From: Pseudoxanthomonas sp.
GTDB taxonomy: Bacteria; Pseudomonadota; Gammaproteobacteria; Xanthomonadales; Xanthomonadaceae
Reading direction: 5' to 3'
DNA length: 60,402 nucleotides
Assembly: GCF_024710765.1 (NCBI RefSeq)
Contig: NZ_JANJUE010000071.1
Location: 1-60,402 of the forward strand
Shown here: in pieces, positions 1-60,402 of the stretch
How positions within the stretch are numbered: position 1 is the first letter of the stretch
How the letters are laid out: each line of letters begins with the position of its first letter
Position numbers and translations under genes: made by a program
The notes under the pieces: model-generated
Database searches by the model: none
What the model was told of the DNA's origin: nothing
What the model saw: only the letters and a program-made list of their open reading frames with translations

Positions 1-140
1 AATGGGATACAACTTTGCCTGGCCAAGCATCGCTCCTGAGCGCGGCAAGCTACTAACGTGAGCGTGGCGCGCGGGTGAGCGCAGTCTCGCAAAGACCGCT
101 TTGGGTCGAAAGGGGCATTACACCAAGGTCGACCTCCCCA

Positions 141-158
141 CGGGGGTTCGAACCCCCG
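141..158. repeat. 18-bp perfect palindrome resembling a tRNA T-arm
   Basis: CGGGGGTTCGAACCCCCG reads the same on both strands. As RNA it would form a 5-bp stem closing a TTCGAAC-type loop, like a tRNA T-arm. No matching acceptor stem, D-arm or anticodon arm is found around it on either strand, so it is not called as a tRNA. Confidence 0.6.
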
Positions 159-337
159 GTCGCCGCCGTGAAAGAGTGGCTGCGGAGAATGGTCAACCAG
201 AGTCCGCTTCGGCTGAGCGCTGGCCAGCAAGCCCGGAAATCAGGAATCCCCCGGGATGTCCTCAAACCTCTCCGACCTTCCCAATTCACCTCAGAGAGTA
301 ATCCGTTGATTCCCAAGGCCCAACGTTGGTCTTGTCT

Positions 338-388
338 TCAACTTATGCTGGAAATCTCACATAAGTTGACCTTTTGGAGCAACTTATG
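338..388. repeat. Inverted and direct repeats of CAACTTATG
   Basis: TCAACTTATG (338-347) faces its exact inverse CATAAGTTGA (360-369) across 12 nt, and a third direct copy CAACTTATG follows at 380-388. Such short repeat sets occur at recombinase or attachment sites, but no partner gene is present to support that here. Confidence 0.5.
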
Positions 389-422
389 TCGAAACGACCA
401 GACGGGAACACTGGTGTCTATC

Positions 423-498
423 TGGTGGGCCCACCAGGACTCGAACCTGGAACCAAAGGATTATGAGTCCTCTGCTCTAACCATTGAGCTATAGGCCC
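423..498 (-). tRNA. tRNA-Ile2 (CAU anticodon, lysidine type)
   Basis: On the minus strand the sequence begins GGGCCTATAGCTC and ends TGGGCCCACCA, giving a 7-bp acceptor stem with an encoded CCA end. The anticodon is CAT inside GACTCATAATC and the T-arm is CCAGGTTCGAGTCCTGG. The D-arm and anticodon stem resemble the minor isoleucine tRNA (E. coli ileX/ileY type), whose C34 is changed to lysidine by TilS so that it reads AUA. Elongator Met tRNA is the alternative with the same anticodon; overall similarity favours Ile2. It lies downstream of rpoD on the same strand, past a terminator. Confidence 0.9.
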
Positions 499-537
499 GC
501 TGCCGGGCCATTGTAGCGGGGGGCGGGGGTGGAAACG

Positions 538-563
538 AAGAACCCGCCTTGCGGCGGGTTCTT
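538..563 (-). terminator. Intrinsic terminator after rpoD
   Basis: AAGAACCCGCC / GGCGGGTTCTT form an 11-bp stem around a TTGC tetraloop, 30 bp past the rpoD stop. The minus-strand read continues with TCGTTTCC. It separates rpoD from the tRNA gene and could act in both directions. Confidence 0.75.
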
Positions 564-592
564 TGCTTGCTCGGTTTGCCTGCTGGCTGGAA

Positions 593-2449
<1,857 letters not shown>

Positions 2450-2490
2450 GGAGGTTGCGCCACCGGCATGAGAGGAGGAAGGAACCTAGT

Positions 2491-2496
2491 ATTATA
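2491..2496 (-). promoter_or_regulatory. Extended -10 promoter of rpoD
   Basis: On the minus strand TGGTATAAT is a perfect -10 hexamer with the TGn extension, about 42 nt upstream of the rpoD ATG. No good -35 is visible at 16-18 nt spacing, as expected for an extended -10 promoter. Confidence 0.65.
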
Positions 2497-2561
2497 CCAG
2501 CCCGGACCAGCCACCGTCCCCGGAAACCCGGGAGGACACGCTGTTCCCGCTTCCCTGAACG

Positions 2562-3002
2562 TCAGGGCCGCAGGAGGAAGGTCACAGGCCCGTCATTGAC
2601 CAGGCTGACGACCATATGGGCACCGAAACGCCCGGTTTCCACCCCTGGCGCGTGCTTTTGCCGGCAGATTTCGACCAGCCGGTTGAATCCCCGTTCAGCC
2701 TCCTCCGGCGGGGCCGCCGTGGTGAAGCTGGGGCGCATGCCGGAGCGGGTGTCGGCGGCCAGGGTGAACTGGCTGACCAGCAGCAGGCCGCCGCCGGTAT
2801 CGGCCAGGGAACGGTTCATCTTCCCCGCCGCGTCGGCGAATACCCGGTAGCCCAGCAGGCGCTCGGCCATGCGCTGGAACTGCGGCTCGGCATCGCCCGG
2901 CTCCACCGCCACCAGGGCCAGCAGGCCGCCGCCGATGGCGCCGATGGTTTCGTCGTCCACGGTCACCGACGCCCGGGTGACCCGCTGTATCAAGGCAAGC
3001 AT
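2562..3002 (-). CDS. dtd: D-aminoacyl-tRNA deacylase (Dtd)
   Basis: This cytoplasmic enzyme hydrolyses the ester bond of D-aminoacyl-tRNAs (and Gly-tRNA-Ala), preventing D-amino acids from entering protein. The 146 residues match the family's usual length of about 145. The signature motifs are [17 protein letters not shown] (the SQFTL active-site box) and the C-terminal cis Gly-Pro segment NDGPVTFLL. The start MLALIQRV is the family's normal N-terminus. It is divergent from the LpxL-type gene; a TTGACC-17-GAGCAT promoter ends 6 nt before the ATG, suggesting a leaderless transcript. Confidence 0.95.
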
Positions 3003-3008
3003 GCGGCC

Positions 3009-3047
3009 ATGCTCGCGGCGCGGGCGGTCACGGTCAACCGCTAGACT
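3009..3047. promoter_or_regulatory. Back-to-back promoters of dtd and the LpxL-type gene
   Basis: Minus strand: TTGACC (3037-3032), 17 nt, GAGCAT (3014-3009), then 6 nt to the dtd ATG. Plus strand: TAGACT (3042-3047), then 7 nt to the ATG at 3055, with no clear -35. In both directions transcription would start at or next to the start codon. Confidence 0.5.
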
Positions 3048-3054
3048 GATCCGG

Positions 3055-3954
3055 ATGAAGCCGCAGACCACCGCCCTACTCCTCCACACCGCGATCGCCG
3101 GGTTCATGCGCCTGCCCTGGCCGCTGCTGCGCTGGCTGGGCGACCGGCTGGCCTGGCTGTGGCGGCGCACCGACGCCCGCGAAAGCCGGGTGGCGCGGCG
3201 CAACCTGGAACTGGCCTTTCCGCACCTGGACGCGACCGCGCGCGAGGCGCTGCATCGGGACATCCTGCGCGCAACCACCCGCCAGCTGATGGAAACCCTG
3301 CGCTTCTGGACCCAACCGCATGCCCGGAACCTGGCCTGCCTGCGCGAGTTGCATGGTGCCGAGCTCTACGACCAGGCCCGCGCCGAAGGCCGCAGCGTGA
3401 TCATCGCCGCGCCCCACTACGGCAACTGGGAGCTGCTGAACCAATGGCTGGCCTCGCGCGGGCCGTACGCGTTCGTGTACCGGGTACCCGAATCGCCGGT
3501 GGGCGATGCCTTCCTGCTGCGCGCGCGCGGCGCGGCCAACATCACCCAGGTGCGCGCCGAGGGACCGGCGGTGCGCCAGCTGTGGAAGCAGCTCAAGGAT
3601 GGCGGTGTGGTGGCGATCCTGCCGGATCAGCAGCCCAAGGCGGGCGACGGCGAGTTCGCGCCGTTCTTCGGCGTACCGGCGCTGACCATGACGCTGCTGT
3701 CGCGGCTGGCCGAGCGCACTGGCGCGGTGGTGCTGTTCGCCTGGTGCGAACGGATCGGCGACGGCCCGGATTTCGCCCTGCACATCGAGCCGGCCGAGCC
3801 AGCGATCGCCGATCCGGATCCGGTGGTGGCGGTCACCGCGCTCAACGCCGGCGTGGAGCGGATCACGCGCCGCGATCCGGCCCAGTACCAGTGGACGTAC
3901 AAACGCTATACGCTGCGGCCACCGGGCAGCGGCGAGGACAATCCTTACCTCTGA
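3055..3954 (+). CDS. LpxL/HtrB-family lipid A acyltransferase
   Basis: The 299-residue protein belongs to the lauroyl/myristoyl acyltransferase family, which moves a secondary acyl chain from acyl-ACP onto lipid A precursors at the inner face of the inner membrane. The catalytic HX4E motif is H121-YGNW-E126, preceded by the GRSVIIAAP strand. A hydrophobic N-terminal anchor (about 5-35) and the later [19 protein letters not shown] segment are typical. The product of this exact paralogue (lauroyl, myristoyl or a related lipid acylation) cannot be told from sequence. It precedes a same-strand set of membrane genes and is near a large surface-glycan cluster. Confidence 0.88.
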
Positions 3955-3990
3955 ACCCGCAGGACGATTCGAACGCAACAAGGGGACGAC

Positions 3991-5430
3991 ATGCGTGCAA
4001 TGGGTGTGTGGCTGGCGCTGTGGGCGGCGCCGGCACTGGCGGCGGGCGATGATCTGGCCGAAATCAACGCGGTCAGCCGCGCCTGGGATCGCTATGCGGA
4101 ACTGGTGAACGCGAGCAAGCCGGAAAGCGCGGATCTGCTGGCGGCCTCCAGCTTCACCCATTTCACGTTCCTGCGCGACGCCGCGCTGTACGCCTCGGCC
4201 GAACAGCTGCGGCGCCTGCCTTCGGATGATCGGGTCAAGGTCTACCTGCTGCGCGCCACCCAGGACGAGGCCGCGCTGAAGAAGCTGGATGGCATCGCAG
4301 TGGCGCGGCTGTTCGCGAGCAAGGGCTGGATCTCGGTGCGCAGCGACGAGGAGGATGGTCCCGTTTCGCTGACCCACGTGACCATTTCCGGCGATCACGC
4401 GGTGTCCGAAATTGGATCTCCCACCGAAAGCAACTTCCAGTTCGGCCCGGATTTCGTGCACGAGAAGGACGGCTGGAAGTACCGCCTGGAATCCTCCACG
4501 CTGGAGGCATCGGCGGCCTTCGACCGATCGACCACCAACGCGGGCGTGACCAACACCCAAATGACCGAGTTCGTGCTCGGGCGAATCCTGGAAGCCGAGC
4601 CTCCGCGCCTGGCGGTGCTGGATCGCGCGCCTGTGGACGATGCCGCCGCGCGCATCCGCCTCAACGAACAGTGGCCGGATTACGACACGGTGTTCCGCTT
4701 CCGGGTGGAAGCGCTGGAACGCAAGGCCGAAGCCGACGACGGCCTGGCCCAGCTGGCGCTGGGCGCGATGATGCTGGACGAGAATCCGCAGTACGTGCGG
4801 CACGATCCGAAGAAAGCCCTGGAATGGCTGGAGCGCGCCAGCAACAACGGCAACGCGCGCGCGGCGATGTACACCGCCGGCCTGCTGATGCAGGACCCGT
4901 CGCAGTTCGGCGATGCCCACTACCGGCGCGTGCTGCCGCACCTGCAGCGCGCGGCCAATGCGTCCAACGGCATGGCGATGATCGAACTGTCGCATTTCTA
5001 TGCCGAAGGGCTGGCCGGGCTTCCCCGCGATTGCCGGCAGGCCGCCGACTGGCAGGCGCGCGCGGAAGAGGCGGGCATCGAGCATGCGCGCAACGAACAG
5101 GTATGGACGCTGGCGACCTGCCCGATTCCCGCGCAGCGCGATCCAGCGCGCGCGCTGGAACTGGCGAAGTTCATGATGGAACGGAAGGACAAGCTGGACG
5201 CCAGCGAACTTGACACCGTGGCCGCGGCGCTGGCCGCCAACCAACGCTTCGACGAGGCCATCGCCTACCAGAACGACGCCATCGCGAAGGTGCCTGGCGA
5301 GATCACCGAACGCAAGGCGCAGGTCGCGACCATCAAGCGCATGCGGCAGCGACTCAACAGCTATCGCAAGGGCCAGGACTACGTCCTCGACTACAGCGTC
5401 TACAACGAAGCGAAGGAAGGGAAATACTGA
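3991..5430 (+). CDS. Exported Sel1/TPR-repeat protein of unknown function
   Basis: This is a 479-residue protein with a short signal peptide ending near ALAA-GDD (about residue 19). The middle and C-terminal part carry Sel1-like helical repeats, for example ALEWLERASNNGNARAAMYTAGLLM and LQRAANASNGMAMIELSHFYAEG. Sel1 repeats are usually protein-binding scaffolds. The N-terminal 200 residues match no family I recognise. An AAGGGGA ribosome-binding site precedes the ATG. The stop overlaps the next start (TGATG), so it is probably co-translated with the two PH-domain proteins. Confidence 0.8.
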   Translation: MRAMGVWLALWAAPALAAGDDLAEINAVSRAWDRYAELVNASKPESADLLAASSFTHFTFLRDAALYASAEQLRRLPSDDRVKVYLLRATQDEAALKKLDGIAVARLFASKGWISVRSDEEDGPVSLTHVTISGDHAVSEIGSPTESNFQFGPDFVHEKDGWKYRLESSTLEASAAFDRSTTNAGVTNTQMTEFVLGRILEAEPPRLAVLDRAPVDDAAARIRLNEQWPDYDTVFRFRVEALERKAEADDGLAQLALGAMMLDENPQYVRHDPKKALEWLERASNNGNARAAMYTAGLLMQDPSQFGDAHYRRVLPHLQRAANASNGMAMIELSHFYAEGLAGLPRDCRQAADWQARAEEAGIEHARNEQVWTLATCPIPAQRDPARALELAKFMMERKDKLDASELDTVAAALAANQRFDEAIAYQNDAIAKVPGEITERKAQVATIKRMRQRLNSYRKGQDYVLDYSVYNEAKEGKY

Positions 5431-5939
5431 TGAGCGACCTGCCTCCCGTCGTGCCGGTCGCGGTGCCGGATACCGCACCGGGCTGGCAGCCGCTGCCGAC
5501 GCGCGGCGCGTGGCTGGCCGCATTGGGCGGCGTGATGCTGGGCATCCCCCTGGCGGTGGGCGCCGCCTTCGTCAGCCAGGCCAGCGGCTGGGGTTCGCCG
5601 TGGCTGAGCGCGCCGGCCGCGCTGCTGATCGGCGCGGCGCTGGGCGCGTGGGTGAGCGTGCGCCGGCACCTACGCACGCGCTGGAAACTGGACGATTCCG
5701 GCTTCGCCGTGCGGCGCGGCAACTGGTGGCAGAGCGAAACCCATGTGCCGATTTCGCGCGTGCAGCACCTGGATCTGAAGCGCGGGCCGCTGGAACGCGG
5801 GCTCGGCCTGGCCACCCTGGTGGTGCATACCGCCGGCACCCGCCAGGCCACGGTCAACGTGCAGGCGCTGGATGCCGCCGACGCCGAGCGCCTGCGCGAT
5901 CGGCTGGCCCGCCAGCTCGATCTCGACGACGCGTTGTGA
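5430..5939 (+). CDS. YdbS-like PH-domain membrane protein
   Basis: This 169-residue protein has two membrane helices (about 28-50 and 58-76), then a bacterial PH-like domain (bPH_2) that starts at RTRWKLDDSGFAVRRGNWWQSETHVPISRVQHLDLKRGPLERGLGLATL. That pattern is the hallmark of the YdbS family. Members occur as a small YdbS-like protein followed by a larger YdbT-like one, as here. Their function is not established; membrane-lipid or secretion-related roles have been suggested. The start overlaps the Sel1-protein stop, and the stop overlaps the next GTG start. Confidence 0.85.
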   Translation: MSDLPPVVPVAVPDTAPGWQPLPTRGAWLAALGGVMLGIPLAVGAAFVSQASGWGSPWLSAPAALLIGAALGAWVSVRRHLRTRWKLDDSGFAVRRGNWWQSETHVPISRVQHLDLKRGPLERGLGLATLVVHTAGTRQATVNVQALDAADAERLRDRLARQLDLDDAL

Positions 5940-7477
5940 GCGCTCCCGAGCCGCCTCCCCTTCCCTCCGCCGATGCCCTGCCGATGGCGGTGGAGCAGCG
6001 GCTGCATCCGTGGTCGTGGCTGTTCGTGCTGGTGCAGCAGCTCAAGCAGTTCATCCTGCCGCTGATCGCGCTGGTGGTGTTCGGCGGACGTGGCGATCCG
6101 GACAATCTGTGGGCGAACCTGGGGCCGGTGATCGCGGTCGGCGTACTGGTGGTGGTGTCGGTGGTGCAGTACTTCACCTACCGCTACCGGATCGGCCGCG
6201 ACGGCCTGACCATCCGCAGTGGGTGGCTGCATCGCAGCCTGCGCGAGATTCCGTTCGCACGCATCCACAACGTGGGCATCCACCAGTCGTTGCTGCATCG
6301 CCTGTTCCAGGTGGCGGAGGTGCGGCTGGAATCGGCCGGCGGGCAGAAGCCCGAAGCGGAGATGCGGGTGCTGAGCCTGTCGGCGGCCAACGCGCTGGAG
6401 AACCTGATCCGGCATCGCGGCCAGACCACGCCGGCCACGTCGGTCGACGCACCGGTTGCGCCCGCCGCGAACACGCTGCTGGCGCTGCCGCTGGCGGAAG
6501 TGATCCGGCTGGGACTGGCGTCCAATCGCGGCATGGTCGTGGTCGCGGCGGCATTCGGCCTGGCGTGGCAGGTCCTGCCCGACAAGATGATGGCGCGGCT
6601 AGTGCAGCGTTATTCGCGCGAGGCGTTCGGTTATGCGAGCCACCTGGAATGGAGCTGGCAGAGTGGCGTGCTGGCCGCACTCGCGGTGATCGCGCTGGTG
6701 GTGGTGCTGACCCGGCTGCTGTCGGTGCTGCTGGCACTGGTGCAGTTCCATGGCTTCCGCCTGAGCGAGGCGGATCGCCGGCTGACCGTCGAACGCGGCC
6801 TGCTGACCCGACTGCGCAACAGCGTGTCGCGACGACGCATCCAGGCCTGGACCCTGCGCGAAGGCGTGGTGCAGCGCTGGCTGAAGCGGCGCAGCCTGCA
6901 TATCGACACCGCGGTCGCCAGCCGCGTCGAGCACGACGATGGCCGCGCGCTCAAGGTGCTGGCGCCGATTGCCACGCCGGATGCCTGCGACGTCCTCGTC
7001 CGCCATCTGTTGCCGCATTCGGCCTGGCCGCCCACGCAGTGGCGCCCCATGCCGATGCGGGCGGCGTGGCGACTATGGCTGCCCGGACTGGTCCTCACGC
7101 CGCTGCTGGCGATCGCGATCGGGTTCCCGCTCGGCGCCTGGGCCACCCTGGCGCTGCTGCTATGGCCGCTGACCGGATGGGCCGCGTGGCAGAACGCGCG
7201 GCGTTCCGGCCATGCGATCGGTGATGAACTGATCGCGGTGCGTGGCGGCTGGTGGTCGCGCTGGTGGCGGTTCGCCGAGGTCGACAAATTGCAGGCGTTG
7301 CGGTTGAGCCGCACGCCGGTGGATCGCTGGCTGGGCACCGCGACGCTGTGGCTGGACACCGCCGGCGACCGTGGCCTGGGCCCGCCGTTGCGGCTGCGTT
7401 TCCTGCCCGAAGCCGAGGTGCAGGCGATCTACCTGCGCCTGGCCGACGCCCTCGCCCGCCGCCGCCTGCGCTGGTAG
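5936..7477 (+). CDS. YdbT-like PH-domain membrane protein
   Basis: The 513-residue partner of the preceding protein carries three bPH_2 domains between membrane helix pairs (helices about 25-75, 185-265 and 380-420). Repeated PH signatures include GLTIRSGWLHRSLREIPFARIHNVGIHQSLLHRLFQVAEVRLES and ERGLLTRLRNSVSRRRIQAWTL. I chose GTG at 5936 because it forms a GTGA overlap with the upstream stop and gives the normal short cytoplasmic N-terminus; the next ATG (at MAVEQ) is 17 codons in. Its role is unknown, but the two genes almost certainly act together. Confidence 0.85.
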   Translation: MSAPEPPPLPSADALPMAVEQRLHPWSWLFVLVQQLKQFILPLIALVVFGGRGDPDNLWANLGPVIAVGVLVVVSVVQYFTYRYRIGRDGLTIRSGWLHRSLREIPFARIHNVGIHQSLLHRLFQVAEVRLESAGGQKPEAEMRVLSLSAANALENLIRHRGQTTPATSVDAPVAPAANTLLALPLAEVIRLGLASNRGMVVVAAAFGLAWQVLPDKMMARLVQRYSREAFGYASHLEWSWQSGVLAALAVIALVVVLTRLLSVLLALVQFHGFRLSEADRRLTVERGLLTRLRNSVSRRRIQAWTLREGVVQRWLKRRSLHIDTAVASRVEHDDGRALKVLAPIATPDACDVLVRHLLPHSAWPPTQWRPMPMRAAWRLWLPGLVLTPLLAIAIGFPLGAWATLALLLWPLTGWAAWQNARRSGHAIGDELIAVRGGWWSRWWRFAEVDKLQALRLSRTPVDRWLGTATLWLDTAGDRGLGPPLRLRFLPEAEVQAIYLRLADALARRRLRW

Positions 7478-7491
7478 CGCGCTCAGCGCGC
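7477..7491. terminator. Hairpin between convergent genes
   Basis: GCGCGC-TCA-GCGCGC lies across the 5-bp gap between two convergent genes. It has no U-tract, so termination by it is only a suggestion. Confidence 0.3.
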
Positions 7492-8544
7492 GGCCGGCCC
7501 CCAGTAGCCGAGATCCTTGCGGATCTGCAGTCCGCGCAGCAGGCTGCCGATCGGCTTGCGCCCCAGCGATCCCAGTTCCCCGCGCAGCAGGCGCTCGGTG
7601 GCGAGCATCACCCGCTGCGAGGAATGCCCGTCGTGGTACGGGTGGATGGCGGTGGCATAGTCGGCCAGCGCGGCGCGCAGCGCATCGTCCGGGACGAAGG
7701 CGCGCGCCAGCATCTCCGGCAGGCGCGCCGGATCGGCGAAGTCGATCATGTGCGGTTTGGGCGCGCGGTTGCGGAAGGTCACCACCGGCTTGCGCTGGAC
7801 CACGAACTCGCTGACCACCGAGGTGGTGTCGGCCACCAGCACGTCGGCCGCACGCTCGGCGCTGATCAGATCCTCGGTTTCGACGAACACCGCGTTCGCG
7901 CCGGCCAGCGCGCGATAGCGTTCGAACAGTTCCGGCGGGCATTTGGGATGCAGGGTCAGCAGCCAGAAGCGCTCGCCGGCCGCCACCTGCGCGGCAATCG
8001 CGTCGTACAGGTGCGGCGCGGCGCTCAGCCGCTCGGTGAAGGTCGAGGCGAACATCACCACCGGCCGGCCGCCGGCCTGCGCGCGCCATTGCCGCGACCG
8101 CGCGTCTTCCGGGCCGAACAGCGGATCCAGTTTGGGCCAGCCGGTTTCGACCACCTTGAAGTGACCCGCCTCGCGCGCCAGCGTCTCGAACGGCGCGGTG
8201 GTCGCCGGTCCCTGCGTGCAGTACAGATCGAACATGCCGCGCACCCGGAAATGGCCGCGGGCGGCGTCACGTTTCTCCACGTTGAAGCCATGGAACAGTT
8301 GCACCTTGGCGCCGGACACGAACGTGGGCACCCAGTTGGCAGCGCTGAACACCGCGCGCGGACGCAGTTCGACGGCCTGGCGCGGGGTGTCGATCATCCG
8401 CACCGGCGCGGGCAGGCGCGCGCCCGCCGCGCCGTCGACGAACCAGGCGTGCACGCCGTGACCCGCGGCTTGCAGCGCATCGGCCAGCGGCTGCAAGATG
8501 GGCAGCGCATAGCGTTCCGTCGCAAACAACAGGTAATCCGCCAT
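7483..8544 (-). CDS. CDP-glycerol glycerophosphotransferase-like protein
   Basis: The 353-residue cytoplasmic protein resembles the CDP-glycerol:poly(glycerophosphate) glycerophosphotransferase/capsule transferase group, which has a GT-B fold. Visible markers are the FVSGAKVQLFHGFNVEKRD segment, MFASTFTERLSAAPHLYD, LTLHPKCPPELFERY and the acceptor-side ADVLVADTTSVVSEFVVQRKPVVTF motif. In Gram-negative bacteria such proteins build surface glycans or attach phospho-alcohol groups to them; the actual substrate is unknown. ATG at 8544 has a GAGGAGG ribosome-binding site. It is divergent from the next GT2 gene with under 30 bp between them. Confidence 0.75.
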   Translation of the reverse strand: MADYLLFATERYALPILQPLADALQAAGHGVHAWFVDGAAGARLPAPVRMIDTPRQAVELRPRAVFSAANWVPTFVSGAKVQLFHGFNVEKRDAARGHFRVRGMFDLYCTQGPATTAPFETLAREAGHFKVVETGWPKLDPLFGPEDARSRQWRAQAGGRPVVMFASTFTERLSAAPHLYDAIAAQVAAGERFWLLTLHPKCPPELFERYRALAGANAVFVETEDLISAERAADVLVADTTSVVSEFVVQRKPVVTFRNRAPKPHMIDFADPARLPEMLARAFVPDDALRAALADYATAIHPYHDGHSSQRVMLATERLLRGELGSLGRKPIGSLLRGLQIRKDLGYWGPAAR

Positions 8545-8572
8545 CAACGCCTCCTCGAACCACCGGGTCCCG

Positions 8573-9358
8573 ATTTCGGCCTGCATTATCGCGTTTAACG
8601 AAGCGGACCGCATCGGCGACTGCCTGGCCTCGCTGGCGTTCTGCGACGAAATCGTGGTGGTGGATTCGTACTCCACCGACGCCACCGTGGCGATCGCGCA
8701 GGCGGCGGGCGCGCGGGTGCTGCAGCGGCCATTCGACGGCTTCCGCAGCCAGAAGCAGTTCGCGGTCGAGCAGGCCCGCCACGACTGGGTGCTGTGCCTG
8801 GACGCGGACGAGCGCGTGGACGGCACCCTGCGCGCGGCCATCGAATCGGCCCGTGACGCGGGCTTCGACGGCGCTGCCGGCTACCGGTTCGCGCGACTGT
8901 CGGATTACTTCGGTCGTTTCCTGCGCCATGGCAACGCCTACCCGGATCGGGTGCTGCGCCTGTTCGATCGCCGCCGCGGCGGCTGGCGCGGCAAGCGCGA
9001 GGTGCACGAGGCCGCCAGCGTGGACGGCGCGGTGAAGACCCTGCGCGGGGATCTGGTCCACTACCCCTACCGCTCGCTGGAACAGCAACTGCTCAAGACC
9101 CAGCGCTACGCGCGGATGATGGCCGAGCACGATTTCGCGCGCGGCAAGCGCGCCACCTTGGCCAAGCTGGTGCTGTCGCCGGCCTGGCGCTTCTGGCGCG
9201 GTTACCTGCTGCGCGGCGGTTTCCTCGACGGCTGGCACGGCCTGGTCTATGCCTATGTGCGCGCCAACTACGTGCGCCAGAAGACCATCATGCTGTGGCT
9301 GCTGCAGAACGGGCAGCCGGTGGTCTCGCCCGCGCCTTCCGACCAGGACAAGCCCTGA
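8573..9358 (+). CDS. GT2 glycosyltransferase, WaaE/KdtX-like; no normal start codon
   Basis: This is a family 2 glycosyltransferase like the LPS core transferase WaaE/KdtX. The GT-A fold begins ISACIIAFNEADRIGDCL, followed by the nucleotide-binding IVVVDSYSTDAT, the DXD-like CLDADER, and HEAASVDG before the C-terminal membrane-associated helices. The conserved first strand is encoded from 8573, but the open frame (after TAA at 8534) contains no ATG, GTG or TTG before GTG at 8654, which would cut off the first strand. ATT at 8573 is the start I favour; a sequence error or mutated start is possible. It is followed 2 bp later by asnB. Confidence 0.7.
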   Translation: MSACIIAFNEADRIGDCLASLAFCDEIVVVDSYSTDATVAIAQAAGARVLQRPFDGFRSQKQFAVEQARHDWVLCLDADERVDGTLRAAIESARDAGFDGAAGYRFARLSDYFGRFLRHGNAYPDRVLRLFDRRRGGWRGKREVHEAASVDGAVKTLRGDLVHYPYRSLEQQLLKTQRYARMMAEHDFARGKRATLAKLVLSPAWRFWRGYLLRGGFLDGWHGLVYAYVRANYVRQKTIMLWLLQNGQPVVSPAPSDQDKP

Positions 9359-9360
9359 CC

Positions 9361-11289
9361 ATGTGCGGTATCGCAGGCGCCTGGTCGCCCCAACCGCGCA
9401 GCGACGCGGACGAACTCCATGCCCTCGGCCGACGCATGGGCGTGGCCATCGCCCACCGCGGTCCGGATGACAGCGGCACCTGGGTCGACGCCGACGCCGG
9501 CCTGGTGCTGTCGCACCGGCGCCTGTCGATCCTGGACCTGAGCCCGGAAGGCCATCAGCCGATGGTGTCGGCCGATGGCCGCTGGGTGCTCGCCTTCAAC
9601 GGCGAGATCTACAACCACGCCGTGCTGCGCGCCGAGCTGGAATCGCTGGGACACCGCTTCCGCGGTCATTCCGACACCGAGGTGCTGCTGGCGGCCATTG
9701 CCCAATGGGGCGTGCAGGCGGCGCTGGAACGCGGCAACGGCATGCTGGCGCTGGCGGCCTGGGATCGGCGCGAACGCACGCTGTGGCTGGCGCGCGACCG
9801 GGTCGGCAAGAAGCCGCTGTACTACGGCTGGACCACCGATGGCACGCTGGTGTTCGGCAGCGAACTGTCCGCGCTGCTGGTCCATCCGGGCCTGCGCACG
9901 GAGGTCAATCCCGACGCGCTGGCGCTGCTGCTGCGACTGGACTATATCCCGGCGCCGTACGCGATCCTGCGCGGCGTGCACAAGCTGCCGGCCGGCACCC
10001 TGCTGCGCCTGGATCCGGCGACGCTGGCGGCGGGCGATGCCGGCCATGATCCGGTGCGCGCGCCCCAGCCTTGGTGGAATGCGCGCCAGCGTCAGGAGGC
10101 GGCCATCGCGCAGGGCTTCGTTGGCGACGAGGACGCGGCGCTGGACGCGCTGGATGCGCTGCTGCGCGACGCGGTCGGCCTGCGCATGGAAGCGGACGTG
10201 CCGCTGGGGACGTTCCTGTCCGGCGGCACCGATTCATCGCTGGTCACCGCGCTGATGCAGGCGCAGTCCACCCGCCCGGTGCGCAGCTTCTCGATCGGTT
10301 TCGACAACACCGACCACGACGAGAGCGCCTATGCGGCGGCGGTGGCGAAGCACCTGGGCACCGATCACACCGAGCTGCACGCCGATGGCCGCGCCGCGCT
10401 GGATCTGGTGCCGGACATGGCGCGGATGTTCGATGAGCCGTTCGCCGATTCCTCGCAGTTGCCGACCGCGCTGCTGTGCCGGTTGGCCCGCCAGCACGTG
10501 ACGGTGGCGCTGTCCGGCGATGGCGGCGATGAACTGTTCTTTGGCTATGGTCGCTACCTGCGCGCGCTGCGCAACGACGCGCGCCTGGCGCGGTTGCCGC
10601 GAGGCCTGCTGGCGCGCCTGGCCGGCAACCCCGGCGAACGCTCGCGGCTGGGCGGCCTGGCGGCGGCGCGCGCGGAACTGGCCACCGTCGATCTGCAGGG
10701 CGTCGCCCTGCAACGGGTCAGCCGCTGGCGGCAGCCGGAGCGGGTGGTGCGCGGCGCCCGCCGCGCGATCACCGCCTACGACGATCCCGCCGCGCTGCCG
10801 GCCAATGGCGGACCCGCCGACCGGCTGATGGCGCTGGATTTCGCCTGCTACCTGCCCGAGGACATCCTGACCAAGGTCGACCGCGCCAGCATGGCGGTGG
10901 CCCTGGAGGCGCGCGCGCCGCTGCTGGACTGGCGGGTGGTCGAGTTCGCCTGGTCGCTGCCGCTGGCGATGAAGTACCGCGACGGCCAGCTCAAGCACCT
11001 GCCCAAGCGCCTGCTGGAGCGCTACCTGCCCGCCTCGCTGGTGCACCGGCCCAAATCGGGCTTCGGCGCGCCGGTCGGCGACTGGCTGCGCGGCCCGCTG
11101 CGCGACTGGGCCGAGGCCCAGCTGGACGAGCGCCGCCTGCGCGAGGAAGGCCATTTCGATCCGGCGCCGATCCGCGCCATCTGGCACGAGTTCCAGGCCG
11201 GCCAGCGCAAATGGCACACCCACCTGTGGGGCGTGCTGATGTTCCAGGCCTGGCGCGAGCGCTTGCAGGCGATCCGTCCGCCGGCATGA
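9361..11289 (+). CDS. asnB: Asparagine synthase (glutamine-hydrolysing)-type amidotransferase
   Basis: This 642-residue protein has two domains. The N-terminal class II glutamine amidotransferase domain has the mature nucleophile Cys2 (MCGIAGAW), HRGPDDSG and the FNGEIYNH box. The C-terminal AsnB ATP-binding domain has the PP-loop LSGGTDSSL at about 287-295 and [14 protein letters not shown]. The enzyme makes an adenylated carboxylate and transfers ammonia to it. Located among glycosyltransferases, it may amidate a sugar acid or amino-acid substituent of the glycan rather than supply asparagine; that is inference. ATG at 9361 is fixed by the catalytic cysteine. Confidence 0.9.
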
Positions 11290-11422
11290 ACCGGCACCGT
11301 TGAACCGGCCCCGCGCGCGTTCGCGCCCTTCCCCCGCATCGACCCTGCCGTGACAATATGCGCCTGCCCGGCGCGCCACCGCGTGGCCGCTGGCGGCGTT
11401 CTTCCTTCTTCGAGAGTGGTTC

Positions 11423-12366
<944 letters not shown>

Positions 12367-12370
<4 letters not shown>

Positions 12371-13278
12371 CCCGCTTCGCGGTCATCATCACCAATTACA
12401 ACTATGCCCGCTTCGTGATCGAAGCGGTCGACGGCGTGCTGGCGCAGGGGCGGCGCGCGGCGCAGATCCTGGTGGTCGACGACGGCTCCACCGATGGTTC
12501 GCAGGCCCTGCTGAACGAACACTATGGCCAGCATCCGGGCGTGCAGCTGCTGTTCGGCGAGAACGGCGGCCAACTGGCGGCCTTCCAGCGCGGCGTGGCC
12601 GCCGTGGATGCCGACGTGGACGTGGTCTGCTTCCTCGATGCCGACGATCGCTGGCAGCCGGATTACCTGGAGAAGATCGGCGCGATCTACGACGAGCGCA
12701 AGGATATCGGCTTCGTGTTCTCCGACATCGATCTGTTCGGCAACGAGGAAGGTCGCATCGGTTTCGCCAGGCAGGCCGTCGACCTCGGCTATACCGCGAT
12801 CAGCACCTATGCCCTGACCTACTGGTACGGCGCGCCGACCTCGGCGCTGTCGCTGCGGCTGCGCTACGCGCGCCAGTGCATGGATCTGCCGGCGCAGGTG
12901 AGTGCGACCTGGCGCATCTCGGCCGACAACTGCCTGGTGTTCGGCGCCAGCATCTTCGGCGCGCGCAAGTACTTCCTGCCGACTGGCCAGGTTGGCTATC
13001 GCATCCACGGCAACAACGGCTGGTGGGCGCAGCAGAACCGGAGCACGACCTTCCTGGGCCTGCTGCAGTCGCGAGGCCTGATCGCCCACTACGCGCGGAC
13101 GGCCGGCATGGACGATTCCTGCCTGGAACTGGCCAAGCTGGAGTACCGGACCAAGCCGGATCCGGACTGGGCCGAGGCGCGCCGCTACATCGACCTGTGC
13201 TGGCGCGCGCGCCTGCCCTGGTGGAAGCGCCTGGAGCGCATCCTGAGCATCGTCCGCAGCCGCAAGCGCTCCGGCTAG
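12367..13278 (+). CDS. Family 2 glycosyltransferase
   Basis: This 303-residue GT-A enzyme opens with [22 protein letters not shown]. The nucleotide-sugar site is [10 protein letters not shown] and the DXD metal motif is FLDADDRW at about residues 92-99. The C-terminal half ([19 protein letters not shown] onward) is characteristic of no subfamily I can name. Its start codon overlaps the uxs stop (ATGA), so the pair is translationally coupled; UDP-xylose is a reasonable but unproven donor. Confidence 0.85.
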
Positions 13279-13321
13279 GCGACCGCCCGTCGGGGACGCC
13301 GCCTTCTTTTCACACCCGCTC

Positions 13322-13346
13322 AACAAAACCCGATCCTGGTTTTGTT
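13322..13346 (+). terminator. Terminator-like hairpin after the GT2 gene
   Basis: AACAAAACC-CGATCCT-GGTTTTGTT is a 9-bp perfect stem 43 bp past the stop, whose 3' arm is U-rich (GGUUUUGUU). It stands in an otherwise featureless 270-bp spacer before the ligase/polymerase gene and probably ends the upstream operon. Confidence 0.5.
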
Positions 13347-13549
13347 CCGGGCCGTAGCTTGCCTTACGCTTGGTGGATTGCCCCCGCATCCCCGTGGCCT
13401 GCCGGACGCCGTGTTTGACCTCCCGAACTTCTCCCTCTTCCCCCGCACCTGACCTGCCGCCGGCGCAACCCCACCGCCCCTCCCTGTCACGCGCACGCGA
13501 TCCGGATGCCCCGGCGGGCACGCCATCGCCTGTGCGCGGACCGCGCGAG

Positions 13550-14764
13550 ATGCCGGCAGTGAAAGACGCGTCACCCGCAGCCACCATCGGCGGCGCCGGA
13601 ATCGCGGATCGCTGGCGCAACACGCTGTGCGTGGGGTTGATGGCGCTGGTCGCCGGCATGTGCGCGCTGCCGGCGGGCGCTTCGTTCAACCCCGGAAAGC
13701 CTTACCAGTACCTGCTGGTGCTGAGCCTGTACCTGCCGGCGCTGATCCTGGGATTCGCTCGCTTCGAACGCTGGCGCGAATTCGGGCGGCGGCCGCTGAT
13801 GCCTTGGCTGATGGCGCTGTTCGCCTGGTCCACGCTGAGCCTGGCCTGGACCAACGCGGCGCGTCCGCTGGATGAAATCCTGCGCACCCTCAGCGTGCTG
13901 GTGTTCCTGTTCGCCTGGTTTCACGGCGTCGGCGACGATTCGCGCCGGCAACGCTGGTTGCTGGTGGGCGGCGCGGGCGTGCTGGCGGCGACCGCGGTCG
14001 CGGCGATGATCCGGTTCGCCATCCACCCGCCGGCCGACGGCCGGGTGACCGGATTCGGCGTGATGGCCAATGCCAACCTGATCGCCGCGGCGATGGGCGC
14101 CGGTTTCCTGTGGTTGTGGCCGTGGCGTTTCCAGACACCGGGACGGCGCGCGTTGAAGTGGCTGGCCATGGCGGTAATGGTCGCCTGCCTGGTGCTGGCC
14201 GACTCCCGCAGCGCATGGGCCGCGCTGTTCGCCGCGATTTTCGTGCTGCTCGCCATCCGCAACCGCGAGCGCGCCTGGCGGCGGCTGCTCGGACTGGGCG
14301 TGGTCGGGCTGGGCGTGATCGCGGCGGCCTACCCCGAACTCAGTGAACGCGGCTGGTCGTTCCGCCCGCAGATCATGCACTACGCGTGGCGTCTGTTCGA
14401 ACAGCATCCCTGGCTGGGCATGGGCCAGGGCGCGCGCTTCACCATCCCGGTCCAGGGCGGCATGGGCATGGACCAGGTCCATACCCACAATCTGTTCACC
14501 CAGATCGCGGTCGAGCTCGGCCTGCCCGGACTGCTGCTGTGGTCGGCCCTCTGGCTGGCGCTGGGCTGGCGCGCCTGGCGGCATCGCGACGAGGTGATCG
14601 GCCGGGTCGTGCTGGGCCTGTGGGTGTTCGCCAGCGTGATGGTGCAGTTCGATCTGCCGCACCTGATTGACAGCCCGCGTCCCGGTTGGCTGATCATCTG
14701 GCTGCCGCTGGCGCTCAGCCTGTCGCTGCCGGCCGCATCCACCGACCGGCCGCGCATCCGATGA
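13550..14764 (+). CDS. O-antigen ligase/polymerase family membrane protein (WaaL/Wzy type)
   Basis: This protein has 404 residues from the ATG at 13550, with about 10-12 predicted membrane helices. The family signature is the periplasmic loop and following helix with RLFEQHPWLGMGQGARF and HTHNLFTQIAVELGLPGLLL. The conserved H of HNL is typical of O-antigen ligase WaaL, which moves lipid-linked glycan to lipid A-core in the periplasm, and of Wzy polymerases; the two cannot be told apart here. Longer upstream frames exist but lack conserved sequence. The stop overlaps the next GT2 start (ATGA). Confidence 0.85.
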   Translation: MPAVKDASPAATIGGAGIADRWRNTLCVGLMALVAGMCALPAGASFNPGKPYQYLLVLSLYLPALILGFARFERWREFGRRPLMPWLMALFAWSTLSLAWTNAARPLDEILRTLSVLVFLFAWFHGVGDDSRRQRWLLVGGAGVLAATAVAAMIRFAIHPPADGRVTGFGVMANANLIAAAMGAGFLWLWPWRFQTPGRRALKWLAMAVMVACLVLADSRSAWAALFAAIFVLLAIRNRERAWRRLLGLGVVGLGVIAAAYPELSERGWSFRPQIMHYAWRLFEQHPWLGMGQGARFTIPVQGGMGMDQVHTHNLFTQIAVELGLPGLLLWSALWLALGWRAWRHRDEVIGRVVLGLWVFASVMVQFDLPHLIDSPRPGWLIIWLPLALSLSLPAASTDRPRIR

Positions 14765-15600
14765 AGATTTCCCTCGCGATCCTCACCTACAACTGGCCCG
14801 AAGCCTTGGAACGGGTGCTGGAAAGCGTCGCGTCCCAGCGCAGGATGCCGGATGAAATACTGGTCGCCGATGATGGTTCGCGGCCGGACACGGCCGAAGT
14901 GGTCGCCCGCTGGCAGCAGGCGCTGCCGGTGCCGGTGCGCCACCTGTGGCAGGAGGATCGCGGTTTTCGTGCGGCGCGCTGCCGCAACCGCGCCATCGCC
15001 GCCAGCCGCGGTGACTACGTGATCCTGCTCGACGGCGACATGATCCTGCACCCGGACTTCGTCGGTGATCACGAACGCTTCGCCGAACCAGGATGCTTCC
15101 TGCAGGGTGGCCGGCTGAAGGCCACCGTCGCCGAAAGCGCGCGCCTGCTGGCCGGTGGCCGGCCGGTGTTCGCGCCCTGGGTCAAGGCGGATTTCGACGA
15201 GTTCGACGGCACCCGCCGGCTGTATGCCTTCCGCCAGCCCTGGCTGGCGCGCTGGAAGGCGCGCTCGCGCAACGGTGGCCGGGTGATGAGCTGCAACATG
15301 AGCTTCTGGCGCGCGGACCTGCTGAAGGTCAATGGCTTCGACGAGCGCATGGAAGGCTACGGCGCCGAGGATCGCGAGCTCGCCGCGCGGCTGGAGAACA
15401 CCGGCCTGCGCCGGCGGGCGCTCAAGTGGGCCGCGCTGGCGGTGCATCTGTGGCACAACTCGCGCGCGCCACCGGACGTGGACGACATGAGCCTGCCGAA
15501 CAACCGCCTGTTCCATGCCACCCGCACGCAAAAGATCACCCGTTGCGAACGCGGCATCGACGGCCATCCCGAGTTGTTGCAGGATCCCGGGGCCCCCTAG
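14761..15600 (+). CDS. GT2 glycosyltransferase with galactosyltransferase-like C-domain
   Basis: The 279-residue protein has a GT-A domain (MKISLAILTYNW, LVADDGSRPDT, RAARCRNRAI, LLDGDM). A Glyco_transf_7C-type segment follows at about 178-215 (SCNMSFWRADLLKVNGFDERMEGYGAEDRELAARLENTG). That GWGxED-like motif is shared with LPS core and exopolysaccharide transferases. It overlaps the O-antigen ligase-type gene by 4 bp and is followed by a GT4 gene 11 bp later, making a three-gene unit. Confidence 0.87.
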   Translation: MKISLAILTYNWPEALERVLESVASQRRMPDEILVADDGSRPDTAEVVARWQQALPVPVRHLWQEDRGFRAARCRNRAIAASRGDYVILLDGDMILHPDFVGDHERFAEPGCFLQGGRLKATVAESARLLAGGRPVFAPWVKADFDEFDGTRRLYAFRQPWLARWKARSRNGGRVMSCNMSFWRADLLKVNGFDERMEGYGAEDRELAARLENTGLRRRALKWAALAVHLWHNSRAPPDVDDMSLPNNRLFHATRTQKITRCERGIDGHPELLQDPGAP

Positions 15601-15611
15601 CCCGCCCCCGC

Positions 15612-16751
15612 ATGGCAACCGCATCGTCGATGAAGCTGCTCTACACCAATTTCCACAGTGGCAGCGGCGGCGGCCACACCACCTACATCCGCGAACTGGC
15701 ACGCGCGCTGGGACCCCGGCATGAGGTCCATGTCGCCGCGCCCGCCGGCAGTCGCCTGCTGGCCGAAGCCGCCGCGCTGCCCGGCGTGCACACGCTCGCC
15801 CAGCCCTTTCCCAATGGCCTGCGCCGTCTGCGCGAGCGTGCCCGCGCCGTCCGTCAATTGCGCGATTACCTGCGCGCCCACCGGTTCGACATCGTGCACG
15901 TGAACGGGTCCGCCGATCACCGCATCGCCATCGCCGCGCTGCGCGGGATATCTCCGCGCCCGCGCATCGTGCTCACCAAGCACAACACCAAGCCGATGGG
16001 CGGCCTGCAACACGTCTGGCGCGCGCGTTTCCATACCGACAAGGCGATTGCGGTGTGCGAGTACGTGCGCCACCAGCTCGACGCCACGCCCTACCGCACC
16101 TGCCATCCGCAGACGGTCTACAACGGGGTGGATACCACGCATTTCACCCCCTGGCCGGTGGTGGACGCGCGCGCGCAGCGGGCACGCTTCGCACCGGAGG
16201 CGGACGCGCTGCTGATCGGCAGCAGCGCCGGCACCGCCGACTACAAGGGCTGGACCGATCTGGTCGCCGCGTTGGCGCTGTTGTCCGCCGACGAACGCCG
16301 CCGCGTGCAGGTGGTGATCGCGGGCCAGCCGCCTTCCACGCGCCAGCGTGAGATCGTGCGCGGGGCTGGACTGGAACCGCAGTTCCATTTCCCCGGCCTG
16401 CTGGACGACGTGCGTCCGATCATCGCCGCGCTCGACGCCGGCTTCGTGCTCTCGCACGACATCGAGACGATTTCCTTCGCCTGCCGCGAAATGATGGCGA
16501 TGGGCAAGCCGGTGATGGTGACCGACTACGCCGGCCTGCCGGAGAACCTGCAACCGGGCGAGGATGGCTGGGTGGTGCCGGTACATGGCCACGAAGCCAT
16601 GGCGGAGACCCTGCGCTGGATGCTCGACCACCGCGACGTAGTGGCCGCGATGGGCATCGCCGCGCGATCGCATGCGCTCGCCGAGTTCGGTATCGAACGC
16701 TTCGCCGACGCCACCGAAGCGGTTTATCGGGCCCTGCTGGCAGAACCCTGA
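15612..16751 (+). CDS. Family 4 glycosyltransferase
   Basis: This is a 379-residue GT-B enzyme. The N-terminal domain has the glycine-rich acceptor loop NFHSGSGGGHTTYIRELARAL and IVHVNGSADHRIAIAAL. The C-terminal donor domain contains SAGTADYKGWTDLVAAL and the EX7E-like region SHDIETISFACREMMAMGKPVMVTDYAGLPE. ATG at 15612 gives MATASSMKLLY; the internal ATG at 15630 (MKLLY) fits the fold equally well. It is the last gene of the glycan cluster on this strand. Confidence 0.87.
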   Translation: MATASSMKLLYTNFHSGSGGGHTTYIRELARALGPRHEVHVAAPAGSRLLAEAAALPGVHTLAQPFPNGLRRLRERARAVRQLRDYLRAHRFDIVHVNGSADHRIAIAALRGISPRPRIVLTKHNTKPMGGLQHVWRARFHTDKAIAVCEYVRHQLDATPYRTCHPQTVYNGVDTTHFTPWPVVDARAQRARFAPEADALLIGSSAGTADYKGWTDLVAALALLSADERRRVQVVIAGQPPSTRQREIVRGAGLEPQFHFPGLLDDVRPIIAALDAGFVLSHDIETISFACREMMAMGKPVMVTDYAGLPENLQPGEDGWVVPVHGHEAMAETLRWMLDHRDVVAAMGIAARSHALAEFGIERFADATEAVYRALLAEP

Positions 16752-16768
16752 TCGCCGTCGGCGATCAG
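16748..16768. terminator. Hairpin between convergent GT4 and GT39 genes
   Basis: CTGATCGCC-GTC-GGCGATCAG is a 9-bp perfect stem covering the 13-bp gap of two convergent genes. No U-tract is present. Confidence 0.4.
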
Positions 16769-18435
16769 CGACAGGCCGCCGCCGCCGCCTCGTCCACCAG
16801 CCACCAGCTGCGGCGATTGGCCGAACCCAGCGCGTGTGCGCGTTCGCGATCGACGCAGGCCGGCAAGGTCGCGTCCTGCGCCATCAGCACGCGCTGCGCG
16901 GGCGCCTCGTGCAGCCAGGCCAGGCCGCGTTGCCATTGCTGTTCCACCGGCGCGCGGAAACCGAATTCGGTGACCTCGCCCCGGGCCTGCAACAACTGCT
17001 GTTCCTTCCAGTCGACCAGGCCGATGGCGGTGTCCTGGCCGGCGCGCGCACGCGCTTGGGCCATCACGTCGCGCGCCGAGTTCTCGCCGTCCAGCAGTGG
17101 TGCCAGCACCATGCCGTAGCCGACCCACAGCACCAGCACGGTCACCAGGGTCAACGCGACCGCGCGCGCACGCCGCAGCCACAGCGCGGCGGCGACAATC
17201 AGCCCGCCCATCACGGCCAGCGCCAGCCACAACCGGTCCGCATGCGGATCGCCGGCCAGGCCGCGCTCGGCTTCCAGCTTCAATTCGAAACGCGGGTCGC
17301 CGGACAAGGCCATGCCGCCGGCCACCAGCAACAGCCCGCCCAGTACGATCGCGAACGCCAGCAACGCGGCGCGCACGTCGCGTCGCTCGCCCAGCGCGGG
17401 CAGGAACGGCGCGGCCGCCAAAGCCAGCGCCGGCAACGCGGGCAGGATGTACATGTCGCGCTTGCCGGGACTGGCGCTGAAGAACAGCAGCACCAGCAGC
17501 ATCCACGCCAGCGGCCACCATACCCGCGCGTCGCGCCGGCGCCAGGCCTCGCGCCAGGGCTTGATCAGCCAGGGAATGAAGATCGAGAACGGCAGCCAGA
17601 ACAGCGCGATCACTTCCAGGAAGTACCACGGCGGCGCCTGGTGGTGCCAGGCGGCGACGTAACGGGTCGCGGTCTGGCGGAACAGGATTTCGTTGAGGTA
17701 GGCGCGATGTTCGGGATCGCCGCTGGTCAGCGCGGTCACCACCATCGGCACGAACCACAGCGCGATCGCGAGCAGGAAGCTGGCCCCGCCCAGCCACCAC
17801 CGCCCCGCGCCCTTCGGCGCCGGCGTGCTCAGGCCCTGCCAGCCGCGCCAACGCATCAGCGCGTAGGGAACCAGCGCCAGCAGCGGCAGGAAGCCCACGC
17901 CCTTGCTGATCACGCCCAAGCCGGCGGAGAAGCAGCCCAGCCAGTACCAGCGCCAGTTCGGCCCCAGCAACAGGTGTCGGCCGAGTCCGTACATGCCCAG
18001 GGTGATGAAGAACACCACGGTCGGATCGATCTGCGCCCGCTTGCCCTGGTAGACGAACTGCATCGCGCACAGCACCGCGCCGGCCGCCCACAACGCGGCC
18101 TGGCGGTTCCAGGCGCGGCGTGCGAAGTCGTAGGTCAGTGCCAGCGTGCCCAGCGCCGCCAGCAGCGAGGGAATGAGGAAGGCGACATTCCAGTTGCGCA
18201 CCACCGCGTAGGTGGACGCGATCATCCAGAAGTACAGCGGCGGCTTGTCCGGATACAGCTCCTGGCCGCGGTGCGGGAACAGCCATTGGCCGGACTCCCA
18301 CATCTGCCTGGCCACCAGCACGAAACGCGGCTCGTCGGCCGGCCACGGCGCGCGCATGCCCAGCCCCGCGCCGATCACCACCAGCGCGAACAGCAGGAAC
18401 CACCAGAACGCAGTCTTGTCGTCGGTCTTGATCAT
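16765..18435 (-). CDS. ArnT-like GT39 glycosyltransferase
   Basis: This is a 556-residue polytopic membrane enzyme of the PMT/ArnT family, which takes sugars from polyprenyl phosphate and transfers them on the periplasmic side. The catalytic first loop is MRAPWPADEPRFVLVARQMWESGQW, with the conserved D/E pair. YPDKPPLYFWMIA and ISKGVGFLPLLALVPY follow, then many helices and a soluble C-terminal part. ArnT adds L-Ara4N to lipid A; no other arn genes are present here, so another sugar and acceptor are possible. It lies downstream of rsmB on the same strand, 74 bp away. Confidence 0.85.
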   Translation of the reverse strand: MIKTDDKTAFWWFLLFALVVIGAGLGMRAPWPADEPRFVLVARQMWESGQWLFPHRGQELYPDKPPLYFWMIASTYAVVRNWNVAFLIPSLLAALGTLALTYDFARRAWNRQAALWAAGAVLCAMQFVYQGKRAQIDPTVVFFITLGMYGLGRHLLLGPNWRWYWLGCFSAGLGVISKGVGFLPLLALVPYALMRWRGWQGLSTPAPKGAGRWWLGGASFLLAIALWFVPMVVTALTSGDPEHRAYLNEILFRQTATRYVAAWHHQAPPWYFLEVIALFWLPFSIFIPWLIKPWREAWRRRDARVWWPLAWMLLVLLFFSASPGKRDMYILPALPALALAAAPFLPALGERRDVRAALLAFAIVLGGLLLVAGGMALSGDPRFELKLEAERGLAGDPHADRLWLALAVMGGLIVAAALWLRRARAVALTLVTVLVLWVGYGMVLAPLLDGENSARDVMAQARARAGQDTAIGLVDWKEQQLLQARGEVTEFGFRAPVEQQWQRGLAWLHEAPAQRVLMAQDATLPACVDRERAHALGSANRRSWWLVDEAAAAACR

Positions 18436-18509
18436 GGCGCGCGATGATACCGGCGAACCGTTAGCCAATTGTCGGAACCGGCGTCCCCGTTCCATCAATG
18501 TCGGCCGGC

Positions 18510-19817
18510 TCACGCCCCGGCGGTGCGACCCAGGCGCGCATAGAAGAAACCATCCATGCCGTCCTCGCCGGGCAGGCGCTGGCGTCCCGCACCGGAAACA
18601 TGGCCGAAGCGCGCATCCAGTGCTTCGGCGCGGGCATCGGGCGTGCGGGCCAGGAAGGCGTCGATCTGGCGTTCGGTCTCGTCCTTGAGGATCGAGCAGG
18701 TGGCATACCGCAGCACGCCGCCGGGCCGCAGCACGGTCCAGGCCGCATCCAGCAGGCGCGCCTGCAGCGCGCGCAGGGCGTCGATGTCTTCCGGCCGGCG
18801 ATGCAGCAGCACGTCCGGCTGGCGACGGACGATGCCGGTCGCCGAACAGGGTGCGTCCAGCAGGATCGCGTCGAATGCCTGTCCATCCCACCAGGCGGCC
18901 GGTGCCGCGGCATCGGCCGTCTGCAGGCGTGCCTGCACACCGACCCGGGCCAGCGTGTCGCGGACCCGTTGCAGGCGGCGCGCATCCACGTCCAGCGCCA
19001 GCAAGCGCAGGCCCGGATCGCGTTCGAGCAGATGCGCGGCCTTGCCGCCCGGCGCGGCGCACGCGTCGAGCACCCGCGCGCCGGTCGCTGGCGCCAGCGC
19101 ATCCGCCACCAGTTGCGCGGCGCCATCCTGGATCGAGACATCGCCCGCGCTGAAGCCGGGCAAGGCGGCCACCGCCACCGGCGTATCGACGCGGATCGCG
19201 TCGGCGGCCAGGGGTGCCTTCTGCGCCGAAAGCCCCGGCAATGCCTCGCGCAACCGTTCCAGATAATCGGGCACCGGCATGCGCGCGCGATTGACCCGCA
19301 ACCACAGCGGCGCGGCTTCCGCGCTGGCGGCGAAGATGGCGTCCGCCTGCTCCGCCCAGTCCCCGCGCACCCGCGCGCGCAACCATTCGGGCCATGCCTG
19401 TCCGGGCGCGGCCACGGGCAGTCCCTCGCGCTGGGCGCGGCGCAGGATCGCGTTGACCATGCCGGCCTGGTGCGTGCGCTTCAGCACGCGCGCCGCTTCC
19501 ACGGTCGCCGACAGCGCCGCGTGCGCCGGCAATTGCAGCGCATCGATCTGGGCAAAGCCGACCCACAGCAGCGCGCGCAGTTCGCCGTCGCGGCGGCCGA
19601 GCGGTTTCTGCATCCAGCGCTTCAGCGCTTCGTCGTAACGGACGCGCTGGCGCAGCGCGGAGAAGCAGATCGCCTCGGCCAGCGAACGATCACGCGGATC
19701 TTCCAGCCGCGGCAGCGCCGCCGCCAGTTCCGCCTTCAGCGATCGGCCGCGGTGCGCGACCGCGTCGAGGATCTGCGCGGCCAGCGCGCGGACGGGGGCG
19801 CCCGTGCCCGGGTTCAC
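18510..19817 (-). CDS. rsmB: 16S rRNA (cytosine-967-C5)-methyltransferase RsmB
   Basis: The 435-residue protein has an N-terminal NusB-like RNA-binding domain (about 1-130) and a C-terminal SAM-dependent methyltransferase domain. The SAM motif is [17 protein letters not shown]. The two catalytic cysteines are in [15 protein letters not shown] and [11 protein letters not shown], as in the NOL1/NOP2/Sun family. I chose GTG at 19817 because it overlaps the fmt stop (GTGA) and yields the normal N-terminus [17 protein letters not shown]. The order def-fmt-rsmB is a conserved translation cluster. Confidence 0.95.
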
Positions 19818-20734
19818 GCGCTCACCAGATCCCGGCGCGCGTTGAGGTAGTCGGCGGCGGTGATCGCCTTGCCGCCCTCGCGCTGGACCACCCGCAGGCG
19901 CAGCGCGCCCTGGCCGCAGGCGATGTCCAGGCCCTGGCGGCCTGCGGCGAGCAGGGTGCCGGGCTCGGCGCGATGCGCCAGATCCAGCGCGATCGCGCCA
20001 TGGATGCGTAGGCGCTCGCCGGCCACGCTGGCCTCGGCCACCGGCCAGGGTTCGAACGCGCGCACCTTGCGCGCCAGCACGTCGGCCGGCTGCGCCCAGT
20101 CCAGTCGCGCTTCGTGCTTTTCCAGCTTGTGCGCGTAGTTGGCGCCGGCTTCCGGTTGCCGCTGCGCCATCGGGCGCATGCCCGCGCGCAGCAGGCCCAA
20201 GCCGTCGGCCAGCACGCGCGCGCCCAGTTCGGACAGGCGGTCGTGCAGCTGCCCGCCGGTTTCCTGCTCGCCGATGGGCGTGCGCTGGGACAACAGCACC
20301 GGGCCGGTATCCAGCCCGGCTTCCATCTGCATCAGGCAGACGCCGGTTTCCGCATCGCCCGCCTCGATCGCGCGCTGGATCGGCGCGGCGCCGCGCCAGC
20401 GCGGCAACAGCGAGGCGTGCACGTTCCAGCAACCGTAACGCGGGATGTCCAGCACCGCCTGCGGCAGGATCAGGCCGTAGGCCACCACGATCATCAGATC
20501 CGGTGCCAGTTCGCGCAGTGCCTCCTGCGAGGATTTCCTGCGCAGTGATTCCGGCTGCAGCACCGGGATGCCGCGCTGGATCGCCTCCAGCTTGACCGGC
20601 GAAGGAGTCAGGCCACGACCGCGGCCGGCAGGACGATCGGGCTGGGTATAGACCGCCACCACTTCATTGCGCGCATGCGCGGCGCGCAGACTGGGAACGG
20701 CGAACGCCGGCGTACCGGCAAAAACGATTCTCAT
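19814..20734 (-). CDS. fmt: Methionyl-tRNA formyltransferase
   Basis: This 306-residue enzyme formylates the amino group of initiator Met-tRNA using 10-formyl-THF. The catalytic residues are in [20 protein letters not shown] (N104, H106) and D142 in the EAGLDTGP motif, with a C-terminal OB-fold tRNA-binding domain after residue 200. Start [16 protein letters not shown] is the standard N-terminus. It overlaps rsmB by 4 bp and lies 110 bp downstream of def. Confidence 0.97.
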
Positions 20735-20800
20735 GGAGGTGGAATATCCGGGAAGGAAGGGAGGAGATGGCCGTCGACGCGACCCGCAGGCATGCCCTTG

Positions 20801-20830
20801 CGAATCCCGATTCCCGACTCACCAATCCCG
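20801..20830. repeat. Degenerate ATCCCGATTCCCG-type tandem motif
   Basis: Three to four imperfect copies of an (A)ATCCCGA-like unit lie in the def-fmt spacer. Similar strings occur between genes in Xanthomonadaceae genomes; I cannot assign a function. Confidence 0.4.
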
Positions 20831-20844
20831 CGGCCGTCGGGCCG

Positions 20845-21360
20845 TCAGGCTGCGGCCTGGCGACGCTGCTTGGCCAGCTTCTTGCGCACCATCTCGCGCT
20901 TGAGCGGCGACAGGTAATCGACGAACAGCTTGCCGTCCAGATGGTCCATCTCGTGCTGGATGCAGACCGCCAGCAGGCCATCGGCGCGCAGCTCCTGCGC
21001 CTGGCCCCGGCGGTCGACGAAGCGCACGGTGATTTCATTGGAACGGGTGACGTCGGCGTAGATGCCCGGGACCGACAGGCAGCCTTCCTGGTAGACCTGG
21101 TCGCCGGCGCGCTCGATGATCTCCGGGTTGATGAACACCCGGGGCTCGTTCTTTTCTTCGCTGATGTCGATCACCATGAAGCGCTGGTGCACGTCCACCT
21201 GGCTGGCGGCCAAGCCGATGCCCGGGGCTTCGTACATGGTCTCGAACATGTCGTCCAGCAGCTGCTGGAAGGCCGGCTCGGTCACCCGCGCAGGCTCGAC
21301 CGGCACCGCTTTGGTGCGCAGCCGGGGATCGGGGAACTCGAGGATGGGAAGCAGTGCCAT
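20845..21360 (-). CDS. def: Peptide deformylase
   Basis: This 171-residue metalloenzyme removes the formyl group from nascent N-formylmethionine. All three family motifs are present: GIGLAASQ (47-54), EGCLS with metal ligand Cys94, and HEMDH (136-140) with the two His ligands and catalytic Glu. The C-terminus is basic, as in ribosome-associated forms. It is the first gene of a def-fmt-rsmB unit and is divergent from the LysM gene. Confidence 0.97.
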
Positions 21361-21424
21361 GGTGTGTCCGAGATGGGGGCGCCAGTGGAATCCGGCAAGG
21401 CCTCACGGATTCTAACTCGGGCGC

Positions 21425-21455
21425 TTGCGTTGCGCCGGGTTTTCTGGACTATAGT
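21425..21455 (+). promoter_or_regulatory. Candidate promoter of the LysM gene
   Basis: TATAGT at 21450-21455 is a good -10 box about 37 nt before the ATG. The best -35, TTGCGT (21425-21430), gives a long 19-nt spacer. Confidence 0.45.
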
Positions 21456-21491
21456 GCGGACCACCTGTCGGGGAATCAGGTAGATACAGCC

Positions 21492-22661
21492 ATGTTTAAA
21501 CATTTTCGTACGGTTCTCGCCGTTGCGGCGATCACCGTGGGCAGCTATGCCGCCGCCGCCGAAATGGCGGGGGACCACCCGGACACCTACGTGGTCAAGC
21601 GGGGGGACACCCTCTGGGACATTTCCGCCCGTTTCCTGAAGAAGCCGTGGCTGTGGCCGGAGATCTGGCAGGCCAACCCGCAGATCAAGAATCCCCATCT
21701 CATCTACCCGGGCGACGTGCTGAGCCTGGCCTACCTGGATCGGGTGGCCGTCCAGGCCGGTCCGCGCCAGGAAGCCCCGCTGAACGCGATTCCGTTGGCC
21801 GATGTCGAGCCGTTCCTGAAGAACCTCAGCATCACCGACAGCTTCAAGCAGTTGCCGTACGTCGCCGGGCTGGAAGAGAACATGCTGCGCGCCACTGCCG
21901 GCCAGAGCGTCTACGTGCTGGGCCTGGACCAGGCCCAGCCGGGCCAGCGCTACGCCGTCGTGCGGCCGGGCCTGCGCTACACCCAGACCCGGGTTAAGTC
22001 GAGCGGCGAGTACCTGACCTACAAGGAAGACCTGGATTTCCGCGGCGCCCGCATCAAGGGCGCGCCGGCCGACTGGAACCGCCAGTGGTCCAGCTCCGCG
22101 CTGTCCGACGGCGGTCCGGTCGAACTGCTGGGCTACGAGCTCGAGCAGGTCAACGTCGGCACCATCACCCGCGGCAGCGTGCCCGGCAGCGAAACCGTCA
22201 CCCTGACCCTGGAGGACAGCGGCAAGGAAGTGCGCGCCGGTGATCGCGTGGTGCCGGTGGAAGCCAAGCCGTACGACCTGCAGTTCTTCCCGCATCCGCC
22301 GGCCTCCGCCATCGCCGAAGGCAAGCTGCAGATCCTCGCGGTCGCCAACGCGCTGACCTCGGGCGGCCCGCGCGACGTGGTCGCCATCTCCGGCGGCAGC
22401 CGCGAAGGCATCGACAACGGCACCGTGCTGTCGGTGTGGCGCAAGGGTGATCACGTCGCCAACAAGGTGCGCTGGCCCAAGTCCTCGCGCATGGACGATT
22501 CCCAGCGCAACGGCGCCGGCCGGGTCAGCCTGCCGGACGAATACGCCGCCCATGTGATGGTGTTCCGCACCTTCGACAAGGTCAGCTACGGCCTGGTGAT
22601 GGAAGGGGTGAAGGCCGCACGGGTGGGCTACGAACTGAAGCATCCGGACGCGACCTACTGA
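21492..22661 (+). CDS. Exported LysM-domain protein
   Basis: This 389-residue protein has a signal peptide (MFKHFRTVLAVAAITVGSYAAAA). A LysM domain follows at about 32-80 (YVVKRGDTLWDISARFLKKPWLWPEIW, IKNPHLIYPGDVL), the peptidoglycan-binding module. The remaining 300 residues are conserved in this family but have no assigned function. The gene is regularly found beside def-fmt in gammaproteobacteria, and a periplasmic cell-wall role is likely. A hairpin (22690-22713) follows it before dprA. Confidence 0.9.
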   Translation: MFKHFRTVLAVAAITVGSYAAAAEMAGDHPDTYVVKRGDTLWDISARFLKKPWLWPEIWQANPQIKNPHLIYPGDVLSLAYLDRVAVQAGPRQEAPLNAIPLADVEPFLKNLSITDSFKQLPYVAGLEENMLRATAGQSVYVLGLDQAQPGQRYAVVRPGLRYTQTRVKSSGEYLTYKEDLDFRGARIKGAPADWNRQWSSSALSDGGPVELLGYELEQVNVGTITRGSVPGSETVTLTLEDSGKEVRAGDRVVPVEAKPYDLQFFPHPPASAIAEGKLQILAVANALTSGGPRDVVAISGGSREGIDNGTVLSVWRKGDHVANKVRWPKSSRMDDSQRNGAGRVSLPDEYAAHVMVFRTFDKVSYGLVMEGVKAARVGYELKHPDATY

Positions 22662-22689
22662 TCGTTCGGACAAACCCTACGCAACATCG

Positions 22690-22713
22690 CGACGGCGCCC
22701 GAGGGCGCCGTCG
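22690..22713 (+). terminator. GC-rich hairpin after the LysM gene
   Basis: CGACGGCGCC and GGCGCCGTCG form a 10-bp stem with a 4-nt loop, 28 bp past the stop. There is no U-run, so it is a weak or Rho-aided terminator at best. Confidence 0.45.
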
Positions 22714-22737
22714 TCGTCTCCGGACTAGGCTGCTTCC

Positions 22738-23877
22738 ATGTCCTGCCCTGATGACGCTCCCGACGCCCTCCTGCGGCTGGTCCTGGCCGGCGGCGCGACC
22801 CCTGTGCGCCGGCGCCTGCTGGAACGGCACGGCACGCCCCGGGCCGCGATCCGCGCCGGCGCCGGCGCCTGGCGGGCGGCGGGCCTGGACGAAACGCAGG
22901 TCGGCGCGCTCCTGGCGCCACCGCCGGAGCCCCTGGCCACCGGCCGCGACTGGCTGGCGGCCTCGGAGAGCCACCACCTGCTGGGATGGAATTCGCCGGA
23001 CTATCCGCCATTGCTTCGCGACGGTCCCAATCCGCCGCTGGCGTTGTTCGTCGATGGCGATCCGACGCTGCTGTGGCGACCCTCGGTGGCGGTGGTCGGG
23101 AGCCGCTCGCCCAGCGCGGGCGGGCGAGACAACGCCGCCGCGTTCGCCCGCGCGCTGACCCGCGCCGGTGTCGTGGTGGTCAGCGGCATGGCCGCCGGCA
23201 TCGATGCCGCCGCCCATGAAAGCGCCCTGGAACAGACGGACGGGACGACCGTCGCCGTCCTCGGCACCGGTCCGGACCAGGCCTACCCGCGTCGGCACGA
23301 TCGCCTGCGCGAACGCATCGCCGGCAAGGGCGCGGTGGTCAGCGAGCATCCGCCCGGCACGGGCGCCCATCCGAGCCACTTCCCGCGGCGCAACCGCATC
23401 ATTGCCGGGCTGTCCCTGGCCACCCTGGTGATCGAGGCCGCCGAGCGTTCGGGCGCCCTCATCACGGCCCGCCAGGCGACCGACAGCGGGCGCGACGTAT
23501 TCGCCGTGCCCGGCTCCATCCACAACCCGCTGGCGCGCGGCTGCCATCGGCTGATCCGCGATGGCGCCGGCCTGGTCGAACAGGCCGGCGAGGTGCTCGA
23601 TGCGCTCGCGCCCCAACTCGCCGGCTGCGCCCGAATCCTGCGCGATCACCTCCACGAACCTGAACGGAGCCCGCCCGGTCGACCGGTTCACGGCCCGCTG
23701 GCCGGACAGACCAACTACCAGAAGTTGTGGGACGCGCTCGGTCATGACCCAACCGGTATGGATCGACTGTCCGAACGGACCGGATTGACGACCGCCGCCC
23801 TGTCCTCCATGCTGCTCGCCATGGAACTGGATGGACGCGTATCGGTCGAACACGGCCGTTACTGCCGCAAAGGCTAG
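22738..23877 (+). CDS. dprA: DNA-processing protein DprA
   Basis: The 379-residue cytoplasmic protein loads RecA on incoming single-stranded DNA during natural transformation. The Rossmann-like DprA core covers about 85-290: VAVVGSRSPSAGGRDNA, VVSGMAAGIDAAAH, GTGPDQAYPRRH, SEHPPG, FPRRNRIIAGLS, VIEAAERSGALITARQA, FAVPGSI. A C-terminal winged-helix (DML1-like) segment begins near TNYQKLWDAL. TAGGCT 6 nt before the ATG suggests a leaderless transcript. The smg gene follows 42 bp later, the usual order. Confidence 0.96.
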   Translation: MSCPDDAPDALLRLVLAGGATPVRRRLLERHGTPRAAIRAGAGAWRAAGLDETQVGALLAPPPEPLATGRDWLAASESHHLLGWNSPDYPPLLRDGPNPPLALFVDGDPTLLWRPSVAVVGSRSPSAGGRDNAAAFARALTRAGVVVVSGMAAGIDAAAHESALEQTDGTTVAVLGTGPDQAYPRRHDRLRERIAGKGAVVSEHPPGTGAHPSHFPRRNRIIAGLSLATLVIEAAERSGALITARQATDSGRDVFAVPGSIHNPLARGCHRLIRDGAGLVEQAGEVLDALAPQLAGCARILRDHLHEPERSPPGRPVHGPLAGQTNYQKLWDALGHDPTGMDRLSERTGLTTAALSSMLLAMELDGRVSVEHGRYCRKG

Positions 23878-23919
23878 TTTCTTTCCTCCACAGCGCCACC
23901 GTGCGCAGGCCGAGGGGCA

Positions 23920-24393
23920 ATGAAAGAGAGCATTCTGGATGTACTGCTGTACCTGTTCGAACACTATTTCACCGAGGACGCGGATCCCGTCCGTGACCGC
24001 GACTCTCTCCAGAACGGCCTGATCCAGGCCGGCTTCAGCCCCGCCGAAATCAACAAGGCTTTCGATTGGCTCGATGCGCTGGCCGACCAGCGTCCGGGCG
24101 CGACGCAGCCGCGCGTGGGCGGACCCACGCGCATCTTCCATGGCCCCGAGCTGGAAAAGCTGGACGTGGAAGGCCGCGGCTTCCTGATGTTCCTGGAGCA
24201 GCACGGCATCCTTGATGCCGACCAGCGCGAACTGGTGCTGGACCGGGCGATGGCGCTGGACCAGGACGAGCTGGATCTGGACGACCTGAAGTGGGTCGTG
24301 CTGATGGTGCTGTTCAACCAGCCCGGTTCCGAAGCGGCCTACGCCTGGATGGAAACGCAGATGTTCGTCGACGAACCTGAACCGGTACACTGA
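23920..24393 (+). CDS. smg: Smg family protein (DUF494)
   Basis: This 157-residue acidic protein ([17 protein letters not shown]..., [37 protein letters not shown]) matches the Smg/DUF494 family at full length. Its molecular role is unknown; it is conserved between dprA and topA in gammaproteobacteria. Here four GYF_2-domain genes separate it from topA. A TACACT hexamer overlapping its stop could be the -10 box for that array. Confidence 0.93.
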
Positions 24394-24423
24394 GCCGACT
24401 TCAACCTGCTTTCGGGGGAAAGC

Positions 24424-25128
24424 ATGGCCCAGTGGTACTACGCGGAAGGACCCGGACGCAACGTCGGACCACTCACGGCGGATGAAATCGCCGCGCGTTT
24501 CAGGCAGGGCCAGATATTCCTGGATACCCAGGTCTGGCGCGAAGGCATGGCGCAATGGCAACCGCTGCGCGGCGTCGCCGCGGAACTGGGGCTGGACGGC
24601 GGCGCCGCTTCGTCGCTGCCGCCGCCACTGCCGGGCCGGCCCATGAACGCGCCGCCGCGCGCCGCCTACGCGGCCGCACCCGCGCCACGCAAGATGAGTC
24701 GCGGGATGATCATCCTGATCGTCTGTCTCGCCGCGATCATCCCGGCGGTCGCGATCATCGGCATCCTGGCGGCGATCGCCCTGCCCGCCTACCACGACTA
24801 CACCTCGCGCGCGAAGCTGATGGAGCCGATCGCCGCGGGCGATGCGCTGAAGCCGCTGGTCGAACGCCATCTCGCCGCGGGCCAGTGCCCCGACAACGAA
24901 ACCGACGGCTTCCAGCCGGAAGCCGCCTACGCTTCGCAACATGTCGCGGGCATCCTGGTCGGCGAGTTCGACGATGGCACCTGTGGCGTCGAAGTGCGGG
25001 TGCGCGGCACCGGCAACACCCGGATGGACGATCACGCCATCTGGATTTTCTACGACGGCCAGAGCCGGCAGTGGGGATGCACCTCGGACATCGAGGACCG
25101 GTTCCTGCCGGTCCGGTGCCGGGGCTGA
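24424..25128 (+). CDS. GYF_2-domain protein with pilin-like membrane helix
   Basis: The 234-residue protein combines two parts. Residues 1-56 form a GYF_2 (DUF4339) domain (QWYYAEGPGRNVGPLTADEI, VWREGMAQWQPL). After a Pro/Ala linker comes a hydrophobic helix at about 95-122, whose end VAIIGILAAIALPAYHDYTSRAKL is almost identical to the alpha-1 helix of type IV pilins such as PilA. The prepilin cleavage site (GFTLIE-like) is missing. The C-terminal part has four Cys (GQC, GTC, WGC, VRC) like pilin disulfide loops. It is probably a membrane-anchored pilin-fold protein that is not processed by PilD. First of four tandem GYF_2 genes. Confidence 0.8.
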   Translation: MAQWYYAEGPGRNVGPLTADEIAARFRQGQIFLDTQVWREGMAQWQPLRGVAAELGLDGGAASSLPPPLPGRPMNAPPRAAYAAAPAPRKMSRGMIILIVCLAAIIPAVAIIGILAAIALPAYHDYTSRAKLMEPIAAGDALKPLVERHLAAGQCPDNETDGFQPEAAYASQHVAGILVGEFDDGTCGVEVRVRGTGNTRMDDHAIWIFYDGQSRQWGCTSDIEDRFLPVRCRG

Positions 25129-25230
25129 AACACGATGCAGTCCCGCGGTCCGGCACGATGGGCGCGGGCTATCTAGGCGGCGACAACCGCTTGCGGTAAC
25201 GTTCGCAGCGCAAGGTTTGGGGAAACCAGC

Positions 25231-26328
25231 ATGTCCACTTGGTATTACGCCGGGGCCGAGCGGCAGCCGCTCGGCCCGTTGTCGACGGATGAACTGAAAC
25301 AATACTTCCGCAATGAACGGATTGCGCTGGACACGCTGGTCTGGCGTGACGGCATGATGCAATGGCGGCCGCTGGCGGATCTCGCCCAGCAGCTGGGCCT
25401 GCAGGACATGCCGCGTCCTGAACCGTTCGACGCCGCGCCCGCATTCCCGTCCGGCCCTGGCGTGCCGCCGATGCCGGCTCCCGCGCCGTCGCCGCCCCCG
25501 GCCGCGAACCTCGAAATGGACGAGGCGCGCACCGCCATGCCTCCCGCTCCGGAAAAGGTACTGGAGGCGCCTGCGCCCGCGGGTGGCCGCGCGGTTTTCA
25601 ACCTGGGCAGCGATCCATCGCCGACGCCGGTGTACGAGCGTCCCGAGATCATCGAGCGCATGGCTGCCGCCACCTCCGGCGAATCCGCGACGGCACGTAA
25701 TCCGTACCTGGCGGCGCGCGCACCGCTGCAGGCGCAGCCTTCATTCGTCGCGGATCAGGACGTGGTCTACGCGGGGTTCTGGAAGCGCGTGGCCGCGACG
25801 ATCATCGATGGCTTCATCCTGTCGCTGGTGGTCGGCCTGTGCGGCGAACTGTTCGGCATGATCCTCAGCGATCTGGCCGGCGGCGGCGAACTGGCGACGG
25901 CGATCACCACGTCGCTGTGCACGATCGCGCTCAATGCCCTGTATTTCGCCTGGTTCCACTCCACCTTCAACTACGCCACGCCCGGCAAGATGGCGATCGG
26001 CATCAAGGTCGTGCGCAGCCACGGCGAGCCGATTTCCTTCCTGCGCGCGCTGGCGCGGTTCTTCGCCACGATCCTGAGCACGTTGACCTTGTGCATCGGC
26101 TACCTGATGGCCGCGTTCACGGCACGCAAGCAATCCCTGCATGACGTGATCTGCGACACCGTGGTGGTGGACAAGTGGGCCTACACCACGGAGCCGGAGC
26201 GGCAGCGCAGCGAACTCGGCGTGGTCGCCATCGTGGTGCTGGCCCTGTATGGTCTCGTCGTCGTGGCGGGCGCGGTCCTGATCTTCTTCGTCATCGGGCT
26301 GGCCGCCACCGCGCAGCGGTTCGGTTGA
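25231..26328 (+). CDS. GYF_2-RDD membrane protein 1
   Basis: This is a 365-residue protein. The N-terminal GYF_2 domain (STWYYAGAERQPLGPLSTDEL, LVWRDGMMQWRPL; 1-57) is followed by a Pro/Ala-rich linker to about 170, then an RDD domain. The RDD signatures are YAGFWKRVAATIIDGFIL, TPGKMAIGIKVV and KQSLHDVICDTVVV, with four or five membrane helices and an extra C-terminal helix. RDD proteins include Na+/H+ antiporters in a few cases, but most are uncharacterised. A GGGGAA ribosome-binding site lies before the ATG. Confidence 0.85.
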   Translation: MSTWYYAGAERQPLGPLSTDELKQYFRNERIALDTLVWRDGMMQWRPLADLAQQLGLQDMPRPEPFDAAPAFPSGPGVPPMPAPAPSPPPAANLEMDEARTAMPPAPEKVLEAPAPAGGRAVFNLGSDPSPTPVYERPEIIERMAAATSGESATARNPYLAARAPLQAQPSFVADQDVVYAGFWKRVAATIIDGFILSLVVGLCGELFGMILSDLAGGGELATAITTSLCTIALNALYFAWFHSTFNYATPGKMAIGIKVVRSHGEPISFLRALARFFATILSTLTLCIGYLMAAFTARKQSLHDVICDTVVVDKWAYTTEPERQRSELGVVAIVVLALYGLVVVAGAVLIFFVIGLAATAQRFG

Positions 26329-26366
26329 ACCACGCAACGAATCACGCAACAGGAGCAACAAGCACA

Positions 26367-27263
26367 ATGAGCAGTTGGTATTTCGCCGTCGGCGAGCAGC
26401 GCCAGGGTCCCATCAGCGCGGAGGAACTCGGCGCGCGTTTCCAGCGCGGCGAGATCCAGCCGGACACGCTGGTCTGGCGCGAAGGCTTGGAGGGCTGGCG
26501 CGCGGTGCGCGACATGGCGGCGGAGCTCGACCTTGCCGTACCGGCCCACGCCACGTCGATGGCCATGCCGACCCTCGAACCGGCTTCGCCCTATGCGGCG
26601 CCTTCGGCGCAGGTTCCGCTGCAGGCCGCACCGGTGTTCGGCGGCGACATCGTGCACGCCGGCTTCTGGAAGCGCTTCGCGGCTTCCTTCATCGATGGCA
26701 TGGTGATGATGGTCGTGACCCTGATGGTCGTCATGGTGGGTGTCATGCTCACCGGTGGCGCCGCCGCGCTGAGCCCGCAGGCCTTCGCCAACGACATGAT
26801 GCGCGGCACGCTTGGCCTGACCTTCATCCTGGCCTTCTACATCCTGCCCATCCTGGCGCAGGCCGCCTATTTCACCTGGATGCATGCCTCCGCCTCGCAG
26901 GCGACCCTGGGCAAGCTGGCGGTGGGCATCAAGGTCGCCCGCGGCAACGGCGAGGGACTGGCCCTGGGCCGCAGTTTCGGACGCTGGTGCGCGTACTTCT
27001 TCCTCAACCTGGTCAGCTGCGGCCTGACCACGCTGATCTCGGCGTTCACGGTCGGCCTGACCGAACGCAAGCAGGGCCTGCACGACATGATCGCCGACAC
27101 CCTCGTGGTCGATCGCTGGGCCTTCACCGCGCATCCGGAACGGCAACGCCGCGATCTGGGCGCGGTGACCTGGACGATCATCGTGCTGGCCGGCCTGTTC
27201 GTGATCGCCTACATCGGCTTTTTCGTGTTCGCCGTCGGCATGGCGGCGGTGGCGGGCCGCTGA
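26367..27263 (+). CDS. GYF_2-RDD membrane protein 2
   Basis: The 298-residue paralogue of the neighbouring genes has a GYF_2 domain at 1-57 (SSWYFAVGEQRQGPISAEEL, LVWREGLEGWRAV) and a shorter linker. The RDD domain contains HAGFWKRFAASFIDGMVM, ATLGKLAVGIKVARG and KQGLHDMIADTLVV, with a Met-rich second part of helix 1 (MVMMVVTLMVVMVGVM). ATG at 26367 has an AGGAG site 9 nt upstream. It lies 38 bp after the previous gene and 15 bp before the next, so a single transcript is likely. Confidence 0.85.
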   Translation: MSSWYFAVGEQRQGPISAEELGARFQRGEIQPDTLVWREGLEGWRAVRDMAAELDLAVPAHATSMAMPTLEPASPYAAPSAQVPLQAAPVFGGDIVHAGFWKRFAASFIDGMVMMVVTLMVVMVGVMLTGGAAALSPQAFANDMMRGTLGLTFILAFYILPILAQAAYFTWMHASASQATLGKLAVGIKVARGNGEGLALGRSFGRWCAYFFLNLVSCGLTTLISAFTVGLTERKQGLHDMIADTLVVDRWAFTAHPERQRRDLGAVTWTIIVLAGLFVIAYIGFFVFAVGMAAVAGR

Positions 27264-27278
27264 GGCCAGATCCGCACG

Positions 27279-28259
27279 ATGAAGCACTGGTACTACGCCG
27301 ATGAAGCGCGGCAACCACAGGGCCCGGTGGATGCCGCGACCCTGCGGGAACTGCTGACCGATGGGCAGATATCCCATGCCACGCTGATCTGGCGCGACGG
27401 GCTGTCGCAGTGGCAGGCGGCCGCCGACTTCGCGGACGAGCTCGAACTGGGCATTGCGACGCGGTCAACCTCCTTGTCGCCCGAATCACCGGAAGATCCG
27501 GCGTTGGCGTCGCCTGGGCCATCCGATGTCCCACCTTCTCCTTCATCGTTCGATGGCGCCGGCACCGTTGCGACCAACGCGGAAGTCCCGCCAACCCAGG
27601 AGGCTTCCCCGTACTCCGCGCCGCACGCCACGATCGAGATGGCGCCACGCGCGGTCCAGGGCGGCGAAATCGTCTACGCGGGCTTCTGGAAGCGTGTCGC
27701 GGCCTACATCATCGACACCTTCGTGATGACCATCATCAACACCGTGGTCGGCATGGTTGTCGGCATGGCGATGGTCGGATTGCTGATGAGCAACGGCGGC
27801 GCCACCCTCGACTCGCCGGTATGGTGGGCGTTGCAGGGCCTGTCCTATCTGGCGCAGATCGTCATCATGGCGGTCTATTTCGCCTGGTTCCACGCCTCCA
27901 GCCACCAAGCCACGCCCGGCAAGATGGCGATCGGCATCAAGGTGGTCGACAGGCACGGCGCGACGATCAGCTTCTGGCGCGGGATCGGCCGATTCTTCGC
28001 CACCTTCGTCAGCACGCTGTTGCTGCTGGCGGGCTACCTGATGGCGGCCTTCACCCGTCGCAAGCAGGCCCTGCACGACCTGATCTGCGGCACCCTGGTG
28101 GTGGACAAGTGGGCCTACACCCACCATCCCGAGCGCCAGCGTCCCGAATTGGGCACCGTCACCTGGGTCGTCCTGATCCTGGGGGGACTGCTGGCCCTCC
28201 TGGGCGTGTTGGCCATGGGCGCGCTGATCGCGGCGCTGGGCGGTGGTTTCGGAGAGTGA
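27279..28259 (+). CDS. GYF_2-RDD membrane protein 3
   Basis: This is a 326-residue paralogue. The GYF_2 domain (KHWYYADEARQPQGPVDAATL, LIWRDGLSQWQAA) is followed by a Ser/Pro-rich linker of about 80 residues and an RDD domain (YAGFWKRVAAYIIDTFVM, TPGKMAIGIKVVDRHG, KQALHDLICGTLVV). It is closest to GYF_2-RDD protein 1 in the RDD part (shared FWKRVAA, PGKMAIGIKVV, VVDKWAYT and HPERQR/EPERQR motifs), pointing to local duplication. Last gene of the array, 172 bp before topA. Confidence 0.85.
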   Translation: MKHWYYADEARQPQGPVDAATLRELLTDGQISHATLIWRDGLSQWQAAADFADELELGIATRSTSLSPESPEDPALASPGPSDVPPSPSSFDGAGTVATNAEVPPTQEASPYSAPHATIEMAPRAVQGGEIVYAGFWKRVAAYIIDTFVMTIINTVVGMVVGMAMVGLLMSNGGATLDSPVWWALQGLSYLAQIVIMAVYFAWFHASSHQATPGKMAIGIKVVDRHGATISFWRGIGRFFATFVSTLLLLAGYLMAAFTRRKQALHDLICGTLVVDKWAYTHHPERQRPELGTVTWVVLILGGLLALLGVLAMGALIAALGGGFGE

Positions 28260-28284
28260 TGGCCTTCACGGAATCCGTTCAGGG

Positions 28285-28359
28285 TTGACAGCCGTCCCCG
28301 GGCATGATTCCACTAGTAAATAGCGAAACCTGAACGCCCGGGGCCACGGCTCCGGGCGT
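28285..28359 (+). promoter_or_regulatory. topA leader: TTGACA box and GC-rich hairpin
   Basis: TTGACA at 28285-28290 is a perfect -35, but only a poor -10 lies 17 nt on. ACGCCCGG (28334-28341) pairs with CCGGGCGT (28352-28359) across 10 nt. The hairpin could end the GYF_2 operon or sit in the topA leader; the lack of a U-run leaves this open. Confidence 0.35.
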
Positions 28360-28431
28360 CGGCTTCTCTGCCGCCCGCTTTTGCGCCACCCTTGCCGGCC
28401 ACGCGCCGCCCCCACCGCCCATCGGAAGGAC

Positions 28432-30978
<2,547 letters not shown>

Positions 30979-31037
30979 GCGGCCCCGGCATATCCGGATG
31001 TCGCGGTGAACCGCGGCATCCGTGGCAGAATCGCCCC

Positions 31038-31601
31038 ATGAGCGCGTCCCTGTCCCTGCCCGCCGCCGTGGAATGGCTCCAGCATGGCGGCGTGATCGCG
31101 TACCCGACCGAAGCCGTGTGGGGAGTGGGCTGCGATCCCTTCGACGAGACCGCCGTGCTGCGGCTGCTGGCCATCAAGGAGCGCCCGGTCGAGAAGGGGC
31201 TGATCCTGATCGCCGCCGATCTCGAACAGCTCCGGCCCTGCCTGGATCTGGATGCATTGCCGGTCGATCGCCTGGCCGAAGTGCTGGCGAGCTGGCCCGG
31301 CCCGCATACCTGGGTCATGCCGGCCAGCGCCGGTGTCCCGCGCTGGCTGACCGGGGAACACGCCGGCATCGCCGTGCGGGTCACCGCGCATCCCACGGTG
31401 ATTGCCCTGTGCCGGGGCTTCGGCGGCCCCCTGGTGTCCACCAGCGCCAACCTGAGCGGGCAACCCGCGCCGCGGGAACGCCCCGGGCTGGATCCCGCGC
31501 TGCTGGAACGCCTCGATGGCGTCAGTGAAGGCGAAACCGGCGGTCTGGAACGCCCGTCCTCGATTCGCGACGCGCTGACCGGGCAGCCGCTTCGGCTCTG
31601 A
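31038..31601 (+). CDS. tsaC: L-threonylcarbamoyladenylate synthase (TsaC/YrdC)
   Basis: This 187-residue enzyme makes threonylcarbamoyl-AMP from threonine, bicarbonate and ATP, the first step of t6A37 tRNA modification. YrdC motifs visible are GGVIAYPTEAVWGVGCDP, the KERPVEKGLILI substrate loop, and GPLVSTSANLSGQPAP. The length matches the single-domain TsaC form. A CAGAAT hexamer ends 6 nt before the ATG. It lies just downstream of topA, a frequent arrangement. Confidence 0.95.
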   Translation: MSASLSLPAAVEWLQHGGVIAYPTEAVWGVGCDPFDETAVLRLLAIKERPVEKGLILIAADLEQLRPCLDLDALPVDRLAEVLASWPGPHTWVMPASAGVPRWLTGEHAGIAVRVTAHPTVIALCRGFGGPLVSTSANLSGQPAPRERPGLDPALLERLDGVSEGETGGLERPSSIRDALTGQPLRL

Positions 31602-31612
31602 ACCGGTCTGCA

Positions 31613-31641
31613 TTGTCCACATCCCGCTTCGCGCGCAAGAT
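31613..31641 (+). promoter_or_regulatory. Promoter of the DUF4124 pair
   Basis: TTGTCC (31613-31618), a 17-nt spacer, and CAAGAT (31636-31641), followed by only 6 nt to the ATG at 31648. The predicted transcript is leaderless. Confidence 0.55.
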
Positions 31642-31647
31642 GCCGCC

Positions 31648-32367
31648 ATGCGCATCGCCCTGATCGCCTGCCTGCTGTTCCCGCTCTGTCCTGTCCGGTC
31701 CGTGGCCGCGCAGGAAGTGGTGATCTACCGCTGCGTCGGCAAGCAGGGGCAGCTGACCTTGCGTGATTCTCCCTGTGCGCCCGGGGAAACGCAGCAGACC
31801 CGCAGCATGCAGCGACCTCGCGATCCCGCCGCCGGAACGCAGCCGATACCGCCGGAACGCCGTCCCGAAGCGCCGGCGACGCCGGTGGCTCCCGCCGAGC
31901 GGGTGGTCTATCGCAATGCGCCGCGCCCGATGTACGAGTGCGTCACCCTGGAAGGCGAGCGCTATGTCAGCGACAACGGCGAAGGGCAGCCGCGCTGGGT
32001 GCCGTACTGGGTCGGCGGTTATCCCCATGGCGCCTGGCCACGCCACCACGGCGGCAGCGTCTCCGGCAACATCAGCATCGGCAACGGCGGCAGCGTTTCC
32101 TTCCGGAGTGGAAGCCCGACGCCGCTCCCTCCCACTCCACGGCCACCCGGACATCCACCCGGCAACATCATCGTTCCGGCCGGCGGCATGTGGGTCCGCG
32201 ACGAATGCCACGCATTGCCGCAGGCGGAAGTCTGCGCGCGCCTGTCCGATCGCCGCTACGAAATCCTGCGCCGCTACAGCAGCGCGATGCCCAGCGAGCG
32301 GCGAACGCTGGATCTGGAGCAGCGCGGCATCGACGCGCGCATGGCCAACGATTGCAGGAACCCCTGA
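31648..32367 (+). CDS. Exported DUF4124-domain protein
   Basis: This is a 239-residue protein with a signal peptide (MRIALIACLLFPLCPVRSVAAQ) and a DUF4124 domain directly after it (VVIYRCVGKQGQLTLRDSPCAPGETQ). DUF4124 proteins are small periplasmic or surface proteins of unknown function. The centre is Pro- and Gly-rich (GGSVSGNISIGNGGSVSF) and the C-terminal region has two further Cys (ECHALPQAEVCARL). It overlaps the start of a paralogue by 1 nt (TGATG). Confidence 0.82.
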   Translation: MRIALIACLLFPLCPVRSVAAQEVVIYRCVGKQGQLTLRDSPCAPGETQQTRSMQRPRDPAAGTQPIPPERRPEAPATPVAPAERVVYRNAPRPMYECVTLEGERYVSDNGEGQPRWVPYWVGGYPHGAWPRHHGGSVSGNISIGNGGSVSFRSGSPTPLPPTPRPPGHPPGNIIVPAGGMWVRDECHALPQAEVCARLSDRRYEILRRYSSAMPSERRTLDLEQRGIDARMANDCRNP

Positions 32368-32996
32368 TGCGCTATCGCCTTGCCTGGCTGCTGTTGTTCG
32401 CGGCGCCCGTCGCGCATGCGGACGAACTGGTGATCTACCGCTGCACCGATGCCGCCGGCGCGCTCACCGTGCAGAACATGCCCTGCCCCAAGGGCAGCAA
32501 GCAGCAGATCAAGCGGATGCAGGCGCTGGCGACCGTGCCGATGACACCGACGCCGGCCATGTCCACGCAACCCGCGGCCGCACCCACCGAACCCGCGTCG
32601 ACTCCCGCGACTCCCGCGACGCCCACAGCCACCAGCGCGTCTTCCGCACCGGCGGCGGACACCGCCGCGCGCCTGCCGCCTCCCAATCTGTTCCGCTGCA
32701 CCACCCGCGATGGCGGCGGCTACGTGACCGAGGACAGCGAGCCGGCCTCGCGCTGCGAACCGCTGCAGACCACCGGGTTGGACGGCAATCCGCAGGGCGG
32801 TGCCGGCCAGGCCTGCGAGGTGGTGCACGACACCTGCGCGCGGGTTCCCGATGAAGGACTGTGCGAGGCGTGGACGAAGCTGCGCGACGAAGCGGAAGTG
32901 GCCTGGCGCTTCACCCGTGCGGAAACCAGCGAGAAGAACAAGGCCGAGTTCGATCGCGTCCAGCGCATCCTGGCCGAGAGTACCTGCGGCGGCTGA
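32367..32996 (+). CDS. Exported DUF4124-domain protein, paralogue
   Basis: The 209-residue protein has a signal peptide (MRYRLAWLLLFAAPVAHA), a DUF4124 domain (LVIYRCTDAAGALTVQNMPCPKGSKQQIKRM) and a Thr/Ala/Pro-rich linker (about 60-100). A Cys-containing C-terminal domain is shared in layout with the upstream gene (YVTEDSEPASRCEPL, CEVVHDTCARVPDEGLCEAWTKL). Translation is coupled to the upstream paralogue. Function unknown. Confidence 0.82.
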   Translation: MRYRLAWLLLFAAPVAHADELVIYRCTDAAGALTVQNMPCPKGSKQQIKRMQALATVPMTPTPAMSTQPAAAPTEPASTPATPATPTATSASSAPAADTAARLPPPNLFRCTTRDGGGYVTEDSEPASRCEPLQTTGLDGNPQGGAGQACEVVHDTCARVPDEGLCEAWTKLRDEAEVAWRFTRAETSEKNKAEFDRVQRILAESTCGG

Positions 32997-32999
32997 CAG

Positions 33000-33548
33000 G
33001 CGACGGAAGCCGGTCCGGCACCATGCGCCCGATTTCCCGGGCGGCTCGTCGAAGCAGGTGCCGCTCCCGCCAGCCCGCAACGCCGCCATGCATCGCGGCG
33101 GCGGATCATGCGCCAGTGGATCAGCCCCAGCACCAATGCAACCAAGTCCCGCGGTCGAACCCGGCAGGTTCGGCACCAGCGAGAGGATCCGGGTGCCGCA
33201 CCAGCCCAGGCCGGTCCCTTCGCCGAAGCCCCGCCAGCTCGCGAAGCCGGCATGCCGCTGTCCCTTCGCACGCAGGCTGGCCGAAACGCTGCGGATGATG
33301 AAAAAGCCCTCGATGAAGTTGTACGGCAGCACGAACCTCCACCAGACCGAAGCAGGCGACGCCTTGCGCGCGGCGGGCGATACCGCCGCCAATGTCCGCC
33401 CGAGATCACGGCAGTAGAACAACACCACGGCCAGGAGCAGGATCACCGCGGCCAGCGCGCCATACGGCCCGAACAGCGCGATTTCGCCGAAGATGCCCCG
33501 CCCTTCCGGCGCGACCCGGAATGCGGGCCACAGCGCCTCCGCCCACAC
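33000..33548 (-). pseudogene. Broken gene for a small multi-helix membrane protein
   Basis: From GTG at 33548 one frame encodes a plausible membrane protein (GPYGALAAVILLLAVVLFYCRDLG, WWRFVLPYNFIEGFFIIRSVSASLR, ILSLVPNLPG). Near 33145 the conserved reading moves to another frame (LVALVLGLIHWRMIRR), and near 33090 it returns to the first (MAALRAGGSG...). Two compensating frameshifts about 55 bp apart fit a decayed gene or sequencing errors. The layout is vaguely like DUF4328 proteins, but I cannot assign a family. It is convergent with the DUF4124 pair. Confidence 0.5.
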
Positions 33549-33601
33549 CGGCGGTCAACACGAGTTTCAGCGGAAGCAGCTATTTGGGCGTGGGCATGGA
33601 C

Positions 33602-34378
33602 TCAGAATCCGTAGCGCAGGAATCCACCATCCACCGCGATGCATTCGCCGGTGACGTAACTGGCCGCCGGCAGGCACAGGAAGCCCACCGCCGCCGCGAC
33701 TTCCTCCGGTTCGCCGATCCGGCGCATCGGCGTGCGCGCGATGACTTCCTCGTAGTAATCCGCGTCCGAAAGCGGCCCGGACGTCCGGCGGGTGCGGATG
33801 TACCAGGGTGCCACCGCGTTCACCCGCACGCCGTCCTCGGCCCATTCGACCGCCAGGTTGCGGGTCATCTGCTGCAGCGCGGCCTTGGTCATGCCATAGG
33901 GCGTGCCACTGCGCACGGCGGTGATGCCGGACACACTGCCGACGTTGACGATGGCCGAACTGGCATGCCGGGTCAGCAGCGGATGGGCGTAGCGTGACAG
34001 CTCGAACGCGGAGAACAGGTTGGTTTCGAAGATCCCGCGCCATTCGTCCTCGGTGTAGTCCACCGCGGCCTTGGTGACGTTGCCGCCCGCATTGTTGATG
34101 AGCAGGTTGAGGCCATCGGCGTGATCTTCCACCCAATCGAGGATCGCACGCCGGTCCTCATCGTCGGCCACGTCGGCAGCCATTGTCGCCACTTCGTTTC
34201 CGGGGAATTCCTCGGCGAGATCCTCGCGCGCGGCATCCAGCAGATCCTCGTCGCGCGCGACCAGCATCACATCCGCGCCGAAACCCAGCAGTTCGCGCGC
34301 GATCGCCAGGCCGATGCCGGCGCTGGCACCGGTGATCAATGCAGTCTGCCCGTCCAGTCGCCACCGATGGGATGCCAT
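33602..34378 (-). CDS. Short-chain dehydrogenase/reductase
   Basis: This 258-residue classical SDR has the NAD(P)-binding TGASAGIG motif (16-23), NNAG, the catalytic Ser in GSVSG and the YGMTK pair (Tyr-x3-Lys), ending with CIAVDGGFLRYGF. It resembles tropinone-reductase-like SDRs; the substrate is unknown. ATG at 34378 gives MASHRWRLDGQTALITG, the usual N-terminus. It is divergent from a small lipoprotein gene, with 57 bp between them. Confidence 0.9.
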   Translation of the reverse strand: MASHRWRLDGQTALITGASAGIGLAIARELLGFGADVMLVARDEDLLDAAREDLAEEFPGNEVATMAADVADDEDRRAILDWVEDHADGLNLLINNAGGNVTKAAVDYTEDEWRGIFETNLFSAFELSRYAHPLLTRHASSAIVNVGSVSGITAVRSGTPYGMTKAALQQMTRNLAVEWAEDGVRVNAVAPWYIRTRRTSGPLSDADYYEEVIARTPMRRIGEPEEVAAAVGFLCLPAASYVTGECIAVDGGFLRYGF

Positions 34379-34435
34379 GCGTCGCTCCGTCAGAATGGGG
34401 GTAGCATACCGCCAGCCATTCCGGAGGAGCATCGC

Positions 34436-34660
34436 ATGAAGAGGCATCCGATCACCTGCCTGTTGCTGTTGCTGCCGTTGTGCGCGTGCCGGCCGACGCC
34501 GCCGCCGACGGAACATCCGCCGGAACCACAGGCCGTGCGCGCCACCGAACTGCGCGACGCCATCCAGGCGCCGCTGGACAAGGCCAAGGCGGTCCAGGAG
34601 ACCACCCGCAAGGCCACCGAGGACACCCGCGCGGCCATCGATGCCGCCGAGCGGCAGTAG
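34436..34660 (+). CDS. Small putative lipoprotein
   Basis: This is a 74-residue protein with a lipoprotein signal (MKRHPITCLLLLLPLCAC, lipobox-like LCA-C18). A Pro-rich stretch follows, then a charged helical C-terminus (ELRDAIQAPLDKAKAVQETTRKA) that looks able to form a coiled coil. A strong GGAGGAG site precedes the ATG and TAGCAT upstream could be its -10. It is followed by a good terminator. No family is recognised. Confidence 0.75.
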   Translation: MKRHPITCLLLLLPLCACRPTPPPTEHPPEPQAVRATELRDAIQAPLDKAKAVQETTRKATEDTRAAIDAAERQ

Positions 34661-34687
34661 CCTGCATCGCATCGGCGGGCCGGCATG

Positions 34688-34717
34688 AAAAAAGCCCTCC
34701 TTGCGGAGGGCTTTTTC
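34688..34717. terminator. Bidirectional intrinsic terminator
   Basis: AAAAAGCCCTCC-TTGC-GGAGGGCTTTTT has a GC stem with A- and T-tracts on either side. It serves both the lipoprotein gene (+) and sppA (-), which converge here. Confidence 0.9.
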
Positions 34718-34745
34718 GTCTGACGCGGCAGGACGCGGGAAGCGC

Positions 34746-36656
34746 TCAGTAACCGCAGAAGCAATAGGCCAGCGCCTTGACCGGCGTGCCCTGGCGATCC
34801 TGCAGGGCCTCTTCCACGAAGCGCAGTTGCGTGTTCGCTTCCGGCAGGCGTTGCGCGAGCATCGCGCGGGCGATGTCCGAATCCTTCAGCCAAAGCGCGC
34901 CGATGCGCGAGCCGGCCATCCGGCCCATGAACTGGGCGAACGGCGAGGCATTCTGCTCGATGTAGCGCACGCGATACTTGTCGGCGCCACCCAGCTTGGC
35001 CAGCTGCGCGGCGTACTCGGTCGCCGCCTGCATGCCACCGAGTTCGTCGACCAGGCCACGCTCCTTGGCCTGCGCGCCGCTCCAGACGCGGCCGCGGGCG
35101 ACTTCGTCCACCGCCTCGACCGGCTTCTTGCGCGCGTCGGCGACCTTGCCGGTGAAGTCCGCATAGCCCTTGTTGATGATCGACTGGATCACCTGGCCGA
35201 CCGCCGGATCCAGCGGACGGGTAATGTCGAACGCGCCCGCGAATCGGGTGGTGCCCACGCCGTCGGTATGCACGCCGATCTTCTCCAGCGTGCGCGGCAC
35301 GGTCGGAATCATGCCGAAGATGCCGATGGAACCGGTGATGGTGGAGGGATCGGCATAGATGCGATCGGCGTTCATCGAGATCCAGTAGCCACCCGAGGCG
35401 GCCAGATCACCCATCGACACCACCACCGGCTTGCCGGCGGCCTTAAGCGCGGCCACTTCGCGGCGGATCTGCTCGGATGCGAACACGCCGCCGCCCGGGG
35501 AATCCACACGCAACACCACCGCCTTCACGTCCTCGTCGTCGCGCGCCTCGCGCAGCAGCGCGGACGTCGATTCGCCGCCGATGCGGCCGGCCGGCTGCTC
35601 GCCGTCGGTGATTTCGCCTTCGGCCACCACCACCGCGATCTGCGCGCGCTTGTCCAGCGTGGCGGCGCGTTGCGCGTCCAGGTGGGCGAGGTAACCGTCC
35701 AGGGTGACTTGGCGGAAACCGGTGTCGGAGTCCTCGTCGGCCACGCCGCGTTCGATCAGCAGGTTCTCCACGTCCTCGCGGGTCTTCAGTCCGTCCACCA
35801 GCTTCTGCTGCAGGGCGAACTTGGCCAGATCGCCACCGGCGGCGGCGATGCCTTCCGGCAGCGTGTCGATGCCGGCGGCCAGTTGCTGCGGGGTCAGCTT
35901 GCGTGCCTTGGCGACGTCGCCCAGGTAGCGCTGCCACACGTCGTTCATCCAGAACAGATCGGCTTCCTTGGCTTCCGGCGAGGCGGCGTCCAGCACGTAG
36001 GGTTCGATCGCGGACTTGAACTCGCCCACCCGGAACACGTGCACGTCCACGCCCAGCTTTTCCTGCAGGGCCTGGCGGAAATACTGGCGATAGCGACCCA
36101 GGCCTTCCAGCAGCAATCCACCCATCGGATCCAGGTAGACCTCGTTGGCCTGCGCGGCCAGCAGGTACTGGTGCTGGCCCAGGTTCTCGCCGAACGCCAC
36201 GATCTGCTTGCCCGAGGCGCGGAAGCGCTCCAGCGCCGCGGCGACTTCGCGCAGCGAGGCGTAGCCGGTCGGCTGCAGCTTGTCCACACGCAGCATCATC
36301 CGCTCGATCTTCTTGTCCTCGCGCGCCGCATCGATCGCGCGCACGAGATCACGCAGCTGGATTTCCTCGGCGTCCTTGTCATTGAGCAGCTTGGCCAGCG
36401 CGCGGGTCGCCGGATCCGTGCTGTATTGCTCCACCAGGCGCCCTTCCGGCGCGACCACCAGCGTGGTGCGATCGATGACCGGCTTGACCGCGCTGCTGGA
36501 GCTGATCCCGGCCAGCAGGATCAGGAACATGATCAGGAACAGCAGGAACCCGAAGAACAGCACGTTCAGGAACAGCTTGCGGGCGAAATTGACCACGTTC
36601 CAGGCGCCCACGAAGAAGGTGGCGACGGGTCCGCGGACGGGAGGCGGTTGGTTCAT
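34746..36656 (-). CDS. sppA: Signal peptide peptidase SppA (67K type)
   Basis: This 636-residue inner-membrane protease degrades cleaved signal peptides. One N-terminal helix (about 25-52, NVLFFGFLLFLIMFLILLAG) anchors it, followed by two tandem S49 domains as in E. coli SppA. The catalytic Ser is in SMGDLAASGGYWISMNADRIYADPSTITGSIGIFG, with the general-base Lys expected in the first domain. The C-terminus ends with the unusual AYCFCGY. The terminator at 34688-34717 follows the gene. Confidence 0.94.
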   Translation of the reverse strand: MNQPPPVRGPVATFFVGAWNVVNFARKLFLNVLFFGFLLFLIMFLILLAGISSSSAVKPVIDRTTLVVAPEGRLVEQYSTDPATRALAKLLNDKDAEEIQLRDLVRAIDAAREDKKIERMMLRVDKLQPTGYASLREVAAALERFRASGKQIVAFGENLGQHQYLLAAQANEVYLDPMGGLLLEGLGRYRQYFRQALQEKLGVDVHVFRVGEFKSAIEPYVLDAASPEAKEADLFWMNDVWQRYLGDVAKARKLTPQQLAAGIDTLPEGIAAAGGDLAKFALQQKLVDGLKTREDVENLLIERGVADEDSDTGFRQVTLDGYLAHLDAQRAATLDKRAQIAVVVAEGEITDGEQPAGRIGGESTSALLREARDDEDVKAVVLRVDSPGGGVFASEQIRREVAALKAAGKPVVVSMGDLAASGGYWISMNADRIYADPSTITGSIGIFGMIPTVPRTLEKIGVHTDGVGTTRFAGAFDITRPLDPAVGQVIQSIINKGYADFTGKVADARKKPVEAVDEVARGRVWSGAQAKERGLVDELGGMQAATEYAAQLAKLGGADKYRVRYIEQNASPFAQFMGRMAGSRIGALWLKDSDIARAMLAQRLPEANTQLRFVEEALQDRQGTPVKALAYCFCGY

Positions 36657-36742
36657 GGGGGTGGAGGCTCCGGTATTCCTGGGGCCAGCTTAACGGTTCG
36701 GCCCGGGGGGCGGCATGCCCCTTTAGTCACCGTGCGCCGATG

Positions 36743-38113
36743 TCAGTCGGCGCACGGAGTGGCCAGCAGGCGCCGGCTGCTGCGGTTGAAACGCCAGCCC
36801 AGGCTGACCGCGGCGGCGGTGAGTCCCATGATCAGGCCCAGCCACATGCCCTGCGGTCCCCAGCCCAGGCCCAGCCCGAAACCGGCCCCGAGCGGCATGC
36901 CCAGGCCCCAGTAGGAAAACATCGCCAGCCACATCGGCGCCCGGGTGTCCTTCAATCCGCGCAGCGCGCCCGCCGAGAGCACCTGGATGCCGTCGGGGAA
37001 CTGGAATGCCGCGGCGTACAGCAGCAGCGTACCGGCCAGGGCCGCCACCGCCAGATCCTGGGTGTACAGGGACACCACCGCGTCATGCCCGAACAGCAGC
37101 ACCAGCGCCGACAGGGCCTGGGTGCACAGCACGATGGCGTAACCGGCGTGGGCCGCCCGCCGGACACCCGCCGGATCGTCGGCGCCCAGCGCGTGGCCCA
37201 CGCGCACGGTGGTGGCCTCGGCGACGCCCATCGGCACCATGAAGCACAGCGCCGCCACATTGATGGCGATCTGGTGCGCGGCGGCCGAGACGGCGCCCAG
37301 CCGCGCGATCAACAGCGCGGTCACGATGAACAGGCTGCCCTCCATCAGCACGGTGATGCCGATCGGCAGGCCGGTCCTGAGCAGCTGCGCGATCGCCGGC
37401 CAGCGCGGGGGTTCGAAATGGCTGAACAGCTTCAGATGGGCAAACCGGCGCGAGTGCCACAGGTACAGCGCGAAGCAGGTCGCCTGCACCCACATGGTGA
37501 TCGCCGAAGCGGTGCCGAGCCCGGCCGCGCCCATCTCCGGCAGGCCGAACTTGCCGAAGGTCAGCACGTAGCCAAGCGGCGCCAGCACCAGCAGGCCGCC
37601 GAAGCCCAGCAGCATGGTCGGCAACGTCCAGTGCATGCCTTCGCTCAGGTAGCGCATGCAGAAGTAGAAGGTCAGCGCCGGCACGCCCCAGCGGATCGCG
37701 TGCAGGAAGCCGGTGGCGCCGGGAATGATGTCCGGGGCGATGCCGAACGCGCCCAGCGCGTACGGCGCCAGGGTCAGGAAGCCGAACATCAGCACGCCCA
37801 GGCCCAGCGACAGCCACAGCGCCTGGCGGAACAGCGGTCCGATTTCGTCGCGCCGGTTGGCGCCGTCCAGTTGCGAGACCGAAGCGGTGAGCGAGATCAG
37901 CGTGCCGATCGGCACCATCATCGGCAGCCACAGCAAGGCGGTGCCGACCGTGACCGAGGCCAGGGTCTGGGTGCTGTGGTGTCCGGCGATGACGTTGTCG
38001 ACGAAGCCGATGAGACCGGTAGAGACATGGCCCAGCACCAGCGGCAGGGCAAGTTTCGCGGAAGCGCGGACCTCATCGCCGAAACGCGGCGAATGGGAGA
38101 CGGTGGAAGACAT
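36743..38113 (-). CDS. MATE-family multidrug exporter (NorM-like)
   Basis: This is a 456-residue protein with 12 predicted membrane helices in two homologous halves. The first begins LALPLVLGHVSTGLIGFVDNVIAGHHSTQTLASVTVG and the second near RTGLPIGITVLMEGSLFIVTALLIARLGAVSAAAHQIAINVA, both typical of NorM/MATE cation-coupled drug and metabolite exporters. The start MSSTVSHSPRFGDEVRASAKL fits the family. It follows sppA's start by about 86 bp on the same strand and is divergent from the DUF3667 gene. Confidence 0.92.
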   Translation of the reverse strand: MSSTVSHSPRFGDEVRASAKLALPLVLGHVSTGLIGFVDNVIAGHHSTQTLASVTVGTALLWLPMMVPIGTLISLTASVSQLDGANRRDEIGPLFRQALWLSLGLGVLMFGFLTLAPYALGAFGIAPDIIPGATGFLHAIRWGVPALTFYFCMRYLSEGMHWTLPTMLLGFGGLLVLAPLGYVLTFGKFGLPEMGAAGLGTASAITMWVQATCFALYLWHSRRFAHLKLFSHFEPPRWPAIAQLLRTGLPIGITVLMEGSLFIVTALLIARLGAVSAAAHQIAINVAALCFMVPMGVAEATTVRVGHALGADDPAGVRRAAHAGYAIVLCTQALSALVLLFGHDAVVSLYTQDLAVAALAGTLLLYAAAFQFPDGIQVLSAGALRGLKDTRAPMWLAMFSYWGLGMPLGAGFGLGLGWGPQGMWLGLIMGLTAAAVSLGWRFNRSSRRLLATPCAD

Positions 38114-38213
38114 GGGGGAGACCGCCGGACTACGGTCGCGCGGTCGCGCGCTGGCACCGGGTCACGGGAGGCCGGTATCTTACCCGCTCGCGCCAGGGGA
38201 AGCACAACCGCAG

Positions 38214-39446
38214 ATGAGCAGCCAGACCGACGTATTGCCGCACGACCATGCGCCCGCCGGGTGCGAGAACTGCGCCACGCCATTGCAGGGCGAGTTCTGC
38301 CATCACTGCGGCCAGTCCTCGCACAATCCATTGCGCCATGCCGGCCACGCGATCGAGGAAGTATTCGAATCGTTCTGGCACCTGGACGGCCGCATCTTCC
38401 GCACCCTGCGCACGCTCTGTTCGCCGGGTCGCCTGGCCAATGCCTACCTGGCCGGCCATCGCGCTCCCTACGTCGCGCCGTTGCGGCTGTTCGTCATCAT
38501 CAGCGTACTGACGTTCTTCATCGCGCAGTTCGCCGTGCATATCGGCGAGCCCACGCCCGACGCGGTGGTCAAGGGCAATTTCGAGGAGGCGACGACGGTC
38601 GCCGAAGTGGAGCGCCAGCGCGATGAGGCCATCCGCGGCCTGCTCGAAGGCAAGGCCGCGGTCGGCAACATCCCCGGCGCCGCCATCGGCTTCGAACGCA
38701 GCATCAAGGCGCTGCGCCTGCAGGCGCGGGAACGCATCGCCGAGCTGGATCCGAAGCATCCCTCGCTGCAGCAGCCCCTGGAATCCACCGGACCGGTCGC
38801 CGCACCGGCGCCGGAAACCGCCGACGCGCCGTCCACTCCGCCACCGGACAGCACGCCCACGGGCGAACCGTCCGCTTCGCTTGCGTCCTCCCTGCCCCCC
38901 ACCTCGTCCGCGACCACGGACAAGGACGAGGACGCGCAGGCCGAACCCAAGGGATTCCTCGATCGCTGGCTGAAGAAGAAAGCGCATCGCGCGGAAGAAA
39001 ACTGGGAGCGCTTCCAGAAGGATCCGGAGCTGATCAAGAACGCCGGACTCAAGGCCATTCCCACCGCGCTGTTCTTCATGGTCCCGATCTTCGCGGTGTT
39101 CCTGAAGATCGCCTACCTGGGCTCGGGCCGGCTGTACCTGGAGCATCTGGTGGTCGCCCTGTACAGCCATGCGTGGCTGTGCCTGGCGTTGCTCGGCATC
39201 TTCCTGCTGATGGCGCTGGACGAATGGATCACGCCGCATGCCGCCTGGTTCGCCAGCATCACCGGCCTGCTCCAGTTCGTGCTCTGGTGGTGGATGCCGA
39301 TCTACCTGCTGCTGATGCAGAAACGGGTCTATGGCCAGGCGTGGTGGCTGACGATGCTGAAGTACCTCGCCGTCGGCATGATCTACCTGTTCCTGGTGAG
39401 TTTCGCGGCGATGTTCGTCCTCCTCACCAGCTTCATCAATGCATGA
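38214..39446 (+). CDS. DUF3667 zinc-ribbon membrane protein
   Basis: The 410-residue protein starts with a CxxC...CxxC zinc ribbon (CENCATPLQGEFCHHCGQ). The DUF3667 core (LDGRIFRTLRTLCSPGRLANAYLAGHRAPYVAPLRLFVIISVLTFFIAQF) and a long cytoplasmic or periplasmic Ala/Pro/Thr-rich segment (about 90-260) follow, then four to five C-terminal helices. Function unknown. Its stop overlaps the next start (ATGA). ATG at 38214 is chosen because it immediately precedes the ribbon. Confidence 0.85.
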   Translation: MSSQTDVLPHDHAPAGCENCATPLQGEFCHHCGQSSHNPLRHAGHAIEEVFESFWHLDGRIFRTLRTLCSPGRLANAYLAGHRAPYVAPLRLFVIISVLTFFIAQFAVHIGEPTPDAVVKGNFEEATTVAEVERQRDEAIRGLLEGKAAVGNIPGAAIGFERSIKALRLQARERIAELDPKHPSLQQPLESTGPVAAPAPETADAPSTPPPDSTPTGEPSASLASSLPPTSSATTDKDEDAQAEPKGFLDRWLKKKAHRAEENWERFQKDPELIKNAGLKAIPTALFFMVPIFAVFLKIAYLGSGRLYLEHLVVALYSHAWLCLALLGIFLLMALDEWITPHAAWFASITGLLQFVLWWWMPIYLLLMQKRVYGQAWWLTMLKYLAVGMIYLFLVSFAAMFVLLTSFINA

Positions 39447-39757
39447 CGATCATCTACGAGGTCGACCTCGCCATCGCCTCGGACATCGCCGAGGCGCATG
39501 CGCGCTGGCTGGACGCGCACGTGCGCGAAATGCTGGATTTCGCGGGGTTCCGGGAAGCGGAAATCCTGGAACGGCTGGATCCGCCCGCCGATCCCGGATG
39601 GGTGGCGCGCTGTGTCCGCTATCGACTGATCGATCGCGCCGCACTCGACGCCTATCTGCGCGATCACGCGCCGCGCATGCGTGCCGAGGGCGTCGCCCGC
39701 TTTGGTGATCGGGTGCACGCCAGCCGGCGGATTCTCGCGAACGCCGCGCGCCGCTGA
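39443..39757 (+). CDS. DUF4286 family protein
   Basis: This 104-residue cytoplasmic protein (MTIIYEVDLAIASDIAEAHARWLDAHVREMLDF, VRYRLIDRAALDAYLRDHAPRMRAEG) matches DUF4286 at full length; the family resembles ferredoxin-like antibiotic-biosynthesis monooxygenase folds, but its role is not known. It is translationally coupled to the DUF3667 gene through an ATGA overlap. Confidence 0.85.
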   Translation: MTIIYEVDLAIASDIAEAHARWLDAHVREMLDFAGFREAEILERLDPPADPGWVARCVRYRLIDRAALDAYLRDHAPRMRAEGVARFGDRVHASRRILANAARR

Positions 39758-39775
39758 GCCACGTCGTTCCGCGGG

Positions 39776-40381
39776 CTACTGGCTCCGCCGCCGATGCAGC
39801 CAATCGCCACGACGCGCAGGCTCGATCTCCAGCAGCGCCTGCAGGAACGACGCGCGCTCCCGCGGGGGAATACGCTGCGCCAGCGCGGCGAGATCATCGC
39901 GCTGCGTCGCATCCGATTGCCGCAACAGGGCCAGCAGCATCGCGCGCTGATCCTCGGGCACGTAGGCGAACAGCGGTTGCAGGCGTGGCCAGTCCGCCCC
40001 CAGTTCGGGGCCTAGTTCCCAGCCATGCTGCTGCGAGACATCCTGCTGGGCGTACAGCGTGCGCAGGCGTGCCTGTTCTTCCGGGGGCAGGGCGGCGAAC
40101 GCCTGCGCCGCCGCGCGCAGTTGCGCGCGCTGGCTTTCGTCCAGTGCGCGCCAGGACTGGTACCGGCCTCGCTGGCGCGCCCGTTCCATCGGCGCCAACG
40201 CATCCCACGCCTGCGCACGCGCGGCGACCTGCGCACGCTGTGGCCCGGAAAGCGCGGACCAGCGCGCGCGGCTGTCCGCCAACACGGTTTCCACCCCGGG
40301 CGGCAGCGCATGGGCCCACCAGGCCGCGCAGACGGCGAACACGGCCAGGGCCAGCGCAAGGCACTCAGAACGTCGTGTCAC
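39776..40381 (-). CDS. DUF3106 exported protein
   Basis: This is a 201-residue protein with an N-terminal signal or anchor helix (SECLALALAVFAVCAAWWAHA) and helical repeats typical of DUF3106 (LSGPQRAQVAARAQAWDALAPMERARQRGRYQSW, LPPEEQARLRTLYA). GTG at 40381 is chosen because it overlaps the end of the upstream gene by 17 nt and gives a normal signal sequence. With the sigma-like membrane protein upstream it forms a two-gene unit. Function unknown; a periplasmic partner of that protein is possible. Confidence 0.8.
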   Translation of the reverse strand: MTRRSECLALALAVFAVCAAWWAHALPPGVETVLADSRARWSALSGPQRAQVAARAQAWDALAPMERARQRGRYQSWRALDESQRAQLRAAAQAFAALPPEEQARLRTLYAQQDVSQQHGWELGPELGADWPRLQPLFAYVPEDQRAMLLALLRQSDATQRDDLAALAQRIPPRERASFLQALLEIEPARRGDWLHRRRSQ

Positions 40382-41390
40382 GGCCTTCCTCCCCGATGGC
40401 CGCCGCATCGGCGGCGGTGGTTGCCGGGTCCGCCGGCAAGGGCTGGCTGCGGCCCGCCAGGTACCAGGCCAGGAACGCGGCCTCGCCCGACAGCGATTCG
40501 CTTTCCGGGTCCAGCAGCAGGTCCAGATCCGGATGCAGCGGCAGGGCGTCCTCCGCCGCGACCGAGGCCGCCGGCGCATCGGCCGGCGCCAATGCTTCGC
40601 TGCGGATGTCGGGTTCCTCGGCCAACCCCAGGCCGGTCTCGCCGACCTGTTCCAGCGTACCGCCCATCCGTCCCCACCAGGCCGGTGGTGCGAAAAAGGT
40701 CACCGCCAGCCCACCCGCGCATGCCAGCACGATGGCCACCACCGCCCAGCGCCGCCATCGGCCCGGCGTGGACGCTGCCTTCCGGGGCGCGCGTCCGCCC
40801 GATACGGGAACGGGTGGGGTGCGCGATGGCCGCGGCGCTGCCGGCTCCGGCCGCAGTGCGCGCTCGCGCAGCCGCGCCAACCGCGCCATCCGCTCCGGCG
40901 GAAGCTCGCGCATCTGCTGCTGGATCGCGTCGGCCAGCGCCCGCCAACCGATGGGGTCGGGCTGCCCGGTCGCATCCAGCGGGCAGGCCGCCGCCAGCGA
41001 CGCGCGGTAATGGGTCAGATCGATGCCCAGCACCTCGACCGCTTCATCCTCCGGCAAGCCCGCTGCCAGGCGGCTCAGGAGCGCGCGGCGATCCTCCGGC
41101 GCCAGCGCACCGAGGTGCGCCAGCGGCTCCGGCCAATGCGCCGCGGCGGGAGCCCGGTGCAGGACCGGGGACGCCATCAGGCGCTGCCAGAAGCCGCGCG
41201 GCCAGTCCGCCATCGGCAGTCCGGGAGCCTGTTCCGAGAACGCCCGCATCGCGGTCGCCAAGGCGACATCGCCGTGTTCGGCGTCTCCGCACTGCAACTG
41301 GGCGAACAGGGCGCCCCGGCGCTCGACGCCACGCAGGAAAGCGGCCAGGGCGGGGGGCGCCGGGGCGGCGGACGGCGACGGATCAGTCAT
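40365..41390 (-). CDS. Sigma-70-like membrane protein of unknown function
   Basis: This is a 341-residue protein. The first 190 residues resemble a degenerate ECF sigma factor: a region-2-like helix set, then LGALAPEDRRALLSRLAAGLPEDEAVEVLGIDLTHYRASLAAA, the layout of a region-4 helix-turn-helix. A single membrane helix follows at about 215-240 (WAVVAIVLACAGGLAVTFFA) and then a periplasmic acidic tail. A sigma-like module tied to the membrane is odd; it may have lost DNA binding. TATGAT at 41420-41415 on the minus strand is a candidate -10. Confidence 0.7.
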   Translation of the reverse strand: MTDPSPSAAPAPPALAAFLRGVERRGALFAQLQCGDAEHGDVALATAMRAFSEQAPGLPMADWPRGFWQRLMASPVLHRAPAAAHWPEPLAHLGALAPEDRRALLSRLAAGLPEDEAVEVLGIDLTHYRASLAAACPLDATGQPDPIGWRALADAIQQQMRELPPERMARLARLRERALRPEPAAPRPSRTPPVPVSGGRAPRKAASTPGRWRRWAVVAIVLACAGGLAVTFFAPPAWWGRMGGTLEQVGETGLGLAEEPDIRSEALAPADAPAASVAAEDALPLHPDLDLLLDPESESLSGEAAFLAWYLAGRSQPLPADPATTAADAAAIGEEGRDTTF

Positions 41391-41653
41391 GGAAGCGCGG
41401 GCTCATCACCTCGAATCATAGCGGTCGCCAACGTGATTCCGTGCGCTTGACACTGCTTGGAATCCTGCTCTCCCAAGCGCCGCAAGGCTTTCGCGGATTT
41501 GCGTTGTGCACAGCAGTCACGCGGGTGTCACGATCGTGCGGGCCGGTGTGGCCAGCCGTCACATTTCAGCTTGGTTTCACAATTAAATGATTGATTCAAA
41601 AGAAGAATATTGTTTTGGCGTTTTTTTCACCAACCACCACGGGAGGCCTGAAA

Positions 41654-41752
41654 ATGGGTCATCGGCGCGTGGAGCATTGGCGACATGCACAGATTTATCC
41701 ACAGCTTGTGTGGATAAGCTGGAATCTCTTTAGCTCACCTGCACTTGCGTGA
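41654..41752 (+). CDS. Possible 32-residue small protein over the DnaA boxes
   Basis: ATG at 41654 follows GGGAGG by 7 nt and encodes 32 residues beginning MGHRRVEHWRHAQIYPQ and ending SSPALA. The reading frame spans the DnaA-box palindrome. It has no recognised relatives; chance is a fair alternative. Confidence 0.25.
   Translation: MGHRRVEHWRHAQIYPQLVWISWNLFSSPALA
41695..41717. promoter_or_regulatory. Pair of inverted consensus DnaA boxes
   Basis: TTATCCACA (41695-41703) and TGTGGATAA (41709-41717) are both perfect R1-type DnaA boxes, head to head with a 5-nt spacer. DnaA binding here could regulate priA or act as a DnaA-titration or initiation-related site. Confidence 0.75.
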
Positions 41753-41830
41753 TCTTCGTCATTTTTTTGACAGATTGATCCCGCAACCCACCACGCCGCG
41801 TGGCTTGACCGGCTCGCTACACTGGAGCCG

Positions 41831-44014
<2,184 letters not shown>

Positions 44015-44233
44015 GGGAAGACCCGTCCGGCGTCGCCCTGCGTGCGGCACAGCGGGCGCTTCCCGGCTTGCCTCGTGCAATCGGTGAGGCACAAACCCAG
44101 GCATGGTCGCCCGCGCCCCGGCGTCCTCCGGAAAAAAATGACGCTCGGCCGCCACGGAGCGCGGTTGGGAACCAGACACGCCCGGAAACCACCCCGGCGC
44201 GCGGCTTTCCCTACCCTTCCTGGAGATGCGTCC

Positions 44234-45844
44234 ATGCAAGCCCCGCAACCTGCTTCCGTTTTTCCCGCCCGCCCGCGCCTGCGTCCGCTGGCGCTGGTCC
44301 TGTCCCTGCTGATCACGTCGCCGGCCTGGGCCGGCGATGTCTGCGATCTGGCCACCGCCGGCGAGGACGGCGCGGGCGCGGCGGCTCCCGGCAACAACTC
44401 GTTGGCCTGCGGCACCAATGCCAACGCGTCCATCGGCGGCGTCGCGCTGGGCACCAGCAGCGTGGCCACCTTCGAGAGCACCGCGCTGGGCACCAGCGCC
44501 CTCGCCACCGGCTTCGGCAGCACGGCCCTCGGCACCTGGCGCGATCTCAACAACGACGGCCTGGTGGGGCTGGATGAGATCACCATCGCCAGCGGCCAGC
44601 GCGCCACCGCGGTCGGTGCCTCGGCGCAGGCAACCAACGATTTCGCCACCGCGCTGGGTGGCAATGCCACCGCGTCTGGCCGAGGCAGCCTGGCCATCGC
44701 CGGCGACGCCAGCGGCGAGTCCGCCATCGGTGTTCTGGGCGATGCCTCCGGCGGCCATAGCATCGCGGTCGGCTGGGCCAGCCGCGCCACCGCTGATGGC
44801 GGCACCGCCATAGGCCGCTATGCCGAATCGACGGGGGGCGACAGCACCGCATTGGGCGCGCACAGCTACGCCGATGGCGAAGACAGCACGGCAGTGGGTT
44901 ATTCGAGCCGCGCCGGCGGCGCGGGCAGCGCGGCGGTCGGCACGTTCGCCACGGCGCTCGGCCGCAGCGCGATCGCCATTGGCGAGAACAGCGAAGCCGG
45001 CGGCGAAAACGGTACCGCGGTGGGCGGCTGGCGCGACGTCAACGGCGATGGTATCCGCCAGAACGAGGAATCCACCGAGGCCGCCGCGCTCGACAGCAGC
45101 GCTTTCGGTGCCGGCGCCAAGGCCAATGCGGAATCGACCAGCGCGTTCGGCGCCGGCTCGGCCATCCATGCCCAGAACGGCACCGCGCTGGGCGCGCACA
45201 GCATGGTCACGACGCAGGGCGACAATGCCGTGGCGTTGGGTACGGGTTCGATCGCCGATCAGGCCAACACCGTCTCGATCGGCAGCGTCGGCGGCGAGCG
45301 CCGCATCGTCAACGTGGCCGCCGGCACCGGCGCCACCGATGCGGTCAACCTGTCGCAGTTGCAGGCGACCCTGGCGACGGCCAATGCCTACACCGACACC
45401 GCGGTGGCCACCGGCGGCACCGCCGCCAACGCCTATACCGACAACCGCGAGGCCGCCATCCGCGACGACATGGAAGCCGGCGACGCCGAAACGCTGTCGG
45501 CGGCCAACGCCTACACCGACAACCGGATCGCGCAGTTGGTGGGCCTGGATGCAGGCACGATCAACGATCGTTTCGACAACATCGATCGCAGGTTGCAGCA
45601 CCAGGATCGCCGCATCGATCGCCAGGGAGCGATGGGCTCGGCCATGCTCAACATGGCCATCAACGCCGCCGGCTCGCAGAGTCCGCGTGGACGCGTCGCC
45701 GTGGGCGCGGGCTTCCAGGGCGGCGAGCAGGCGTTGTCGGTCGGCTACGGCCGCCGTATCGGCCAGCGCGCGTCTTTCTCGCTGGGAGGCGCCTTCAGCG
45801 GCAGCGAGAAGTCCGCCGGCATCGGTTTCGGCGTCGATCTCTGA
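44234..45844 (+). CDS. YadA-like trimeric autotransporter adhesin with EF-hand loops
   Basis: This is a 536-residue outer-membrane adhesin. The signal peptide is at about 15-33 (LALVLSLLITSPAWA). The head is a left-handed beta-roll of SxxxG repeats (SLAIAG, STALGAHS, SAFGAGA). The neck is VNVAAGTGATDAVNLSQL, followed by a short coiled-coil stalk (ANAYTDNR) and the 70-residue YadA anchor ending FGVDL. Two canonical calcium loops interrupt the head: DLNNDGLVGLDE (104-115) and DVNGDGIRQNEE (268-279). ATG at 44234 has a GGAG site. It follows priA by 219 bp and its end overlaps the convergent kinase gene by 50 bp. Confidence 0.9.
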   Translation: MQAPQPASVFPARPRLRPLALVLSLLITSPAWAGDVCDLATAGEDGAGAAAPGNNSLACGTNANASIGGVALGTSSVATFESTALGTSALATGFGSTALGTWRDLNNDGLVGLDEITIASGQRATAVGASAQATNDFATALGGNATASGRGSLAIAGDASGESAIGVLGDASGGHSIAVGWASRATADGGTAIGRYAESTGGDSTALGAHSYADGEDSTAVGYSSRAGGAGSAAVGTFATALGRSAIAIGENSEAGGENGTAVGGWRDVNGDGIRQNEESTEAAALDSSAFGAGAKANAESTSAFGAGSAIHAQNGTALGAHSMVTTQGDNAVALGTGSIADQANTVSIGSVGGERRIVNVAAGTGATDAVNLSQLQATLATANAYTDTAVATGGTAANAYTDNREAAIRDDMEAGDAETLSAANAYTDNRIAQLVGLDAGTINDRFDNIDRRLQHQDRRIDRQGAMGSAMLNMAINAAGSQSPRGRVAVGAGFQGGEQALSVGYGRRIGQRASFSLGGAFSGSEKSAGIGFGVDL

Positions 45845-48665
45845 CGCCATGCGGCTGGCCCATGCCGCTCGTTTCCGAAAGGCCTTCATGGTGCACGACG
45901 CAACGCGCGTCGTGCGCCGGAGGTCGCAGGCGCGCCCGCGCCGCCGCGATCCGCCGCAACTCCTCCGCGTGCGGGCTGAGCTGTCGCCGCAACGGCGCCT
46001 CGGCGCTGGCCAGCTCGCGCCGCGCGTTGGCGAGATCGCCCGACGCCAGCAGCGCCTCCGCGTACGGCACGCGCAGTTGCGCGGTCACCGCGCTGTCCGC
46101 GCCGCTGAATCCGGCCGACATCGCCACCGCGCGTTTCCACTCGGCCAACGCTTCCGGCGCGCCACGCCGGCTGGCAATCTCGGCCAGCAGCGACTGTCGT
46201 TCCAGCGCCGCGGAAGGATTGTCGGCCGGGACCTCCGGCAGTGATGCCCGTGCTTCGTCCCAGCGACCCTTGCGCAACAGCCATTCGGCCTGGACCAGCC
46301 GCGTGTTGATCCGCTCCGGTGAATCGCTGTCGGCGCTGAAGAATCCCTGCCAGGCGGGCAGCGCGCGTTCCATCAACGCACTGGCTTCCGCCATCCGCCC
46401 CATCCGTGCCAGCACCCGCGCCCAGTAGACCTCGTTGCGGACACGGGTGCGATCACCGGCAGGGCGACGCGCGCGCCGGATCTCGGTGGCGATGCGATAC
46501 AGCGGCTCGGCCGCGGCCAGATCGCCGCGTTGTTCCTCCAGCGTGGCCAACTGGCTGGCCACCACCGCGTAGTCGATGCTGTCCCTGCCCAGCACCCGCT
46601 CGGTGATCCCCAGGGCCTCGCGATAGTGGTGGCCGGCGCCGATGTAATCGCCGGATTGCTGCAACACCATCGCCAGTTTCATTTCGGTATCGGCGACGCG
46701 TTCGCTCTCGCGGCCAATCAGCGCCTCGGCCAGCGCCACGTTCTCGCGCAGCAGCTGCGCCGCTTCGGTGAAGCGGCCACGCGAGGCCAGCACCATCGCC
46801 AATCCCTGCCGGCTGGTGTGCAGGGTCACGCTGCGCGGCGCCTTCCGCACCTTGATCGCCAGGGCACGGCGATAGTGGGACTCGGCCGCGTCGGCATCAC
46901 CTTCGGTGCGATACAGCAGCGCCATGTTGTGCAGCAGGCCGGCGGTTTCCAGCGAGTCCGGACCGTACACCTGCAGGTGCAGCTTCAGCGCCTGCGCGTA
47001 GGCGGCCTGGGCGCCGGGAAAATCCACCGCCGTCTTCTTCGCCAGCCCCAGCACGTTGTAGGCATCGGCGAGCGCCGCCGGCGTGCGATCGTGCGCCGTC
47101 CGCAACGCCAGCGAACGCTCGGCGGCCGCCAGCGCGTCGTCGGCGCGCATCTGGTTGCTCATCAGCGTGGAAAGATGGCTGTAGGCCTGCGCGGCCAGAT
47201 CCGGGCGCCCGATCGACGGCTGCTGCAAGGCGTCGCCAGCCTGCCTGAGCATGGCTTCGGCCCGCTTCCGCTCGCCCAGGTTGGCATAGGCGCGGCCCAG
47301 CACCAGGCGCATGCGCGCCAGTACCGCCGGGCTCTGCGCCAGTTCGGCGTCCACCTTGGCGACTCCCACGTCCAGCACGTTGCGTGCGGTCGGCTCCTCC
47401 GTGCCCTTCGCCCCGCGCATGCGCGGGTCCGCGGCATTGAACGTATCCACCAGGAAGTCACTGACCTGCTCGGCGGTCGCGGCTTCGCGCTCGGCGCGCG
47501 CGCGCTCGACCTCCAGCCGACCGACGAAGGCCATCGCAACAACGGATGCCGCGCCCGCCAGCGCGACCGCGCGCCAATGACGGCGCCCCCAGCAACGCAG
47601 GCGGTAGGGACACGTCGCCGCGCGCGCGGTGATCGGATGGTGGCTGCGGTGGCGCTGCAGATCGCCCGCCAATGCTTCCACCGAGGGGTATCGCGACGCC
47701 GGTTCGATCGCGCAGGCACGCGCCACGATGGCGTCGAGATCCCCGCGCAGATGGCGGCGCCAGGGGCAATCCGCCGCCGCGGCTTCACTCGGCGCCGCGA
47801 TGGGCTGGAACGCATCCTGGAGGCCCCGCTCGATGCGCCTGCCCGCCAGCAGTTCCGCCAGCAGCACGCCCAGGCTGAACACGTCGCTCGCGGTATTCAC
47901 CGGTGCGCTGCCGCTGCGCAACTCCGGGCTGGCGTACGCCGGCGTGCAGAAACCGGCCGCCTCCTCGCCGCCGGCGCCCATCCAGCGGGCGATGCCGAAA
48001 TCCAGCAGTACCGGTTCACCGTCGGCACGAACGAGCACGTTGCTGGGTTTGAGATCGCAGTGGACCACCAGTTGCCGGTGCGCGGCCTGCACCGCCTCGC
48101 AGACCTTCAGGAACAGGTTGACGCGCGCATCCAGATCGAGGCCGTGCGCCTGGCAATACGCATCCAGCGCCACACCCTCGACATACTCCATCACCAGATA
48201 GGGCTGTCCCGCCGGGGTGGTGCCACCATCGTACAACCGCGCGATGTTGGCATGCCTGAGATCGGCCAGGATCTGGCGCTCGGCGATGAGCCGCTGCACC
48301 AGCGCGGGATCGGCCAGCGCGCTGCGCAGCAGCTTGATCGCCACGCACTGCCGGAACGATTCGTCATCGCGTTCGGCGACGAACACCGTGCCCATGCCGC
48401 CACTGGCCAGCCGCCGCACCAGGCGCCAGGGACCGATGCGCTCGCCCACGTTGAGCTCGGGTTCCGGCGAGGCACTCAGCAGATCGCGCAGCGGCTCCAG
48501 CGCCCGCTCGAAACCGGCGGTGCGCGCCTGCAGCATCGCCATCGCCTCTTCGATCAGCACCGGGTCGTCGCTGACGCGCTCCAGCTCCTCACGCCATCGG
48601 GAAGGCGGCAGATCGCAGACGGATTCGAACAGGTGCCGCAAAGACTCCCAGTGCACGGATTCCAT
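45795..48665 (-). CDS. Membrane Ser/Thr protein kinase with TPR domain
   Basis: The 956-residue protein has a PknB-type kinase domain at about 75-345: GGMGTVF loop, catalytic Lys111 in VAIKLL, HCDLKPSN with Asp204 (HCD instead of HRD), and DFG (222-224). A single membrane helix at about 383-403 separates it from a 500-residue region of tetratricopeptide repeats (LRKA-type units such as LGRAYANLGERKRAEAMLRQAG). The TPR part is probably periplasmic and senses a ligand. It lies 27 bp downstream of an ECF sigma gene, the usual partner. The last 50 bp overlap the convergent adhesin gene. Confidence 0.92.
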   Translation of the reverse strand: MESVHWESLRHLFESVCDLPPSRWREELERVSDDPVLIEEAMAMLQARTAGFERALEPLRDLLSASPEPELNVGERIGPWRLVRRLASGGMGTVFVAERDDESFRQCVAIKLLRSALADPALVQRLIAERQILADLRHANIARLYDGGTTPAGQPYLVMEYVEGVALDAYCQAHGLDLDARVNLFLKVCEAVQAAHRQLVVHCDLKPSNVLVRADGEPVLLDFGIARWMGAGGEEAAGFCTPAYASPELRSGSAPVNTASDVFSLGVLLAELLAGRRIERGLQDAFQPIAAPSEAAAADCPWRRHLRGDLDAIVARACAIEPASRYPSVEALAGDLQRHRSHHPITARAATCPYRLRCWGRRHWRAVALAGAASVVAMAFVGRLEVERARAEREAATAEQVSDFLVDTFNAADPRMRGAKGTEEPTARNVLDVGVAKVDAELAQSPAVLARMRLVLGRAYANLGERKRAEAMLRQAGDALQQPSIGRPDLAAQAYSHLSTLMSNQMRADDALAAAERSLALRTAHDRTPAALADAYNVLGLAKKTAVDFPGAQAAYAQALKLHLQVYGPDSLETAGLLHNMALLYRTEGDADAAESHYRRALAIKVRKAPRSVTLHTSRQGLAMVLASRGRFTEAAQLLRENVALAEALIGRESERVADTEMKLAMVLQQSGDYIGAGHHYREALGITERVLGRDSIDYAVVASQLATLEEQRGDLAAAEPLYRIATEIRRARRPAGDRTRVRNEVYWARVLARMGRMAEASALMERALPAWQGFFSADSDSPERINTRLVQAEWLLRKGRWDEARASLPEVPADNPSAALERQSLLAEIASRRGAPEALAEWKRAVAMSAGFSGADSAVTAQLRVPYAEALLASGDLANARRELASAEAPLRRQLSPHAEELRRIAAARARLRPPAHDARCVVHHEGLSETSGMGQPHGVRDRRRNRCRRTSRCR

Positions 48666-48692
48666 CGTCTCCCCCCAGGAACGCGTGGCCGA

Positions 48693-49241
48693 TCAGGCCA
48701 GTTCCTTGCGCAACCAGGCCTTGGCCACCTTCAGATCGCGATCGATGGTAGAGGCGGAGACCCCCAGCACACAGGCGATTTCGTCACGTTCCATGCCGCC
48801 GAAATAGGCCATTTCCAGGCCCTGGGCCGCCCGCGGGTCCCTGCGGGCCAGGCGCTGCAGCGCCAGGTCCAGCGCCAGGACGTCGAACGCATCCTCCCCC
48901 GCGGCCGATTCGGCATGCGAGAGCGTGAGCATCGCCACCTCGCCGCCCCGCTTCTCGGCCAGTTGCGCGCGCGCATGATCGACCATCACCGCGCGCATCT
49001 TCAGCGCCGCCATGGCAAAGAAGTGCGCGCGATCCTGCCAGTCGATCTCGTGATCGAGCAGGCGCATCATCGCTTCGTTGACCACCGCGGTGGGCTGCAG
49101 GGTGTGGCACGCGCCATGCCGGTGCCAGCGCATCCGCGCCATGTCGCGCAGCGTGTCGTAGACGTCGGACAGCAGGCGGTCCCGCGCCATCGCATCGCCG
49201 GCGCGCCAGCCCTGCAGCAAGCGGGTGAGGTTGTCTCCCAT
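48693..49241 (-). CDS. ECF sigma factor of the kinase-linked type
   Basis: This 182-residue sigma factor is of the Sig-70_X6/ECF43-like type. Region 2 is LQPTAVVNEAMMRLLDHEIDWQDRAHFFAMAALKMRAVMVDHARA and region 4 is GMERDEIACVLGVSASTIDRDLKVAKAWLRKEL. No anti-sigma gene follows; a Ser/Thr kinase gene does. In Xanthomonas citri EcfK/PknS and Vibrio EcfP/PknT, the kinase activates such a sigma, by phosphorylation in the Vibrio case. ATG at 49241 has a GGAGGGG site; a 24-codon longer frame lacks support. Confidence 0.92.
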   Translation of the reverse strand: MGDNLTRLLQGWRAGDAMARDRLLSDVYDTLRDMARMRWHRHGACHTLQPTAVVNEAMMRLLDHEIDWQDRAHFFAMAALKMRAVMVDHARAQLAEKRGGEVAMLTLSHAESAAGEDAFDVLALDLALQRLARRDPRAAQGLEMAYFGGMERDEIACVLGVSASTIDRDLKVAKAWLRKELA

Positions 49242-49537
49242 CGCCCCTCCATCGCGGCCCGGCAAGGAGGCCGAGCGCATGGTAGCGAAGTTCTTCGGCG
49301 CGGCGTATTGCATGGTGGGATCAACGGGGTTTTCCCGCCACGGCGGACAGGCCGGCCGGTTCCCAGCGGTCGCTCTTCACCCGGGACCGCCCTGATTCGC
49401 GTCAAGGGCGTCATCACGAAACTGTCCGCGGCATTCCGGCGGGACACCCACGAAGGTCATGCATACGCCGACGCTTCATCGCGGGATTGGCGAAAGGGCG
49501 CGCCCGCAGGACGCGTCCCATCGCCCCGCAATCTGGC

Positions 49538-50965
49538 TTACCAGCTGAAACCCGCGCCCGCCGACACGCTCTTCTCGCCCCCACCGAATGCCGCGCCAAT
49601 CGAAACGCTGGCACGGTTTCCGACCACGCGCTGATAGCCGATCGCCATCGCCTGTTCGCCGCCTTGTGAACCCACGCCCACGCCAACCCGGTTCCTGCCT
49701 GCAAGACCTGCGGTGTTCATGGCCATGCCGGCATAGGCGCCGCTCATCGCGGCCATCTTGTCGATCCGGCGATCCATCTGGTTGATGCGACGATCAACGT
49801 CGCCGCGAAAGGCTTCGAAATCATCCGCCAGCCCGGTGAGTTCGGAGAAGCGGGCGTCGGTGTACGCATTCGCGGAAGCGAGCGTCGCCGCATCGCCGGC
49901 GTCGGCATGATTCCTGGCGGTGTCCAGTGTCTGCGCGTCGCCCGCGTCGGCATGGCTACTCGCCGCGTTCAACGTCTGCACGTCACCCGCGTCGGCATGG
50001 CTACGCGCCGCGTTCAATGTCTGCACGTCGCCCGCGTCGGCGTGGTTGTTGGCGGCGGTCAGTGCGTTCGCGGTTGCGGTGTCCGCATAAGCCTGGGCAT
50101 CGGCCAGGGTGGTCGCGCTGCCCGTTGCGATGTCGGCGCGGACTGCCGCTTCGCGGGCATCGGCATAACCATTGGCCGAAGCCAGCGTCGCGGCATTGCC
50201 GCTGTTCATCTGCGAAACGTTGACAGCATCGTTCGCCGCGGTACCCGCCGCGACATTGATGACACGACGCTGCGAGGTCGCGGACCCTACCGCGACGACA
50301 TTCGCCGCCCCGTCGTCGTCGCTGCCGGCCCCCAAGGCCACGGAGTTTCCGCCCGTGGCGCTGGCCCCGTTGCCCAGCGCGGTGTTGCCGTTCGTGCCTG
50401 CCGTACCCGGCCTTTGCCCGAAACCGCAGCACCCTTCCGGTCCGTCCCCACCCGACCCGGCCACGCTGTTGTTGCCCAACGCGATGTTGTCATTGCCGCC
50501 AGCGCCGCCGGCACCCCCCGTCCCCCCCGCGTAACCGTCGCCGGCATTGCCTCCCAGCCCGGCCTGGCTGTTCTCGCCGATGGCGATGTTGCGCGAGCCC
50601 CCCGCGCCGCCAATCCCCCCGGTGCCGCCAGCCGTTCCGTTCGCCCCATTGCCGCCGTCGCCGGCCTGCGCGTTGCTGCCGATGGCGGTATTGCCGGTGC
50701 CGCCGGCCCCCCCGGCCGAACTGGTCCAGCCGGACTGGTTGGGTCCGGGCTCGCCGGCACCGCTCGCGGAACTCCCCGCGCCGCATGCGATGTCCTGGCT
50801 GCCTGGATTCTGGGTACAGGGCTCGGTGCCGGTCCCACCGGTTGCCTGCGCGAGTGCCGCAGGCATCGGCGCCATCAGCGCCGCGGCCAGAAGCAGGGCA
50901 CAGATTCCGGGTACACGGACGGAAACCGTCGGCAATCGACGGCGGGCGGGGCGGACGGAATCCAT
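49538..50965 (-). CDS. Gly-rich YadA-like trimeric autotransporter
   Basis: This is a 475-residue adhesin with an extended signal region ([21 protein letters not shown]). The head has few canonical repeats ([33 protein letters not shown]) separated by Gly/Ala-rich runs like [11 protein letters not shown]. The neck [21 protein letters not shown] is followed by a stalk with 15-residue tandem repeats ([15 protein letters not shown] type) and the YadA anchor (about 405-475, ending AGAGFSW). ATG at 50965 is preferred; a 21-codon longer frame begins at 51028. The anchor is similar to that of the other adhesin, so they are paralogues. Confidence 0.9.
49899..50060. repeat. 45-bp tandem repeats in the adhesin stalk
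   Basis: Units start at 49899, 49944, 49989 and (diverged) 50034, each 45 bp and beginning GCGTCGGC. The second and third differ at a few bases only. They encode 15-residue stalk units, so copy-number change would alter stalk length without a frameshift. Confidence 0.85.
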
Positions 50966-51100
50966 GAGATGCGCTCCAGAGTGGCTGACAGGAACCCCGG
51001 GAAGACCTGTTGCCTTCCGGGCGCGCAAGAGCCTGCCTTCGTCGCCCGCATCCGGATATCCCCGGAATCAGGTAGTCCCGCTCCCGCTTGCGTGCACCAC

Positions 51101-52921
51101 TCAGGCCAGTACCGGAAACTCCAACTGCAGCCGGGTGCCCCCGGTGTCCGAGTCGATGTGGAGCTGCCCGCCGAGCCGCCGGGCCCGCGCCCGCATGCTG
51201 CCCAGTCCGGCCCCGCGCATCCGCGTGTCGCCCTCCTCCCGCAACCCTTGCCCGTCGTCCTCGATATGCAACCGCAGGCGGTCATCCGTCCTGGCCAGGC
51301 GGACACTCACCTGGCGGGCCCGGCTGTGCTTGAACACGTTGGTCAGCGCCTCCTGCAACAACCGCATCAGATCCAGGCTGCGGGCCGGGCCCAGTTCGAT
51401 GCCATCCAATCCTTCCAGTTGCCACCGGCTGTCGATATCGGCGGTCTCCAGCAATCGGCCCAGGCGGTGTCGCAGCGGCGCCAACTGAGCCGCCAGCGCC
51501 GCGTGCTCCCGGGCCGTGCTGTCGATCACCAGCCGCAGATCATCGCGCATCTCTTTCAGCGTGCCCACGATCTGCGCCTTGGTCGTCTCTTCCGGCGCGT
51601 TCTCCAGTTGGGCGATGGCACCCACCAGCGTGCCACCGAAACCATCGTGCAGATCGCGCACCAGTTGCAGCCGTTCTCCCGCCCGTCCATGCGCCAGTTC
51701 CAGCGCATGCTGCTGCGTCAGCGTCTCCGACAGCCGCGAGGTCGCGGCCGACACTTCCCGTTGCAGTTCCTGGTTGAATCCCTCGATGCGCCGCATCGCG
51801 GTGACGAAGCGATGGGACAGCACGAAGCCGATGCCGATCAGGGTCAGCACGGAAGTAAGGCTGAGCAGGTAGGTATCGCTGTGTACCCAGCCGAAGAACA
51901 GCGCGAAGTCATAGAACGACACCAGCACCGGCAGCAACAGGCAGGCCGCCAGTACCAGGAAATCAATCCGGCGCCGGCGCCAGGCCTGCACCAGGAAGTA
52001 GCCGATGCCGGCGTAGAAGAACAGGCCGCCCAGCACGATCCATGGCGTGCGTGCCGGCCCCATCCAGGCGGGCGCCAGCAGGGCGGTCGACACGGCGATC
52101 ACGCTGGCCAGCGCCATCATCGCCTCGATGCGCGGGAACCGCTTTTCCGCATAGCGGAACAGGAACAACGTGTAACTCGCACCGGTCACCAGGTACATCG
52201 CCGCCACGAAGGCCTGCCAGCCATCGGTGGTGGAGAACGGCCAGGGACTGGACACGATGTAGTTGGCGCCATAGAGCGATCCCGCCAGCTCCGACAGCGC
52301 GAACCAGCCGTAGACCGAATCCTGCCGCCGGAACAACCACAGCATCAGGAACAGTCCCCCCATCACCACGCTCATGGCGACATTGATCAGCTTGATGTCG
52401 TGGCGCGCGAAACGCTCCTGCCGGTACAGTGCCTGCACCGCGGCGGGCTCGCCGACCGTCACCGTGCCGAATCCCGGCTGGTATGCGACCAGCCCCGAGA
52501 CCCGCACCAGCAAGGTGTTCTCGCCCTGTCGAAGCAGCGCCGCCGGAATCAACTGGTAGTACGGCGCCACCCACGCCCGCGAAAGCGGCTCGACCAGGCC
52601 CGGATCGCGCGCAACCAGATTGCCGTTGACGTAGATCGCACCGGACAGGCAGATGTAATTCACCAGCAGGCCGACCGGCTGGCGGGTGTCGGCTTGTTGC
52701 CACTTCAGGCGATACCAGACGACGCCATCGTGATCGGGCCAACGCGCGTCCCAGAAGTCCACCAGTTGCACGGCTTCCCAACTGTCGGTTGGCGGCGCGG
52801 CAGCCTCCCAGTCCGATCGCGCCGCCTCGGCGCGATCAATGGTGATCGCGGGCAGCGCTTGCGCGTTCGCCAGCCAGGGCCACAGCAGGCACAGCAGGAC
52901 CACCCATCCCCGCAGGGTCAC
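51101..52921 (-). CDS. Membrane histidine kinase (HisKA_3 type)
   Basis: This is a 606-residue sensor kinase. The signal peptide is followed by a periplasmic 7TMR-DISM-like beta domain (about 25-180; VVWYRLKWQQADTRQ, IYVNGNLVARDPGLV), then seven membrane helices (about 185-390). A coiled coil leads to the HisKA_3 phosphoacceptor box LVRDLHDGFGGTLVG, and a HATPase domain has LLQEALTNVFKHSRA and DDGQGL. I chose GTG at 52921 because it overlaps the response-regulator stop (GTGA) and begins a signal peptide (VTLRGWVVLLCLLWPW). It pairs with the LuxR-type regulator upstream. Confidence 0.92.
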   Translation of the reverse strand: MTLRGWVVLLCLLWPWLANAQALPAITIDRAEAARSDWEAAAPPTDSWEAVQLVDFWDARWPDHDGVVWYRLKWQQADTRQPVGLLVNYICLSGAIYVNGNLVARDPGLVEPLSRAWVAPYYQLIPAALLRQGENTLLVRVSGLVAYQPGFGTVTVGEPAAVQALYRQERFARHDIKLINVAMSVVMGGLFLMLWLFRRQDSVYGWFALSELAGSLYGANYIVSSPWPFSTTDGWQAFVAAMYLVTGASYTLFLFRYAEKRFPRIEAMMALASVIAVSTALLAPAWMGPARTPWIVLGGLFFYAGIGYFLVQAWRRRRIDFLVLAACLLLPVLVSFYDFALFFGWVHSDTYLLSLTSVLTLIGIGFVLSHRFVTAMRRIEGFNQELQREVSAATSRLSETLTQQHALELAHGRAGERLQLVRDLHDGFGGTLVGAIAQLENAPEETTKAQIVGTLKEMRDDLRLVIDSTAREHAALAAQLAPLRHRLGRLLETADIDSRWQLEGLDGIELGPARSLDLMRLLQEALTNVFKHSRARQVSVRLARTDDRLRLHIEDDGQGLREEGDTRMRGAGLGSMRARARRLGGQLHIDSDTGGTRLQLEFPVLA

Positions 52922-53604
52922 GGCAGCAGTCCCATCGCCCGGGCCTCGAACACCGCCGCAGTGCGCGATCCGACCGCGAGCTTGCGGTAAATGTTCTTGG
53001 TATGGCACTCGATGGTGAGCCGGGACAGCGACAACAGCTCCGCCATCTCGCGGTTGCTGAATCCCTGCGCCACCAGTCCCAGGATCTCGTGCTCCCGCTC
53101 GGACAGATAGACGTCCTTTCCGATCTCCCGCGACAGCGCCGCAGCGGGAGCTTTCGTCGCCGCCGGCCACAACGCCAGGATGCGGCGCGCGATCATCGGA
53201 TCGATCGGCGCGCCACCACTGCGCAGGCTTTTCAGGGACATCAGGATCTCGGCGTCATCGCGTTCCTTCAGCAGGTAACCGACCGCGCCGGCACGCACCC
53301 CGGCCAGGATGGTTTCCTCCTCCGCCCACGCGGACACGATGACCGCCTGCGTCGCCGGCGCATGCCGCTGCATCCAGGCGATGAGGTCGATACCACTGCC
53401 ATCGGGCAATTGCACATCCACCAGGGCCAGTGCGAACGGACGTTCCCGCAGGCAGGAACGCGCGGCTGCCAGGCAGTCGACGTCCACGATCCTCGCTTCC
53501 GGCTCCGCGACCGCGGCCACCAGTCGCGAAATCCGGCGGCGTACGCCGGGATCGTCCTCGATGACCAGCACTGCATCCAGTGTGATCGGCTGTGGTTGCA
53601 TCAT
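52918..53604 (-). CDS. NarL/LuxR-type response regulator
   Basis: This 228-residue protein has a receiver domain with acidic pocket IEDDPG, phosphoacceptor Asp63 (LVDVQLPDGSG) and Lys in YLLKERDD. The C-terminal LuxR HTH is at about 163-222 (LSEREHEILGLVAQGFSNREMAELLSLSRLTIECHTKNIYRKL). The first of two adjacent ATGs (53604) is spaced best from AGGGGG. TAGACT (53650-53645, minus strand) is a possible -10. It forms an operon with the histidine kinase and is divergent from ndh. Confidence 0.93.
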   Translation of the reverse strand: MMQPQPITLDAVLVIEDDPGVRRRISRLVAAVAEPEARIVDVDCLAAARSCLRERPFALALVDVQLPDGSGIDLIAWMQRHAPATQAVIVSAWAEEETILAGVRAGAVGYLLKERDDAEILMSLKSLRSGGAPIDPMIARRILALWPAATKAPAAALSREIGKDVYLSEREHEILGLVAQGFSNREMAELLSLSRLTIECHTKNIYRKLAVGSRTAAVFEARAMGLLP

Positions 53605-53696
53605 TCCCCCTGCGCCGGCGCAGCCTCGATGGCGCCGGCAACCCAGTCTAACGTGCCTTGAAGAACTCGCGTGCTGCACGGGCGCTCGCTTTCCGC

Positions 53697-53724
53697 TTGC
53701 GTATGCCCGTGTCCATGCCAGAAT
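53697..53724 (+). promoter_or_regulatory. Candidate ndh promoter
   Basis: TTGCGT (53697-53702), 16-nt spacer, CAGAAT (53719-53724). Transcription would start at or near the ATG of a 30-codon ORF at 53732. Confidence 0.4.
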
Positions 53725-53731
53725 TCGCTGC

Positions 53732-53824
53732 ATGGATACTGTCGTTTTTTCCCTATCGACGTTCCCGTTGCCTTCCAACGGGCGGGATTCCGGCTCGTCG
53801 CATGCCAATGGAGCATCGCGATGA
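53732..53824 (+). CDS. Possible 30-residue leader peptide of ndh
   Basis: ATG at 53732 lies 7 nt after a -10-like box and opens a 30-codon frame (MDTVVFSLSTFPLPSNGRD...). Its stop overlaps the ndh start as ATGA. This is the shape of a translationally coupled leader ORF. The peptide has no recognised relatives. Confidence 0.3.
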   Translation: MDTVVFSLSTFPLPSNGRDSGSSHANGASR

Positions 53825-55089
53825 GTACCCCTCGCCCGCATGTGGTCATTGTCGGTGGCGGCTTTGCCGGCCTGTGGGCGGCACGGGCACTGGCCAGGGC
53901 GCCCGTCCGGATCACCCTGATCGACCGCCGCAACCATCACCTCTTCCAGCCGCTGCTCTACCAGGTGGCCACTGCCGGCCTGTCGGCGCCCGACATCGCG
54001 GCGCCGCTGCGCCATATCCTGCGCCGCCAGGCCAATGTGGAAGTGCGCCTGGCGGAAGTCACCGCCGTGGATGCGTCATCGCGCCAACTAAGGCTGGGTG
54101 ACACCAGCGTCCTGGACTATGACTACCTGCTGCTGGCCACCGGCGCCACCCATGCCTACTTCGGCCACGACGAATGGGCCCAACATGCGCCCGGGCTGAA
54201 GACGCTGGACGACGCCCTGCGGCTGCGCCGCCACCTGCTGGTCGCTTTCGAGCGCGCCGAAGCCGAGCCCGACCCCGCCCGTCGCGCGGCATGGCTCAAC
54301 TTCGCCATCGTCGGCGGCGGTCCCACCGGTGTCGAACTCGCGGGAACACTCGCCGAGATTGCGCGGCATACGCTGAAGAACGAGTTCCGCAACATCGATC
54401 CGGGCGAGGCGCGCGTGCGCCTGATCGAGGCCGGCCCGCGCGTCCTGGCTTCATTCCCGGAAGATCTTTCCGGGCGCGCTCGCCGCCAGCTGGAAAAACT
54501 GGGCGTGGAAGTCAGCACCGGCGTACCGGTCACCGCCATCAGCGACGCGGGTTATCAACTGGGCGACAGTTTCGTACCGGCCCGCACGGTGGTGTGGGCG
54601 GCCGGCGTCGCCGCGTCCCCGCTCGCGCGCTCGCTGGGGGTTCCCCTGGATCGGGCCGGACGCGTGATCGTGCAGGCCGACCTTAGCGTGCCGGGTCATC
54701 CCGAGATCTTCGTTGGTGGCGATCTGGCGTCCGTGCAGAGCGACGGGCGTCCGGTACCCGGCGTGGCTCCCGCGGCCAAGCAGATGGGGCGGCACATCGC
54801 GGCGGCCATACGGTCACGGTTGGCCGGGAAGCCTGCCACGCCGTTCCGCTACAAGGATTTCGGCAACCTCGCCACCATCGGCCGGATGGCGGCCGTGGTG
54901 CATCTGGGCCGGCTGAAACTGTCCGGCCTGCTGGCCTGGTGGTTCTGGCTGGCCGCGCACGTGTTCTTCCTCATCGGCTTCCGCAACCGGCTGGTCGTGT
55001 TGCTCAACTGGGCGTGGGCTTACTGGAGCTACCAGCGTGGCGCGCGCATCATCTTCGGCGCCGCCGGGGAAGAACCACCGGATCAATGA
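53821..55089 (+). CDS. ndh: Type II NADH dehydrogenase
   Basis: This 422-residue membrane-bound flavoprotein oxidises NADH and reduces quinone without pumping protons. The FAD-binding motif is VVIVGGGFAGLWAARAL (8-24) and the NADH motif is FAIVGGGPTGVELAGTL (about 161-177). VWAAGVAASPLA and IFVGGDLASV bind FAD. The conserved RRNHHLFQPLLYQVATAGL segment and the hydrophobic C-terminal part (LLAWWFWLAAHVFFLIGFRNRLVVLLNW) anchor it. A GGAG site precedes the ATG. Its end overlaps the convergent DUF1203 gene by 7 nt. Confidence 0.95.
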   Translation: MSTPRPHVVIVGGGFAGLWAARALARAPVRITLIDRRNHHLFQPLLYQVATAGLSAPDIAAPLRHILRRQANVEVRLAEVTAVDASSRQLRLGDTSVLDYDYLLLATGATHAYFGHDEWAQHAPGLKTLDDALRLRRHLLVAFERAEAEPDPARRAAWLNFAIVGGGPTGVELAGTLAEIARHTLKNEFRNIDPGEARVRLIEAGPRVLASFPEDLSGRARRQLEKLGVEVSTGVPVTAISDAGYQLGDSFVPARTVVWAAGVAASPLARSLGVPLDRAGRVIVQADLSVPGHPEIFVGGDLASVQSDGRPVPGVAPAAKQMGRHIAAAIRSRLAGKPATPFRYKDFGNLATIGRMAAVVHLGRLKLSGLLAWWFWLAAHVFFLIGFRNRLVVLLNWAWAYWSYQRGARIIFGAAGEEPPDQ

Positions 55090-55550
55090 CGATCCACGCG
55101 CGCCGCGAAGCAACCGGGGCGTGCGTTGTGCAGGTGCAGGTAGTTCACCTCGACGCGCTGGAAGAAGCCTTCGATCGCCTGGACCAGTTGGGTACCCTCC
55201 ACGACCTCGGAGGCCTGCATCCAGCCGTCGGCATCGTAGGCTCGCACGGACAGCAGTCGACGCAGGAAGGACTCCGGTATCCGGTTCTCGAACACCGCGG
55301 CTTCGCCGGCACGCTCGCGCACGAAGATCGGTCCGCCTGCGCGATACGGGCCGGTCACGTCGTGATGCTGGAACGGCAACAGCAGCAGGACCTCGCCCAC
55401 CCGGGCGTTGTCCAGCGAAACCCTGCACGGGAAGCCGCGATCGCTGTCGGCAACGACACGCCGCATCGATTGGCGCCCCAGCGCCGCGTCATCCAGCGGC
55501 CAAAGGTGGGTGAACAGGTCGGGCGACAGGCCGGTGATGCGGTAGGACAT
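55083..55550 (-). CDS. DUF1203 family protein
   Basis: The 155-residue cytoplasmic protein (MSYRITGLSPDLFTHLWPLDDAAL, CRVSLDNARVGEVLLLLPFQHHDVTGPYRAGGPIFVRE, YLHLHNARPGCFAARVDR) matches DUF1203 at full length. Its function is unknown. It lies between ndh (convergent) and rpoH (same strand, upstream), the latter separated by a terminator. Confidence 0.88.
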   Translation of the reverse strand: MSYRITGLSPDLFTHLWPLDDAALGRQSMRRVVADSDRGFPCRVSLDNARVGEVLLLLPFQHHDVTGPYRAGGPIFVRERAGEAAVFENRIPESFLRRLLSVRAYDADGWMQASEVVEGTQLVQAIEGFFQRVEVNYLHLHNARPGCFAARVDRH

Positions 55551-55620
55551 GGCGGAAACTCCTAAGGGGGCCTGCAGCATCCCCCGTGTGCGGATGCGTC
55601 GCCATCCGGTTCTTGCGCGC

Positions 55621-55652
55621 CCAAAACGAAACGGCCCCGTTTCCGGGGCCGT
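55621..55652 (-). terminator. Intrinsic terminator after rpoH
   Basis: ACGGCCCCG and CGGGGCCGT form a 9-bp stem with a 4-nt loop; on the minus strand TTCGTTTTGG follows. It lies 26 bp past the rpoH stop. Confidence 0.85.
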
Positions 55653-55677
55653 CGTGGATTGCGTCGGGTCCGTTCGC

Positions 55678-56565
<888 letters not shown>

Positions 56566-56566
56566 C

Positions 56567-56593
56567 TTAGCAGTCGGGTTGTTCGACTGCTAA
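56567..56593. promoter_or_regulatory. CIRCE-like inverted repeat at the rpoH promoter
   Basis: TTAGCAGTC-N9-GACTGCTAA is a perfect inverted repeat. The HrcA operator CIRCE is TTAGCACTC-N9-GAGTGCTAA, so each arm differs at one symmetrical base and the 9-nt spacing is identical. It lies between the candidate -35 and -10 of rpoH, where a repressor would block transcription. Confidence 0.7.
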
Positions 56594-56719
56594 CCGGTAA
56601 AAGAGTTCCCCATCATTCCGGATCTGGAACGATGGACCAAACATGTTCAGGTTCTGTAAGGGAAACGGCAACAGTACCGACATCCCGGCCAGCTTAGGAC
56701 CAGAACTTTAAATTTTGTT

Positions 56720-58381
56720 TTAAATCAATTGGTTGACCTTTAGCGTGCTATCCACATGCTGGGCCCCGGGCGGCAGTGGCGTCCGGGACAGTGCAGACGG
56801 CAGATCCTGGCCCGCCAGCGGCCGGGCGAACAGGTAGCCCTGCAGCAGGGTCACCCCGTGCCGGATCAGCGCATCGGCCTGTGCCCGGGTTTCCACTCCT
56901 TCGGCGACAACATCCAGATCCATGCGCTCGGCCAAATCCAGGATCGTCCGCAGGATCGGCGTCATGCCGGCGGGCGAGCCCAGCCGGGCGATGAAGCCGC
57001 GATCGATCTTCAGGCCATCCACCCGCAAGTCCTGGAGATGGCTGAGGTTGGAATGTCCCACCCCGAAATCGTCGAGCGCGATCCGCACGCCCATCCGGCG
57101 GAGTTCTTCCAGCACCGCGTGCACGTCCTCATCCGCTTCCACGCCTTCGCGCTCGGTCAGCTCCAGGACCAGGATGATCCTGTCTTGCGGAAAGACAGAC
57201 AGAAAGCGCTGACACTGTTCGGGCAACCATCGCCCGGCCAAGTGCGCAGGCGTGATGTTGAAGGAAACATGGAAGCCCACCGGCAGCTGCGGAAGCATGC
57301 CCGCGAGCTCATGGGCGGCCCGCTCCATCAGGTACCCCGTTGCGGGCAGGATAAACCTGGATCGTTCCAGGCCAGTCATGAAGCTGTCGGGCGCCAGCAG
57401 GCCCCGATTCGGATGCAGCCAGCGCGCCAGTACTTCCACACCTGCCCATTCCATGTCCGCGGCACGTACCAGCGGCTGGTAGTAGGGAACGAACTCGCCT
57501 TTCCGGATGGCGCGCTCGTATTCGCGGTGCCGGCCCTGCCGGCGGGGCATCAGGCGGTGAATCAGATAGCCGCCGGGAATACCGGCGAGCAACACCAGCA
57601 GGACACCAACGTGGAACGAACGCCATGGCGGGCGCGGCATCGCGTCTGGCGCATCGGCGACGATTTCGATGGGATAGCGCGATGAAGCGATCGCTGCCGC
57701 GTCCGGACGGGTTGGTGACCGTGCAAGTCCATCATTCCCCAACTGCATCCCCGCCACGCGCCATGCGCCGTCGCCGACGTCGCGACCGATTGCTGCCCGC
57801 CAGGCATGCCGTGCGTCCACCACGGCGATCACCTGTTGCGATCCCTGCCGCCACCGGTAAAGCAGGAGCGGACGTTCCGGCGCCACCGCGCTGCCGGCAA
57901 CGAATGCCAATGCTTCCTGGCCACCCCCGAACATCCCCAGGTCCCCGCCGCTTTCACCCGACAGGCTCGCGCAATGGACCTCGCCATCCCGCGCCAGTAG
58001 CAGGGAACGCACCTGTGGAACCACGGCAGCCTGCCGGCGTAGTGCCCCGAGCACGCTTTCACAAGGCGCATCGGCAAGCGGCATTGCAGCCACGGCCGCG
58101 GCATGGACCTCGTCGAGCATCATCTCCAGTTGCGACAGCACGCGTCGCTGTTCCTGCGAGGTTTCTAGCTGGCGTGTCTGCAGGACATTGTCTTGAATCA
58201 ACGACAGTCCCATCCATCCAGGGATCAGGATCACCAGCCAGACAAGCCCCGCACGCGCGAGACGCCTCCACCTGCCCGAGTGGAGACCATGCCCAATTGC
58301 GCAACCGGTATCACGCGTACCAACCCAACCGCCCCGCTGCGGGCGGCCAGTCGCTTCGAGCTTGGCGTGAATGGCATGCAT
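56720..58381 (-). CDS. CSS-motif cyclic-di-GMP phosphodiesterase (EAL)
   Basis: This is a 553-residue protein with an N-terminal membrane helix (about 42-63), a periplasmic CSS-type domain (Cys in LADAPCESVLG and VHCASLSGES), a second helix (about 258-280) and a cytoplasmic EAL domain (about 290-540). Catalytic positions look intact: EVLAR (EAL variant), NITPAHL, ELTERE, DDFGVGHSN, LKIDRGF and AEGVETR. CSS-EAL proteins cleave c-di-GMP and are controlled by periplasmic redox state of the two cysteines. It lies downstream of a 587-bp gene-free stretch. Confidence 0.9.
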   Translation of the reverse strand: MHAIHAKLEATGRPQRGGWVGTRDTGCAIGHGLHSGRWRRLARAGLVWLVILIPGWMGLSLIQDNVLQTRQLETSQEQRRVLSQLEMMLDEVHAAAVAAMPLADAPCESVLGALRRQAAVVPQVRSLLLARDGEVHCASLSGESGGDLGMFGGGQEALAFVAGSAVAPERPLLLYRWRQGSQQVIAVVDARHAWRAAIGRDVGDGAWRVAGMQLGNDGLARSPTRPDAAAIASSRYPIEIVADAPDAMPRPPWRSFHVGVLLVLLAGIPGGYLIHRLMPRRQGRHREYERAIRKGEFVPYYQPLVRAADMEWAGVEVLARWLHPNRGLLAPDSFMTGLERSRFILPATGYLMERAAHELAGMLPQLPVGFHVSFNITPAHLAGRWLPEQCQRFLSVFPQDRIILVLELTEREGVEADEDVHAVLEELRRMGVRIALDDFGVGHSNLSHLQDLRVDGLKIDRGFIARLGSPAGMTPILRTILDLAERMDLDVVAEGVETRAQADALIRHGVTLLQGYLFARPLAGQDLPSALSRTPLPPGAQHVDSTLKVNQLI

Positions 58382-58968
58382 GAGTGAAAAGACGTGATGC
58401 TTTCATCTGGACGCGCGCAGGATTGCGCGGAGGCCCCCATGGAATGGCCAAGGGACCGATGTGTCGCCTTGTGCGGGAGCAGGAAGGAATTCGACCGCGA
58501 CTTCCATGTCGCGACCTGTAATGTCACCCATCTGATTCCGCGCAGGAATCGGAACTTTCCGAAATGGACGGCAGAAAGCAGAGGCGTCAGGCCCACGCGC
58601 GCCCTGCGGCCCTTCCTGTCTTGGGTACGGAAATGAAACGGTGCCTTGTGACTTAAGTCGGCGATGGCGGTGATGGTCCCGGCGTGTCGTCGTTCGCGCT
58701 GATGGTTGAAAGCCCGCATCGCCGCGCGAAGCGCCGGGAACCGTCGGTGCGGAACGCGCGGCTCATCGCGGCTGGCCTCGGACGGTGGCCGTCTGAACCA
58801 CCGTGGATGTGCGCGTTGTACGAGCGGTCGGTCGCCCATCCTGTGCCACTGCATGCACTGGACTTTGCGATCATGCGCGAGGCCGGCGCTCCGCTGGCCT
58901 CGCCCTGGCATGAAAGCGTGCGCGGCATCATGGGGCTCGCCATCCCATGACACGGCGGCAGGAAACTC
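58382..58968. other. Gene-poor spacer between EAL and dipeptidase genes
   Basis: I see no gene I can support in these 587 bp. Open frames on both strands lack domains. The plus frame 58684-58950 (88 codons) has no ribosome-binding site and an unremarkable composition. GATTCC-GCGCA-GGAATC at about 58530 is a small inverted repeat. The stretch may hold the EAL promoter and decayed coding sequence. Confidence 0.5.
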
Positions 58969-60204
58969 CTACGACTTGGGTACCGGCTGTGCGGCAGCTT
59001 CCACGGCACGCATGACCCGCAACAGGTTTCCGCTCCAGATGGCGCGGACATCCGCTTCGGAGTAGCCCTCTTTCAGCAAACGCTCGGTAATCTTCGGCAG
59101 TGCCGCGACATCCTCAAGGCCCGCGACACCACCGCCGCCGTCCCAGTCCGCGCCGATGCCCACATGTTGTGGCCCTGCCACTTTCAGGATGTGCAGCAGA
59201 TGGCGCATGTAGTCCTCGAGCGTTGCCCTGGGTGCGGGATAACGCTGTTCGATCTCGGTGCGTTCCTTGAGATATGCCTGGATCCTGGCGTCGTCCCGGT
59301 TGCTCTCGTCGCCATACTTTTCCGCCAGTGCCTCCAGGGCGGATTCGCGCTCGGGATTCTTGGGAATGGAGATCAGGTAGCCACCGTAGGCGTTGACATG
59401 GATGACGCCTCCTTTGGCCGCAAGCTTGCGGATGCGTGCGTCATCGATATTGCGCGGATGATCGAAAACCGCGTCGGCGCTGGTGTGCGAGAGCACGATG
59501 GGCGTCTTCGAGTATTCCAGCAACTGGTCGAACACCAGATCGCTGGCGTGTGACGCATCCAGGATAAGCCCCAGCCGGTTGGCTTCCGCCACCAGCGCCT
59601 TGCCCTTGGGGCTCAGGCCGTTCCACTGCGGGCCTGTAGCATCGGTGGAGGAGTCACCGAAATCGTTGTTCTTGACATGGGTGATGCCGAGCATCCGCAA
59701 ACCGAGCTTGTGATAGAGCTCGATCAGGCTGGGATCGCTCGCCAGCGGAGACGCGTTCTCCATGCTGATGAACGAAACACGCTTGCCGGACGCCGCGATG
59801 CGTTCGGCGTCGTCCGCACTCAACGCTAGTTCGAAATCGGCGGCATTGGCCGCGAGCATCTCCCTGATTTGGGTCAACCGGATCAGACCGTGATCGCGCG
59901 CCTCCCGATTCCCGGCCTCGTCGCGTGCGCCTTGGTCGGTGTAGATGACCCAGAAACCTCCATCCAGGCCGCCTTCCTTCATCCGGGGCAGATCCACCTG
60001 GGATTGATCGCCTTCGTGGTCATGACGATCACGGATGCTCCAACCAGGCCGCTGGAAATTGGCCGGCGTATCCAGATGGGTATCCAGCACCAATGCCGAT
60101 TCATGCAGCTGGCGCGCCTGCGCCGGAGTGAGCCCCTTGTCTGCCGCACACAGCGGCGACGCCAGTGACAGGCCTAGGGCGATGGCCAGAACGCGTTGCT
60201 TCAT
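58969..60204 (-). CDS. Exported M19 (renal-dipeptidase-like) dipeptidase
   Basis: This 411-residue zinc dipeptidase has a signal peptide (MKQRVLAIALGLSLASPLCAA). M19 metal-site motifs are visible: DTHLDTP with HxD, the bridging Glu in ISMENASPL, LDASHASD, VLSHTSADAV and the C-terminal GIGADWDGGGG with GNLLRVM. It likely cleaves dipeptides (possibly with D-residues) in the periplasm. ATG at 60204 follows AGGGGA; a longer frame from 60258 overlaps the rRNA terminator and is unlikely. Confidence 0.93.
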   Translation of the reverse strand: MKQRVLAIALGLSLASPLCAADKGLTPAQARQLHESALVLDTHLDTPANFQRPGWSIRDRHDHEGDQSQVDLPRMKEGGLDGGFWVIYTDQGARDEAGNREARDHGLIRLTQIREMLAANAADFELALSADDAERIAASGKRVSFISMENASPLASDPSLIELYHKLGLRMLGITHVKNNDFGDSSTDATGPQWNGLSPKGKALVAEANRLGLILDASHASDLVFDQLLEYSKTPIVLSHTSADAVFDHPRNIDDARIRKLAAKGGVIHVNAYGGYLISIPKNPERESALEALAEKYGDESNRDDARIQAYLKERTEIEQRYPAPRATLEDYMRHLLHILKVAGPQHVGIGADWDGGGGVAGLEDVAALPKITERLLKEGYSEADVRAIWSGNLLRVMRAVEAAAQPVPKS

Positions 60205-60257
60205 TCCCCTGATCCCCGATGTGTTAGGAAACTCCGATTGTTGGCGATCAGCGCGCA

Positions 60258-60291
60258 AGAAAAAACCCCCAGCCTTGAGGCTGGGGGTTTT
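60258..60291 (-). terminator. rRNA operon terminator
   Basis: AAAACCCCCAGCC-TTGA-GGCTGGGGGTTTT: a 13-bp stem including the A/T pairs, with T-runs on the exit side of the minus strand (TTTTTTC). It lies just past the 5S rRNA gene. Confidence 0.92.
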
Positions 60292-60300
60292 AGGGGTAAA

Positions 60301-60402
60301 GCCCCTGGCGATGACCTACTCTTGCATGGCTTAGGCCACACTACCATCGGCGCAGCTGCGTTTCACTTCCGTGTTCGGGATGGGAACGGGTGGGACCACA
60401 GC
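60301..60402 (-). rRNA. rrf: 5S ribosomal RNA (5' end cut by the window edge)
   Basis: The minus-strand sequence shows the conserved 5S blocks TGGTCCCACCC, CCCATCCCGAAC, GGAAGTGAAACGC, GCGCCGATGGTAGTGTGG and AGTAGGTCATCGCCAGG. About 10-18 nt of the 5' end lie beyond the window. It is the last gene of an rRNA operon transcribed towards the window. Confidence 0.95.

Follow-up and report, generated by a model that had tools for sequence, protein, structure and literature searches.

A CIRCE-variant inverted repeat in front of rpoH as a probable HrcA operator in Pseudoxanthomonas and its relatives

The window considered here is a stretch of 60,402 nucleotides from Pseudoxanthomonas sp. (Xanthomonadaceae; contig NZ_JANJUE010000071.1 of assembly GCF_024710765.1). 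It carries rpoH, the gene for sigma32, and directly 5' of it a 27-bp palindrome (Table 1). A single base lies between the palindrome and the first possible ATG of rpoH (56565-56563); a second candidate ATG is at 56556-56554, and many RpoH relatives align from residue 2-4 onward only. The gene directly upstream of rpoH (56720-58381, minus strand) encodes an EAL-domain protein with matches to c-di-GMP phosphodiesterases. This upstream gene is not conserved: of 81 loci tested, one has an EAL-domain relative in that place (L174 of G032). It looks like a recent arrival.

Table 1. Features at the rpoH locus, with positions in the window
Feature	Position	Strand	Remark
rpoH, sigma32, 295 aa from first ATG	55678..56565	-	TIGR02392 413.5 bits, cut-off 323.1
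CIRCE-variant inverted repeat, proposed HrcA operator, TTAGCAGTC-N9-GACTGCTAA	56567..56593	-	uniqueness, conservation, co-occurrence with hrcA
Left arm TTAGCAGTC (rpoH strand)	56585..56593	-	last two bases are the start of the sigmaE-type -10
Right arm GACTGCTAA (rpoH strand)	56567..56575	-	
SigmaE-type -35, GGAACTC	56603..56609	-	motif scoring; outside the palindrome
SigmaE-type -10, TCGAA	56582..56586	-	16 bp from the -35
Extended -10-like TGCTAAGAT	56564..56572	-	right arm plus three bases; 7 bases before the ATG at 56556

The palindrome reads TTAGCAGTC-GGGTTGTTC-GACTGCTAA. It is the sole match in the window, at up to 3 mismatches, to TTAGCASTC-N9-GASTGCTAA, for which shuffling gives an expectation of 0.01 per window, and the half-site TTAGCAGTC occurs in the window as the two palindrome arms with no other copy. 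The spacer has the 9 bp of CIRCE, and each arm agrees with the CIRCE reference arms (TTAGCACTC and GAGTGCTAA) in 8 of 9 bases. Because both arms carry G in place of the CIRCE C at position 7, the palindrome is classed as a CIRCE variant and not as CIRCE proper. The first-pass annotation of this DNA had described the spacing and the symmetrical mismatch correctly; the span it gave, 56564-56593, ends where the repeat ends and starts 3 bp too wide.

That annotation also had the palindrome overlapping a candidate -35/-10 pair. By its motifs, the rpoH promoter region looks like a sigmaE-type promoter plus an extended -10. On the rpoH strand, GGAACTC-N16-TCGAA fits GGAACTT-N15..17-TCNAA, the sigmaE consensus by which we take the promoter to be of this type. 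The overlap stands for the -10, with the left arm opening the sigmaE-type -10 and the right arm lying in the extended -10, and falls for the -35, which is clear of the repeat. A leaderless rpoH start at the ATG at 56556, after the extended -10-like TGCTAAGAT, is possible. No sigma32-type promoter was found on the genome's own hrcA or rpoH at a score of at least 10 of 13 with at least 5 of 7 in the -35; the hrcA upstreams of the panel give a weak match to such a promoter in 4 of 27 cases.

The genome to which the window belongs (G000; 4.63 Mb in 443 contigs, 99.88% complete, 4.5% contamination) has the hrcA that an HrcA operator calls for. There is one copy (PF01628, 2.3e-63; TIGR00331, 322.4 bits), followed by frames that are presumably grpE and dnaK. 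Across the whole genome, CIRCE at up to 3 mismatches is found in two places, at groES and at the rpoH palindrome, and reversed-pattern controls give 0 matches. The groES site is CTGGCACTC-N9-GAGTGCTAA, with C at position 7 of both arms, and the same upstream region carries CTTGAAA-N13-CCCCAT, a sigma32-type promoter by its consensus. The first-pass annotation had named both groES and dnaK as places to look for CIRCE; it is present at groES and absent from the hrcA-grpE-dnaK stretch, no copy being found in the 3.7-kb hrcA locus. The right arm of the groES CIRCE runs into TGCTAACAT, which is extended -10-like (L204), and an overlap of operator and -10 may be present at groES too.

Conservation can be followed in 80 named loci of close RpoH relatives among the matches listed (526 confirmed), from Pseudoxanthomonas, Xanthomonas, Stenotrophomonas, Lysobacter, Luteimonas and others. 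Among these listed matches, a repeat within 3 mismatches of CIRCE, position 7 ignored, is present in 75 of 80, and in the best N9 register 73 of 80 carry G at this position in each arm. The right arm is exactly GACTGCTAA in 69, the left arm exactly TTAGCAGTC in 43, and both are exact in 34 of the 80 listed; wear of the left arm, to CCGGCAGTC or CCAGCAGTC, is seen in many loci of Xanthomonas and in some of Stenotrophomonas. Five named loci among the matches listed have no repeat within this limit (L034, L046, L055, L065 and L073). One record, L058, is titled Bacillus subtilis strain SK7B5 contig00016; its RpoH locus is 88% identical to that of the window and its upstream DNA is, by eye, like that of Stenotrophomonas loci. 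The record looks mislabelled or contaminated.

In a panel of 151 genomes of the order, RpoH was found in 144, HrcA in 71 and a CIRCE match in 81. The reversed control matches many of these genomes too, up to 3 times each, and a match is therefore informative when it lies next to rpoH. A site within 3 mismatches of CIRCE stands at rpoH in 61 of 69 genomes with hrcA versus 0 of 75 without it (kinship uncorrected). The site has 0-1 mismatches in 39 of the 69 and none in 21, and 20 of these 21 perfect copies are outside the window's family. Upstream regions were read for part of the genomes, and 16 further hrcA-bearing cases were placed by coordinates. The count of 0 of 75 rests on the whole-genome CIRCE scan, in which the matches of hrcA-less genomes lie on another contig than rpoH, with unlisted matches checked in the rpoH upstream itself (G072, G077, G114, G127, G132); G019 and G033, which have hrcA without an RpoH match, are left out of these counts. 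The eight hrcA-bearing genomes that miss the site are G061, G096, G101 and G141, all with worn arms, and G025, G121, G016 and G034, the last of which has good arms at rpoH around an 8-base spacer. By eye, L120 (from G034) and L100 (from G121) show good or fair arms with an 8- or 6-base spacer.

The first-pass annotation had set store by conservation among relatives, and the site is indeed conserved at rpoH, as perfect CIRCE in other families; by this comparison, G for C at arm position 7 is the derived state. Single families give a finer picture. In family f11, two genomes without hrcA (G011 and G021) keep the GGAACTT element and TGCTAA of the right arm, and the left arm is gone. In f4, the hrcA-less G026 has nothing, and two of the three hrcA-bearing genomes (G016 and G034) also lack a regular site. 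Three f8 genomes (G057, G043, G103) have CIRCE-like matches in or by a frame away from rpoH, which is probably a serine dehydratase gene. One f12 genome carries, at a place other than its rpoH site, the CIRCE-like TTAGCAGTC-N9-GACTGCCAA, in which both arms have G (L314; G080:C21:234824).

The window's own family was represented by 45 genomes of 44 genera. They hold 69 CIRCE-like sites, 34 at rpoH, 34 at groES and 1 elsewhere (G183), and the reversed control gives one match in each of 4 of the 45 genomes. Because 68 of the 69 sites are at these two genes, the HrcA regulon of the family looks like groESL plus rpoH, and the concern that the G variant might be a frequent unrelated repeat falls away. 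In 39 of these genomes (6 without a readable site dropped), the rpoH arms hold 1.71 and 1.74 bits per column and the spacer 0.45; the 30 bases upstream hold 0.47, with a peak at GGAACT. Two genomes, G013 and G153, have no detectable hrcA, and at both rpoH and groES they are without any site within 3 mismatches. G153 shows a worn remnant at rpoH. The loss in G013 is partial, since it keeps, at a spacer of 10, GACTGCTAA as an exact right arm together with CAGTC from the left one, and it is mainly this remnant that slightly lowers our confidence in an HrcA operator. With hrcA present, G159 and G182 lack the site at rpoH and keep it at groES; in G177 the site is absent at groES.

It could be argued that the palindrome is a mere overlap of a sigmaE -10 in the left arm with an extended -10 in the right arm, without any repressor. 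Both promoter motifs are conserved. A sigmaE-type motif scoring at least 9 of 11 is found in 79 of 85 rpoH upstreams with hrcA and 20 of 29 without (mononucleotide shuffles reach this score in 2.8% and 5.0%, respectively). AAC is at the distance that places TC of the left arm on the -10 in 69 of 80 sites (spacer 16 in 60, 17 in 9); its register differs in the other 11, which are those of G170, G177, G172, G054 and seven f11 genomes. Of the 40 family genomes that were grouped with the window's clade (28 for which Leu was read in HrcA, see below, and 12 grouped without an HrcA reading), 32 have TGCTAAnAT, versus 12 of 45 other hrcA-bearing upstreams. Moreover, sites with a worn left arm, such as the Xanthomonas types, preserve the right arm best, and it is still exact in G013. 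However, the hrcA-less upstreams, most of which keep the sigmaE-type motif, have a CIRCE-type site in 0 of 29 cases, and their best match has at least 5 mismatches even with C or G free at position 7. TTAGCA of the left arm is superfluous for the sigmaE-type motif, yet the arm as a whole averages 1.71 bits over the 39 family sites; the same 27-bp element also occurs at groES and in other families; and the seven f11 sites lie at a different offset to the -35. We regard promoter overlap without a repressor as quite improbable.

Still less speaks for a hairpin in the 5' leader of the rpoH transcript, for instance an RNA thermometer, and we give it hardly any weight. A 10-bp stem would form in the transcribed strand, its end one base short of the first ATG, and the stem plus gene start folds at -25.9 kcal/mol (z -5.9). 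Against this, a sigmaE-type transcript would begin at about the right arm, a start position that we chose, and would not contain the stem. One-arm changes that break pairs are common (C/G states), and the hairpin is not kept by pairing in relatives. No Rfam thermometer matches the 55000-58000 region up to E 1, and the presence of the repeat follows hrcA.

The G at position 7 is the one point at which the palindrome departs from CIRCE. At rpoH, the 45 family genomes have 21 G/G, 7 C/G, 3 G/A, 8 C/C, 4 without a site and 2 unreadable; at groES, they have 20 C/C, 14 with G in one arm, 7 G/G, 3 without a site and 1 in which groES was not found. A regulator other than HrcA might have taken over an old CIRCE after the C-to-G change, which would fit G/G at rpoH in 21 of 45 genomes next to C/C at the window genome's own groES. 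But G is also found in groES sites of the window's clade: of the 41 genomes having a groES site, 21 carry it in one or both arms. Furthermore, one-arm intermediates exist, 1 of the 69 sites is elsewhere than rpoH or groES, and the rpoH sites go with hrcA. Takeover by another regulator is in our view about as doubtful as promoter overlap. Because groES sites carry the G so often, the cognate HrcA plausibly accepts it, and the one-base discrepancy is best explained as lineage drift common to the groES operator of many relatives.

HrcA itself varies as well. Thermotoga HrcA (1stz) has Met at one column of the recognition helix; all 21 genomes with G at groES and all 21 with G/G at rpoH have Leu there. 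The groES site is C/C in 12 of 12 Met genomes that have one, and in 8 Leu genomes, the window's own among them. On an HrcA tree built without the DNA-binding domain, a single branch unites the 30 genomes with Leu (100/99; bootstrap not fully settled). Independent-pair tests gave no support for co-evolution because Met/Leu changes once on the panel HrcA tree, and the pairs show no, or almost no, difference in the second trait. The G counts at rpoH and groES correlate at Spearman 0.45 (n 37 of 45; raw, kinship uncorrected). Outside the family, the HrcA column and site were read in 20 genomes, where Leu is found in G003 (rpoH G/G), G015 (groES C/G, groES frame seen), G041 and G069, and also in G030 and G038 (G/C); G002 has Leu and rpoH C/G, and its genus-mate G014 has Met and C/C.

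A strict rule in which HrcA Leu equals a G operator is rejected on three counts. Leu also occurs with C/C rpoH sites (G031, G059, G177) and with the C/C groES sites of the 8 panel genomes mentioned above, and Met occurs with one-arm G at rpoH in G005, G060, G074, G100, G091, G163, G167, G170 and G179. The association of position 7 with Leu is suggestive of permissive drift.

The arrangement extends beyond the order. A composite pattern (GGAAC, 11 bases, then CIRCE with C or G at position 7, up to 2 mismatches anywhere) is found in 165 of 369 Gammaproteobacteria, with no reversed-control match among the matches listed. Twenty of these loci, not a random draw, were read: 17 are before rpoH, 2 before groES and 1 is unresolved, and 16 of the rpoH loci, but neither of the 2 at groES, have GAAC in register. 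Since two groES loci matched without GAAC in register, the 165 will include some cases of ordinary CIRCE at groES. hrcA is present in 268 of the 369, and the composite occurs in 158 of 268 genomes with hrcA versus 7 of 101 without (kinship uncorrected); 6 of these 7 are under 90% complete. In a draw across the phylum, the composite was found in 39 of 398 genomes, with one reversed-control match. Of 19 such loci read, 16 are before groES and 3 before rpoH (L357, L358, L362), all 3 in Gammaproteobacteria.

Taken together, the palindrome is very probably an HrcA operator, a lineage-specific CIRCE variant on the rpoH promoter region through which HrcA would repress rpoH. This is the reading of the first-pass annotation, and it is supported: hrcA, conservation and the test for an unrelated repeat all came out in its favour. 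Counting against it are G/G at position 7 of rpoH while the own groES stays C/C, hrcA-bearing genomes without a good rpoH site (G159, G182, G121 and G016, with an 8-base spacer in G034), and the worn left arms of the Xanthomonas type.

HrcA is a dimeric repressor that acts on CIRCE and loses its activity when GroE is titrated. An HrcA dimer on the palindrome would cover the -10 and start region of the sigmaE-type promoter and the overlapping extended -10, keeping rpoH low. Titration of the chaperonin by unfolded protein, or heating of HrcA, would release HrcA and free groESL and rpoH alike. With sigma32 also driving groESL from its separate consensus promoter, the result would be a coherent feed-forward loop, in which sigma32 is nested under HrcA beside the direct control of groESL by HrcA. 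While GroE is free, rpoH and groESL would both be low, and under folding stress they would be freed together. HrcA binding and repression, the use of sigmaE, the start sites and the titration signal at rpoH are predictions from sequence.

Published expression data, as far as the available parts of the sources go, do not support a simple derepression model. In Stenotrophomonas maltophilia KJ, 10 min at 42 C left rpoH mRNA without significant change while rpoE rose 5.9-fold (PMC6479208); the repeat is present in S. maltophilia loci, L025 among them. Under nitrogen starvation in Xylella, hrcA rose 4-fold and groESL fell, yet rpoH rose 2-fold (PMC3224663). A weak operator or dominance of sigmaE would reconcile these data with HrcA control, and failure of the HrcA idea would also account for them.

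A broader reading can be put forward tentatively, at somewhat under even odds for its three parts jointly. The merged sigmaE promoter and HrcA operator on rpoH would be ancestral in Gammaproteobacteria and lost in lineages without hrcA; a single 43-bp element would thereby combine envelope stress, through sigmaE, with chaperonin load, through HrcA, ahead of sigma32 synthesis; and HrcA would have drifted jointly with its two operators at position 7 in the clade of the window, with Met-to-Leu in the recognition helix. Going by E. coli, the main controls on sigma32 are translation, stability and sigmaE. Should HrcA occupy rpoH in many of the Gammaproteobacteria that have hrcA, the heat-shock systems of sigma32 (positive) and HrcA (negative) would belong to a single hierarchy instead of running as parallel arms, and loss of hrcA should raise the whole sigma32 regulon. 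The available part of one study indicates that RpoH appears essential in Xanthomonas campestris (PMC6085468). Position-7 drift at both targets of an apparent two-target regulon would make a compact natural case for studying repressor-operator co-evolution.

Among the papers listed from the open literature, titles and abstract beginnings do not name HrcA control of rpoH in Gammaproteobacteria, nor do they mention the position-7 variant or the sigmaE overlap; HrcA control of rpoH may already be noted in the existing literature. The site resembles the CIRCE/HrcA systems of groESL and dnaK operons in many bacteria in its 9-bp arms, N9 spacer and promoter-proximal place, and in the presence of hrcA and a groES CIRCE in the same genome and co-occurrence with hrcA. 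It differs from them in having the sigma32 gene as its target, in the G at position 7 of each arm and in the lack of CIRCE on the own hrcA-grpE-dnaK stretch. CIRCE at rpoH is already known as a kind of arrangement, because it was predicted at -51 from rpoH in Geobacter sulfurreducens (Rodionov et al. 2004, PMC545781 Table 8). The wiring of HrcA over sigma32 is the same in this delta-proteobacterium, but there the rpoH CIRCE is perfect, CIRCE is also on hrcA-grpE-dnaK-dnaJ, and the available part of the paper mentions no sigmaE overlap of the kind found in the window (PMC545781). E. coli, unlike the window genome, is without an HrcA/CIRCE regulon, according to the same part of that paper (PMC545781), but its rpoH P3 promoter is sigmaE-dependent (PMC8103513, available part), and sigmaE transcribes rpoH there as it would from the sigmaE-type promoter proposed here.
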